Below, in pieces: positions 1 to 36,813 of a stretch of DNA of 36,813 nucleotides (the first letter of the stretch is position 1; each line of letters opens with the position of its first letter). The stretch covers positions 1 through 36,813 of the forward strand of contig CANLKN010000032.1 of assembly GCA_947491475.1 (NCBI GenBank). Direction: 5' to 3'. This stretch comes from Akkermansiaceae bacterium (GTDB lineage Bacteria > Verrucomicrobiota > Verrucomicrobiia > Verrucomicrobiales > Akkermansiaceae). The notes beneath the pieces are model-generated. The model worked only from the letters and a program-made list of their open reading frames with translations, made no database searches and was not told the origin of the DNA. The position numbers and the translations under genes are program-made.

Positions 1-103
1 CGAGGTGGAACCACCCGGTCCCATTCCGAACCCGGAAGTGAAACGCCTCAGCGCCAATGGTAGTGGGACGATAGGTCCTGTGAGAGTAGGTCGTCGCCAG
101 GTC
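1..103 (+). rRNA. rrf: 5S ribosomal RNA (5' end truncated by window)
   Basis: The first ~103 bases match the 3' part of bacterial 5S rRNA. They carry the loop with the conserved CCATTCCGAACCC block near bases 23-35, the GAAACGCCTCAGCGCC stretch that follows, and the GTGAGAGTAGGTCGTCGCCAGG tail ending near base 102. Only the first few to fifteen bases of the gene are missing at the left edge. By the usual gene order, 16S and 23S genes should lie just to the left. A strong terminator follows directly. The exact 3' end is uncertain by a few bases. Confidence 0.95.
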
Positions 104-105
104 AA

Positions 106-145
106 AGCCCGGCATCTTGGAAACAAGATGCCGGGCTCTTTTTTT
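106..145 (+). terminator. Intrinsic terminator of the rRNA operon
   Basis: A perfect 13-bp stem (AGCCCGGCATCTT at 106-118 pairs with 125-137), with a 6-nt loop, is followed by CTTTTTTT at 138-145. It begins only a few bases after the 5S 3' end, so it is the expected Rho-independent terminator of the rrn operon. Confidence 0.93.
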
Positions 146-286
146 GCAGAGTGGGCTGGAGGGAAGGAAATAACCTGTACCAGAAGAGGCGGCTGTCGAG
201 ATGCCAGCGCCATGATTTCACATGGGCATCGGTGGACGCGGGCCGCCACTTCTTGTGGCGCTTCCTCTATCTATTCAAGGTCGTGC

Positions 287-538
287 TCAGACCTTGGCGG
301 CCTCGGCACGGAGGCATTGATAGATTTGGTCTTTCAAGGCAGCGCGCTCGAATTTCATTTTTTCGATTTCCATGTCAGAAATCGGCGACTGCCGCTCCTC
401 AAGTTGGCGGATTTCATCGTCGATGTAATCGTGCTTCGCCACGAGTGCGTCGAATTGGGGGTCCTTGGCCCTAAGGTCGTCGATCATGCGGCGGTATTCG
501 GGAAATTCGTGGCTGATATCGTGGTGTTCGGAGAGCAT
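287..538 (-). CDS. DUF465 / YdcH-like small coiled-coil protein
   Basis: An 83-residue protein that is mostly charged helix, with the pattern of the DUF465 (YdcH) family. It has an N-terminal H-x-x-x-x-E-F-P-E-Y segment (residues 5-15), a central 'FDALVAKHDYIDDEI' helix, and a C-terminal lysine/glutamate-rich helix ending in 'LKDQIYQCLRAEAA'. Family members are 70-90 residues and of unknown function. The family is cytoplasmic with no enzymatic residues. The gene stands alone between the rRNA terminator and a divergent secreted-protein gene. No terminator with a U-tract is visible downstream; there is only a 6-bp stem near 243-258. The family call is fairly secure and the function is unknown. 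Confidence 0.8.
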   Translation of the reverse strand: MLSEHHDISHEFPEYRRMIDDLRAKDPQFDALVAKHDYIDDEIRQLEERQSPISDMEIEKMKFERAALKDQIYQCLRAEAAKV

Positions 539-679
539 GGCGTGGATTTTCTACAGTTAGTGTGAAACGTGAGTGATTCTGAAACGCCGGGCCGTAGCAT
601 GGCCAGAGCAAAACACCGGATTAAGAGCCGCTGCCCGTTTTTTCTTTTGGAATCCGTGCCGTCTTGCTTCACTTCGCGC

Positions 680-1180
680 ATGCAGTCACGCATCGCCGCA
701 GTTTTGATGGTTTTTCTGGCCGCCCTGTGTCCGGTGGTTTGGGCCGCTGGCAAGGCCGGCAATAAGGCGTCAGTAACGGTTCACATGGAAACCGAGTCCA
801 CGGACAATCCGAAGATGATTTTTCCACAGGAAATTAGTGGGCAGACCCGATATTTCCGCAGGGTGCCCGAAATCAACACCAAGGATGTGATTTCCTTCAG
901 CCCGTTCCCATCTGAGGCAGGTGATGATTACGGCGTGCTTTTCAAACTCAAGGACAACGCGGCCCGCAGGCTTTCTGCCGTCACTGCGGCCAGTCAAGGG
1001 CGCTGGCTTATCACCATGATCAACGGCCGGGGCGTGGACGCGGTGGTCATCGACAAGCAGATTGACGATGGGATGGTGGTGGTCTGGAAAGGCGTGAGCC
1101 TCGCCGACATTGCGGTGCTGGATGAAGGTTTGCCTAGGATTGGGGCGGAGGGCGGCAAAAAGAAAAAGACAAAGGAATGA
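680..1180 (+). CDS. Secreted hypothetical protein
   Basis: A 166-residue protein of no recognised family. The start at 680 is chosen because it begins a clean signal peptide: MQSR followed by a hydrophobic run to about residue 22, ending in 'VVWAAG'. An in-frame ATG at 569 would place 37 polar residues before it, which is less likely. The mature part is basic at its C-terminus (KKKKTKE) and contains predicted beta/alpha segments such as 'GRWLITMINGRGVDAVVIDKQIDDGMVVVWKG', which recall the pore-domain repeats of SecD-like accessory domains, but this is too weak to name. The stop overlaps the start of the M23 peptidase gene (ATGA, 1177-1180), so the two are probably translated together in the envelope. 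Confidence 0.7.
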   Translation: MQSRIAAVLMVFLAALCPVVWAAGKAGNKASVTVHMETESTDNPKMIFPQEISGQTRYFRRVPEINTKDVISFSPFPSEAGDDYGVLFKLKDNAARRLSAVTAASQGRWLITMINGRGVDAVVIDKQIDDGMVVVWKGVSLADIAVLDEGLPRIGAEGGKKKKTKE

Positions 1181-2256
1181 TCCATTTGCCTGCCATGCTC
1201 AGGAAACTACTTCTCGCATTTTCTGCCTGCGGCGTTTTGCAGGCTGGAATCGATCTTCGTCTGCCGACCGAGAATCATCATCTTTTCTCCGGCGAGCATG
1301 ACCGTTTCTATATGTATGTGGACCGGACTTTCGAGGGGGTGGCCAGCAAGCCATGGGAGGGTGGTTCATACGGCTATGTGCGCAATGCCATGCGCTTGGA
1401 TAGCGAGATGATCCTGACCAAGTTTCACGAGGGAATTGATATCGCGCCCATCAACCGCGACCGAGCTGGCAACCCGCTCGATCTGGTATGCAGTATCGCT
1501 GACGGACGGGTGGTTCATGTGAGCGCGATTTCCGGCCGCAGCAATTATGGCAAATACGTCGTGGTGGAGCACCAGTGGGAAAACTCCCGTATTTATTCGC
1601 TCTATGCGCATCTGGCGGAGATCACCCGCAGTCCGGGAGATCCGGTGAGGGCGGGCTCGGCGCTCGGCCGCATGGGCTATACGGGTGCAGGCCTCAACCG
1701 CACGCGCGCCCATTTGCATCTTGAGCTTGCCATGCTGATGAGCCGCCATTTTGACGATTGGCAAAAGGCATTTGGCGGGGGCATAAACCATCACGGGCTG
1801 TTCAACGGGATGAATCTGAGCGGTACCGATGTAGCGCGCTTCTTCCTGGAGCACCGCGCCAATCCTCAACTGCTTTTTAGCGAGTTCGTCGCCGCCACGC
1901 CGGTATATTTCAAGGTGGCAGTGCCGGCGTCCGGCACACCGGATTTCGTGTTGCGCCACCCATGGATCCTTCGGGGATCCGCAGAGGGAGCGGTCTCGTG
2001 GGAAATCAGCTTCAGCGCCACTGGCCAGCCGGTTGCGTTCGAGGCGAGTCAGAAGCGCGTGAGCGCGCCGGTGATCACGCGGGTGCGGGCGTCGGAAATC
2101 CCACACCGCTACCGCACCCGCAACCTTGTCACCGGCCAGCATCACCGCGCTTCGCTCACCCAGTCCGGCAAACAGCTTGTTGCCTTGTTAATGGATGACT
2201 TTCCGATCACTGGAGAACAAGTGATGGAGCCTAAATCCACCAAGACGGAAGGATGA
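1177..2256 (+). CDS. M23-family metallopeptidase (LytM domain), exported
   Basis: A 359-residue protein with an N-terminal hydrophobic signal (residues about 8-23) and a LytM/M23 zinc endopeptidase domain. Visible zinc and active-site residues are H84 and D88 in 'FHEGIDIAP', H145 in 'YSLYAHL' and the HxH pair H179/H181 in 'AHLHLEL'. All four elements of the M23 signature are present, so it should be active on peptidoglycan cross-links or another periplasmic peptide. The gly-rich turn 'MGYTGAG' sits where the family expects it. The ~170 C-terminal residues match no domain known to me. It overlaps the preceding secreted-protein gene by 4 bp. An alternative start at M7 (position 1195) would give a more compact signal peptide. 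Confidence 0.9.
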   Translation: MIHLPAMLRKLLLAFSACGVLQAGIDLRLPTENHHLFSGEHDRFYMYVDRTFEGVASKPWEGGSYGYVRNAMRLDSEMILTKFHEGIDIAPINRDRAGNPLDLVCSIADGRVVHVSAISGRSNYGKYVVVEHQWENSRIYSLYAHLAEITRSPGDPVRAGSALGRMGYTGAGLNRTRAHLHLELAMLMSRHFDDWQKAFGGGINHHGLFNGMNLSGTDVARFFLEHRANPQLLFSEFVAATPVYFKVAVPASGTPDFVLRHPWILRGSAEGAVSWEISFSATGQPVAFEASQKRVSAPVITRVRASEIPHRYRTRNLVTGQHHRASLTQSGKQLVALLMDDFPITGEQVMEPKSTKTEG

Positions 2257-2295
2257 GACCCCATCCCGAATGTATGATTTCCAACACCCTAACAC

Positions 2296-2760
2296 ATGAC
2301 TGATACCATTCTGGAAAAACTTAACTCGCTGGGCCATTCGCTGCCAGCCGTGCCGGTGCCGGTGGCGGCTTATCTTAACTGCGTGCGCAGCGGCAACCTG
2401 CTGTTTCTATCAGGCGGTCTGCCGATTGATGGTGAAAGAAAAATCATCGGTAAGGTGCCGACGGATGTCTCCATCGAGCAGGCTCAGGAAGGCGCGAGGA
2501 TGATCGCCCTCAATCGCCTGGCGGTGATTCGAGAGGAGGTCGGCTCGCTCGACAAAGTGAAACAAATCGTCGCGCTCAACGGCTTTGTGAATTCCGAGCC
2601 GGATTTTTACGGCCACCCGCAAGTCATCAATGGCGCATCCGAGTTGCTGGTGGAAATCTTCGGTGACAAGGGCAGGCATTCCCGCACCGCCCTCGGTGCC
2701 GCGGCGCTGCCGCTCAATGTGGCGGTGGAGATCAACCTGATTGTGGAAATAGGGGACTAA
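2296..2760 (+). CDS. RidA / YjgF family protein
   Basis: A 154-residue protein of the RidA (YjgF/YER057c/UK114) superfamily, in the longer ~150-residue subgroup. Seen: the strand 'NLLFLSGGLPID' (residues 34-45), the helix 'EQAQEGARMIALNRLAVIREEVGSLD' and the C-terminal 'RHSRTALGAAALPLNVAVEINLIVEI', where R130 corresponds to the conserved arginine that binds the carboxylate of imine substrates in RidA. RidA proper deaminates reactive 2-aminoacrylate in the cytoplasm. Members of this subgroup are less well studied, so the substrate is left open. It stands 39 bp after the M23 gene and 74 bp before the helicase gene, all on one strand. No gene symbol is given because the subgroup is not canonical ridA. 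Confidence 0.88.
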   Translation: MTDTILEKLNSLGHSLPAVPVPVAAYLNCVRSGNLLFLSGGLPIDGERKIIGKVPTDVSIEQAQEGARMIALNRLAVIREEVGSLDKVKQIVALNGFVNSEPDFYGHPQVINGASELLVEIFGDKGRHSRTALGAAALPLNVAVEINLIVEIGD

Positions 2761-2834
2761 TCCACCCTGGACTCCCCATATCGGAAACTCCGCTCTCGCC
2801 ACCCCGCCGCTGTCCCGCTTGACTCCGCGCGCTG

Positions 2835-4838
2835 ATGGCATCCTCATTTTCATTCGACTCACTCAACCAGGCCCAGCGCCAAGCGGTGGCAGCGCTCGAT
2901 GGTCCGGTCCTGATCCTTGCTGGCGCGGGCACCGGAAAAACCCGCACCGTCACCTGCCGGATCGCCCACATGCTGGAGAAAAAAATCCCGGCTGCGGAAA
3001 TCCTCGCCGTCACCTTCACCAACAAGGCCGCTTCCGAAATGCGCGAACGCATCGGCGGCATGGTCAGTAAGAAGGCAGCTTCCGAAATGACCGTCTGCAC
3101 TTTTCACTCGCTTTGTGTGCGCCTGCTGCGTGGCGGCATCGACAAGCTCGGCTACAAGAAGAACTTTTCCATTTGCTCGCACTCCGACCAGGTGGGCCTG
3201 ATGAAACAACTGCTTGTTAGAAAAGGCGGTACTGATGAGAAGGTGAAAGCTGAAACGGTGCTTGGTGCGATTTCCAATGCCAAAAACAAAGGCCTCGATC
3301 CGGCCAATCTGGAGGATGATTTTTTCGCCCATCTCGCTGTGGCTTATCAGAACGAATTACGCGCGCAGAACGCAGTGGACTTTGACGACCTGCTGCTCTT
3401 CGGCGAGAAGATCCTCCGCGAGCATGAGGATGTGAGAAACATTTTCCGTCAGCGTTTCACCCGCGTGACCGTCGATGAGTTCCAAGATACGAACAGTTTG
3501 CAGATGCAACTGCTCCAACAACTCGTCGGCCCGCCCTATCATGTCTGCGTGGTCGGTGATGACGACCAGTCGATCTACGGCTGGCGTGGCGCGGAAACCG
3601 CCAACATCCTGGAATTCGAGCGCTTTTTCCCGAATCCGGAAGTCATCCGCTTGGAGGAAAACTACCGCTCCACCCACGCCGTGTTGCATACCGCGAACAG
3701 CCTGATCAAACACAACCTCGGCCGCCGCGAGAAAATCCTGCGCTCCACCCGCATGGGCGGCGACAAGGTGCGCATCGTCGCCATGCCCGGAGATGATGAG
3801 GAAGCCGAGTTCATCGCCGAGGAAATCCTAGCCGGCAAAAGTGCTGTCGGCAGCAAGTGGGAGGACTTTGCCGTGCTCTTTCGAACCAACGGCCAAAGCC
3901 GCAAACTCGAACTCGCGCTGCGCGAGCGCAAGATTCCCTACCGCATGGTCGGCGCTCAGAGCTTCTATGACCGTCGCGAGGTGCGCGACGTGCTCGGCTA
4001 CGCACAGCTTCTCGCCGCGCCTGATACCGATGTTCCGCTGCTGCGCATCCTCAACGCGCCTAACCGTGGCATCGGCCAATCCACCGCCGTGCTCGCCACG
4101 GATTGGAGTCGCGATCACCACGAGTCCGTCTGGCAGGCACTCTGCGATCCCAATTTCACCGCCTCCATCGGCCCGAAAGCACGCGCCGCCATTGAGTCGT
4201 TCGTTTCTTTGATTGCGGGTGCTAAAAATCGCATCGACCTCGCAGGCGAAAATCCCGCCGATGTGCTCAAGTCGATTCTAACAGAAATTGAATACCTGCC
4301 CTGGCTCGAGCGCGGCTGCAAGACCGAGAGCGAAAAGCAACAGCGCGGCGAGGGCATCCAAATGGTCATCGAAAGCCTCCGCGCCCACGTCGCCAAAGGC
4401 AAGAAACTCCAATCCTTTCTGGACGACAGTGCGCTGGCCTCCGACCGCGAGGACGACGATCTCGAAAAAAAGCAAGGCGCCACACTCATCACACTGCATG
4501 CTTCAAAAGGCCTGGAATTCCCCATCGTTTTCCTCGTCGGACTGGAGGAAGGTTTCCTGCCGCACAGCCGCAGCATTGCGGAAGGGACCAAGGATGAGGA
4601 GCGGAGATTGTTATATGTCGGCATCACCCGCGCCCAGGACCAGTTGACGATGACCTATTGCTCCACCCGCATCAAGTGGGGCCAGCAAACCGGCTGCCAG
4701 CCAAGCTCGTTCATTGCGGAACTCGACGGCGAGCATCTGGACCACACCAGTTATGACGAAATCCTCGGAGCCGAACCCAGCAGCGACGAACTGGCAAACT
4801 TCTTTGGCAACCTCAAAGGCATGCTCGACGCCATTTGA
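2835..4838 (+). CDS. Superfamily I ATP-dependent DNA helicase (Rep/PcrA/UvrD type)
   Basis: A 667-residue 3'-5' DNA helicase with all the expected motifs: Q-motif 'LNQAQRQAV' (10-18), Walker A 'AGAGTGKT' (29-36), motif Ia 'TFTNKAASEM' (60-69), Walker B 'DEFQDT' (214-219), motif III 'GDDDQSIYGWRG' (241-252), motif IV 'LEENYRS' (273-279), motif V 'TLHASKGLEFPIVFLVGLEE' and motif VI 'EERRLLYVGITRAQ'. The length is closer to E. coli Rep (about 670) than to UvrD (about 720), and the C-terminal tail is short. It should unwind DNA in repair or replication-fork restart. The exact paralogue cannot be fixed by eye. It is followed by a hairpin and then a YhaM-like nuclease gene. Confidence 0.95.
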   Translation: MASSFSFDSLNQAQRQAVAALDGPVLILAGAGTGKTRTVTCRIAHMLEKKIPAAEILAVTFTNKAASEMRERIGGMVSKKAASEMTVCTFHSLCVRLLRGGIDKLGYKKNFSICSHSDQVGLMKQLLVRKGGTDEKVKAETVLGAISNAKNKGLDPANLEDDFFAHLAVAYQNELRAQNAVDFDDLLLFGEKILREHEDVRNIFRQRFTRVTVDEFQDTNSLQMQLLQQLVGPPYHVCVVGDDDQSIYGWRGAETANILEFERFFPNPEVIRLEENYRSTHAVLHTANSLIKHNLGRREKILRSTRMGGDKVRIVAMPGDDEEAEFIAEEILAGKSAVGSKWEDFAVLFRTNGQSRKLELALRERKIPYRMVGAQSFYDRREVRDVLGYAQLLAAPDTDVPLLRILNAPNRGIGQSTAVLATDWSRDHHESVWQALCDPNFTASIGPKARAAIESFVSLIAGAKNRIDLAGENPADVLKSILTEIEYLPWLERGCKTESEKQQRGEGIQMVIESLRAHVAKGKKLQSFLDDSALASDREDDDLEKKQGATLITLHASKGLEFPIVFLVGLEEGFLPHSRSIAEGTKDEERRLLYVGITRAQDQLTMTYCSTRIKWGQQTGCQPSSFIAELDGEHLDHTSYDEILGAEPSSDELANFFGNLKGMLDAI

Positions 4839-4841
4839 TGA

Positions 4842-4875
4842 GGCACAGGCATTCCTGTGCCCATAGCGCTTTTTT
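4842..4875 (+). terminator. Hairpin downstream of helicase gene, possible terminator
   Basis: A perfect 8-bp stem (GGCACAGG at 4842-4849 with CCTGTGCC at 4854-4861) and a 4-nt loop begins 3 bases after the helicase stop. The only T-run (4870-4875) is 8 bases away, so this is a poor fit to a classical terminator. It may instead be a dispersed palindromic repeat. Confidence 0.4.
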
Positions 4876-4950
4876 GCCAAAGCACCCGTCATGATGGTGG
4901 ATTGCGCTCCGTGCGTGACAGCACCGTGGTGATAACACAGAGTTGCCCCC

Positions 4951-6012
4951 GTGAATGCCATCACCATCGCCGCCCTAAGGGAACAAGCCGGGGAAAAGCC
5001 CCTGCTTGCCGCCATTCATGCGCAACTCCAGTCCCGCGCCACGCGCACCACTAAAACCGGCAAGCCTTATCTCGAACTCGCCTTCGCTGATGCCACCGGA
5101 CATTTTCCGCTCAAAATCTGGTCGGACTCGCCGATCTATCAGCAGGCCGACGCCCTGCCCGCAGGCAAGGTTTTCCGAGTCGAAGGGAAATGGACGCAAA
5201 ACTCTTATGGCCTCGAAGGCCGGGACCTTGAATTCCACCAACCCGACGAACAGGCACTCAGCGACTTCTTCGCCGGTGATCCCGCGATTCGCGAAAAACA
5301 AGACCGCGACTATGCGGAAATCCAGCAACTCTGCGCCGCCATCGCCGACCCACGCTTGCACTCGCTTTGCCAGCAATTTTTCGTGCAACTTGGCGACCGC
5401 TTCCGCCGCACTGCCGCGGCCAAGCGCAACCACCACGCCCGCCGCGGTGGCCTTGTCGAACACGTCGCGCAGATGATGCGCAGCGCCGCCGCGCTCAGCC
5501 CGGTTTATCCGGAACTCAACCGCGATCTGCTGCTCGCCGGCATCCTGTTTCATGACAGCGGGAAGTTATGGGAAAACTCCTATCCCGAGCATGGGTTCAC
5601 GCAAATCCTCAGCATCCACGGAGAGATGATGGGCCACATTCCGCTCGGCATCGAGCTGGTGAACAAACTCTGGCGCGATCTAACAGAACTTCCGGAGGCC
5701 GCCACATGGAACGCGCTGACACCGAGCACCGAAGACGCCCGCCTGCACCTGCTCCATCTGATCGGCAGCCACCACGGCGAGCACCAGTTCGGCTCGCCCG
5801 TGCTGCCACGCACGCCCGAGGCCTTTGCTCTGCATTACATCGATAACATGGACGCCAAGCTCGAAATGCTCCGTGACGCCTACACCCAGACCCAGGAAAT
5901 CGCGCCAAATATCTTCGAGCGTGTTTTTCCCCTGCCCACCAACCTGGTCCGGCCGCTGCCTGTGTTTGTCGTCCCAATGGAAAACCCGGAAGACCCTGAA
6001 ACACCGGCATAG
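4951..6012 (+). CDS. YhaM-like 3'-5' exoribonuclease (OB-fold plus HD domain)
   Basis: A 353-residue protein with the YhaM layout. An OB-fold nucleic-acid-binding domain (about residues 15-97, 'KTGKPYLELAFADATGHFPLKIW') is followed by an HD phosphohydrolase domain. Metal-ligand motifs seen are 'HHARRGGLVEHV' (161-172), the HD pair at 201-202 in 'GILFHDSGKLWE', 'SIHGEMMGHI' (about 221-230) and 'GSHHGEHQFGSP' with 'ALHYIDNMDAKLE' downstream. In Firmicutes YhaM is a manganese-dependent 3'-5' exonuclease acting on RNA and single-stranded DNA; the family usually runs about 315 residues, so this one is a little long. The start is GTG; no nearer ATG exists before the OB-fold. It follows a helicase gene, which would suit a nucleic-acid processing role. 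Confidence 0.85.
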   Translation: MNAITIAALREQAGEKPLLAAIHAQLQSRATRTTKTGKPYLELAFADATGHFPLKIWSDSPIYQQADALPAGKVFRVEGKWTQNSYGLEGRDLEFHQPDEQALSDFFAGDPAIREKQDRDYAEIQQLCAAIADPRLHSLCQQFFVQLGDRFRRTAAAKRNHHARRGGLVEHVAQMMRSAAALSPVYPELNRDLLLAGILFHDSGKLWENSYPEHGFTQILSIHGEMMGHIPLGIELVNKLWRDLTELPEAATWNALTPSTEDARLHLLHLIGSHHGEHQFGSPVLPRTPEAFALHYIDNMDAKLEMLRDAYTQTQEIAPNIFERVFPLPTNLVRPLPVFVVPMENPEDPETPA

Positions 6013-6142
6013 CGGTTGTTCATTTCGAGAAAATTTGTAGTTCTTCAAAACGGCAAATACCCAGTAAGCTTTTGCTTCTGCGCGATTTGATTGTAAAAAA
6101 TAGCACCTTCCTTTTACCTGATTTTCCAGCTTCACTACGCCT

Positions 6143-6895
6143 GTGGCCGCACCGCTCCAACTGCTCTCCATCGTCATTCCTGCACGGGACGAAGAAGGTT
6201 GCATCGCATCCACCGTCGAGCATCTGGACCTTGAGTTGCGCCTGCGCGGAGTGCCGCATGAAATCGTGGTGGTCGATGATGGCTCCAAGGACTCCACCTG
6301 GACCATCCTGCAAGAGGTGCTAAAAAAAATCCCCGCGTTGCGACCGATGCAAAACCCCGGGCCGCACGGCTTCGGGCGCGCCATCACCTATGGCCTCGAT
6401 GCCATGACCGGCGACGCCGTGGTCATCATGATGGCCGATGAATCCGATGACTGCCGCGATGTGGTGCTTTACTGGGAAAAACTCAACCAGGGCCACGATT
6501 GCGTGTTCGGCAGCCGCTTCGTCAAGGGCGGCGGTGTGATCGATTACCCGCCGCTCAAATACGCGCTCAACCGCGCGGCCAACTTTTTCGTCCGCCTGCT
6601 CTTCCGCCACGGCCTCAACGATACCACAAACGCCTTCAAAGCCTACCGCCGCACAGTGATCGACGGCATACGGCCGATCCTTTCTCCGCATTTCAACATC
6701 ACCGTCGAGCTGCCGCTCAAGGCGGTGGTGCGCGGCTACTCGTTCACCGTGATCCCCATCACCTGGCGCAACCGCCGCCACGGCGTGGCCAAACTCAAGA
6801 TCCGCGAAATGGGCTCCCGCTACCTCTTCGTCGTCCTCTACGTCTGGCTGGAGAAATACTTTGCTCGCGGGGATTACATGAAACATGAAGGCTAA
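6143..6895 (+). CDS. Family 2 glycosyltransferase, polyprenyl-phosphate sugar synthase-like
   Basis: A 250-residue GT-A fold enzyme resembling dolichol/undecaprenyl-phosphate mannosyltransferases. Seen: 'LLSIVIPARDEE' (7-18), the nucleotide-binding 'VVVDDGSKDST' (42-52), the metal/acceptor motif 'MMADESDD' (96-103), 'GSRF' and the 'TNAFKAYRR' segment. It lacks the C-terminal GtrB-like membrane helices, so it is a soluble or membrane-associated DPM1-type enzyme. It probably makes a lipid-linked sugar used by the GT-C enzyme encoded two genes downstream. The start is GTG at 6143, after an AT-rich 130-bp gap that probably holds its promoter. It heads a + strand run with a methyltransferase and a GT-C gene. 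Confidence 0.9.
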   Translation: MAAPLQLLSIVIPARDEEGCIASTVEHLDLELRLRGVPHEIVVVDDGSKDSTWTILQEVLKKIPALRPMQNPGPHGFGRAITYGLDAMTGDAVVIMMADESDDCRDVVLYWEKLNQGHDCVFGSRFVKGGGVIDYPPLKYALNRAANFFVRLLFRHGLNDTTNAFKAYRRTVIDGIRPILSPHFNITVELPLKAVVRGYSFTVIPITWRNRRHGVAKLKIREMGSRYLFVVLYVWLEKYFARGDYMKHEG

Positions 6896-6936
6896 GCCTG
6901 ATTTAAGCAAACAGGCTTCTACAATCACCTCCATCC

Positions 6937-7602
6937 ATGCAAGCACACGATCAAGACGACCTCCAACGTATTTACGCGCAGCGATTTTCATCACAGATCG
7001 AATATCGCAACCGTGTGTGGAGTATCCTGGTTAATCATTTTTTCTCAAAATACATCCCGCAAGACGCCTCGGTTCTTGATCTCGGATGCGGCTACGGAGA
7101 GTTCATCAACCATGTGCGGGCTACCCGCAAATACGGCATGGACTTGAATCCTGATTCGCCCCGGCACTTGAAACCGGATGTTAAATTCCTGTTACAAGAT
7201 TGTTCGCAACACTGGGATATTCCGGATCATTCGCTGGATGTGGTATTCACCAGCAATTTCTTCGAGCACCTGTCGGATAAGACGGCACTCGGAAAAACCC
7301 TGGATGAAGTGCGACGCTGCCTGAAACCAGGAGGCCGGATCATTGCCATGGGGCCCAATATCAAATTCTTGTCAGACGCTTATTGGGATTTCTGGGATCA
7401 TCACATACCTTTGAGTGATTTATCCCTCAGGGAAGCTCTTGAAATACGGGATTTCTTCATTGAAGACTGTGTGGACCGCTTCCTTCCCTACACAATGTCG
7501 AGAAAGCGGCCAGTGCCCGATTTTCTCATCAAGATCTATCTGGCAATCCAGCCGGTATGGCAGTTTTTCGGCAAACAATTCTTGGTGGTCGCGCGTTCAT
7601 GA
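6937..7602 (+). CDS. Class I SAM-dependent methyltransferase
   Basis: A 221-residue methyltransferase of the Methyltransf_11/25 type. Motif I is 'VLDLGCGYGEF' (46-56), with the acidic ribose-binding residue D69 at the end of strand 2 ('YGMDLNPDS'). Further motifs are 'SLDVVFTSNFFEHL' and 'RCLKPGGRIIAMGPNIKF'. The substrate is unknown; its place between a polyprenyl-phosphate glycosyltransferase and a GT-C gene suggests methylation of a glycan or glycolipid. Its stop codon overlaps the next start (ATGA at 7599-7602), indicating translational coupling. Confidence 0.9.
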   Translation: MQAHDQDDLQRIYAQRFSSQIEYRNRVWSILVNHFFSKYIPQDASVLDLGCGYGEFINHVRATRKYGMDLNPDSPRHLKPDVKFLLQDCSQHWDIPDHSLDVVFTSNFFEHLSDKTALGKTLDEVRRCLKPGGRIIAMGPNIKFLSDAYWDFWDHHIPLSDLSLREALEIRDFFIEDCVDRFLPYTMSRKRPVPDFLIKIYLAIQPVWQFFGKQFLVVARS

Positions 7603-9230
7603 AAATCACCACACAAATATCGCGCATCGTCTTTGCATTTACCCTGCTTGTCGCTATCTGGACGATGACCGTCCACCTAGGCAAGCCCCTGCTCGGCCCG
7701 CATTCGTTCCGCCAGACGCAGACGGCAATCTCTACTTATTATATGGCCAAGGACGCCACGATGTTTGCCGACTACATCACGCCGGTGCTCGGCAAGCCGT
7801 GGCGAATCCCGATGGAGCTGCCGGTCTATCAATGGCTCACCGCACGCTGGCACAACCTAACAGGCATGGCGCTCGATGCCAGCGGCAAGCTGGTCTCCGT
7901 GCTGGCATGGCTGGCCTGCATGGCCCCGGTGTGGATCCTGCTGCGCTCGTTGCGCTTTGAACGGCCTCAGATCCTTCTAACACTCGCCCTGCTTCTCTCC
8001 AGCCCGCTCTATCTGTTCTGGAGCAACGCGTTTCTGATCGAAAGCACCGGGGTGTTTCTCGCGCTAGCCATGGTCGCCTGCGTGGTCCGTGGCCATGAAA
8101 TGAAAAGCGTGCCATGGCTGGTGGCGGGCCTGCTTTTCGGCATCGTGGCCATCTTGTGCAAAGCCACCACCTGGGCACTTGCGGCAGGTGCCGGCGGCCT
8201 CTTGCTGGTCTTCCGCGATGGCTGGCCGCAGTGGCGCGCGTTGTTAGGCCGGCATGAAGAAAAGTCTCCGGGCGAGACGCCCGGGCCACGTGGCGTGACC
8301 ATACTTGCCGCCTCCTCCCTCTGCCTGTTGCTGCCATTCATCGCCGGCAAGCTGTGGCTGAGTTATGGGGATTCCATCAAATCCGCCAATCCCTTCGCCC
8401 GACAGATCCTGCTCTCCAGTTCACCGCATCAAGCCAAGTGGAACTACGGCACCTGGGAACAGAAACTCGACCCCGCGACCTGGCAGGTCATTTGGCGTCA
8501 CATCACCGACCAGTTGTTAGTTCCCTTTCCGCTGATCGGCCCGTTCCTGATCCCGCTCGTTCTGTTGGCCGCAGCCATCGCTGCTCCGCGGCGCATTCCG
8601 CTGATGCTGGTGTTTCTGGCCGGCTTCGCCGCCGGGCCGCTGGTTTTCACCAATCTCTACTATGAACACAGTTATTACTGGAGCGCCAACGGCATCTGGC
8701 TGTTGCTGGCCGTTGGAACGGCCTTGGCCGGCATCTCCGAATTCCGGCCCGGAAAATCCTGGCCGCAGTTCGCTTCGGCCGCCCTCGCGGTTCTGATGGT
8801 TATTTCCGGTTTCACGGCATGGTTCCAGCGCTTCCTACCCATCCTCACCGCACTTCCCAAACGCGAGCAAATCACCGAAGCATGGACGAAACCCGTGCAG
8901 GCCATCGTTCCACCCGGGCGAACGCTTCTCATGGTCGGCAACGATTGGAACCCCGCCGCGCACTACTATGCCGGGCGCATGGGCCTCGCCCAACCAGCCT
9001 CCGAAGGCATCCGCTTTCCCGGGCCGGAGTTTGAGGAGTCAATGAAGTTACTAGGCCCCGACGAGAAACCCGGTGCGATGGTAATTGCCGACTCCCTCCT
9101 CACGCAGGAAAACCAACCCGCCATCGCACAGATCCTGCAACAGCTCGGCATGTCCCTCAACGGCCAGCGCAGCGCCTTCGGCGTGATGTTTCCGGCACAG
9201 GATCTGCAATCCGGTACCCCGGCTGAATGA
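7599..9230 (+). CDS. Polytopic GT-C-type glycosyltransferase (ArnT-like)
   Basis: A 543-residue membrane protein with about 11 hydrophobic segments. The first periplasmic loop after TM1 reads 'LLGPHSFRQTQTAISTYYMA' (31-50), a pattern typical of ArnT/PMT-like bacterial GT-C proteins, followed by 'MELPVYQWL' (72-80). The C-terminal ~130 residues form a soluble periplasmic domain. It would use a polyprenyl-linked sugar, plausibly made by the GT2 encoded two genes upstream. The start at 7599 overlaps the methyltransferase stop; an earlier in-frame start at 7557 would overlap more and add 14 residues before TM1. A short loop at about residues 221-234 ('EKSPGETPGPRG') is encoded by a palindromic repeat that also occurs between genes in this window. 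Confidence 0.8.
   Translation: MKITTQISRIVFAFTLLVAIWTMTVHLGKPLLGPHSFRQTQTAISTYYMAKDATMFADYITPVLGKPWRIPMELPVYQWLTARWHNLTGMALDASGKLVSVLAWLACMAPVWILLRSLRFERPQILLTLALLLSSPLYLFWSNAFLIESTGVFLALAMVACVVRGHEMKSVPWLVAGLLFGIVAILCKATTWALAAGAGGLLLVFRDGWPQWRALLGRHEEKSPGETPGPRGVTILAASSLCLLLPFIAGKLWLSYGDSIKSANPFARQILLSSSPHQAKWNYGTWEQKLDPATWQVIWRHITDQLLVPFPLIGPFLIPLVLLAAAIAAPRRIPLMLVFLAGFAAGPLVFTNLYYEHSYYWSANGIWLLLAVGTALAGISEFRPGKSWPQFASAALAVLMVISGFTAWFQRFLPILTALPKREQITEAWTKPVQAIVPPGRTLLMVGNDWNPAAHYYAGRMGLAQPASEGIRFPGPEFEESMKLLGPDEKPGAMVIADSLLTQENQPAIAQILQQLGMSLNGQRSAFGVMFPAQDLQSGTPAE
8268..8294. repeat. Palindromic repeat inserted in frame inside the GT-C gene
   Basis: CCGGGCG (8268-8274), loop AGA, CGCCCGG (8278-8284) forms a perfect 7-bp hairpin. 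It is followed at once by the palindrome GCCACGTGGC (8285-8294). The core GGGCGAGACGCCCG and the following GCCAC recur at 15606-15625 in an intergenic region. In this gene the unit is read in frame without a stop. Confidence 0.75.
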
Positions 9231-9238
9231 ATCGCAGA

Positions 9239-11143
9239 TCATTCGCCGAATTCCAGACGGGAAAAGCGCACCTTGGCCTGCTGAAAGTCGTAGTGGTGAG
9301 CAAAGCCAGCTTCGCCAGTGATTGCGATGGCACGAGGCCGCAGTGATGGCAACCGCGGGTCATCCGGCCGATTCCGAAAAACGGCAAAAGCCTCATTGTT
9401 GGGGATTACTGGTGAAATAAGGAATCCGGCGGACGCCACGTTGGGCAGGAACCGGAAAGCATGCGTGCTGCCATCCGCCATCTGAACCGCCAGGATCAAC
9501 ACCGCAGGCTTGTAAAATTGTTTCAAGATTCTGCCTCTCGTCTTGAGCGGCAGTTCGATTTGACACCAAAGCGCATTCGCTTCGGGAAGAGGAACCATGG
9601 TTTCCGGCTGCAAACCAGTCTCTTGAAGCTCGATGAACCGATAGGGAACTGGAGTTTCACGACGGCTCATGAGCATATAGCCACTCTGCTCACCCTCTAT
9701 GTCATAGTGACTCAGAATCTCCGGCCAAGAAAGTCCGTCGTCCATCGATGGGAAACGTTGATCCAACGAACGCACGGCAAACAGAAGTTGATCAGGTGCA
9801 GATTTGGTTAGAAGAAAGTCTCTATTCTTTTTTGCAAGCGTATCTGTGATTGCCGAATAGCTTTCGAACACCGGTCGATGCCTTACATTGAGTTTGTTGG
9901 CATACATTGCATCAATGCCACCCCATGGATAGAGATCCACAGTCCTGTCCGACAGATTGAATGGCTGCTTTTCTGCAATCGGCTTCATGTCATTTTCATA
10001 TTGCCGCTCCACGTGCACGCGACTGCCCAGAAACTTGCCCAAATCGATCACGCCACCCAGACGGATGGTTTGTCCGAGCCTATCCTCAAAGGATGGGTTC
10101 CGATCATGCAACTGCATGCAGGCACCAAACAAAACCAATGACAAGACCGCTGCGATTGATGGGATCGTCCGCTGGGTGACCACATGGAACTGGATAATGG
10201 CGATGCTGGCCAGTATCGCCATGGCCACGACTTCGTGATGGTCGTGTCGCACAAAGCCCGCTTTGAATGCGATCAAAAGCAAAAACCCGGTGATTCCCGA
10301 CAAGGCCATGGCAGTGAACCAGTCTCGCTTGAACCAGACGACCAGTGGCAATCCAGTCAGAGCCGTTGCGATGAAGACAAAAGACCACACGTTGGCCATA
10401 CCCCACGGATGCGCAAGCTGCATGGCTTCTGCGTAGCCACTGGTGATTTCCATGGATGAGGTAATGTAAGTCCCCACCGACGCGAGCGACTGGTCTGCCA
10501 ACAACCACAGCACGATCAGGAAAACGGCATAAACCGCACCGATCAGTGCGCTTCGCCGCTCGCGTATCAGGCAGTAAAGGGTGATAGCAGCCACACATGG
10601 AACGATTGCGATGAACCACGAGAACTTCACCACACTGGCAAGTGCCAACGCGGCTCCCACAACCGCGTTCGTCGGAATGTCCCTTGGCCGAGTCATTATC
10701 CACGCGGTCGATGCAAAGGCTGTAAAAGCGAAAATCTGCGCATCGACCACATCCACCGATGCGGTGAGCGCGGTCACCAGCATCGCGCCAATCCATTGCG
10801 TCCATTTGGGCAGAGTGCTGAGCCCGAGTGTTTTCCAAACCACAACACACCAGGCGGCGGCAATGAGCAGCCATCCCATCAGGGTGAGAGGATAGGTCTG
10901 TGGGGTTGCTCCGAAGTAGAGGAAGCCGTATGGCCCAAAGGTGAAAACGACATCTGTGCCGAAGGCCAAGCGATTCACAAAGGCATCATGCAGCACGAGA
11001 ACCCAGGAATTGTTGCATGGCGGTTGCCATGATCGCGGAACCCAAGGAACAAATACCGAAAAGGTGTAGAAAGTGAAGAGGGCGGGAAGCCCTAGGGTTC
11101 TTGCGAGATGGATCAACTTGGAAGCGGGGGATTCGCGATTCAC
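9239..11143 (-). CDS. Large polytopic membrane protein, GT-C-like, unknown function
   Basis: A 634-residue protein with about 10-11 transmembrane segments in the first ~360 residues, then a soluble domain of about 270 residues. The first extramembrane loop contains 'NNSWVLVLHDAFVNRLAFGTD' just before 'VVFTFGPYGFLYFG'. A second charged motif, 'RHDHHEVVAM', lies near residue 300. The topology (many helices, acidic residues in loop 1, a C-terminal periplasmic domain) matches GT-C glycosyltransferases, but no family signature is firm. The start is GTG at 11143. The gene is alone on the minus strand. It converges with the previous gene with only 8 bp between the stops, and it diverges from the GT2-methyltransferase gene across about 160 bp, where both promoters should lie. 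Confidence 0.75.
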   Translation of the reverse strand: MNRESPASKLIHLARTLGLPALFTFYTFSVFVPWVPRSWQPPCNNSWVLVLHDAFVNRLAFGTDVVFTFGPYGFLYFGATPQTYPLTLMGWLLIAAAWCVVVWKTLGLSTLPKWTQWIGAMLVTALTASVDVVDAQIFAFTAFASTAWIMTRPRDIPTNAVVGAALALASVVKFSWFIAIVPCVAAITLYCLIRERRSALIGAVYAVFLIVLWLLADQSLASVGTYITSSMEITSGYAEAMQLAHPWGMANVWSFVFIATALTGLPLVVWFKRDWFTAMALSGITGFLLLIAFKAGFVRHDHHEVVAMAILASIAIIQFHVVTQRTIPSIAAVLSLVLFGACMQLHDRNPSFEDRLGQTIRLGGVIDLGKFLGSRVHVERQYENDMKPIAEKQPFNLSDRTVDLYPWGGIDAMYANKLNVRHRPVFESYSAITDTLAKKNRDFLLTKSAPDQLLFAVRSLDQRFPSMDDGLSWPEILSHYDIEGEQSGYMLMSRRETPVPYRFIELQETGLQPETMVPLPEANALWCQIELPLKTRGRILKQFYKPAVLILAVQMADGSTHAFRFLPNVASAGFLISPVIPNNEAFAVFRNRPDDPRLPSLRPRAIAITGEAGFAHHYDFQQAKVRFSRLEFGE

Positions 11144-11305
11144 TTAGTCGGCTTACTTCGAAGCTTATGGTCTGCCAATCTCAATTTGGGTCAGGCGTTT
11201 TGTTCGCTCCGCCTGTGCCTGTGGATAAGCACGGCCCTGCGCATGCATTCTTGAAAAATGCGTCCTAGCGCGTTTCCCGGATTCCTGTCTCAATACGTCC
11301 AGCTC

Positions 11306-12796
11306 ATGACGTCTCAGCAGTCCAAGTCCCTGATTTTCATCGTCGCTTACAATGCCGAGGCGCACTTGGAGAGTGTGTTCAGGCGCATTCCGTATGATCG
11401 GCTACCGGTGGGCTGCGAGATCCTCGTTAGTGACGACGCCTCGCCGGACGGCACCTTCGAGGTCGGGCAGAAGGCGGCGCTGTCGTGCCCGATTCCGGTG
11501 CGGGTGCTCAAGAACCCTAAAAACCTCGGCTACGGCGGCAACCAGAAGCTCGGCTATCAGATCGCCATCCAGGAAAACTATCAGGCGGTGGTGATGCTGC
11601 ATGGCGACGGTCAATATGCGCCGGAACTTTTGCCGGAAATGCTCGCTCCGATCCTTGAGGAGGACGCGGATGTGGTGCTCGGCTCGCGGATGCTTCGCAA
11701 AAAGGATGCGCTGGCCGGCGGCATGCCGCTCTACAAATGGATCGGCAACCAGATCCTCACCAAGCTGGAAAACCGGATTGTCGGCGCGGAACTCAGCGAG
11801 TTCCACACCGGCTACCGCGCCTATCGGATCGACGCGCTGCGCCGCATTCCGTTCCACCACAATACCAACAATTTCCACTTCGACACCGACATCCTCATCC
11901 AGATGCTTCGCGTGGGTGCCGAATTCCGCGAGATTCCGATTCCCACGCATTATGGGGACGAGGTCTGCCATGTGAACGGCTGGCGTTATTTCTTCGATTG
12001 CATCCGCAGTTGCTGGCACGACTGGTTGACGAAAAAAGGCATCTTCTACTGCCGCCGCTTCGACTTCGCACCGCCCGGCGGCCGCTATGAGTCGAAACTC
12101 GACATCCCCCATTCCTCGCACCAAACCGCGCTGCGCCTCGTGCCTAACGGCAGCCGCGTGCTCGACATCGGCGGCGGCAACGGCTGGGTGGCCGATGAGT
12201 TGACAGACAGGAAAAACTGTGAGGTTTCCATCATCGACAACTTCTTCCGCACGGAGCCGCCGATCCACCACCGGATGATTCATCACGATCTCAAGGACCC
12301 CATCGACTTCGACCTGCCGCCTGCCGACGTGGTGCTGATGATGGACGTGATCGAGCATCTTCCGCGTCCTGAGCACGTCGCGTTGTTGGACCGTCTGCGG
12401 CGCGACCTCGATGATCCGCCGGCCAGGATGATCATCAGCGTGCCGAATACCGCTTTCCTACCTTTGCGGCTGAGTTTCTCACTGCTCGGCAGGCTCAACT
12501 ACGGCCGACGCGGGATTCTCGACGACACCCATGCATTCCTGTTCACCCGCAAGTCGCTGCACGAGTTGATGGAGGAATGCGATTATGACATTCTCGGCTG
12601 GCATCACACGCCGCCGCCCTACGAGCTTGCGCTTGGCGATCGCAAACAACTGGCGCGTATGCTCACTTCGCTGCATGCCACGGCCGCGCGGCTGATGCCT
12701 TCGCTTTTCGCCTACCAGCACCTTATCGAGGCCAGCCCGCGCCCTACCGTGGAAAGCCTGATCCGGCATTCGTTCGAGAATTCGCGCGGGAAATAG
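11306..12796 (+). CDS. Bifunctional protein: family 2 glycosyltransferase fused to SAM methyltransferase
   Basis: A 496-residue protein with two enzymes in one chain. Residues about 8-235 are a polyprenyl-phosphate-type GT2: 'SLIFIVAYNAEAHL' (8-21), 'ILVSDDASPDGT' (39-50), 'VVMLHGDGQY' (95-104) and 'SEFHTGYRAYR' (164-174). Residues about 265-490 are a class I methyltransferase with motif I 'VLDIGGGNGW' (285-294), 'VSIIDNF' (307-313) and 'ADVVLMMDVIEHL' (340-352). Each domain has its key residues, so both are probably active. The fusion suggests that sugar transfer and a methylation step act on the same lipid-linked product. The ATG at 11306 is chosen as start, directly before the GT2 fold; an in-frame ATG at 11258 would add 16 residues. 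Confidence 0.88.
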   Translation: MTSQQSKSLIFIVAYNAEAHLESVFRRIPYDRLPVGCEILVSDDASPDGTFEVGQKAALSCPIPVRVLKNPKNLGYGGNQKLGYQIAIQENYQAVVMLHGDGQYAPELLPEMLAPILEEDADVVLGSRMLRKKDALAGGMPLYKWIGNQILTKLENRIVGAELSEFHTGYRAYRIDALRRIPFHHNTNNFHFDTDILIQMLRVGAEFREIPIPTHYGDEVCHVNGWRYFFDCIRSCWHDWLTKKGIFYCRRFDFAPPGGRYESKLDIPHSSHQTALRLVPNGSRVLDIGGGNGWVADELTDRKNCEVSIIDNFFRTEPPIHHRMIHHDLKDPIDFDLPPADVVLMMDVIEHLPRPEHVALLDRLRRDLDDPPARMIISVPNTAFLPLRLSFSLLGRLNYGRRGILDDTHAFLFTRKSLHELMEECDYDILGWHHTPPPYELALGDRKQLARMLTSLHATAARLMPSLFAYQHLIEASPRPTVESLIRHSFENSRGK

Positions 12797-12818
12797 GGGT
12801 GAGCGCTGGTGGATTTTT

Positions 12819-12903
12819 GCCCCGGTAGGGGCATGTGAAATTAGCCGGTGGCGGGAGCCACCGGATTGAGGTATGAAATGAATCCGTGTCCCGGCAGGGA
12901 CAC
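12819..12903. repeat. Left REP-like hairpin cluster flanking the RAYT
   Basis: Three perfect hairpins in a row: GCCCC/GGGGC (12819-12832, loop GGTA), CCGGTGGC/GCCACCGG (12845-12864, loop GGGA) and GTGTCCC/GGGACAC (12886-12903, loop GGCA). The 29-nt stretch at 12837-12865 around the middle hairpin recurs inverted at 13417-13445 with one mismatch. This is the arrangement of REP sequences next to a REP-associated transposase. Confidence 0.85.
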
Positions 12904-12917
12904 CTGAAAGCGCCGCC

Positions 12918-13364
12918 ATGCCATCGACCCACCTCTCGCTGCATTTCCACGTCGTTTTCTAGACGAAGAACCGTGAACCCCGCATCGCCGCGGAATGGCG
13001 CGAACGGCTTCACGCCTATCTCGGCGGCGTGGCACGGAAATCAGGCGCAATTCCTGAGGCTATTGGCGGGGTGGCTGACCATGTTCATCTGCTACTCGGG
13101 CTGAACGCAAGCACACGCCTCGCCGATGTGGTTCGCGACATCAAGGCGGTTTCCTCGAAATGGGTTCATGACGAGACAGGCGATCGCGCGTTTGCGTGGC
13201 AGGAAGGTTATGGAGCATTCAGCATCAGCCCGTCCCACCGCGAAAACGTCCGCAACTACATCTCTCGGCAGGAAGAGCATCATCGGAAGCGGACCTTCCA
13301 AGAGGAATACTTGCAACTCCTGCATCGCTGTGGCGTGGATTTCGATGAGCGCTATCTATGGTGA
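12918..13364 (+). pseudogene. REP-associated tyrosine transposase (IS200/IS605-like Y1), nonsense-disrupted
   Basis: An IS200-type Y1 transposase reading frame of 148 sense codons, interrupted by TAG at codon 15 (12960-12962). The N-terminus before the stop, 'MPSTHLSLHFHVVF', and the residues right after it, 'TKNREPRI', are the usual family start, where a serine normally stands at the stop position. The HUH motif is intact in 'DHVHLLLGL', and the Y-containing helix 'NYISRQEEHHRKRTFQEEYL' keeps the catalytic tyrosine context. No frameshift is seen, so a single TCG-to-TAG change explains the break. Without the first beta strand a restart product is unlikely to work. It lies between inverted REP-like hairpins and between two convergent glycan genes. 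Amber suppression or a sequencing error cannot be excluded. Confidence 0.88.
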
Positions 13365-13379
13365 GCTGCAACATTCCGT

Positions 13380-13461
13380 AGCCCCTCCGGGGCTCAATCC
13401 ATCTTGTTGATCGGGTTCCGGTGGCTCGCGCCACCGGCTAATTTCCGCGATCCCTTCCGGG
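13380..13461. repeat. Right REP-like hairpin cluster flanking the RAYT
   Basis: AGCCCC/GGGGCT (13380-13394, loop TCC), CCGGTGGC/GCCACCGG (13418-13437, loop TCGC) and a weaker imperfect hairpin at about 13449-13463 lie after the transposase stop. The middle hairpin with its flanks (13417-13445) is the inverted copy of 12837-12865. Confidence 0.85.
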
Positions 13462-13472
13462 CTCAGGAACCC

Positions 13473-15377
13473 TCACTCGCCCAGATCGATCAACCGCGCA
13501 TTACCTGCGGTGGCGACGAGGCCGCCGTCGCGTTTGGCGAGGGCGTCGATGTTGTCCATGAAGTCGTTGAAGCGCGGTTTCCAAATTTGAGTGTAAAACC
13601 ACTCCGGGCGGGTGCTTTCGTTCCAGAGCTTGCGGGTATAGAGCAGCACGGCGTTGTTGAAATCCACGGCGATGACATAGCGGATGCCGAGGCCTTTCAG
13701 GTAAGCCGCAAGTGCCTCCGGACCTTGTTCGAAGGGAATGCCCGGCGGCGGTGAGGAACCGCCCACCGCATTGATCGAGACCATCGGGTTGCGCCTGTAG
13801 TCGAACCAATAACTCGCGTCCACCATGGTGAGGATCTTTTCACCGGCGGGCACCTGTTCCTGCAACTGGGCATAGGCTTTCCGCAGGTTCGGATCGAAGA
13901 ACGGTTTCACTTCCTTGATTTGATCCGGCAGTCCGGTGATCTGCTCGCGCAGTTCCTTGCCGCCTTGTGCCGAGCTGACGACCATGAAAACGATCAGCGC
14001 CGCAGCACTGGCGGCGACGGGCAATCGCAGTGCTTCGTTGCCGGCATCCGCAGGATTTTCCGTGGCGGATTTTTTCAACAGCGCGGCCAGCATCCACAAG
14101 CCCAGTGGCACGAAGATCGGGTGGAGGTAGCGATGGAGATCAAGAAATGCGAGCGCGCTGAAGCGGTGGAGGATCACGGCGCTTGCCAGCAGCATGCCCC
14201 AGAGGATGGGCGAGGTGGATTTTCCCGCCGGAAGCAGCGCCGCCACGGCAAGCAGCGCCAACATGCTCAAGGCTTCAGGAGCTGTGAAGAATGCAAGCAC
14301 TCCTGCCCAATCCTTGAGCGGCTCGTTGAAGGCATAGGTCTGATAGGCCTTGCTGACATAGCCACTGATGGGCGGAACCATCGGCGTGCCGTTGGAGGCG
14401 TAAAGCACGAGCATGAAGGGAATCAAAACCACGAGTGCCACCAGCCCGGTTGTTAGATAAGGTGAAATGATGACAGGCAAATTGTTTTTGGCGCGCAATC
14501 CGCACCACAGATCCCGCAGGGCGAGTGCGGCGAGGATGAAGCCGGCCACTGCGGTGAAGGTCGGGCGGATGCTGCATGTTCCGGCCAGCAGCAGTCCGGC
14601 CGGAACAAACGCGGCCCATGCTCGGGGTTTCGCGGCAAAGGCCCGCTCCAGCGTGATCAACATGCCGAGCAGCATGGCACCGCCGGTCATCGCGCCGTTG
14701 GTGCTGATGCGCGGCACCGGCACGAACCAGAAGGCGAATAGCAGCAGGAAGCGCACGACGGCATATTGGCCTTTGAGTCCGCGCGTGGCGTGGACGAGCA
14801 TGCCGAAGATCATCAGCATCGCCATGCCGCGGTCCGGAACGTGGCCGTTGCGCTCGGCACCGACGATCATCACCAGCGCCTGCAGGATCGACTGGCCGCC
14901 GAAAGTGCCCGCACGCTGGAAGCTGAACGGCTCGATCAAGGTGCCGGTGGCGAGAAGTTTCACCGGCAGCATGAGATAACAGATCAGGTCGTCGTTGGGA
15001 TCGATGTGATGCGGCCAGGCGATCGAGGAGGCGAAGGCAAGCGCGGCGAGAAAATACAACACCACATCCGAAAGTGGCATCCGCAGGGTGGAGAATGAAA
15101 ACCCTCCACCGAGCAGGCGGCTCATGCCGTGAACGATGGCCATCACCGCACCCAGTCCGACCACCGCGGTGAGGATCGGCGCGACGGCGAGCTTGAAAAC
15201 CATGAGCAGTCCGCCGATGGCAAGGGTGGCGGCCATGCCCCAGGCGGCGGTGAGGCCCCAGCCGAGATCGTCGAACTCCGGTCGGCGCAGCGCACGGCGC
15301 AGGGTTTCACCGTAGCCGAGAAAGGATATGAATATGACAATGCTCCAGAGGAGGACGGGGAAGTAGCTCGGGTGCAT
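13473..15377 (-). CDS. Polytopic membrane protein, probable GT-C-type glycosyltransferase
   Basis: A 634-residue protein with about 12 transmembrane helices and a C-terminal soluble domain of ~150 residues. After about four helices it has the loop 'IAWPHHIDPNDDLICYLMLP', with paired aspartates like the metal-binding acidic pair of GT-C enzymes. The C-terminal domain contains 'GEKILTMVDASYWFDYRRNP' and 'LKGLGIRYVIAVDFNN', as in the periplasmic domains of related putative glycosyltransferases. A TTG at 15419 opens the frame earlier, but the ATG at 15377 is preferred since it directly precedes TM1. It is downstream of the GT2 gene across a 260-bp gap containing repeats, and converges with the RAYT. 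The exact family and sugar are unknown. Confidence 0.75.
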   Translation of the reverse strand: MHPSYFPVLLWSIVIFISFLGYGETLRRALRRPEFDDLGWGLTAAWGMAATLAIGGLLMVFKLAVAPILTAVVGLGAVMAIVHGMSRLLGGGFSFSTLRMPLSDVVLYFLAALAFASSIAWPHHIDPNDDLICYLMLPVKLLATGTLIEPFSFQRAGTFGGQSILQALVMIVGAERNGHVPDRGMAMLMIFGMLVHATRGLKGQYAVVRFLLLFAFWFVPVPRISTNGAMTGGAMLLGMLITLERAFAAKPRAWAAFVPAGLLLAGTCSIRPTFTAVAGFILAALALRDLWCGLRAKNNLPVIISPYLTTGLVALVVLIPFMLVLYASNGTPMVPPISGYVSKAYQTYAFNEPLKDWAGVLAFFTAPEALSMLALLAVAALLPAGKSTSPILWGMLLASAVILHRFSALAFLDLHRYLHPIFVPLGLWMLAALLKKSATENPADAGNEALRLPVAASAAALIVFMVVSSAQGGKELREQITGLPDQIKEVKPFFDPNLRKAYAQLQEQVPAGEKILTMVDASYWFDYRRNPMVSINAVGGSSPPPGIPFEQGPEALAAYLKGLGIRYVIAVDFNNAVLLYTRKLWNESTRPEWFYTQIWKPRFNDFMDNIDALAKRDGGLVATAGNARLIDLGE

Positions 15378-15457
15378 GGCGCAAAGCCAATCCTGAAGCC
15401 GCCACGGCGGAAAGGTCAAAATGGTGGGGGCGGCGCACCCAAAATGATTTCAGCGAA

Positions 15458-15484
15458 ACGCAGAGGCGCTAAGTTCGCAGAGGG
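15458..15484. repeat. Short CGCAGAGG direct repeat, intergenic
   Basis: CGCAGAGG occurs at 15459-15466 and again at 15476-15483, with CGCTAAG between. This resembles the 'CGCAGAGG-CGCTAAG' type of short intergenic repeat seen in many bacterial genomes. It sits in the gap between two minus-strand membrane-protein genes. Confidence 0.5.
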
Positions 15485-15548
15485 AAGCGCGGAGTTGATA
15501 CGATTTGGAGAAGGGAAGCGTGGTGGTTCAGATCAAGGGAGCGCAACC

Positions 15549-15625
15549 GTGGCGCGGGCGTCCCAGCTCGTCGCCATCTCTGAAGGCGAATTAAAAGAGG
15601 GCTGCGGGCGAGACGCCCGCGCCAC
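15549..15625. repeat. Inverted pair of palindromic repeat units
   Basis: GTGGCGCGGGCGTC at 15549-15562 is the exact reverse complement of 15612-15625. The right copy also forms its own hairpin, GCGGGCG/CGCCCGC with loop AGA (15604-15620), the same design as the in-gene copy at 8268-8284. The pair lies between two minus-strand genes. Confidence 0.75.
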
Positions 15626-15636
15626 TTGTGAGTTCC

Positions 15637-16812
15637 TCATTTCCGTTCCTTGGCTGTGACGTCATCGATGCCGAGATAGCTGAAGATCAGGCTGAATAGG
15701 ATGGTTTGGAGGCCGATGGAGACGAGGGTGCGGCCGGCGATGACGGTGCGGGTGGCTTGCTGGGGATCGAGATCGCCAAAGCCGGTGGAGGCCCAGTCGA
15801 GTGCGGCGTAGAGGATGACGCCAATGCCGGCGAGGGTGACGGCACCGCCGCCGAGCAGGCCTTTTTCCAAGGTGAAGAATCCGAAGGCGCGGGACAAGGC
15901 GTGGTTGGCTGGCAGGAAACCGTGAGTGAAGGAGAAGATCCGGGCAAAGGTGGCGAAGAGGATCATTTGATAACCGAAGAGCATTATCAGTCCGGCCACT
16001 TCGAGGGTATTGAGGTCGAAGCTCACACCACCGATCCGGAGCGGCCCGGCGAGCAGGCGCAGGAAAAACCCACTGCCGAGCAGCAGGCAGGTGATGCCTG
16101 GATAAAGCAGCAGCCAGCGCGGCGAGAACAGCAGCATGAAACGCAGGTGCCGCCAACCATCGCGCCAACTGCGCAGGTGCGGCGGCCGCGAGCGGCCATC
16201 CGGGTGCAGAATGATCGGCACCTCGTCGATTTTCATGTCGCGCAACGAGGCCTTGATGACCATTTCCGAGGCAAACTCCATGCCGCCGGTGCGCAGTTCC
16301 ATGCGCTGAAACGCGTCCTTGCTGAGTCCCCGCAGGCCGCAGTGGAAATCGTGCGCCGGGCATTTGAAAAACAAGCGGCCGATGAAGCTGAGCACCGGAT
16401 TGCCGATCCAGCGGTGTTTCCACGGCATGGCACCGGGCATCACGGTGCCGCCGCCGCGTGGCATGCGGCAGCCCATCACGAGATCACAGCCTTTGCGCAG
16501 TCGTTCGATAAACGGAGCGATGCGGGAGAAATCATAACTCATGTCGGCATCGGCCATGATGATGTATTTCCCTTTTGCATCGGCCATGCCTGCGCGCAGG
16601 GCATTGCCGTAGCCGCGCTCGGCCACCGGCAGGACGCGCGCGCCGAGGGATGCGGCGATCTCCTGCGAACCATCGGTGCTGCCGTTGTCGGCGATGAGGA
16701 TTTCACCATCGGCCCCTGCATCCGCCAGCCCCTTGCGCGCGGCTTCGATGCAGCCGGCCAGGGTTTCCGCCTCATTGAGGCAGGGCATGAGGATGGTGAC
16801 TTCAGGGTTCAT
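15637..16812 (-). CDS. GtrB/ArnC-like membrane-anchored family 2 glycosyltransferase
   Basis: A 391-residue enzyme: a GT2 domain (residues 1-~230) followed by about four transmembrane helices. Motifs are 'VTILMPCLNEAETL' (4-17), 'ILIADNGSTDGS' (37-48), 'YIIMADADMSYDF' (about 83-95) and 'FHCGLRGLSK' (about 160). It should transfer a sugar from a nucleotide donor to polyprenyl phosphate at the inner membrane. The ATG at 16812 is chosen over the longer frame reaching 16947, whose extra 45 residues are low-complexity and overlap the upstream gene. With this start it overlaps the STT3-like gene by 11 bp, so the two are translationally linked and this enzyme is the natural donor-maker for that protein. 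Confidence 0.9.
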   Translation of the reverse strand: MNPEVTILMPCLNEAETLAGCIEAARKGLADAGADGEILIADNGSTDGSQEIAASLGARVLPVAERGYGNALRAGMADAKGKYIIMADADMSYDFSRIAPFIERLRKGCDLVMGCRMPRGGGTVMPGAMPWKHRWIGNPVLSFIGRLFFKCPAHDFHCGLRGLSKDAFQRMELRTGGMEFASEMVIKASLRDMKIDEVPIILHPDGRSRPPHLRSWRDGWRHLRFMLLFSPRWLLLYPGITCLLLGSGFFLRLLAGPLRIGGVSFDLNTLEVAGLIMLFGYQMILFATFARIFSFTHGFLPANHALSRAFGFFTLEKGLLGGGAVTLAGIGVILYAALDWASTGFGDLDPQQATRTVIAGRTLVSIGLQTILFSLIFSYLGIDDVTAKERK

Positions 16813-19600
16813 GGGTCCAGAGTTTGCCTTGCTGATAGGCGGAGCGCAGCGAGGCGGCGATCTGTTGTTGTTCCGGGTTGGCTTTTCCGGCGAAGGTGGG
16901 CTCGTCGAGCGCGGCGAGTGCGGCGGTGAAATCACCGGTCGCGGCATGGGCGGCGGCTTTGGCGAGCACTAGCTCGGGGTTGCCCCCTGCTGTTTTTTCG
17001 AGGCCTTCGACGAGACCCAGCGCGAAGGCGCCGTCGCGCGCCTCCTCGTCCGGCAAGGTGGCCAGCAGCCATGCGGACTGCAGAATGGTGCCGGGTGTGG
17101 CGTCGCTGTAGGCGGCCATATTGCGCAGCAACGAGGTGAGCGGTTTGTATTGCCGTGCGCTCATCAGGCCTTTGACGAAATTTCCGGCATAGGTCTCGCG
17201 CGTCGGCGCGTCGGCATCCTTGAGGGCGAGTTTCAACTCATCGATGGCTTGCTCGAAGCGGCCTTTGCTGGCGAGCAGATCGGCGTATTCGACGCGTGCC
17301 AGACTGCTGCCCGGAGCCTCCTTGAGGAGTTGTTCGAGCACTTCGATGGCGACGTCCGGCTTGCCTTCGACGAAACGGACGAAGCGCGCGAGGTGGTAGC
17401 GACCTTCGATGAAACTCTGCCCGGGTGCCACGCGCAGCATCAGCACCTGTTGGTTGAGTCCCTGGGTCAGTGCGTTGGGGGGGAATACCAGCGGCCGCGT
17501 CCATGATGGGATGGTGCGGTCGAACAACGCGCGTTTGCCGAAGGAGTTCATCACGGAAACTCCGTCCTGCGGTTTCTGATGGAGGATGTTGAAGTAGGGC
17601 TCGATGAAGTTTTCCCATGACATTAACGAGACATGGGTGATGCCATGTTTCTTGAGCAGGTCGAAAGCCTCCTGCTCGGTCTGTGCGTTGAGGGCGGTGG
17701 CGGCTGACTTGAGCCCCTCGACATTCTCCCAATACAGCGTGCCCACGGTGCTGAAGCCGCCGAGCGCGGAGAGGATGCACGAGCTGTTAGGGCTGGATAG
17801 GAGCACTACCGGCTCACCGTTGGCGTCGTCGAGGATGGAGCGGGCCATCTGGCGGTGGAGCAGCGCGAGTCCTTGGCCAGGCTGGATGCTGATTTTCTCG
17901 CTGCGGTATTGCTGCCAGACGTTGCCGAAGGTGCTCAGGAATGTGGGACGCACGAAAACCACTCCTGTGGCCACCAACAAGACGAAGGCGATGGTGCGCG
18001 CGACCTGATGGCGCGGCACGAGTTTCCAAATCTGCGGCACCACGATGGCGGCCAGCGCGATGTATAGCGGGCCGCAAAGCAGTCCCCAGCGCGATTGATA
18101 GAACTGCAGGCCGGTCATCATCAGCACCGGGACGGTGAGAAAGAGCAGCGAGGCCTTGGCCCCGCGGCTGGGGCCGTTCATCGCGATCAGCACGAAGGCA
18201 GCCAGCACGAACAGGGGATACCAGCCGAAGGCAACCTGCCACGGCAGGCCGGTGAGCCGGATGCGCTCAGTGATAGGCAGCAGCTCTGCGATGTTTTTCC
18301 ACAGGCCAACCATGAAGGGATCGCCCGGTATATAGACGGCGGCGCCGCCAATGAGGATGGCGGCAGGCAGCACGGCGCAGGCCAGCAGAGGCAGGATGCA
18401 GGCGCGCCATGGGAAAGGCCGCGGGCCGGTGTCCGCTCCATCGCCACCATCACCTGTAAGCCAGCCGCCGAGGATGGCGATCATCCATCCGCCGCCAAGC
18501 CAAGCCAATGCGTAGAACGGATGGTTCACTTCCAGCCGCATGCTCATGTGGTTGGGGAAATACTCGAGTAGCCAGAAAACCAGCGCTGCGCCGCTGCCAA
18601 CCATGGTCCACCATTTCCACAAGCTGGCATGGAATACCGGGTCGCCCGGTGCCCGGCGGCGGAAGAAAAACGCGCTTACAAGTGCCGCAGTGCCGATGGT
18701 GCCCAGCACGATGGAGGTGGAAAGTGCGCTGAACCAAACGCTGCACGCGCCGCAGATGGCGGAGAAGGTCATGCCATGTCGCGCCTGTTCGAGTGAGGCC
18801 GCGGGAGCGAAATCCGTGCAGCCCGGGGCTTTCACCCAGCCGGCCCCCGCCCAGGCGATGCCGAAAAGCATGCCCAACTGCGCGAAGGCGATGATCCCGT
18901 GGTGGTCCGGATAAGCCGGCAGGAATCCTTCGTAAAACGAGGGCACCGCCACCATGCCAATGGCCAGCACCACGCCGCAGAGCGGGCCGAACCGCCGCGC
19001 CGATAGCGGGGCGAAGATACCAAGCGCCACCAACAACAGAATCGGGTTCGCCCAGATGGACATGCGGAAAATCGCATGGCGCAGCGGTTCTCCAGTGACG
19101 CTCTGGCGCAGCTCGCCGAGTCCGCGCAGATACCAGGCGAAGGCGGAATTCCAGTGGACGGAGCGGCCATGAGGCGAGTTGTCGAACCCGGTATGGCGCA
19201 GGCGCCACATGCCATTGCGGCCGAGTTCTTCTGCATGGTGGTTCCATGTGTAGCCGTCATTGGCGATCTCGTTTAGAAACACCGGCATGCGCTTTTCCTG
19301 CGGAATGCCGCGGTCCACTTCATCGCACAGGCGGACCGTCACCGAATCCACCATGAAGGCGTGGGCCATCACCCATGCTGCGCACAAGGCCAGCACCAGC
19401 CAGAATGCCTGCCATGCATAATGATGTGTGGCGGAGATAGCCGGCGCGGAGGGCGCGGTGGAGGGCTGCATTTCCTCCGGGGCGATGGTTTCCGGCTGGC
19501 TTGCGCCGTCGGCACTGGCCGGGGGACGCTTCACAAAGGATGACAAATGCTTTTTCTTGGCCACGTGGGATGGGATGTTGTGGAAAAGTTTTTGCCGCAC
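16802..19600 (-). CDS. STT3/PglB-like GT-C membrane protein with C-terminal TPR region
   Basis: A 932-residue protein. After a polar, proline-rich N-tail (to about residue 60) come about 11-12 helices. Loop 1 holds 'NEIANDGYTW' (110-119) and 'RLRHTGFDNSPHGRSVHW' (133-150), and 'PAYPDHHGII' lies at 228-237. Acidic residues in loop 1 and a DHH-type motif after TM3-4 are features of oligosaccharyltransferase-like GT-C enzymes. A periplasmic domain follows, with 'THVSLMSWENFIEPYF'. Residues about 700-932 read as TPR-like helical repeats ('PDVAIEVLEQLLKEAPGSSLARVEYADLLASKGRFEQAIDELK'). It could be a protein glycosyltransferase whose TPR tail binds targets, but this is inference. The start is GTG at 19600; a second GTG at 19564 (protein start MAKKKHL) is equally plausible. 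The gene overlaps the downstream GT2 gene. Confidence 0.75.
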   Translation of the reverse strand: MRQKLFHNIPSHVAKKKHLSSFVKRPPASADGASQPETIAPEEMQPSTAPSAPAISATHHYAWQAFWLVLALCAAWVMAHAFMVDSVTVRLCDEVDRGIPQEKRMPVFLNEIANDGYTWNHHAEELGRNGMWRLRHTGFDNSPHGRSVHWNSAFAWYLRGLGELRQSVTGEPLRHAIFRMSIWANPILLLVALGIFAPLSARRFGPLCGVVLAIGMVAVPSFYEGFLPAYPDHHGIIAFAQLGMLFGIAWAGAGWVKAPGCTDFAPAASLEQARHGMTFSAICGACSVWFSALSTSIVLGTIGTAALVSAFFFRRRAPGDPVFHASLWKWWTMVGSGAALVFWLLEYFPNHMSMRLEVNHPFYALAWLGGGWMIAILGGWLTGDGGDGADTGPRPFPWRACILPLLACAVLPAAILIGGAAVYIPGDPFMVGLWKNIAELLPITERIRLTGLPWQVAFGWYPLFVLAAFVLIAMNGPSRGAKASLLFLTVPVLMMTGLQFYQSRWGLLCGPLYIALAAIVVPQIWKLVPRHQVARTIAFVLLVATGVVFVRPTFLSTFGNVWQQYRSEKISIQPGQGLALLHRQMARSILDDANGEPVVLLSSPNSSCILSALGGFSTVGTLYWENVEGLKSAATALNAQTEQEAFDLLKKHGITHVSLMSWENFIEPYFNILHQKPQDGVSVMNSFGKRALFDRTIPSWTRPLVFPPNALTQGLNQQVLMLRVAPGQSFIEGRYHLARFVRFVEGKPDVAIEVLEQLLKEAPGSSLARVEYADLLASKGRFEQAIDELKLALKDADAPTRETYAGNFVKGLMSARQYKPLTSLLRNMAAYSDATPGTILQSAWLLATLPDEEARDGAFALGLVEGLEKTAGGNPELVLAKAAAHAATGDFTAALAALDEPTFAGKANPEQQQIAASLRSAYQQGKLWTHEP

Positions 19601-19621
19601 TTTGCGGCTGAGCGCAACGCC

Positions 19622-20248
19622 TCATTCCACGCTGTCCAACTGGCCGCGCGCCTCGCGGGCGGCTAGCGCCACATCCGGCACGGTGAGCAGATCCGAGACG
19701 ATCACCACCCGTCGCGCGCCGGCGGCGAGCACTTCGTGGAGGTTGGCGCGCTTGATGCCACCGATGCAAAACGCGGGAATGCGCGAGCCGACGTCGCGCT
19801 CCATCGCGGCGATATCCTGCAGTCCGATGTTCGGCCGACCCGCCTTGGTGGGCGTGGGAAACAGCGGCCCGAAGCCGATGTAGTCGAAACCCTCCGCCAG
19901 CGCCGCACGCGCCTGGTCCAGCGAGTGGGTGGAGCGCCCGATGAGTTTTCCAGGCCCCATGATTTCCCGCGCCTGGGCCAGCGGCCCGTCGTCCTGGCCG
20001 ATGTGCACGCCGTCCGCACCGAGCTCCGCGGCGAGTTGCGGAAAATCATTGAGGATGAAGGGTATGCCCGCGGCGCGGCAAAGGGGGAGGATTTCCCCTG
20101 CCACACGGCGGATGGTGGCAGCGTCATGGCCTTTGGCGCGCAGTTGCAGAAGATCCGCGCCGCCATCTAACAGCTGCTCGGTGGTATGAGCAGCGTTTTC
20201 CTCAGAACAATAGCCGAGGTCCAAAATGGCGTAGAGCGAGTGTTGCAT
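19622..20248 (-). CDS. thiE: Thiamine-phosphate synthase
   Basis: A 208-residue TIM-barrel enzyme that joins HMP-pyrophosphate to thiazole phosphate to give thiamine monophosphate. Seen: 'LLQLRAKG' (phosphate and pyrimidine binding), 'ILNDFPQLAAELGADGVHIG', 'GRSTHS', and 'YIGFGPLFPTPTKAG', then 'CIGGI' near the C-terminus. The length is normal for ThiE. No other thiamine gene is near. It lies 27 bp after accC and 21 bp before the STT3-like gene on the same strand, so it may be co-transcribed with either. No TPP-riboswitch-like element is seen in the 27-bp gap upstream. Confidence 0.93.
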   Translation of the reverse strand: MQHSLYAILDLGYCSEENAAHTTEQLLDGGADLLQLRAKGHDAATIRRVAGEILPLCRAAGIPFILNDFPQLAAELGADGVHIGQDDGPLAQAREIMGPGKLIGRSTHSLDQARAALAEGFDYIGFGPLFPTPTKAGRPNIGLQDIAAMERDVGSRIPAFCIGGIKRANLHEVLAAGARRVVIVSDLLTVPDVALAAREARGQLDSVE

Positions 20249-20260
20249 GTCTTAAGATCT

Positions 20261-20287
20261 GTCTGACATGTCAGACTAGTCAGACTT
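20261..20287. repeat. GTCTGACA palindrome at the accC stop
   Basis: GTCTGACATGTCAGAC (20261-20276) is a perfect 16-bp palindrome, and TCAGACT is repeated directly after it. It overlaps the accC stop codon and lies 12 bp before the thiE start. There is no loop or T-tract, so it reads better as a protein-binding site or a weak transcript-end structure than as a terminator. Confidence 0.5.
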
Positions 20288-21631
20288 CTTCTCTTCCAGA
20301 TACCGCGCCACCCAGCCGATGTCATAATTTCCGGCAATGAAATCCGGGTGATTGATGATTTCCAACTGGAACGGAATGGTGGTCTTGATGCCGCGGATGA
20401 TGAACTCGCCCAGCGCGCGCTTCATCCGCGCTATGGCGATTTCACGGGTGGCGGCGGTCACGATGAGCTTGGCGATCATCGAATCATAATGCGGCGGCAC
20501 GGTGTAGCCGCTGTAAACGTGGGTATCGACGCGCACACCCTTGCCGCCGGGGGCATACCATAACTCGATGGTGCCGGGGCTGGGCGCGAAGTTGTTATAA
20601 GGATCCTCGGCGTTGATGCGGCACTCGATCGAATGGCCGCGCGGGGTGGCTTCCAGCACGTGGTGGGAGAGCGGCTCGCCGGCGGCCACGCGGATCTGCT
20701 CCTTGATCAGCTCGCAGCCCATCACCTCTTCGGTGACCGGGTGCTCCACCTGGATCCGGGTGTTCATTTCCATGAAATAGAAGTGCTCGCCAGCTTCATC
20801 CACGAGATACTCAATGGTGCCCGCGTTCTGATAGTTGATGGCGCGGATCAGATTGGCCGAGGCATCGCCCATGCGCTTGCGCATCTCCGGCGTGAGCAGC
20901 GGCGACGGGCATTCCTCGATGATCTTCTGGTTGCGGCGCTGCATCGAGCAATCGCGCTCGCCGAGGTGGATGTAGTTGCCGTGCGAGTCGCCGATCACCT
21001 GGATCTCGACGTGGTGCGGGTTGAGCACGAGTTTTTCAAGATAACAGCTGCCGTTGCCAAAGCAAACGATCGCCTCGCTGGAAGCCGCTTGGAAAAGCTG
21101 GATGAATTCCTCCTCCTTGAAACAAGGCCGCATGCCGCGGCCGCCACCGCCGGCGGTGGCCTTGATCATCACCGGGAAACCGATTTTTTTCGCAGCTTCA
21201 AAAGCGGTCTCGGCATCCGGCATGATGTCCGAACCCGGAGTGATGGGCACTCCGTTGGCCACTGCGGTGGCGCGGGCCGTCGCCTTGTCGCCCATCATCG
21301 AAATCACCTTGGCGGAGGGACCGATGAAGGTGATGCCGGACGACTCGCAGATTTCCGCGAAACGCGCGTTTTCCGATAGAAATCCGTATCCCGGATGAAT
21401 CGCATCCGCGCCGGTGATCTCCGCGGCGGCGATGATGCGGTCCATCTTGAGATAGGATTCCTTGCTGGAGCTAGGCCCGATGCAGACGGCCTCGTCGGCA
21501 AGCTGGACATGCATCGAATCGACATCCGCCTCGGAATAGACGGCGACGGATTCGACATCGAGCTCGCGGCAGGCGCGGATGATGCGGAGGGCGATTTCGC
21601 CGCGGTTGGCGACCAGGACGCGCTTGAACAT
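20276..21631 (-). CDS. accC: Acetyl-CoA carboxylase, biotin carboxylase subunit
   Basis: A 451-residue ATP-grasp enzyme that carboxylates the biotin on BCCP, the first half-reaction of fatty-acid synthesis. Motifs: N-terminal 'VLVANRGEIALRIIRACREL' (6-25), 'IHPGYGFLSENA' (78-89), the ATP-loop 'KATAGGGGRGMR' (157-168), 'HVEIQVIGD', 'ERDCSMQRRNQKIIEE', 'MEMNTRIQVEHPVTE' and 'GHSIECRINAEDP'. All are intact and the length is standard. It follows accB at 48 bp on the same strand, the usual accB-accC pair. The stop codon lies in the GTCTGACA palindrome. Confidence 0.97.
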   Translation of the reverse strand: MFKRVLVANRGEIALRIIRACRELDVESVAVYSEADVDSMHVQLADEAVCIGPSSSKESYLKMDRIIAAAEITGADAIHPGYGFLSENARFAEICESSGITFIGPSAKVISMMGDKATARATAVANGVPITPGSDIMPDAETAFEAAKKIGFPVMIKATAGGGGRGMRPCFKEEEFIQLFQAASSEAIVCFGNGSCYLEKLVLNPHHVEIQVIGDSHGNYIHLGERDCSMQRRNQKIIEECPSPLLTPEMRKRMGDASANLIRAINYQNAGTIEYLVDEAGEHFYFMEMNTRIQVEHPVTEEVMGCELIKEQIRVAAGEPLSHHVLEATPRGHSIECRINAEDPYNNFAPSPGTIELWYAPGGKGVRVDTHVYSGYTVPPHYDSMIAKLIVTAATREIAIARMKRALGEFIIRGIKTTIPFQLEIINHPDFIAGNYDIGWVARYLEEKKSD

Positions 21632-21679
21632 AGAATAGATCGTAGATCGTGGATTATTGGATAGAGGATGCGGAAGACC

Positions 21680-22135
21680 TCACTTGATGCGGAACAGGAC
21701 GTCACCGAATTGGACGGGAGCTCCCTCTTCTGCGACGCAGGCGCAGATGGTGCCTGATTTCTCGGCTTTGATTTCGTTCATCACCTTCATCGCCTCGATG
21801 ATGCAGATCGTCTGGCCGATTGAAACGGTGGAGCCGACCTCGACAAAGTCCGGCGCGTCGGGTGCGGGTTTGCGGTAAAAAGTGCCGACCATGGGCGAGG
21901 TGATTTCGCTGCCCTCGGCCGCGGGGGCGGCTGCGGCGGCTTGGGCGGGTGCCGCAGCAGCGGCAGCCGGGGCGGTGCCGGTAGCGGCGGGAAGACTGGC
22001 AAGCAGGCCACGGAGGTCGTCCACATCGGTGCCCTTCTTGAGCTTGAGGTGGAAGTCTTTCTTGGTGATGTCGAAGAGGGTGAGGCCATGCTCATTCATG
22101 AGCTCGACGATGCGGCGGATTTCCTGGAGTTCCAC
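21680..22135 (-). CDS. accB: Biotin carboxyl carrier protein of acetyl-CoA carboxylase
   Basis: A 151-residue BCCP. The C-terminal biotinyl domain has the biotinylation motif 'EAMKVMNE' with K117 as the attachment site, preceded by 'SPMVGTFYRKPAPDAPDFVEVG' (80-101). The N-terminal 40 residues are the helical dimer region ('ELQEIRRIVELMNEHGLTLFDI'). An alanine/proline linker (about 50-73, with nearly pure Ala runs) joins the two, as in other BCCPs. The start is GTG. It precedes accC. Confidence 0.96.
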   Translation of the reverse strand: MELQEIRRIVELMNEHGLTLFDITKKDFHLKLKKGTDVDDLRGLLASLPAATGTAPAAAAAAPAQAAAAAPAAEGSEITSPMVGTFYRKPAPDAPDFVEVGSTVSIGQTICIIEAMKVMNEIKAEKSGTICACVAEEGAPVQFGDVLFRIK

Positions 22136-22199
22136 GGTGAGGTGAGGGTTAGAGGTTCGGGGTGGCGGAGGCGGCCGACGGGCCGCGCTTCACTCACGC

Positions 22200-22229
22200 A
22201 CGCTAGGCGGATGGGGGAAACAGCGTCAA
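22200..22229 (-). promoter_or_regulatory. Candidate promoter of accB-accC
   Basis: Reading the minus strand, TTGACG (22229-22224) is followed after 18 bp by TAGCGT (22205-22200), about 65 bp before the accB start. The -35 box matches well (5 of 6) and the -10 poorly. It is a guess based on consensus only. Confidence 0.35.
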
Positions 22230-22251
22230 GCGGCAAGACAAACGGCCATGA

Positions 22252-25200
22252 TCACCGGTTCTTGATCCATGGCATCAGCGGCTGGAGGCGGGAAAGGAAG
22301 GTGTCACCCTCGGCGAGGCGTTGCAGCCGCATCATGGCACCCGGCGTATCGCGCATGGCGCGGGCCACCACCGCTCGCTCTCCGGGAACGAGCAGGCGTT
22401 GGGCGATGTCGGCGAAATCCAGTGCGGCGATCACATGCAGGTCGCGCTGCACCGGATTGGAGAGGATGGAGTCCAGCAATTCGAGGGCGTGCGAGTATTT
22501 TCCAGCGTCGATTAGAGCACCGGCCCGCAGCAGGTTGAGGTCTTCGGCATAACGGCCGCCAGGAAAGCGCTCTTCGTGACGGCCGATGGCGGCGAGCACC
22601 TCGTCGGGATCGATGGCCGGGTCCGTGCGCGCGACCACCAGCCGCTTGTAGCCGTTGGGGATGGGCGCTTCCGGAAAATGAAACGCGGCGATGCGGCTGC
22701 CGCCACGGTATTTGCGCGCGATCAGGCGGGTGAGCCGGAACGAAGCGGCTTCTGCCTTGGGGCTGTCCGGATACGTATCAAGAAACTCACGCCAGCCGGC
22801 GATGGTGTCGTTGCGCGGGCCGGTTTCGACGCCTTCGGGATCTCTGAGCAACTGGAGTCGCTTGCGGAAATCCAGCAGGCTGGCGAATTCCGGCGGGAGT
22901 TCTTTGTGCCTGCCATTTGCGTAGTCGAGGAAATCGCTGGTGCGGATGCCCTCCAGCAAGGCCGCCGCGCGAAGGTCGTCGATGCGGTCGATCATGGCGG
23001 TGATGTCCGATTGATACTCCGGATTGGATAGAGACCGGGCGCGGTCGTAATCTTGCGCGGCCTTTGCAAGCTCTCGGCGGATGGCGACAAGCGGCATGCG
23101 GGGATTTGCGTTGAGAATCGGATCAAGGTTGAAACGCTCGATCTGTTCTTCCGCGTCCCAGAGGGACTCACGCTCGGTGGCGAAGATGGCGGCGGTCAGC
23201 TCACCCGCCGAGTTTTGCAGGTTGTAATCGCCGGGCATCCACGGGCCGACGGCGGGGCCGAAGTTGTAATAAACCGCGCGCCTGGCCTCGGGTGATTGCG
23301 GAAAACGTTGGCGCAGCTGGCGATGGAGATCCGCGGAGAGCGCCGTGGCACCGGTTTCATAAGCGCGGGATTTCTGATAGAGCGAGAACTCCGCGCGGCG
23401 GAACAGGCATTCATTGGCCAGCTCGAGTGCGGAGGCGGCGATGGCGGGGTCTTCGCTCTCGGCGGCCTTGAGCGCGTGTTCGAGCGCTTGCGTGGCCTCG
23501 TCGCGCCGGTCCAGCTCGTGATGCACCAACTCGCTGGAAAATCCGAGCTGCAGTGCGTTGCGCCTGCGCAGCAGGTCCTGCTTTTCCTCCTCACTATTGG
23601 CATAGTAGGACAGAAAAGTCATTGGAAGCGTGAGCCGTCCGCGTTCGTTCATCCAGTGCCGCGCGATTTCCAGATGCAGCCTGCCGCGCTCGGATGCCGG
23701 CGGATTCATGGCGAGCTGGGCGTGTAGCGCGGCGAGCGGCGCGACATGGGTTTCCCATTCGGCATGGGTCATGCGTGGGTTGCCGAGTATCCCTGGAATC
23801 CCCCACTCCCATTGATTGCCGGGCGCGGCCTCGCCCTCCGAAAGATGTTTCTCCGCAAGCTCGAAGTTGCCATTTTTCAGCGCCCGCATGCGGATGGCGT
23901 TTTGCAGGAAATCCCGATGGCGGCGGTTTTCGCCGATCGCCTCGAATGACGACACCAGTTCTTCGAGCGGCGCAAACTGGATGAGCGTGTCGAGCCACTG
24001 GATGAGTTGTTCGCTGGGACGCAGGCGGATGGCTTCCGATGCCTTTTCTTCCGACTCAACCAGCGGAAGGAGCTCCTTGATCGCCATGCCGGAGCGGCCC
24101 GATTGGTGAAATGAAAACGCCTTGCGGAACGGCACATCGACCAGCAACGGACTTGCCGGGAAACGTTCGGCCAGACTTTCGAATGCCTGCACCGCCTGTG
24201 AGTGGCGGCCGAGTCGTTGCAGAACGATGGCCCGCGCATACAAGGTCTCGTCGGAATCGCTGGCGGCGGAGGGATTGTCCAGCAGGGCGAGCGCCTGTTC
24301 GTGCTCGCCTTGTTCGGTGGCGATCCATGCGAGCAAGGTGAGCGTGGTTGCATCATGCGCGCCGCCCGCAGCCGCGATTTCACTGCCCAGCGATTCCATG
24401 GCGCGGCTCACAAAATGCGATGGCCTGAAAATCCGGCGCTTGAGGAAATCGATGGTGCTGCGGCCGCCGTTCTCAGAGTCATCCCACCACATCGGCAACG
24501 AAATGTGTGCGGCGGGATCGATGCAATGCTGCACGAAAAGCCGCGCGACGACCGGATGCCGCGCCATCGCCTTGGCATCGAAGTGATCCTGCGGGCTCAA
24601 CCAATCGGTTTTAGCCGCTTCGTCGGACTCGAGAAGTTTTTCGAAAATGAAATCGCACTCGCGCAGCACACTGCGGGTGATTTCGCGCGTCGGCTGCATG
24701 TCAAGCCGGGTGAGCTGATGGACCACCGCGCTGCCCATCGCACCGCGGTCAAACGCGATGGCCCCGAGCCAGCCGTGGGCGTCCGGGGTGAAGCTGCCTT
24801 TGGGATGCGATGCAATAAACTCCTGCAGACCGCTCTCCGCTTCATCCATTAGTTCTGCAATTTCAGCCCGGCGGTCCTCACCCTCATTCATGCGGCGCAA
24901 CAAACGCGATTCTTCGAGCAGGCAGCGCGGCCGCATGAGCGCGGCCACCACACCGCGCGGATGGTCGGGAAATTCCTCCATCACGAGGGCAAACTCCGCT
25001 GCCGCCCTCTTGTAGTCCTGGGCATCGAAATGATACGCCGCGCGGCGGACATTCCAGTAGGGCTTGAGTCGTGCATCGGCGGCTTGTGCGAGTGCGTCGA
25101 TCTCGGCGAGTTCGGCGCGCACTTGTTCGAGTGCGGCATTCCGAAGTTTCGCAAACTCCGCTTCATCCATGTGCCACGGGCGGATGCGAGGTGGGGATGG

Positions 25201-25596
25201 CGGGATCTTGTGGAAATTCGCCACCCGCCATTTCAGGTAATCTCCGGCCACATCGAAGATCGCCGGATCGGCGGCGAGTTCGCGGATTTCGTGCAGCAGG
25301 TTGGCGCGGCGCGAGGAATAGTCGCCGCCGCGGTTTTCGGCGAGCAGGCGGTCGATGGCGGCCAGACGATCCGCCACAGGCAATGCGGCGAGGGATTCCG
25401 GCAGGCTGCGGCAGCTTTCGTCCAGCAGTTTGCCATCCGGCAATGCGGGATCGCGCGGTGCGATTTCCGTGAACAAATGCGGCCAGCGTTTCGCCGCATG
25501 GCGCTCGGGATAACTGCCGATCGATGGCGGTGCCTGATAGAAAAACGGTCCGCAGGCGAGCAAAAGGAGCAGAGACGGCAATACCATGCGACGCAT
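22252..25596 (-). CDS. Very large TPR-like helical repeat lipoprotein, unknown function
   Basis: A 1114-residue protein with a lipoprotein signal: MRRMVLPSLLLLLAC, with the lipobox cysteine at 15. The rest is almost entirely helical, with many TPR-like pairs, for example 'HFDAQDYKRAAAEFALVMEEFPDHPRGVVAALM', 'GEHEQALALLDNPSAASDSDETLYARAIVLQRLGRHSQAVQAFESLAERFPASP' and 'GKYSHALELLDSIL'. No enzymatic domain was recognised. It is predicted to be anchored in a membrane facing the periplasm and to act as a scaffold. It follows the DUF3142 lipoprotein gene on the same strand with 26 bp between them, so the two are probably one operon. Nothing in it suggests recent transfer. Confidence 0.85.
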   Translation of the reverse strand: MRRMVLPSLLLLLACGPFFYQAPPSIGSYPERHAAKRWPHLFTEIAPRDPALPDGKLLDESCRSLPESLAALPVADRLAAIDRLLAENRGGDYSSRRANLLHEIRELAADPAIFDVAGDYLKWRVANFHKIPPSPPRIRPWHMDEAEFAKLRNAALEQVRAELAEIDALAQAADARLKPYWNVRRAAYHFDAQDYKRAAAEFALVMEEFPDHPRGVVAALMRPRCLLEESRLLRRMNEGEDRRAEIAELMDEAESGLQEFIASHPKGSFTPDAHGWLGAIAFDRGAMGSAVVHQLTRLDMQPTREITRSVLRECDFIFEKLLESDEAAKTDWLSPQDHFDAKAMARHPVVARLFVQHCIDPAAHISLPMWWDDSENGGRSTIDFLKRRIFRPSHFVSRAMESLGSEIAAAGGAHDATTLTLLAWIATEQGEHEQALALLDNPSAASDSDETLYARAIVLQRLGRHSQAVQAFESLAERFPASPLLVDVPFRKAFSFHQSGRSGMAIKELLPLVESEEKASEAIRLRPSEQLIQWLDTLIQFAPLEELVSSFEAIGENRRHRDFLQNAIRMRALKNGNFELAEKHLSEGEAAPGNQWEWGIPGILGNPRMTHAEWETHVAPLAALHAQLAMNPPASERGRLHLEIARHWMNERGRLTLPMTFLSYYANSEEEKQDLLRRRNALQLGFSSELVHHELDRRDEATQALEHALKAAESEDPAIAASALELANECLFRRAEFSLYQKSRAYETGATALSADLHRQLRQRFPQSPEARRAVYYNFGPAVGPWMPGDYNLQNSAGELTAAIFATERESLWDAEEQIERFNLDPILNANPRMPLVAIRRELAKAAQDYDRARSLSNPEYQSDITAMIDRIDDLRAAALLEGIRTSDFLDYANGRHKELPPEFASLLDFRKRLQLLRDPEGVETGPRNDTIAGWREFLDTYPDSPKAEAASFRLTRLIARKYRGGSRIAAFHFPEAPIPNGYKRLVVARTDPAIDPDEVLAAIGRHEERFPGGRYAEDLNLLRAGALIDAGKYSHALELLDSILSNPVQRDLHVIAALDFADIAQRLLVPGERAVVARAMRDTPGAMMRLQRLAEGDTFLSRLQPLMPWIKNR

Positions 25597-25622
25597 GATT
25601 TTCCATAAGCAAAGCCGCGGAA

Positions 25623-26981
25623 TTATCGAGCGGATTTTCGCAAAACCACCGGGTTTTCACCAGTCATGCCATCAATAAGCCATACCAGTCCTTCGCCGTG
25701 CGCGACCAAGGAGCCTGATACGATCGACTCGCCCGCAGGCAGCCGGGCGAAACGCAGCACCAGCGAATCCGCCAGCTCGGCTGGAAGCCCGCCGGGCAGT
25801 GACAATTCTGCAAAGGCACCGGGCAAGGCCGAACGGAAGCACCCTTGCTTGTCGGAGCGGATCACGAGTTCCCAAACACCCGGCGGCAGGTCATCCGGGC
25901 CGGGGTTTTCCAAAATGAACGAGCCATCATCCGCAAGATACAGTTCCAAACGCAGGCCGGCATTTGAGTTCGTCAGGTGCGGCACGGAGAATGCCGCACG
26001 TGTGCCCGGTCCGGGCAGCGCGAACCAGATCACACCCGCCGCGCCGGCATGGCGGGCCGCCTCCACGAGCCGCTCCAGCTCCGCCGCGTCCGGCGCGCGA
26101 TGGACCACTTTCATGCCAGGCGCAACCCGCGTTCCTGTTAGATCCAACGTTTCCACCGGATCAAAAACGGTCGTTCCGTTCACGGTTTCACCACGCTTCA
26201 AATGCGGATGAAAAAACAAGGTATCATATCCCCAGTCGCGGACATGACCGATGAGCGCTCCATCCGCGGCGAAGACCGACAGCCGCTCGAAATTCGGCAA
26301 GCCGGCCAGCCATGGCTTCGGACACTGCGACCAGCTTGCGATGTGTTTGCACACATCAGGATCCGCCAATGATTGGAAACGCCCGGCTTTCACGTCCGCC
26401 GCATCGTCCGCTTCAAGATCATAGAACATCGGCGCGAACGAATCGACGGCTGCCGCGAGCTTCCGGAACTGCGGGTGACGCGGCCATGAAGCCAGCGCGG
26501 TGATCGAAATTTCAGCGGGTGCCGACGCCTTTCTCGTGTCTGTTAGAAATCGCGCATAACGATCCAGCAAACGATCCGGGCAATCGAAATCAAGCTGGAT
26601 TTCACCCGGCATCGGTGCATCTCCCAGCCACCTGCGAACCATCTCCGCGAAACGCCCCGCGGCATCCGGTGAACCGAGAAACGCCGTTTGCGGCTCGATT
26701 CGGAAAACCGGAAGGATCACAATGCCCGGCGCAGCCGCCATCGGCTGCGCGATGCGTTTGAATACCCAAGCTCCATTCTCCCAACGACACTCCGCCGCCT
26801 GCCAGTATAATTTCCGTGTCCGCGCCTCGTTCAACACCCTCACCTCGGCATCATTCAACTCCGAACTCCGGTGCCACACCCAGAAGGACGGTGGCTCTGT
26901 CAGATCCCCATGTTCCGCCGCCGGCTTCCGACCGTCACAAGCGCACAAGGCCATGAGGGCCATCAGTTGCAGCGGTCTCAT
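25623..26981 (-). CDS. DUF3142-like lipoprotein
   Basis: A 452-residue protein. The start at 26981 gives a lipoprotein signal, MRPLQLMALMALCAC, with the cysteine at 15; the longer frame reaching 27083 would bury this signal under 34 polar residues. The body looks like a DUF3142 protein, a TIM-barrel-like family of unknown activity: 'FWVWHRSSEL', 'GEIQLDFDCPDRLLDRYARFL', 'ISITALASWPRHPQFRKLAAAVDSFAPMFYDLE' and 'GVIWFALPGPG'. The acidic residues of 'QLDFDCP' could be catalytic by analogy with glycoside hydrolases, which is unproven. It pairs with the large TPR lipoprotein downstream and diverges from trmB across 117 bp. Confidence 0.8.
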   Translation of the reverse strand: MRPLQLMALMALCACDGRKPAAEHGDLTEPPSFWVWHRSSELNDAEVRVLNEARTRKLYWQAAECRWENGAWVFKRIAQPMAAAPGIVILPVFRIEPQTAFLGSPDAAGRFAEMVRRWLGDAPMPGEIQLDFDCPDRLLDRYARFLTDTRKASAPAEISITALASWPRHPQFRKLAAAVDSFAPMFYDLEADDAADVKAGRFQSLADPDVCKHIASWSQCPKPWLAGLPNFERLSVFAADGALIGHVRDWGYDTLFFHPHLKRGETVNGTTVFDPVETLDLTGTRVAPGMKVVHRAPDAAELERLVEAARHAGAAGVIWFALPGPGTRAAFSVPHLTNSNAGLRLELYLADDGSFILENPGPDDLPPGVWELVIRSDKQGCFRSALPGAFAELSLPGGLPAELADSLVLRFARLPAGESIVSGSLVAHGEGLVWLIDGMTGENPVVLRKSAR

Positions 26982-27098
26982 GTCCGAGGAGATGGCGGAA
27001 GCTTGCGCAAGTGGCGAGTCGATTGTTGATGGAGCAGAAAAGTCTGGCCGGGAATTTCTCGTTTCCATCCTAGAGGTAGCCACCTACAAGACGCGGCC

Positions 27099-27728
27099 AT
27101 GCCGACTGCTCAAGCACTGAACGTCTTGCCCCGCCCGCCGATGAAGGGCGAACTGGTGCCGACGGATTATTTCCGTGAATTGAAAATGGCGGAGATCCGC
27201 CGGCCCGGGCGGTTGCTGGAGGTGGACCTCGGCTGTGGCGATGGATCGTTTCTCATGGAAATGGCAAGGCATCATCCGGAGCGGGATTTCATCGGCGTGG
27301 AGCGGCTGTTAGGCCGCGTGCGCAAGGTCTGCCGCAAGCTCACTCGCCACGGACTGGACAACGCTCGGGTGCTGCGGCTCGAGAGCCGCTATGTGGTGGA
27401 GTGGTTGCTGCCTGAGGCATCGGTCTCACGGCTGCACCTGCTATGCCCGGACCCGTGGCCTAAAGTGCGGCACCACCGGCGGCGTCTGGTGCAGCGGGAC
27501 TTTCTCGATGCGGTGAGGCGCGCGCTCGAACCCGGCGGCGAGTTTCTTTTCATGACCGACCACGAGGAATACTTCCGCTGGGCCGAGGAAAAAGTGGCGG
27601 AACACGGTGGCTTCGAGCGGCTGGAGTGGCAGGAGGATTCGTTTTTCTATCCGAAAACCGACTTCCAGGAGTTATGGGAAAGCGAGGGCAAGCGGATGTG
27701 GCGGCTGCGCTGCCGAAAAAGAGAATAA
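27099..27728 (+). CDS. trmB: tRNA (guanine-N7-)-methyltransferase
   Basis: A 209-residue SAM-dependent enzyme that forms m7G46 in tRNA. Motifs: 'LLEVDLGCGDGSFLMEMA' (39-56), 'DFIGVERL' (63-70), the family hallmark 'PDPWPKVRHHRRRL' (117-130), 'QRDFLDAVRRALEPGGEFLFMTD' and the C-terminal 'KTDFQELWESEGKRMWRLRC', in which TrmB proteins usually have TxxE-type contacts. Length is normal. It runs convergent with aroC and divergent from the DUF3142 gene. Confidence 0.96.
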   Translation: MPTAQALNVLPRPPMKGELVPTDYFRELKMAEIRRPGRLLEVDLGCGDGSFLMEMARHHPERDFIGVERLLGRVRKVCRKLTRHGLDNARVLRLESRYVVEWLLPEASVSRLHLLCPDPWPKVRHHRRRLVQRDFLDAVRRALEPGGEFLFMTDHEEYFRWAEEKVAEHGGFERLEWQEDSFFYPKTDFQELWESEGKRMWRLRCRKRE

Positions 27729-27801
27729 TTGAACCGCGAATGTATGCGAATTTTCAATTGATTGTGAGAAGCGTCGGATCGCAGATAGTTCTGATTTCCA
27801 G

Positions 27802-27821
27802 CGCGAAACCCTCGCGGTTTT
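27802..27821 (+). terminator. Weak candidate terminator of trmB
   Basis: CGCGA (27802-27806) can pair with TCGCG (27812-27816) over a 5-nt loop, followed by GTTTT. The stem is short, in the gap between convergent trmB and aroC. The rest of this 120-bp gap shows nothing else. Confidence 0.3.
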
Positions 27822-27848
27822 CCAGGTCCCGTCGTATCCCGGTGTAGG

Positions 27849-28931
27849 TCAAAGGATCAGGCTTTTTTGCCGCAGCACATGATCTGTTAGAACGAGTGTG
27901 GCCATCGCTTCCACGATCGGCACGGCTCGCGGCAGCACGCAGGCGTCATGGCGGCCTTTGCCCTGGAGTTCGGTGTTTTCGCCAGAGCTGCTCACGGTTT
28001 CCTGGGAAGTCATGATGGTGGCGGTGGGTTTGAAGGCCACTCGGAACAGAATGTGTTCGCCATTGGAAATGCCACCCTGCACGCCGCCTGAGCGGTTGCT
28101 GGTGGTGCGGACCTTGCCATCGACCATGCGGAAGGGATCATTGTGCTCAAGGCCTGTGAGAAGGGTGCCATCAAAGCCGGAGCCGATCTCGAAGCCCTTG
28201 GTCGCCGGGATGGAAAGCATGGCCTTGGCTAGGTCGGCCTCCAGTTTGTCGAAAATCGGTTCACCCAGACCGGGCGGGCAGTTGCGGATGACACATTCGA
28301 TCACACCGCCCACCGAGTTTCCATCGCTGCGAATCGCCTTGATGTGCTCGATCATGCGCTCGACCATCGCCGGATCGCCGGTGCGCACAATGTTGGATTC
28401 GATGGTTGTGGCGGTGATGGCTGCGGGATCGACATCGGCCTTCAGGTGTTGAATGGATTTCACCCATGCGAGCACCTCGATGCCAGGGTGCAGCGTTTTG
28501 AGAATCTGGCTGGCGACGGCGGCAGCGGCGACACGGCCGATGGTTTCTCGGGCGGATGCACGGCCGCCACCGGAGGGGGCGCGGATGCCGTATTTGGCAT
28601 CGTAGGTGTAATCCGCGTGGCTCGGCCGGTATTTGGCGGCCATTTCATCATAAGCACCGGGGCGCTGATCGGTGTTTCTAACCACAATGCAGATCGGCGT
28701 GCCAAGCGTGAGCCCGTTGTGAAGGCCGGAGAGGATTTCGGCGGCATCAGCCTCCTTGCGCGGGGTGACGATGTCGGATTGGCCGGGCCGGCGGCGGTCG
28801 AGTTCGCGTTGGATGTCCTCCAGCGATACCGGGACGCGCGGCGGGCAGCCATCGATGACGACACCGACACCGCCGCCGTGCGACTCGCCAAAAGTGTGGA
28901 TGCGGAAAACCTGGCCAAAGGTGGATGACAT
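27849..28931 (-). CDS. aroC: Chorismate synthase
   Basis: A 360-residue FMN-dependent enzyme that converts EPSP to chorismate, the last shared step of aromatic amino-acid synthesis. The start at 28931 (MSSTFGQVF) fits the family, whose N-terminus carries '[19 protein letters not shown]' (10-28). Other motifs: '[16 protein letters not shown]', '[20 protein letters not shown]', 'GSGFDG' and '[16 protein letters not shown]'. All signatures are intact. A GTG-type extension to 28952 is not needed. It is downstream of the pyrC terminator, so it is not part of the pyr operon. Confidence 0.97.
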
Positions 28932-29038
28932 GCCGGCGAGGTTATGCCGCAAGCGGCGCGGGGCAAGCGGGATTCGACAAGGGCCAATGCGCCGAATGTG
29001 GGGGTTCAGACCGTAGCGCTATCGGAGCAGCAGAATGG

Positions 29039-29061
29039 AAAACAGCCATCTTGGCTGTTTT
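29039..29061 (-). terminator. Terminator downstream of pyrC (end of nucleotide operon)
   Basis: AAAACAGCCA (29039-29048), a 3-nt loop and TGGCTGTTTT (29052-29061) form a perfect 10-bp inverted repeat ending in T on both strands. It lies about 37 bp after the pyrC stop, before aroC. It would work in either direction; the minus-strand nucleotide operon is the natural user. Confidence 0.8.
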
Positions 29062-29097
29062 GGAGTATGGGACTGGACCCAATGCCTTTCAGTGCCG

Positions 29098-30381
29098 TCA
29101 AGCCCGTTCCAGCAGGATGTTTTCTCCAAGCATCACGAGCTCCACGCTGCCCTTGAGCGTCTGGTCGAGAAACGGCGTGTTCTGCGACTTGGACTTCATG
29201 AATTCCTTGCTGAAGGTGGTTTCCTTACCGGGATCGAAGAGGATGAGATCCGCCGGTTGGCCCACTTCGATGGAAACGGCGGGCAGCCCCATCAGGCGGC
29301 GCGGTTCGGCACTGAAACGTTTGACCACAAGATCCCAACCGAATTTCCCGGTGGCGATGAAATGATGATGCAGCGAGACGAGAGCCGTGTCCAAGCCGGT
29401 GATGCCATTGGGAGCTGAGACAAAATCCTGCGATTTCTCGAAGGGCGTGTGCGGCGCGTGGTCGGTGGCAATGAGATCAAAAGTGCCGTCGAGCAATCCT
29501 TCTAACAGCGCATCGTTATCCGCCTTGGTGCGCAGCGGCGGGTTCATCTTGTAGTGGGTGTCGAAGTCGCCGATGTCCTCGTCGGTGAAAAGCAGGTGGT
29601 GCGGCGCAACTTCGGCGGTGACCTTGACATCGCCGCGTTGTTTCCACCAGCGGATGGTTTCCATGCCGAGCTTGGAGGAAACGTGCTGGATGTGGATGTG
29701 CGCGCCGGTGGCGTGGGCCAGGCGGATGTCGCGATCAATGATGATTTCCTCGGCGCAGGCGGGGCTGCCCTTGATGCCAAGGCGGTAGCTCATCGCACCG
29801 CAATTGAGCGCGCGCGGTCCGGCGAGTTCGGGCACTTCACAGTGGCTGGCGAAGAACATGCCCAGCTCGGTGGCATATTGCATCGCACGGTATAGCACCG
29901 CCGGATCGGCGGTGGTGTCGCCATCGTCGGTGAGCATTCTCACACCCTGCCCCCGCATGCCGTCGATGCCGGAGAGTTCCTTGCCATGGCGGCCCTTGGT
30001 CACGCAGCCGGAGGTATAAACCGGAATGCGCGCCGTGCGCCTCGCGATGTCGAGCACTTGGCCGACCACCGTGGCGGAGTCGATGGCAGGGCTGGTGTTG
30101 GGCATCAACACCACGCCGGTGATGCCGCCGTTGATGGCCGCTTCGGTTCCCGTGGCGATGGTCTCCTTGGTCTCGAATCCCGGTTCTCGTAAATGCACGT
30201 GGGCATCGAACATGCCGGGCATCAGAATCCGGCCCGCGGCATCAATGATGCGGGCACCATCCGGTGCTGCCAGACTTTTGCCGATCTGTTGGATTTTCCC
30301 ATCGGATAACAGAACATCCGCCTCGGTGAGTGAGGGCGAAATTTCGGAAGCGATGCGCGCGTTGGTGATGAGGAGATTCAT
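29098..30381 (-). CDS. pyrC: Dihydroorotase
   Basis: A 427-residue amidohydrolase of the class I (bacterial, long) type, closing the ring of carbamoyl-aspartate to dihydroorotate. Motifs: 'GMFDAHVHLREPGFE' (56-70) with the HxH zinc ligands, 'VVLMPNTSPAID' (90-101), 'VAPHHLLFTDED' and 'LIATDHAPHTPFEK', which holds the catalytic aspartate. Length is standard. Its start overlaps the vapC stop (ATGA, 30378-30381), so its translation is coupled to that of a toxin gene, which is unusual. A hairpin terminator follows. Confidence 0.96.
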   Translation of the reverse strand: MNLLITNARIASEISPSLTEADVLLSDGKIQQIGKSLAAPDGARIIDAAGRILMPGMFDAHVHLREPGFETKETIATGTEAAINGGITGVVLMPNTSPAIDSATVVGQVLDIARRTARIPVYTSGCVTKGRHGKELSGIDGMRGQGVRMLTDDGDTTADPAVLYRAMQYATELGMFFASHCEVPELAGPRALNCGAMSYRLGIKGSPACAEEIIIDRDIRLAHATGAHIHIQHVSSKLGMETIRWWKQRGDVKVTAEVAPHHLLFTDEDIGDFDTHYKMNPPLRTKADNDALLEGLLDGTFDLIATDHAPHTPFEKSQDFVSAPNGITGLDTALVSLHHHFIATGKFGWDLVVKRFSAEPRRLMGLPAVSIEVGQPADLILFDPGKETTFSKEFMKSKSQNTPFLDQTLKGSVELVMLGENILLERA

Positions 30382-30782
30382 GGCTGGATCGGGCTGAGGA
30401 ATTTTAATTCCGGCAGGACTTGCTCTCGGATTGTTTCAAAATGCGCGTCCTTTGCAAGAAGCGGCATATCCTTGGAATGCGCCACGATTGCGATGAGCAG
30501 GTCGGAAGCGGGCAAATTGATGCCTGTGGCCCTGAGCGCCGCGTTCGACAATGCGGCCGAATCCCAATGTTGCGGCAGCAACACAATCCGCATGGCCAAG
30601 TCGAGGCCGGAGCGCAAGTCATCGCGTTCCTCCGTTCGCGCTCCGGTGAACAACTCGAATGCCACCGGACATGTATAGGCAGCTTGCTTGATGGACAGAA
30701 GATCCCGGACGAACGCCTTGACAAGCGGATCCCCCTTGGGGCGGAAGAACTCGATCCACGCGGAAGTGTCGATGAGAGTCAC
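30378..30782 (-). CDS. vapC: PIN-domain ribonuclease toxin, VapC family
   Basis: A 134-residue PIN-domain protein. The metal-binding acidic residues expected for VapC are present: D5 in 'LIDTSAWIEFF', the glutamate in 'VAFELFTGAR', and the aspartates in 'NLPASDLLIAIVAHS' and 'LLAKDAHFE'. VapC toxins cleave tRNA or rRNA and are held in check by VapB. The start is GTG at 30782, overlapping the antitoxin stop by 4 bp, the classic VapBC arrangement. The stop overlaps the pyrC start in the same way. The catalytic set is complete, so it is probably active; its RNA target is unknown. Confidence 0.9.
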   Translation of the reverse strand: MTLIDTSAWIEFFRPKGDPLVKAFVRDLLSIKQAAYTCPVAFELFTGARTEERDDLRSGLDLAMRIVLLPQHWDSAALSNAALRATGINLPASDLLIAIVAHSKDMPLLAKDAHFETIREQVLPELKFLSPIQP

Positions 30783-30994
30783 GGTTTGGCCAAATCAGTG
30801 AGAGACTCCAATTCGTCGTTGGAAGCACGGTAATCGGTCTTGCCAGCCATGACCTTGGCAAGAAATTCCTGACGTTGGCGTTGCTCGATGAATTCATCAA
30901 GCGCTTGAGCCACAGCGGGGGATTTCTTTCGCTTCTTGGTCCACTTTTGGATGACCGCAATCTTTGAATTTTCGATTTCGACGGTGATTCTCAT
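30779..30994 (-). CDS. vapB: VapB-like antitoxin (ribbon-helix-helix type)
   Basis: A 71-residue, highly charged protein directly before vapC. The N-terminus 'MRITVEIENSKIAVIQKWT' can form the beta strand and first helix of a ribbon-helix-helix DNA-binding fold, followed by 'SPAVAQALDEFIEQRQRQEFL'. The C-terminal tail ('SNDELESLTDLAKP') is where VapB proteins usually bind the toxin. The call rests mostly on size, charge and position. An AT-rich 69-bp gap with a dyad lies upstream. Confidence 0.78.
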   Translation of the reverse strand: MRITVEIENSKIAVIQKWTKKRKKSPAVAQALDEFIEQRQRQEFLAKVMAGKTDYRASNDELESLTDLAKP

Positions 30995-31002
30995 GTTATT
31001 TG

Positions 31003-31040
31003 ATTGTAGATTGATGAAAATTTACGCTGCAATTTCATCA
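31003..31040 (-). promoter_or_regulatory. Candidate vapBC promoter/operator
   Basis: TGATGAAA (31012-31019) and TTTCATCA (31033-31040) form an 8-bp dyad in an AT-rich gap. On the minus strand a TACAAT box (31008-31003) lies between the dyad and the vapB start at 30994. It would suit autoregulation by VapB-VapC, as in other families of this type. The very short leader implied (about 1-3 nt) is unusual, so this is only a proposal. Confidence 0.4.
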
Positions 31041-31063
31041 ATTCAAGTCATTAAACCATTGTT

Positions 31064-32014
31064 TTAAAGTGACGGGGGGATTTGCAGATCGTGACTTCCA
31101 GCACCCGGCTTCAGCCAGTAGAGCACGGCCATGCGCACGGCGATGCCGTTTTCGACCTGGTCATTGATGAGCGATCGTTCGTAATCCATCACCGCATCGC
31201 AGAGTTCGACGCCCCGGTTCACCGGGCCCGGGTGCATGATGTAGAGGCCGCGGTCGCGGATTTCCTCAAGCCGTTGATCGGTGATGCCGTAGAGTTTGTG
31301 GTATTCGCGCAGACTGGGAAAAAACTGCACGTCCTGGCGCTCCATCTGCACGCGCAGCAGATAGACGACATCCGGACTCCATGCCATGGCTTGCTTGTAA
31401 TCGGTGAAGCGGCGGATGTTTTCCGGGCCGACCCGTGGGACCAGTGATCCGGGACCAAGATATCCGACTTCTACGCCGATTTTTTTCAGCACCGTGCTGG
31501 TGGAGCGCGCGACGCGCGAGTGCAACACGTCGCCGACGATGAGGACTTTCTTACCGGTGGGATCCGGAAATTTCTCCTTGAGCGTGAATGCGTCCAGCAG
31601 CGCCTGGGTGGGATGGGCGTGGGCACCATCCCCGGCGTTGATGACGGAAGCTTTGGTAAGCCGGGCGATCGTGCCGGGCAGGCCTGAGGCCTTGTGGCGG
31701 ACGATCACGTAGTCCGTGCGCATTGCCTGCAGGGTCTCGATGGTTTCTCTCACAGACTCGCCCTTGGTGATCGATGACTGGGCGACATCGAAATTGGTGA
31801 CATCCGCCGAGAGCCGCTTGGCGGCGACCTCGAAGGACGAGTGGGTGCGGGTGCTGGGTTCGTAAAAAAGCATCAACACGGATTTGCCCTTGAGTGCGGG
31901 GACTTTTTTCACCGAGCGGGTGAAGAGTTCCTTGAAAGGCACGGATTGATCGAGCAGATGATTGATTTCCGCGCGGTCGAGTGATGCGATGTCGAGCAGG
32001 TCTTTATGTGGCAT
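31064..32014 (-). CDS. pyrB: Aspartate carbamoyltransferase, catalytic subunit
   Basis: A 316-residue enzyme that makes carbamoyl-aspartate, the first committed step of pyrimidine synthesis. Motifs: 'LFYEPSTRTHSSFEVAAKRL' for carbamoyl-phosphate binding (the usual STRT core is intact; the next residue, often R or K, is H here), 'VIVRHKASG', 'INAGDGAHAHPTQALLDAFTL' and 'MHPGPVNRGVEL'. The start at 32014 (MPHKDLLDI) fits the family and overlaps the upstream membrane-protein gene by 11 bp. No pyrI regulatory gene is near. Confidence 0.96.
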   Translation of the reverse strand: MPHKDLLDIASLDRAEINHLLDQSVPFKELFTRSVKKVPALKGKSVLMLFYEPSTRTHSSFEVAAKRLSADVTNFDVAQSSITKGESVRETIETLQAMRTDYVIVRHKASGLPGTIARLTKASVINAGDGAHAHPTQALLDAFTLKEKFPDPTGKKVLIVGDVLHSRVARSTSTVLKKIGVEVGYLGPGSLVPRVGPENIRRFTDYKQAMAWSPDVVYLLRVQMERQDVQFFPSLREYHKLYGITDQRLEEIRDRGLYIMHPGPVNRGVELCDAVMDYERSLINDQVENGIAVRMAVLYWLKPGAGSHDLQIPPSL

Positions 32015-32765
32015 GCCGGAGGTGGGGAAAGTAGTGGAGCGCGCTGAAAATGATGACAAACAAGGCGATCACGGCGATGAAGGCCGCGTGGTGGCGGGAG
32101 ATGGGTTTGCGAATCCCGATGAAGGCGGCTACCAGCATCGAAGCGGTCACACAAGCTATGGTGGCGACGATGGGGAATTCATAAAAATAGAGCCCCACCG
32201 AGGCAATGATGGGCGCCAAGTAGCCGGGAACAATCATCGCGGGGTGGGCTGGAAAGAGTTTGGGGTTCGGCTTGGCATTCATCATGGCAAGCGCCTCGCG
32301 GCGGCGGATTTCCGCGATTTCATCATCGCTGTGGCGCTGGTGTGGCAGGCTTGAATCCGGCGGCGACTCTGGCTGTGGCGGCAATGGAAGTTGCTCGGAT
32401 TTCCGCAGTGATCGGACGGGCTTGGGACTTCGAGCGTCGAGCGTGACGGTGGGCGGCGCGGCTTCGGCAGCCACAGTGGCAGTTGCCGCCGGCAGCCGCT
32501 CGGAGCGCTTGAACGAATGCACCGGTTTTGGGCTGGATGGGGGCTCCGCAGGTTGCGCCGCAAGTGGAATGGTCTCGGCCGGATGCACCAGCGCCGCTTC
32601 GTGGTTGGAGGCAATGATGGTATCCACCTCACGGGCCTTCGCGGCGGATGGCTCTGCCGTGTCCAGCACTTCTTCGACTTGCGGTGGAGAGGCGGGGACG
32701 CCGAGGCTGTCGCGGAGTCTCGCGAGTTCCTCGGGCGATTTCTTGCGCTGGGGCAGCAGGCTCAT
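32004..32765 (-). CDS. Membrane protein of unknown function within the pyr operon
   Basis: A 253-residue protein of no recognised family. Residues 1-~165 are polar, rich in Pro, Ala, Glu and Ser, and probably disordered. They contain a 14-residue direct repeat: 'SPKPVHSFKRSERL' (78-91) and 'SPKPVRSLRKSEQL' (113-126). Residues about 177-246 hold three hydrophobic helices, so the long tail is tethered to the membrane. It overlaps pyrR upstream (ATGA, 4 bp) and pyrB downstream (11 bp), so it is a full member of the operon and co-translated. Its role is unknown; it could recruit the pathway to the membrane, but nothing in the sequence shows this. Confidence 0.8.
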   Translation of the reverse strand: MSLLPQRKKSPEELARLRDSLGVPASPPQVEEVLDTAEPSAAKAREVDTIIASNHEAALVHPAETIPLAAQPAEPPSSPKPVHSFKRSERLPAATATVAAEAAPPTVTLDARSPKPVRSLRKSEQLPLPPQPESPPDSSLPHQRHSDDEIAEIRRREALAMMNAKPNPKLFPAHPAMIVPGYLAPIIASVGLYFYEFPIVATIACVTASMLVAAFIGIRKPISRHHAAFIAVIALFVIIFSALHYFPHLRHAT

Positions 32766-33295
32766 GGACTTTCTTTTTCGACGATCCGGACTTCGTCCAT
32801 GCCGTCGGTCCCTTCGAGAGAGACCAATACATGATCGAGGCGGCGTGTGTCGAGAGGGATGCCAACATAATCCGGCTGGATCGGCATTTCGCGGTGTCCG
32901 CGGTCGATGAGCACGGCGAGTTCGATTTTGCCGGGGCGGCCGTAATCGGAAAGGGCGTCGAGCGCGGCGCGGATCGTGCGGCCGGTGAAGAGCACGTCGT
33001 CCACCAGGATGATGTGCGCGCCTTCCACGGGAAACGGAATCTCGCTCTCCTTGATCGCGGGGTTTTCATGGAGGTGCTCGAAATCATCGCGGTAGAGCGA
33101 AATGTCGAGCACGCCGAAAGACAACTCGCGGTCGTCGCCGGAGAGCAGGTTGAGAACGCGTTCTGCCACCTCGTCGCCGCGGCTGCGGATGCCGACGAGT
33201 GCGAGTGGTTTTCCGTCCGTCTTTTCGCGGATGGCCTTGGCGAGGCGTTCCACGCCGGCGGCGATGTCTTCGGCGTTGAGGGTGCGTGGTTGCAT
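32762..33295 (-). CDS. pyrR: PyrR-type bifunctional regulator / uracil phosphoribosyltransferase
   Basis: A 177-residue phosphoribosyltransferase-fold protein with the PRPP loop 'HIILVDDVLFTGRTIRAALD' (94-113), 'LVGIRSRGDEVAERV' (33-47), 'GVLDISLYRDDF' (61-72) and a C-terminal 'RRLDHVLVSLEGTDGMDEV'. PyrR controls pyr operons by binding mRNA in Firmicutes and can salvage uracil. The start at 33295 (MQPRTL) is the one the family uses; the open frame further upstream is an artefact. It lies 8 bp after purD and overlaps the next gene. No clear PyrR-binding leader hairpin was found in the short gaps here, so attenuation is not shown. Confidence 0.93.
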   Translation of the reverse strand: MQPRTLNAEDIAAGVERLAKAIREKTDGKPLALVGIRSRGDEVAERVLNLLSGDDRELSFGVLDISLYRDDFEHLHENPAIKESEIPFPVEGAHIILVDDVLFTGRTIRAALDALSDYGRPGKIELAVLIDRGHREMPIQPDYVGIPLDTRRLDHVLVSLEGTDGMDEVRIVEKESP

Positions 33296-33303
33296 GGTTT
33301 GGT

Positions 33304-34557
33304 TCAGTCGAAATTGAGGATGCCGATGTCGCGGCGGCGTTGCAAGCCGGGGAATGAAGTCAAATCCGCGGCGGCGTGGGCCTTGGCGACGGCCTCTTGT
33401 CGGGTTCCACCGCCTGCGACCACCGCTAGCACGCGGCCACCGTGGGTTTCCCAGCCGGCGGCGGCGTTTTTGCGGGTGCCGGCATGATACACGCGGAAGT
33501 CGCCGCTGTTTTCCAAGCCGCTGATCGGATCGCCCGAGCGCGAGCTTTCCGGATAACCGGCCGATGCGAGAATCACGCAGACGCTCCAGCCGTCGTCGAA
33601 GGAAACCAGATCCCTGCGGAGTTCGCCATTGGCACCCGCGAGGCAGAAACCTGCTAGATCCCCGTTTACCAGCGGCATCACCGCCTGGCACTCGGGATCG
33701 CCAAAGCGGCAGTTGTATTCAATCACTTGCGGACCATCCGGCGTGAGCATCAGCCCGAAGTAGAGGAAGCCGCGGTAGGGCAGTCCCTCGCGGTTGAGCC
33801 CGGCCACGGTGGGGATCACGATTTCCTCCTCGATGAGTTCGAGCATTTCAATGGAAACGAGTTGGCGGCTGGCCACCGCGCCCATGCCGCCGGTGTTCGG
33901 GCCGAGGTCGCCGTCCAGCGCACGTTTGTAATCACGAGCCGGAGTAAAGATCAGGTAGCGTTCATCCACGATGGCTGCGAAGATCGAAACCTCGGGTCCT
34001 GTGAGACAGTCCTCAACCAACACCCGCCCCGGGCCGAATCGCCGCTGGGTGAATACCTCGTCGAGAAATGCCAGCGCGGAAATTTCATCCGGACAAACCG
34101 CCACACCCTTGCCAGCGGCGAGGCCGTCGAACTTGAGCACCGTGGGATACTTCCCGCCAATCGCGGCGCGCGCCTCGTCCAGTGATGCTGTCGCTGTAGC
34201 CCGCGCGGTAGGGATTCCGTTTCTCACAAGAAACTCCTTGGCAAACTCTTTGCTGGCTTCCAGTTGCGCCGATTCCTTCGGTGGTCCCCAGCACGGGATG
34301 CCGTGTTTGATGCAGAGATTCGCCAGCCCCTCGCCCTTGACGAGATAACTCTCTTCGCCCGCGACGCAGAGGTCGATGGCGTTGGACTTCATCCACGCGA
34401 TGAGCGACTCCAAGCCATCGGCTGCCACCGGTTTGGCGATTTCAAAAATCGCGTCACTACCGGGAAAGCAAAACAACTCGGGATTTCCCGGAGATTCCGC
34501 CAACGCCCTCACCAGCGCGTGTTCGCGCCCACCTTTGCCAACGACCAGAATTTTCAT
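33304..34557 (-). CDS. purD: Phosphoribosylamine-glycine ligase (GAR synthetase)
   Basis: A 417-residue ATP-grasp enzyme of purine synthesis. It has the N-terminal 'MKILVVGKGGREHALVRAL', 'KFDGLAAGKGVAVC' for ATP binding, 'DYKRALDGDLGPNTGGMGA', 'EYNCRFGDPECQAVMP' with the metal ligands, and a C-terminal domain with 'GGRVLAVVAGG'. Length is standard. It heads the minus-strand nucleotide cluster, just upstream of pyrR by 8 bp, so a purine gene shares the transcript with pyrimidine genes. The 69 bp between it and the upstream beta-helix gene may hold a promoter; none is obvious. Confidence 0.96.
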   Translation of the reverse strand: MKILVVGKGGREHALVRALAESPGNPELFCFPGSDAIFEIAKPVAADGLESLIAWMKSNAIDLCVAGEESYLVKGEGLANLCIKHGIPCWGPPKESAQLEASKEFAKEFLVRNGIPTARATATASLDEARAAIGGKYPTVLKFDGLAAGKGVAVCPDEISALAFLDEVFTQRRFGPGRVLVEDCLTGPEVSIFAAIVDERYLIFTPARDYKRALDGDLGPNTGGMGAVASRQLVSIEMLELIEEEIVIPTVAGLNREGLPYRGFLYFGLMLTPDGPQVIEYNCRFGDPECQAVMPLVNGDLAGFCLAGANGELRRDLVSFDDGWSVCVILASAGYPESSRSGDPISGLENSGDFRVYHAGTRKNAAAGWETHGGRVLAVVAGGGTRQEAVAKAHAAADLTSFPGLQRRRDIGILNFD

Positions 34558-34626
34558 CTGCGGCGGTTTTCGCGAAATCCGACTGCCGACTCAATGCAAT
34601 TTCCCGATGCCACTCACGCGCACCGA

Positions 34627-36327
34627 TCAATGATCCGGCTTTTCTCGAAAATTTTCCACATCTGCAGTGCTGTGATCGAGTTGCGGCGGGCCGCTGAGAA
34701 ACTGGTTTTCGACAAGTGCGAGGCCGTTGACGGCGATGGCATGGAAGCCGCCGTGGATGATGTTGCGTTCGAAGCGGAGGTCGCGCAGGGGAAACTCTGC
34801 GGCGGGCGGAATCACGGCCGGGGCCCGGCCGCCTCGCCAGCCGTTGATGGCCACGGCGAGTGAGTCGTTTCCGCGACCACGGCGAAGGGTGGAATCGCGC
34901 ACGATCGATCCGCTGGGCATGGGGCCTTCCACATCATCGCAGTAAAACATGAGCAAGCCCGCCACATCGCAGCGTTCCATGGTCACCGGCGATTGGATGC
35001 GGCAACTTTTGCGGATGCGGCAGCCGCGAATCACAGTGGCCGGGTTCGCACTCGTTAGATCCCAGAGGATGCAACCCGGTGCGAGACCTTCAATGGGGCG
35101 CGTGAAGGTCAGTTCGAGGACGGGAGCCTTGTGATGTTCCGGCAGGAAGACCGCCTCGTTTTCCGGTGCGCCGCTGATTTCCGCGATGCATGCCGGGCCG
35201 AGACGCCGCGCGCCATCGCTGCTGATCGCCAAGACTTCGCCATCCTTGTGCAGCGGCATGTAATAGATCGGGAAAACCTGGCGGATGCGCGCGCGGTCGG
35301 GCGCGGGCACGGCTTCCACAAACCACGCATGGGTGGAGATGTTGAAGGCGTCGTCATTCATGCCTTCCAGGATGCAGTCCTCGAAGAGCAGGCTGCCGCG
35401 GTTGCCTTTGGCGTGGAAACCATCGCGCCACGATGAGGTGGTGCGTCCGCTGTCGGGCTTCGGGCGAACATGCACACGGCGGAAAATTTGCTCGCCCCCG
35501 TTGCGCAGAATTTCAAAAGCAAACCATGGCGCCGACCAAACTTCGACGTCTTCGAAATTGACGTTCTGGCAGCGGTCGATGCGCAGCATGGGGCCGGGCC
35601 CACGGCGGTGGGCAATGCCGGGCACTGGCAGGCTGATGCGCGTTTCGCCGGGTTTGATCGCCGTGCGCGTCGATGCGGGCATTTCATTCGGGCAAACCAA
35701 TTCCACCATGCCGCTGCCGGCGGGACCAGAGTGCTTCACCGCATCAATGTAATAATGGCTGCTTTGCATGACATCCCCGTCCGGCAGCCAGAGCATTCCG
35801 AAAAACGCCTGCTCGCCATCTTTTTGGGTGGGTCCGCCGAGTTCGCTAGCGCGGGATGGCTCATCGAGCCGCACCAGCAGGCGCTTGCCCTCATCGTGCA
35901 ACTGCATGACGGTGGCTTCCACCACCGGCGAGCGGGTAAGGTCCACATTCAGCCGGGTCATCCGGAAATCGCGCGAGCTGGTGACGTGTAGGAAACGCAA
36001 TTCCTTATCTAACAGAAACGTGGAGCCGCCGCCGTCGATGGAAAGGTTGTGCAATTGATCAATTCGGAAGGCATAGCGTTCCTTGCCGCTGGCGATGTGG
36101 ATGGATTTGCCGGATGGGAATTTCAGCATGGCAGAACCTGCAGTGGCTGCCGCACGTTCGAGCATCTCGCGGACCGCCGGGCCGTCGTCGCTCACTCCGT
36201 CTGCCTTGAGGCCGAAATCCGCAGCGTCGAGCACGGTTTGTCCGGAGGCCCAGACGGATGCCAGTGACATCGCCGCTAAAAGCATGAGCGCCGTGCGGCG
36301 GATGGATGGGTGGCGGTCTTGGGTCAT
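34627..36327 (-). CDS. Secreted right-handed beta-helix protein, GH110-like
   Basis: A 566-residue exported protein. An N-terminal signal (about residues 13-28, 'ALMLLAAMSLASVWASG') precedes a pectate-lyase-like start, 'VLDAADFGLKADGVSDDGPAV' (32-52). The body is a parallel beta-helix. The stretch 'RDGFHAKGNRG' (301-311) with 'EDCILEGMNDDAFNIST' (316-332) resembles the GH110 alpha-1,3-galactosidase pattern, in which the acidic DD pair is near the active site. The GH110 call is tentative, but the beta-helix fold and secretion are well supported. It would act on an outside polysaccharide or glycan. It precedes purD with a 69-bp gap; there is no functional link to that operon. Confidence 0.75.
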   Translation of the reverse strand: MTQDRHPSIRRTALMLLAAMSLASVWASGQTVLDAADFGLKADGVSDDGPAVREMLERAAATAGSAMLKFPSGKSIHIASGKERYAFRIDQLHNLSIDGGGSTFLLDKELRFLHVTSSRDFRMTRLNVDLTRSPVVEATVMQLHDEGKRLLVRLDEPSRASELGGPTQKDGEQAFFGMLWLPDGDVMQSSHYYIDAVKHSGPAGSGMVELVCPNEMPASTRTAIKPGETRISLPVPGIAHRRGPGPMLRIDRCQNVNFEDVEVWSAPWFAFEILRNGGEQIFRRVHVRPKPDSGRTTSSWRDGFHAKGNRGSLLFEDCILEGMNDDAFNISTHAWFVEAVPAPDRARIRQVFPIYYMPLHKDGEVLAISSDGARRLGPACIAEISGAPENEAVFLPEHHKAPVLELTFTRPIEGLAPGCILWDLTSANPATVIRGCRIRKSCRIQSPVTMERCDVAGLLMFYCDDVEGPMPSGSIVRDSTLRRGRGNDSLAVAINGWRGGRAPAVIPPAAEFPLRDLRFERNIIHGGFHAIAVNGLALVENQFLSGPPQLDHSTADVENFREKPDH

Positions 36328-36813
36328 CGGGGCGATGAAACGTTGGGAAGTGGTGGATTCTTTCAGATCGAATTCAAGGACAAGCTGCAGGGCTTGATGT
36401 AGAAGGCAAGGGCGACGTCGAGCGCATCATCCGCTTGGTCGGGCAGGACTGGAATTGCCGGAAGGCATGGAAGAACTTTTGACCTTGCGGAAAGAAGATC
36501 CGGCTAAGATGATCCGCGCGCCGCTGGTGCAAATTAACACCTCGATGGCAACGAATGGCTGGTGGTATGGCTATGCGTGGGCATCCTGCCGCCATGAACC
36601 ATGGCTTGTGAGCCGGACTCGGAAGGATCCAAAGATCCAGAAAATCCTCAACAAACATGAAAAAATTCCACAGCCGTCCCACAGACTGGGCGCGGCGCGC
36701 CCTGAGCCTTGATTTTGCAAGGCCCTGAGGTCGTTTCGGGAGAATGGCGATTGCGACTTTTTTGCGAGCAGTTGATATATCCCGGTGTTTACACGGCGAT
36801 GCTGTCCCATGAC
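36328..36813. other. Region without an intact gene
   Basis: This 486-bp stretch at the right end has no open frame with convincing coding signs. The longest frame (36455-36712, + strand) is 85 codons from a TTG and contains a piece of a possible decayed transposase, listed separately. The promoter of the GH110-like gene should lie at its left end. Past 36700 there is only an AT-rich patch around 36765-36780 with TTGATATAT; nothing else is seen. Confidence 0.6.
36401..36660 (+). pseudogene. Possible decayed C-terminal part of a RAYT-type transposase
   Basis: In one frame the sequence reads 'ELLTLRKEDPAKMIRA' and 'NTSMATNGW', and in the neighbouring frames 'EWLVVWLCVG' and 'GHPAAMN' continue it. 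Put together with two frameshifts this resembles the tail found after the Y1 domain in some RAYT proteins (KxDPxK..., T-T-x-S-x-x-W-[IL]-A-x-R-L-x-M-G). No N-terminal Y1 domain is visible nearby. The match is from memory of the family pattern, so confidence is low. Confidence 0.35.

Follow-up and report, generated by a model that had tools for sequence, protein, structure and literature searches.

A palindrome that is read in frame in a glycosyltransferase gene of an Akkermansiaceae bacterium is very likely a REP that a REP-associated tyrosine transposase (RAYT) moved into a loop of the enzyme in an ancestor, and the same system would have hit about ten genes. REPs are short non-autonomous elements consisting of a GTGG foot and a hairpin, which would be moved by a RAYT. 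An unusual finding, and a stronger result than the glycosyltransferase REP, is that several RAYT genes of this genus are themselves read in frame within genes of basic metabolism.

Anatomy of the palindrome

The window, i.e. the whole stretch of 36,813 nucleotides that was analysed, belongs to a genome of 3.89 Mb in 182 contigs (G000). It contains the following features.

7557–9230, plus strand: GT-C/PMT_2-like glycosyltransferase gene of 557 amino acids, carrier of the REP (open reading frame; PF13231, E 9.8e-9)
8264–8289, minus strand: REP copy of sub-type B, in frame, with GTGGC foot and hairpin on the minus strand, GTGGCCCGGGCGTCTCGCCCGGAGAC
8268–8284, no strand assigned: stem-loop CCGGGCG-AGA-CGCCCGG with a 7-bp stem and a 3-nt loop
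8290–8295, plus strand: GTGGCG adjoining the REP, possibly the cut-off foot of an inverted partner (compare the full back-to-back pairs at C36 and C76)
12918–13364, plus strand: IS200-like Y1 transposase gene with TAG at codon 15 and flanking hairpins CCGGTGGC...GCCACCGG of another repeat family
15549–15569, plus strand: degenerate inverted partner (GTGGCGCGGGCGTCCC...), which makes 15549–15625 a REPIN-like inverted REP pair
15605–15625, plus strand: intergenic REP copy CGGGCGAGACGCCCGCGCCAC with its foot on the minus strand and an exact core at 15606–15618

The stem-loop is composed of CCGGGCG (8268–8274), AGA (8275–8277) and CGCCCGG (8278–8284), followed by GCCAC (8285–8289); letters and frame are as an earlier sequence-only reading of this DNA had given them. 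On the minus strand the unit reads GTGGC, a 7-bp stem and a TCT loop. It is thus a palindrome of 26 nt with a GTGG foot at one end, within the 20–40 nt and with the GTRG foot typical of REPs. REP feet are GTRG, and most GTAG-20 elements of Opitutus terrae have GTGG, according to the accessible text of PMC3733652. The copy in the glycosyltransferase gene ends in GGGCCAC instead of GCGCCAC, as do the copies at C18, C31, C33, C36, C76 and C131, and its CTCC start recurs at C36 and C76. At C36, C76 and C131 the REP adjoins an inverted partner, and the GTGGCG at 8290–8295 is possibly what is left of such a partner.

Within the open reading frame 7557–9230 the REP encodes residues of about 236–247 (KSPGETPGPRGV). 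The sequence-only reading had placed the encoded loop at residues of about 219–236 of the protein, a numbering that differs from that of the 557-amino-acid frame and roughly fits a later start codon. Its position between two membrane stretches agrees with the hydropathy profile, in which windows starting at residues 218–236 are hydrophilic and a hydrophobic stretch lies on each side. PMT_2 (PF13231, E 9.8e-9) was the sole Pfam match of the protein, and an NCBIfam scan of the 557 amino acids named no family. The REP unit is free of stop codons in all six frames, a property of the REP sequence itself, so that an in-frame landing would give a usable protein.

The repeat family and its other in-frame copies

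Copy numbers in the whole genome were compared with those in the reversed sequence. The exact 13-base core was found 27 times versus 0 in the control, and the 21-mer CGGGCGAGACGCCCGCGCCAC with up to three mismatches 51 times versus 0, which is a modest copy number. With up to one mismatch the 13-mer occurred 55 times versus 11 in the control, and single degenerate 13-mers can therefore be chance; inside the window alone the core at up to two mismatches was not enriched (4 matches versus 2.77 expected). The sequence-only reading had matched the hairpin to intergenic copies at 15549–15625, where we find the 13-mer core at 15606–15618 and a degenerate left copy. Inverted pairs approximately 75–115 bp apart are located at C1, C8, C13, C29, C60 and C92, and back-to-back pairs at C36, C76 and C131. 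Hence, the palindrome forms frequent inverted dimers and has many dispersed copies, both of which characterise REPs. We assign it to this class because of the GTGGC and hairpin on its minus strand and the inverted pairs that many copies form. Three REP sub-types coexist in the genome, A (GGCGGGCGAGACGCCCGCGCCAC), B (ending in CCCGGGCCAC) and C (CGGGCAGGATGCCCGCGCCAC). Sub-type B is that of the glycosyltransferase gene and occupies six other places among the 51 copies of the 21-mer.

The window and 40 fetched stretches (41 in total) were scored for open frames with coding signal, after which the open reading frames were read. We classified 12 of the 51 copies as in-frame parts of ten genes and the remaining 39, likewise scored for coding signal, as lying outside these. 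The ten genes code for the glycosyltransferase, SufD, a Clp-type AAA+ ATPase, an SNF2-type helicase, PheT, PolX, RsmE, a GT11 fucosyltransferase-like protein, PurL (two copies) and a BatD-like protein. Eight of the ten were compared with family models, each of them with a named match; the names SNF2-type and BatD-like are our own reading. Both flanks of the REP gave a strong coding signal in the genes for the glycosyltransferase, SufD, PheT, PolX and RsmE. In those for Clp, GT11 and the BatD-like protein, and at one of the PurL copies, one flank or both gave a weaker signal. The REP falls inside the span of the family match in PheT, PolX, RsmE and the Clp-type gene, and outside the Pfam match in SufD and GT11. 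Alignments to PDB structures did not resolve the small inserts, and the linker of an E. coli-type PheT aligned without a gap of REP size.

Two partners at four mismatches bring the coding copies to 14. Of these, five are read as xGVSPx-type, four as GRDARAT-type, four as VARASxP and one as GETPxP peptides, and none in the two Arg-rich frames. This bias is suggestive only, because the choice of frames was made post hoc and paired copies are linked. The PurL frame (L067, 1513 amino acids) contains, beside its two REP-coded peptides, the repeat-like peptides AHCSLLTDH, AHCSLITDH and SPSEGQPVPP, which perhaps represent a second in-frame repeat family.

The probable insertion is absent from most readable homologues

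A profile built from three homologues had matches in 50 of 384 genomes of the class. We fetched 29 homologues and measured loop length between the conserved anchors KxTT and WNYG, both of which were present in 16 and neither in 13. From anchor to anchor the region comprises 97 amino acids in the window protein and in L050, the homologue from genome G030, versus 76–85 in 15 of the 16 other readable homologues. The palindrome-bearing pair is thus 12–21 amino acids longer. The best two orthologues (L242 and L243) have 79 and 80 amino acids between the anchors, and the sole long homologue (L244) has 95, with an unrelated loop. The sequence-only reading had proposed that a mobile palindrome was inserted without loss of frame, and had named as contrary evidence the same loop without a palindrome in distant orthologues; the difference in length supports the proposal, and no such loop occurs among the 16 readable homologues.

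L050 (record CAIVXP010000255.1, from an Akkermansiaceae metagenome-assembled genome) corresponds to the G030 match by contig number and position, and is 71% identical to the window protein. It retains the hairpin (CTCCGGGCGGGACGCCTGGGC) with one G-T pair in the stem. Between the two genomes the REP segment is identical at 19 of 26 positions, the upstream flank at 60 of 90 and the downstream flank at 78 of 90. As the REP segment is thus no more conserved than the upstream flank and less so than the downstream flank, the common origin of the two loops, which we consider likely, rests on sequence type and place. G030 contained no copy of the 21-mer at up to three mismatches and, among the matches listed, none of RGRCGTCTCGYCY. 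Since both genomes carry the hairpin loop, the insertion probably predates the split of the two species.

We propose the following course of events as by far the most likely. The common ancestor of G000 and G030 would have gained the REP in frame, in a membrane-protein loop of the glycosyltransferase. Where a copy landed in frame in a loop or linker that tolerates it, the protein would stay usable with some added residues, presumably translated and neutral for the enzyme, and purifying selection would clear the other insertions. The same system would have placed single REPs in about ten genes of G000. In related species, whole RAYT units with flanking REPs are likewise read in the frames of IspG, MetH, LeuRS and CarB. 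In other REPtrons, single-stranded REP hairpins are cut by the RAYT beside the structure and the foot helps to choose the site (PMC8266576, accessible text); a RAYT would have catalysed the move into the glycosyltransferase gene.

RAYT units in frame inside metabolic genes

An open frame of 883 amino acids in G000 (contig C136, L030:396–3044, minus strand) has IspG on both sides of a Y1 match. This single frame was matched by GcpE and Y1_Tnp in Pfam and by IspG and the REP-associated tyrosine transposase in NCBIfam, and its RAYT is flanked in frame by GTGGTCGGGACAACCTGTCCCGAC and the inverse of GTGGTTGGGACAACCTGTCCCAAC. By our reading, a RAYT-like segment lies in the ispG frame of at least 17 of the 41 genomes of the genus, in G006 at another place in the gene. 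Empty ispG linkers have 15–25 amino acids (n = 5 readable; many ispG loci were unreadable with the anchors used). In metH two sites are occupied: site 1 in G050 and, at a contig break, in G035 (among the matches listed), and site 2 in at least ten genomes (G001, G004, G006, G011, G013, G015, G017, G025, G032 and G045). Readable empty linkers mostly measure 14–15 amino acids at site 1 (three have 24–26) and 6–7 at site 2. A filled metH linker comprises 236 amino acids compared to 14–15 in most readable loci, and sister species have empty sites; the metH and ispG inserts add more than 200 amino acids. Further units were read in leuS (L203, L204, L205 and L208) and carB (L198 and L207), of which L204 and L198 were also run against family models. 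L195, L191, L204 and L198 are among the units in metH, leuS and carB.

The frames of IspG, MetH (two), LeuRS and CarB each contain a match to Y1_Tnp and one to the NCBIfam RAYT model. Y1_Tnp scored above the Pfam cut-off in all five frames tested, and the RAYT model NF047646 reached 55.9–75.2 bits, below its curated cut-off of 80. The ends of the in-frame units are REP-coded peptides. Eight of the 11 ispG loci tried entered an alignment (three did not), in which NHVH is intact in seven of the eight copies and the tyrosine motif Y[IV]LxNP in all eight; in the RAYT survey, 2 of 20 stretches gave no open reading frame with the HUH pattern used. Between G000 and G016 the ispG RAYT shows a dN of 0.091 and a dS of 0.298, and the N part of IspG a dN of 0.044 and a dS of 0.632. 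Pfam and NCBIfam scans of the five RAYT-bearing frames gave no match to intein models (for L198, among the best 25 of 45 NCBIfam families). In the open-licence literature we found no report of RAYT units in frame in ispG, metH, leuS or carB.

Three side observations concern the same genes and units. A MetH query in G000 had as its best match the ispG RAYT segment only (E 1e-45; one of three matches listed), and metH seems to be absent from G000 and present in most relatives. In G031 and G043 (L209 and L210), RAYT-like segments lie, by our reading, in frame in large restriction/helicase-like proteins. One of these two proteins has repeated peptides of the ENPCP type.

The metH RAYT of G050 is bracketed by GTGGCGCGGGCGTCCCGCCCGC and the inverse GCGGGCGGGACGCCCGCGCCAC, the same REP as in the glycosyltransferase, and is for this reason the best candidate for a cognate RAYT. 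The RAYT that moved the glycosyltransferase REP would be a relative of it. Around the 17 Y1 matches of G000, the fetched flanks revealed no RAYT bracketed by the glycosyltransferase REP; the sole look-alike (L031) has five mismatches and lacks the CCAC end. The mover may therefore be lost, lie in the missing part of the genome, or act from another REP type. The Y1 gene at 12918–13364 of the window was rejected as the cognate transposase: its codon 15 is a stop, its flanking hairpins are different ones, and the IS200 model was its sole NCBIfam match (47.3 bits versus a cut-off of 55).

pheT and polX linkers and alternative explanations

A pheT match was present in 37 of the 41 genomes of the genus, and 30 loci were examined. 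Fourteen of them contain a clear REP hairpin in one inter-domain linker; for 13 of these hairpins no more than 2 of 200 shuffles did as well, and for that of L095 15 of 200. The hairpins have four stem types and a single frame (xVSPx-like), at varying distance from the left anchor. Their stem types also occur elsewhere in the same genomes, e.g. GGACGTCTCGTCC in G040 and AGGCGTCTCGCCT in G011 (among the matches listed). Linkers with a REP have 32–36 amino acids versus 32–37 in those without, i.e. they are not lengthened; either deletions followed the insertion, or the REP replaces linker sequence. On a pheT tree built without the linker, whose topology has weak support (5 of 27 inner branches starred), presence changes at least seven times (counting the decayed-looking copies L075, L091, L096 and L099), and there are 14 changes of the variant label. 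polX was matched in 40 of 41 genomes; 30 loci were examined and 24 gave anchors. Among these 24 readable linkers, only that of the present genome has a REP hairpin, and one other (L114) has a chance hairpin.

The constant pheT linker length, and REP variants that differ between species and in G001, G011, G018, G029 and G040 belong to types that the respective genome also has at other places, would suit a replacement process. In this case the REP-coded linkers would come about not by plain insertion but by gene conversion, or by an exchange that a RAYT mediates, with genomic REPs as the template. We regard replacement as unlikely, given the 12–21 additional amino acids of the glycosyltransferase relative to 15 of 16 homologues and the more than 200 of the metH and ispG inserts. 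It is more improbable still that selection maintains the palindrome for a separate role at the mRNA or DNA level, such as translation pausing, transcript stability or protein binding, and does not merely tolerate it. The hairpin does persist in G030, where two patterns revealed no other copy among the matches listed, and 14 of 30 pheT loci share linker and frame with differing stems. Yet the stem differences among species parallel the genomic REP types, as insertion or conversion would explain, several pheT copies look decayed, and presence changes repeatedly on the weakly supported tree. An ordinary GC-rich coding loop that is palindromic and resembles the genomic repeat by accident would fit the lacking enrichment in the window and the 11 one-mismatch 13-mers of the control. 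We rejected this very improbable explanation in view of the exact 13-mer (27 versus 0) and the 21-mer (51 versus 0), the recurrence of the 26-nt form with CTCC and GGGCCAC at C36 and C76, and the lack of the segment in 15 of 16 readable homologues. There is a negligible chance that the frames stem from faulty assembly or binning of metagenome-assembled genomes, most of which are in many contigs, as the same arrangement recurs in separate genomes, sister species have empty sites, and a misassembly is unlikely for the metH unit of G004, whose genome is a single 4.4-Mb contig.

Comparison with known systems

In-frame insertion of a RAYT-moved REP, our preferred reading, places the glycosyltransferase palindrome within a phenomenon that is already described. 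Di Nocera et al. (2013, PMC3733652) report, in the accessible text, in-frame GTAG REPs in many genes, most of them in the verrucomicrobium Opitutus terrae, and suggest that they code for flexible linkers; they also describe different REPs at about the same recB site in two Xanthomonas species. The palindrome studied here resembles the Opitutus terrae type in its GTRG/GTGG-footed hairpin, its inverted dimers, its in-frame copies in housekeeping genes and its occurrence in the same phylum. It differs in family, genus and gene set, and a RAYT that is itself in frame in housekeeping genes is not described in that text. Since in-frame REPs, including those of a verrucomicrobium, were published in 2013 (PMC3733652, accessible text), the claim of the sequence-only reading that such insertion was not described for this unit holds for this particular sequence only.

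That reading had also drawn an analogy to Rickettsia palindromic elements, which is apt for how the insertion works; the unit itself is a GTGG-footed REP, i.e. a member of a described class. Both are palindromic selfish DNA that codes for extra peptides in conserved proteins (PMC10969869 and PMC3733652, accessible parts). The Rickettsia elements are, in the same sources, about 150 bp long or, as RPE-4/6, CGTC-tagged without association to a transposase. In contrast, the palindrome has 26 nt and a GTGG foot, related species have RAYT units, and CGTC occurs inside the stem-loop only, not as an end tag.

To our knowledge, the RAYTs of Pseudomonas, Stenotrophomonas and E. coli are free-standing genes, whereas several RAYTs of this genus lie inside the frames of other enzymes. 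In other respects the system is similar to the REPIN/RAYT arrangement (REPtron) of those bacteria, with a foot plus hairpin, inverted pairs, a Y1 transposase with HUH and tyrosine, and REPs flanking the transposase gene (PMC3116915, PMC2817692 and PMC8266576, as far as their accessible text goes). In-frame REPs have furthermore been described inside tnpA-REP genes of subclass 2.4, where, as here, a REP was inserted without loss of frame in a peripheral region of the protein (PMC6006769, accessible part). In that subclass, as described in this part, the REP enters its own transposase gene, whereas here REP and transposase lie in host enzymes. The same part mentions that the study excluded a few proteins which were longer than expected, taking them for fusions or misannotations (PMC6006769).

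Implications

The accessible text of PMC6006769 raises the question of how and why hosts retain tnpA-REP (RAYT) genes. It may be speculated, at somewhat less than even confidence, that inter-domain linkers of essential enzymes serve the RAYTs of this genus as a habitat. The in-frame REP-RAYT-REP units of ispG, metH, leuS and carB would be expressed from the host gene and shielded against loss, because most deletions would break an essential frame, and solitary REPs, e.g. that of the glycosyltransferase, would be their offspring in other tolerant loops. This would be an intein-like niche without splicing. A genus with in-frame RAYTs in basic enzymes, and with filled and empty sites in sister species, offers a direct handle on RAYT maintenance. 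For the annotation of genomes of this group, peptides such as GAGVSPA, GRDARAT, GETPAP and VARASRP should be regarded as potentially REP-coded. More generally, the system illustrates how conserved proteins can acquire new loops from mobile hairpins.
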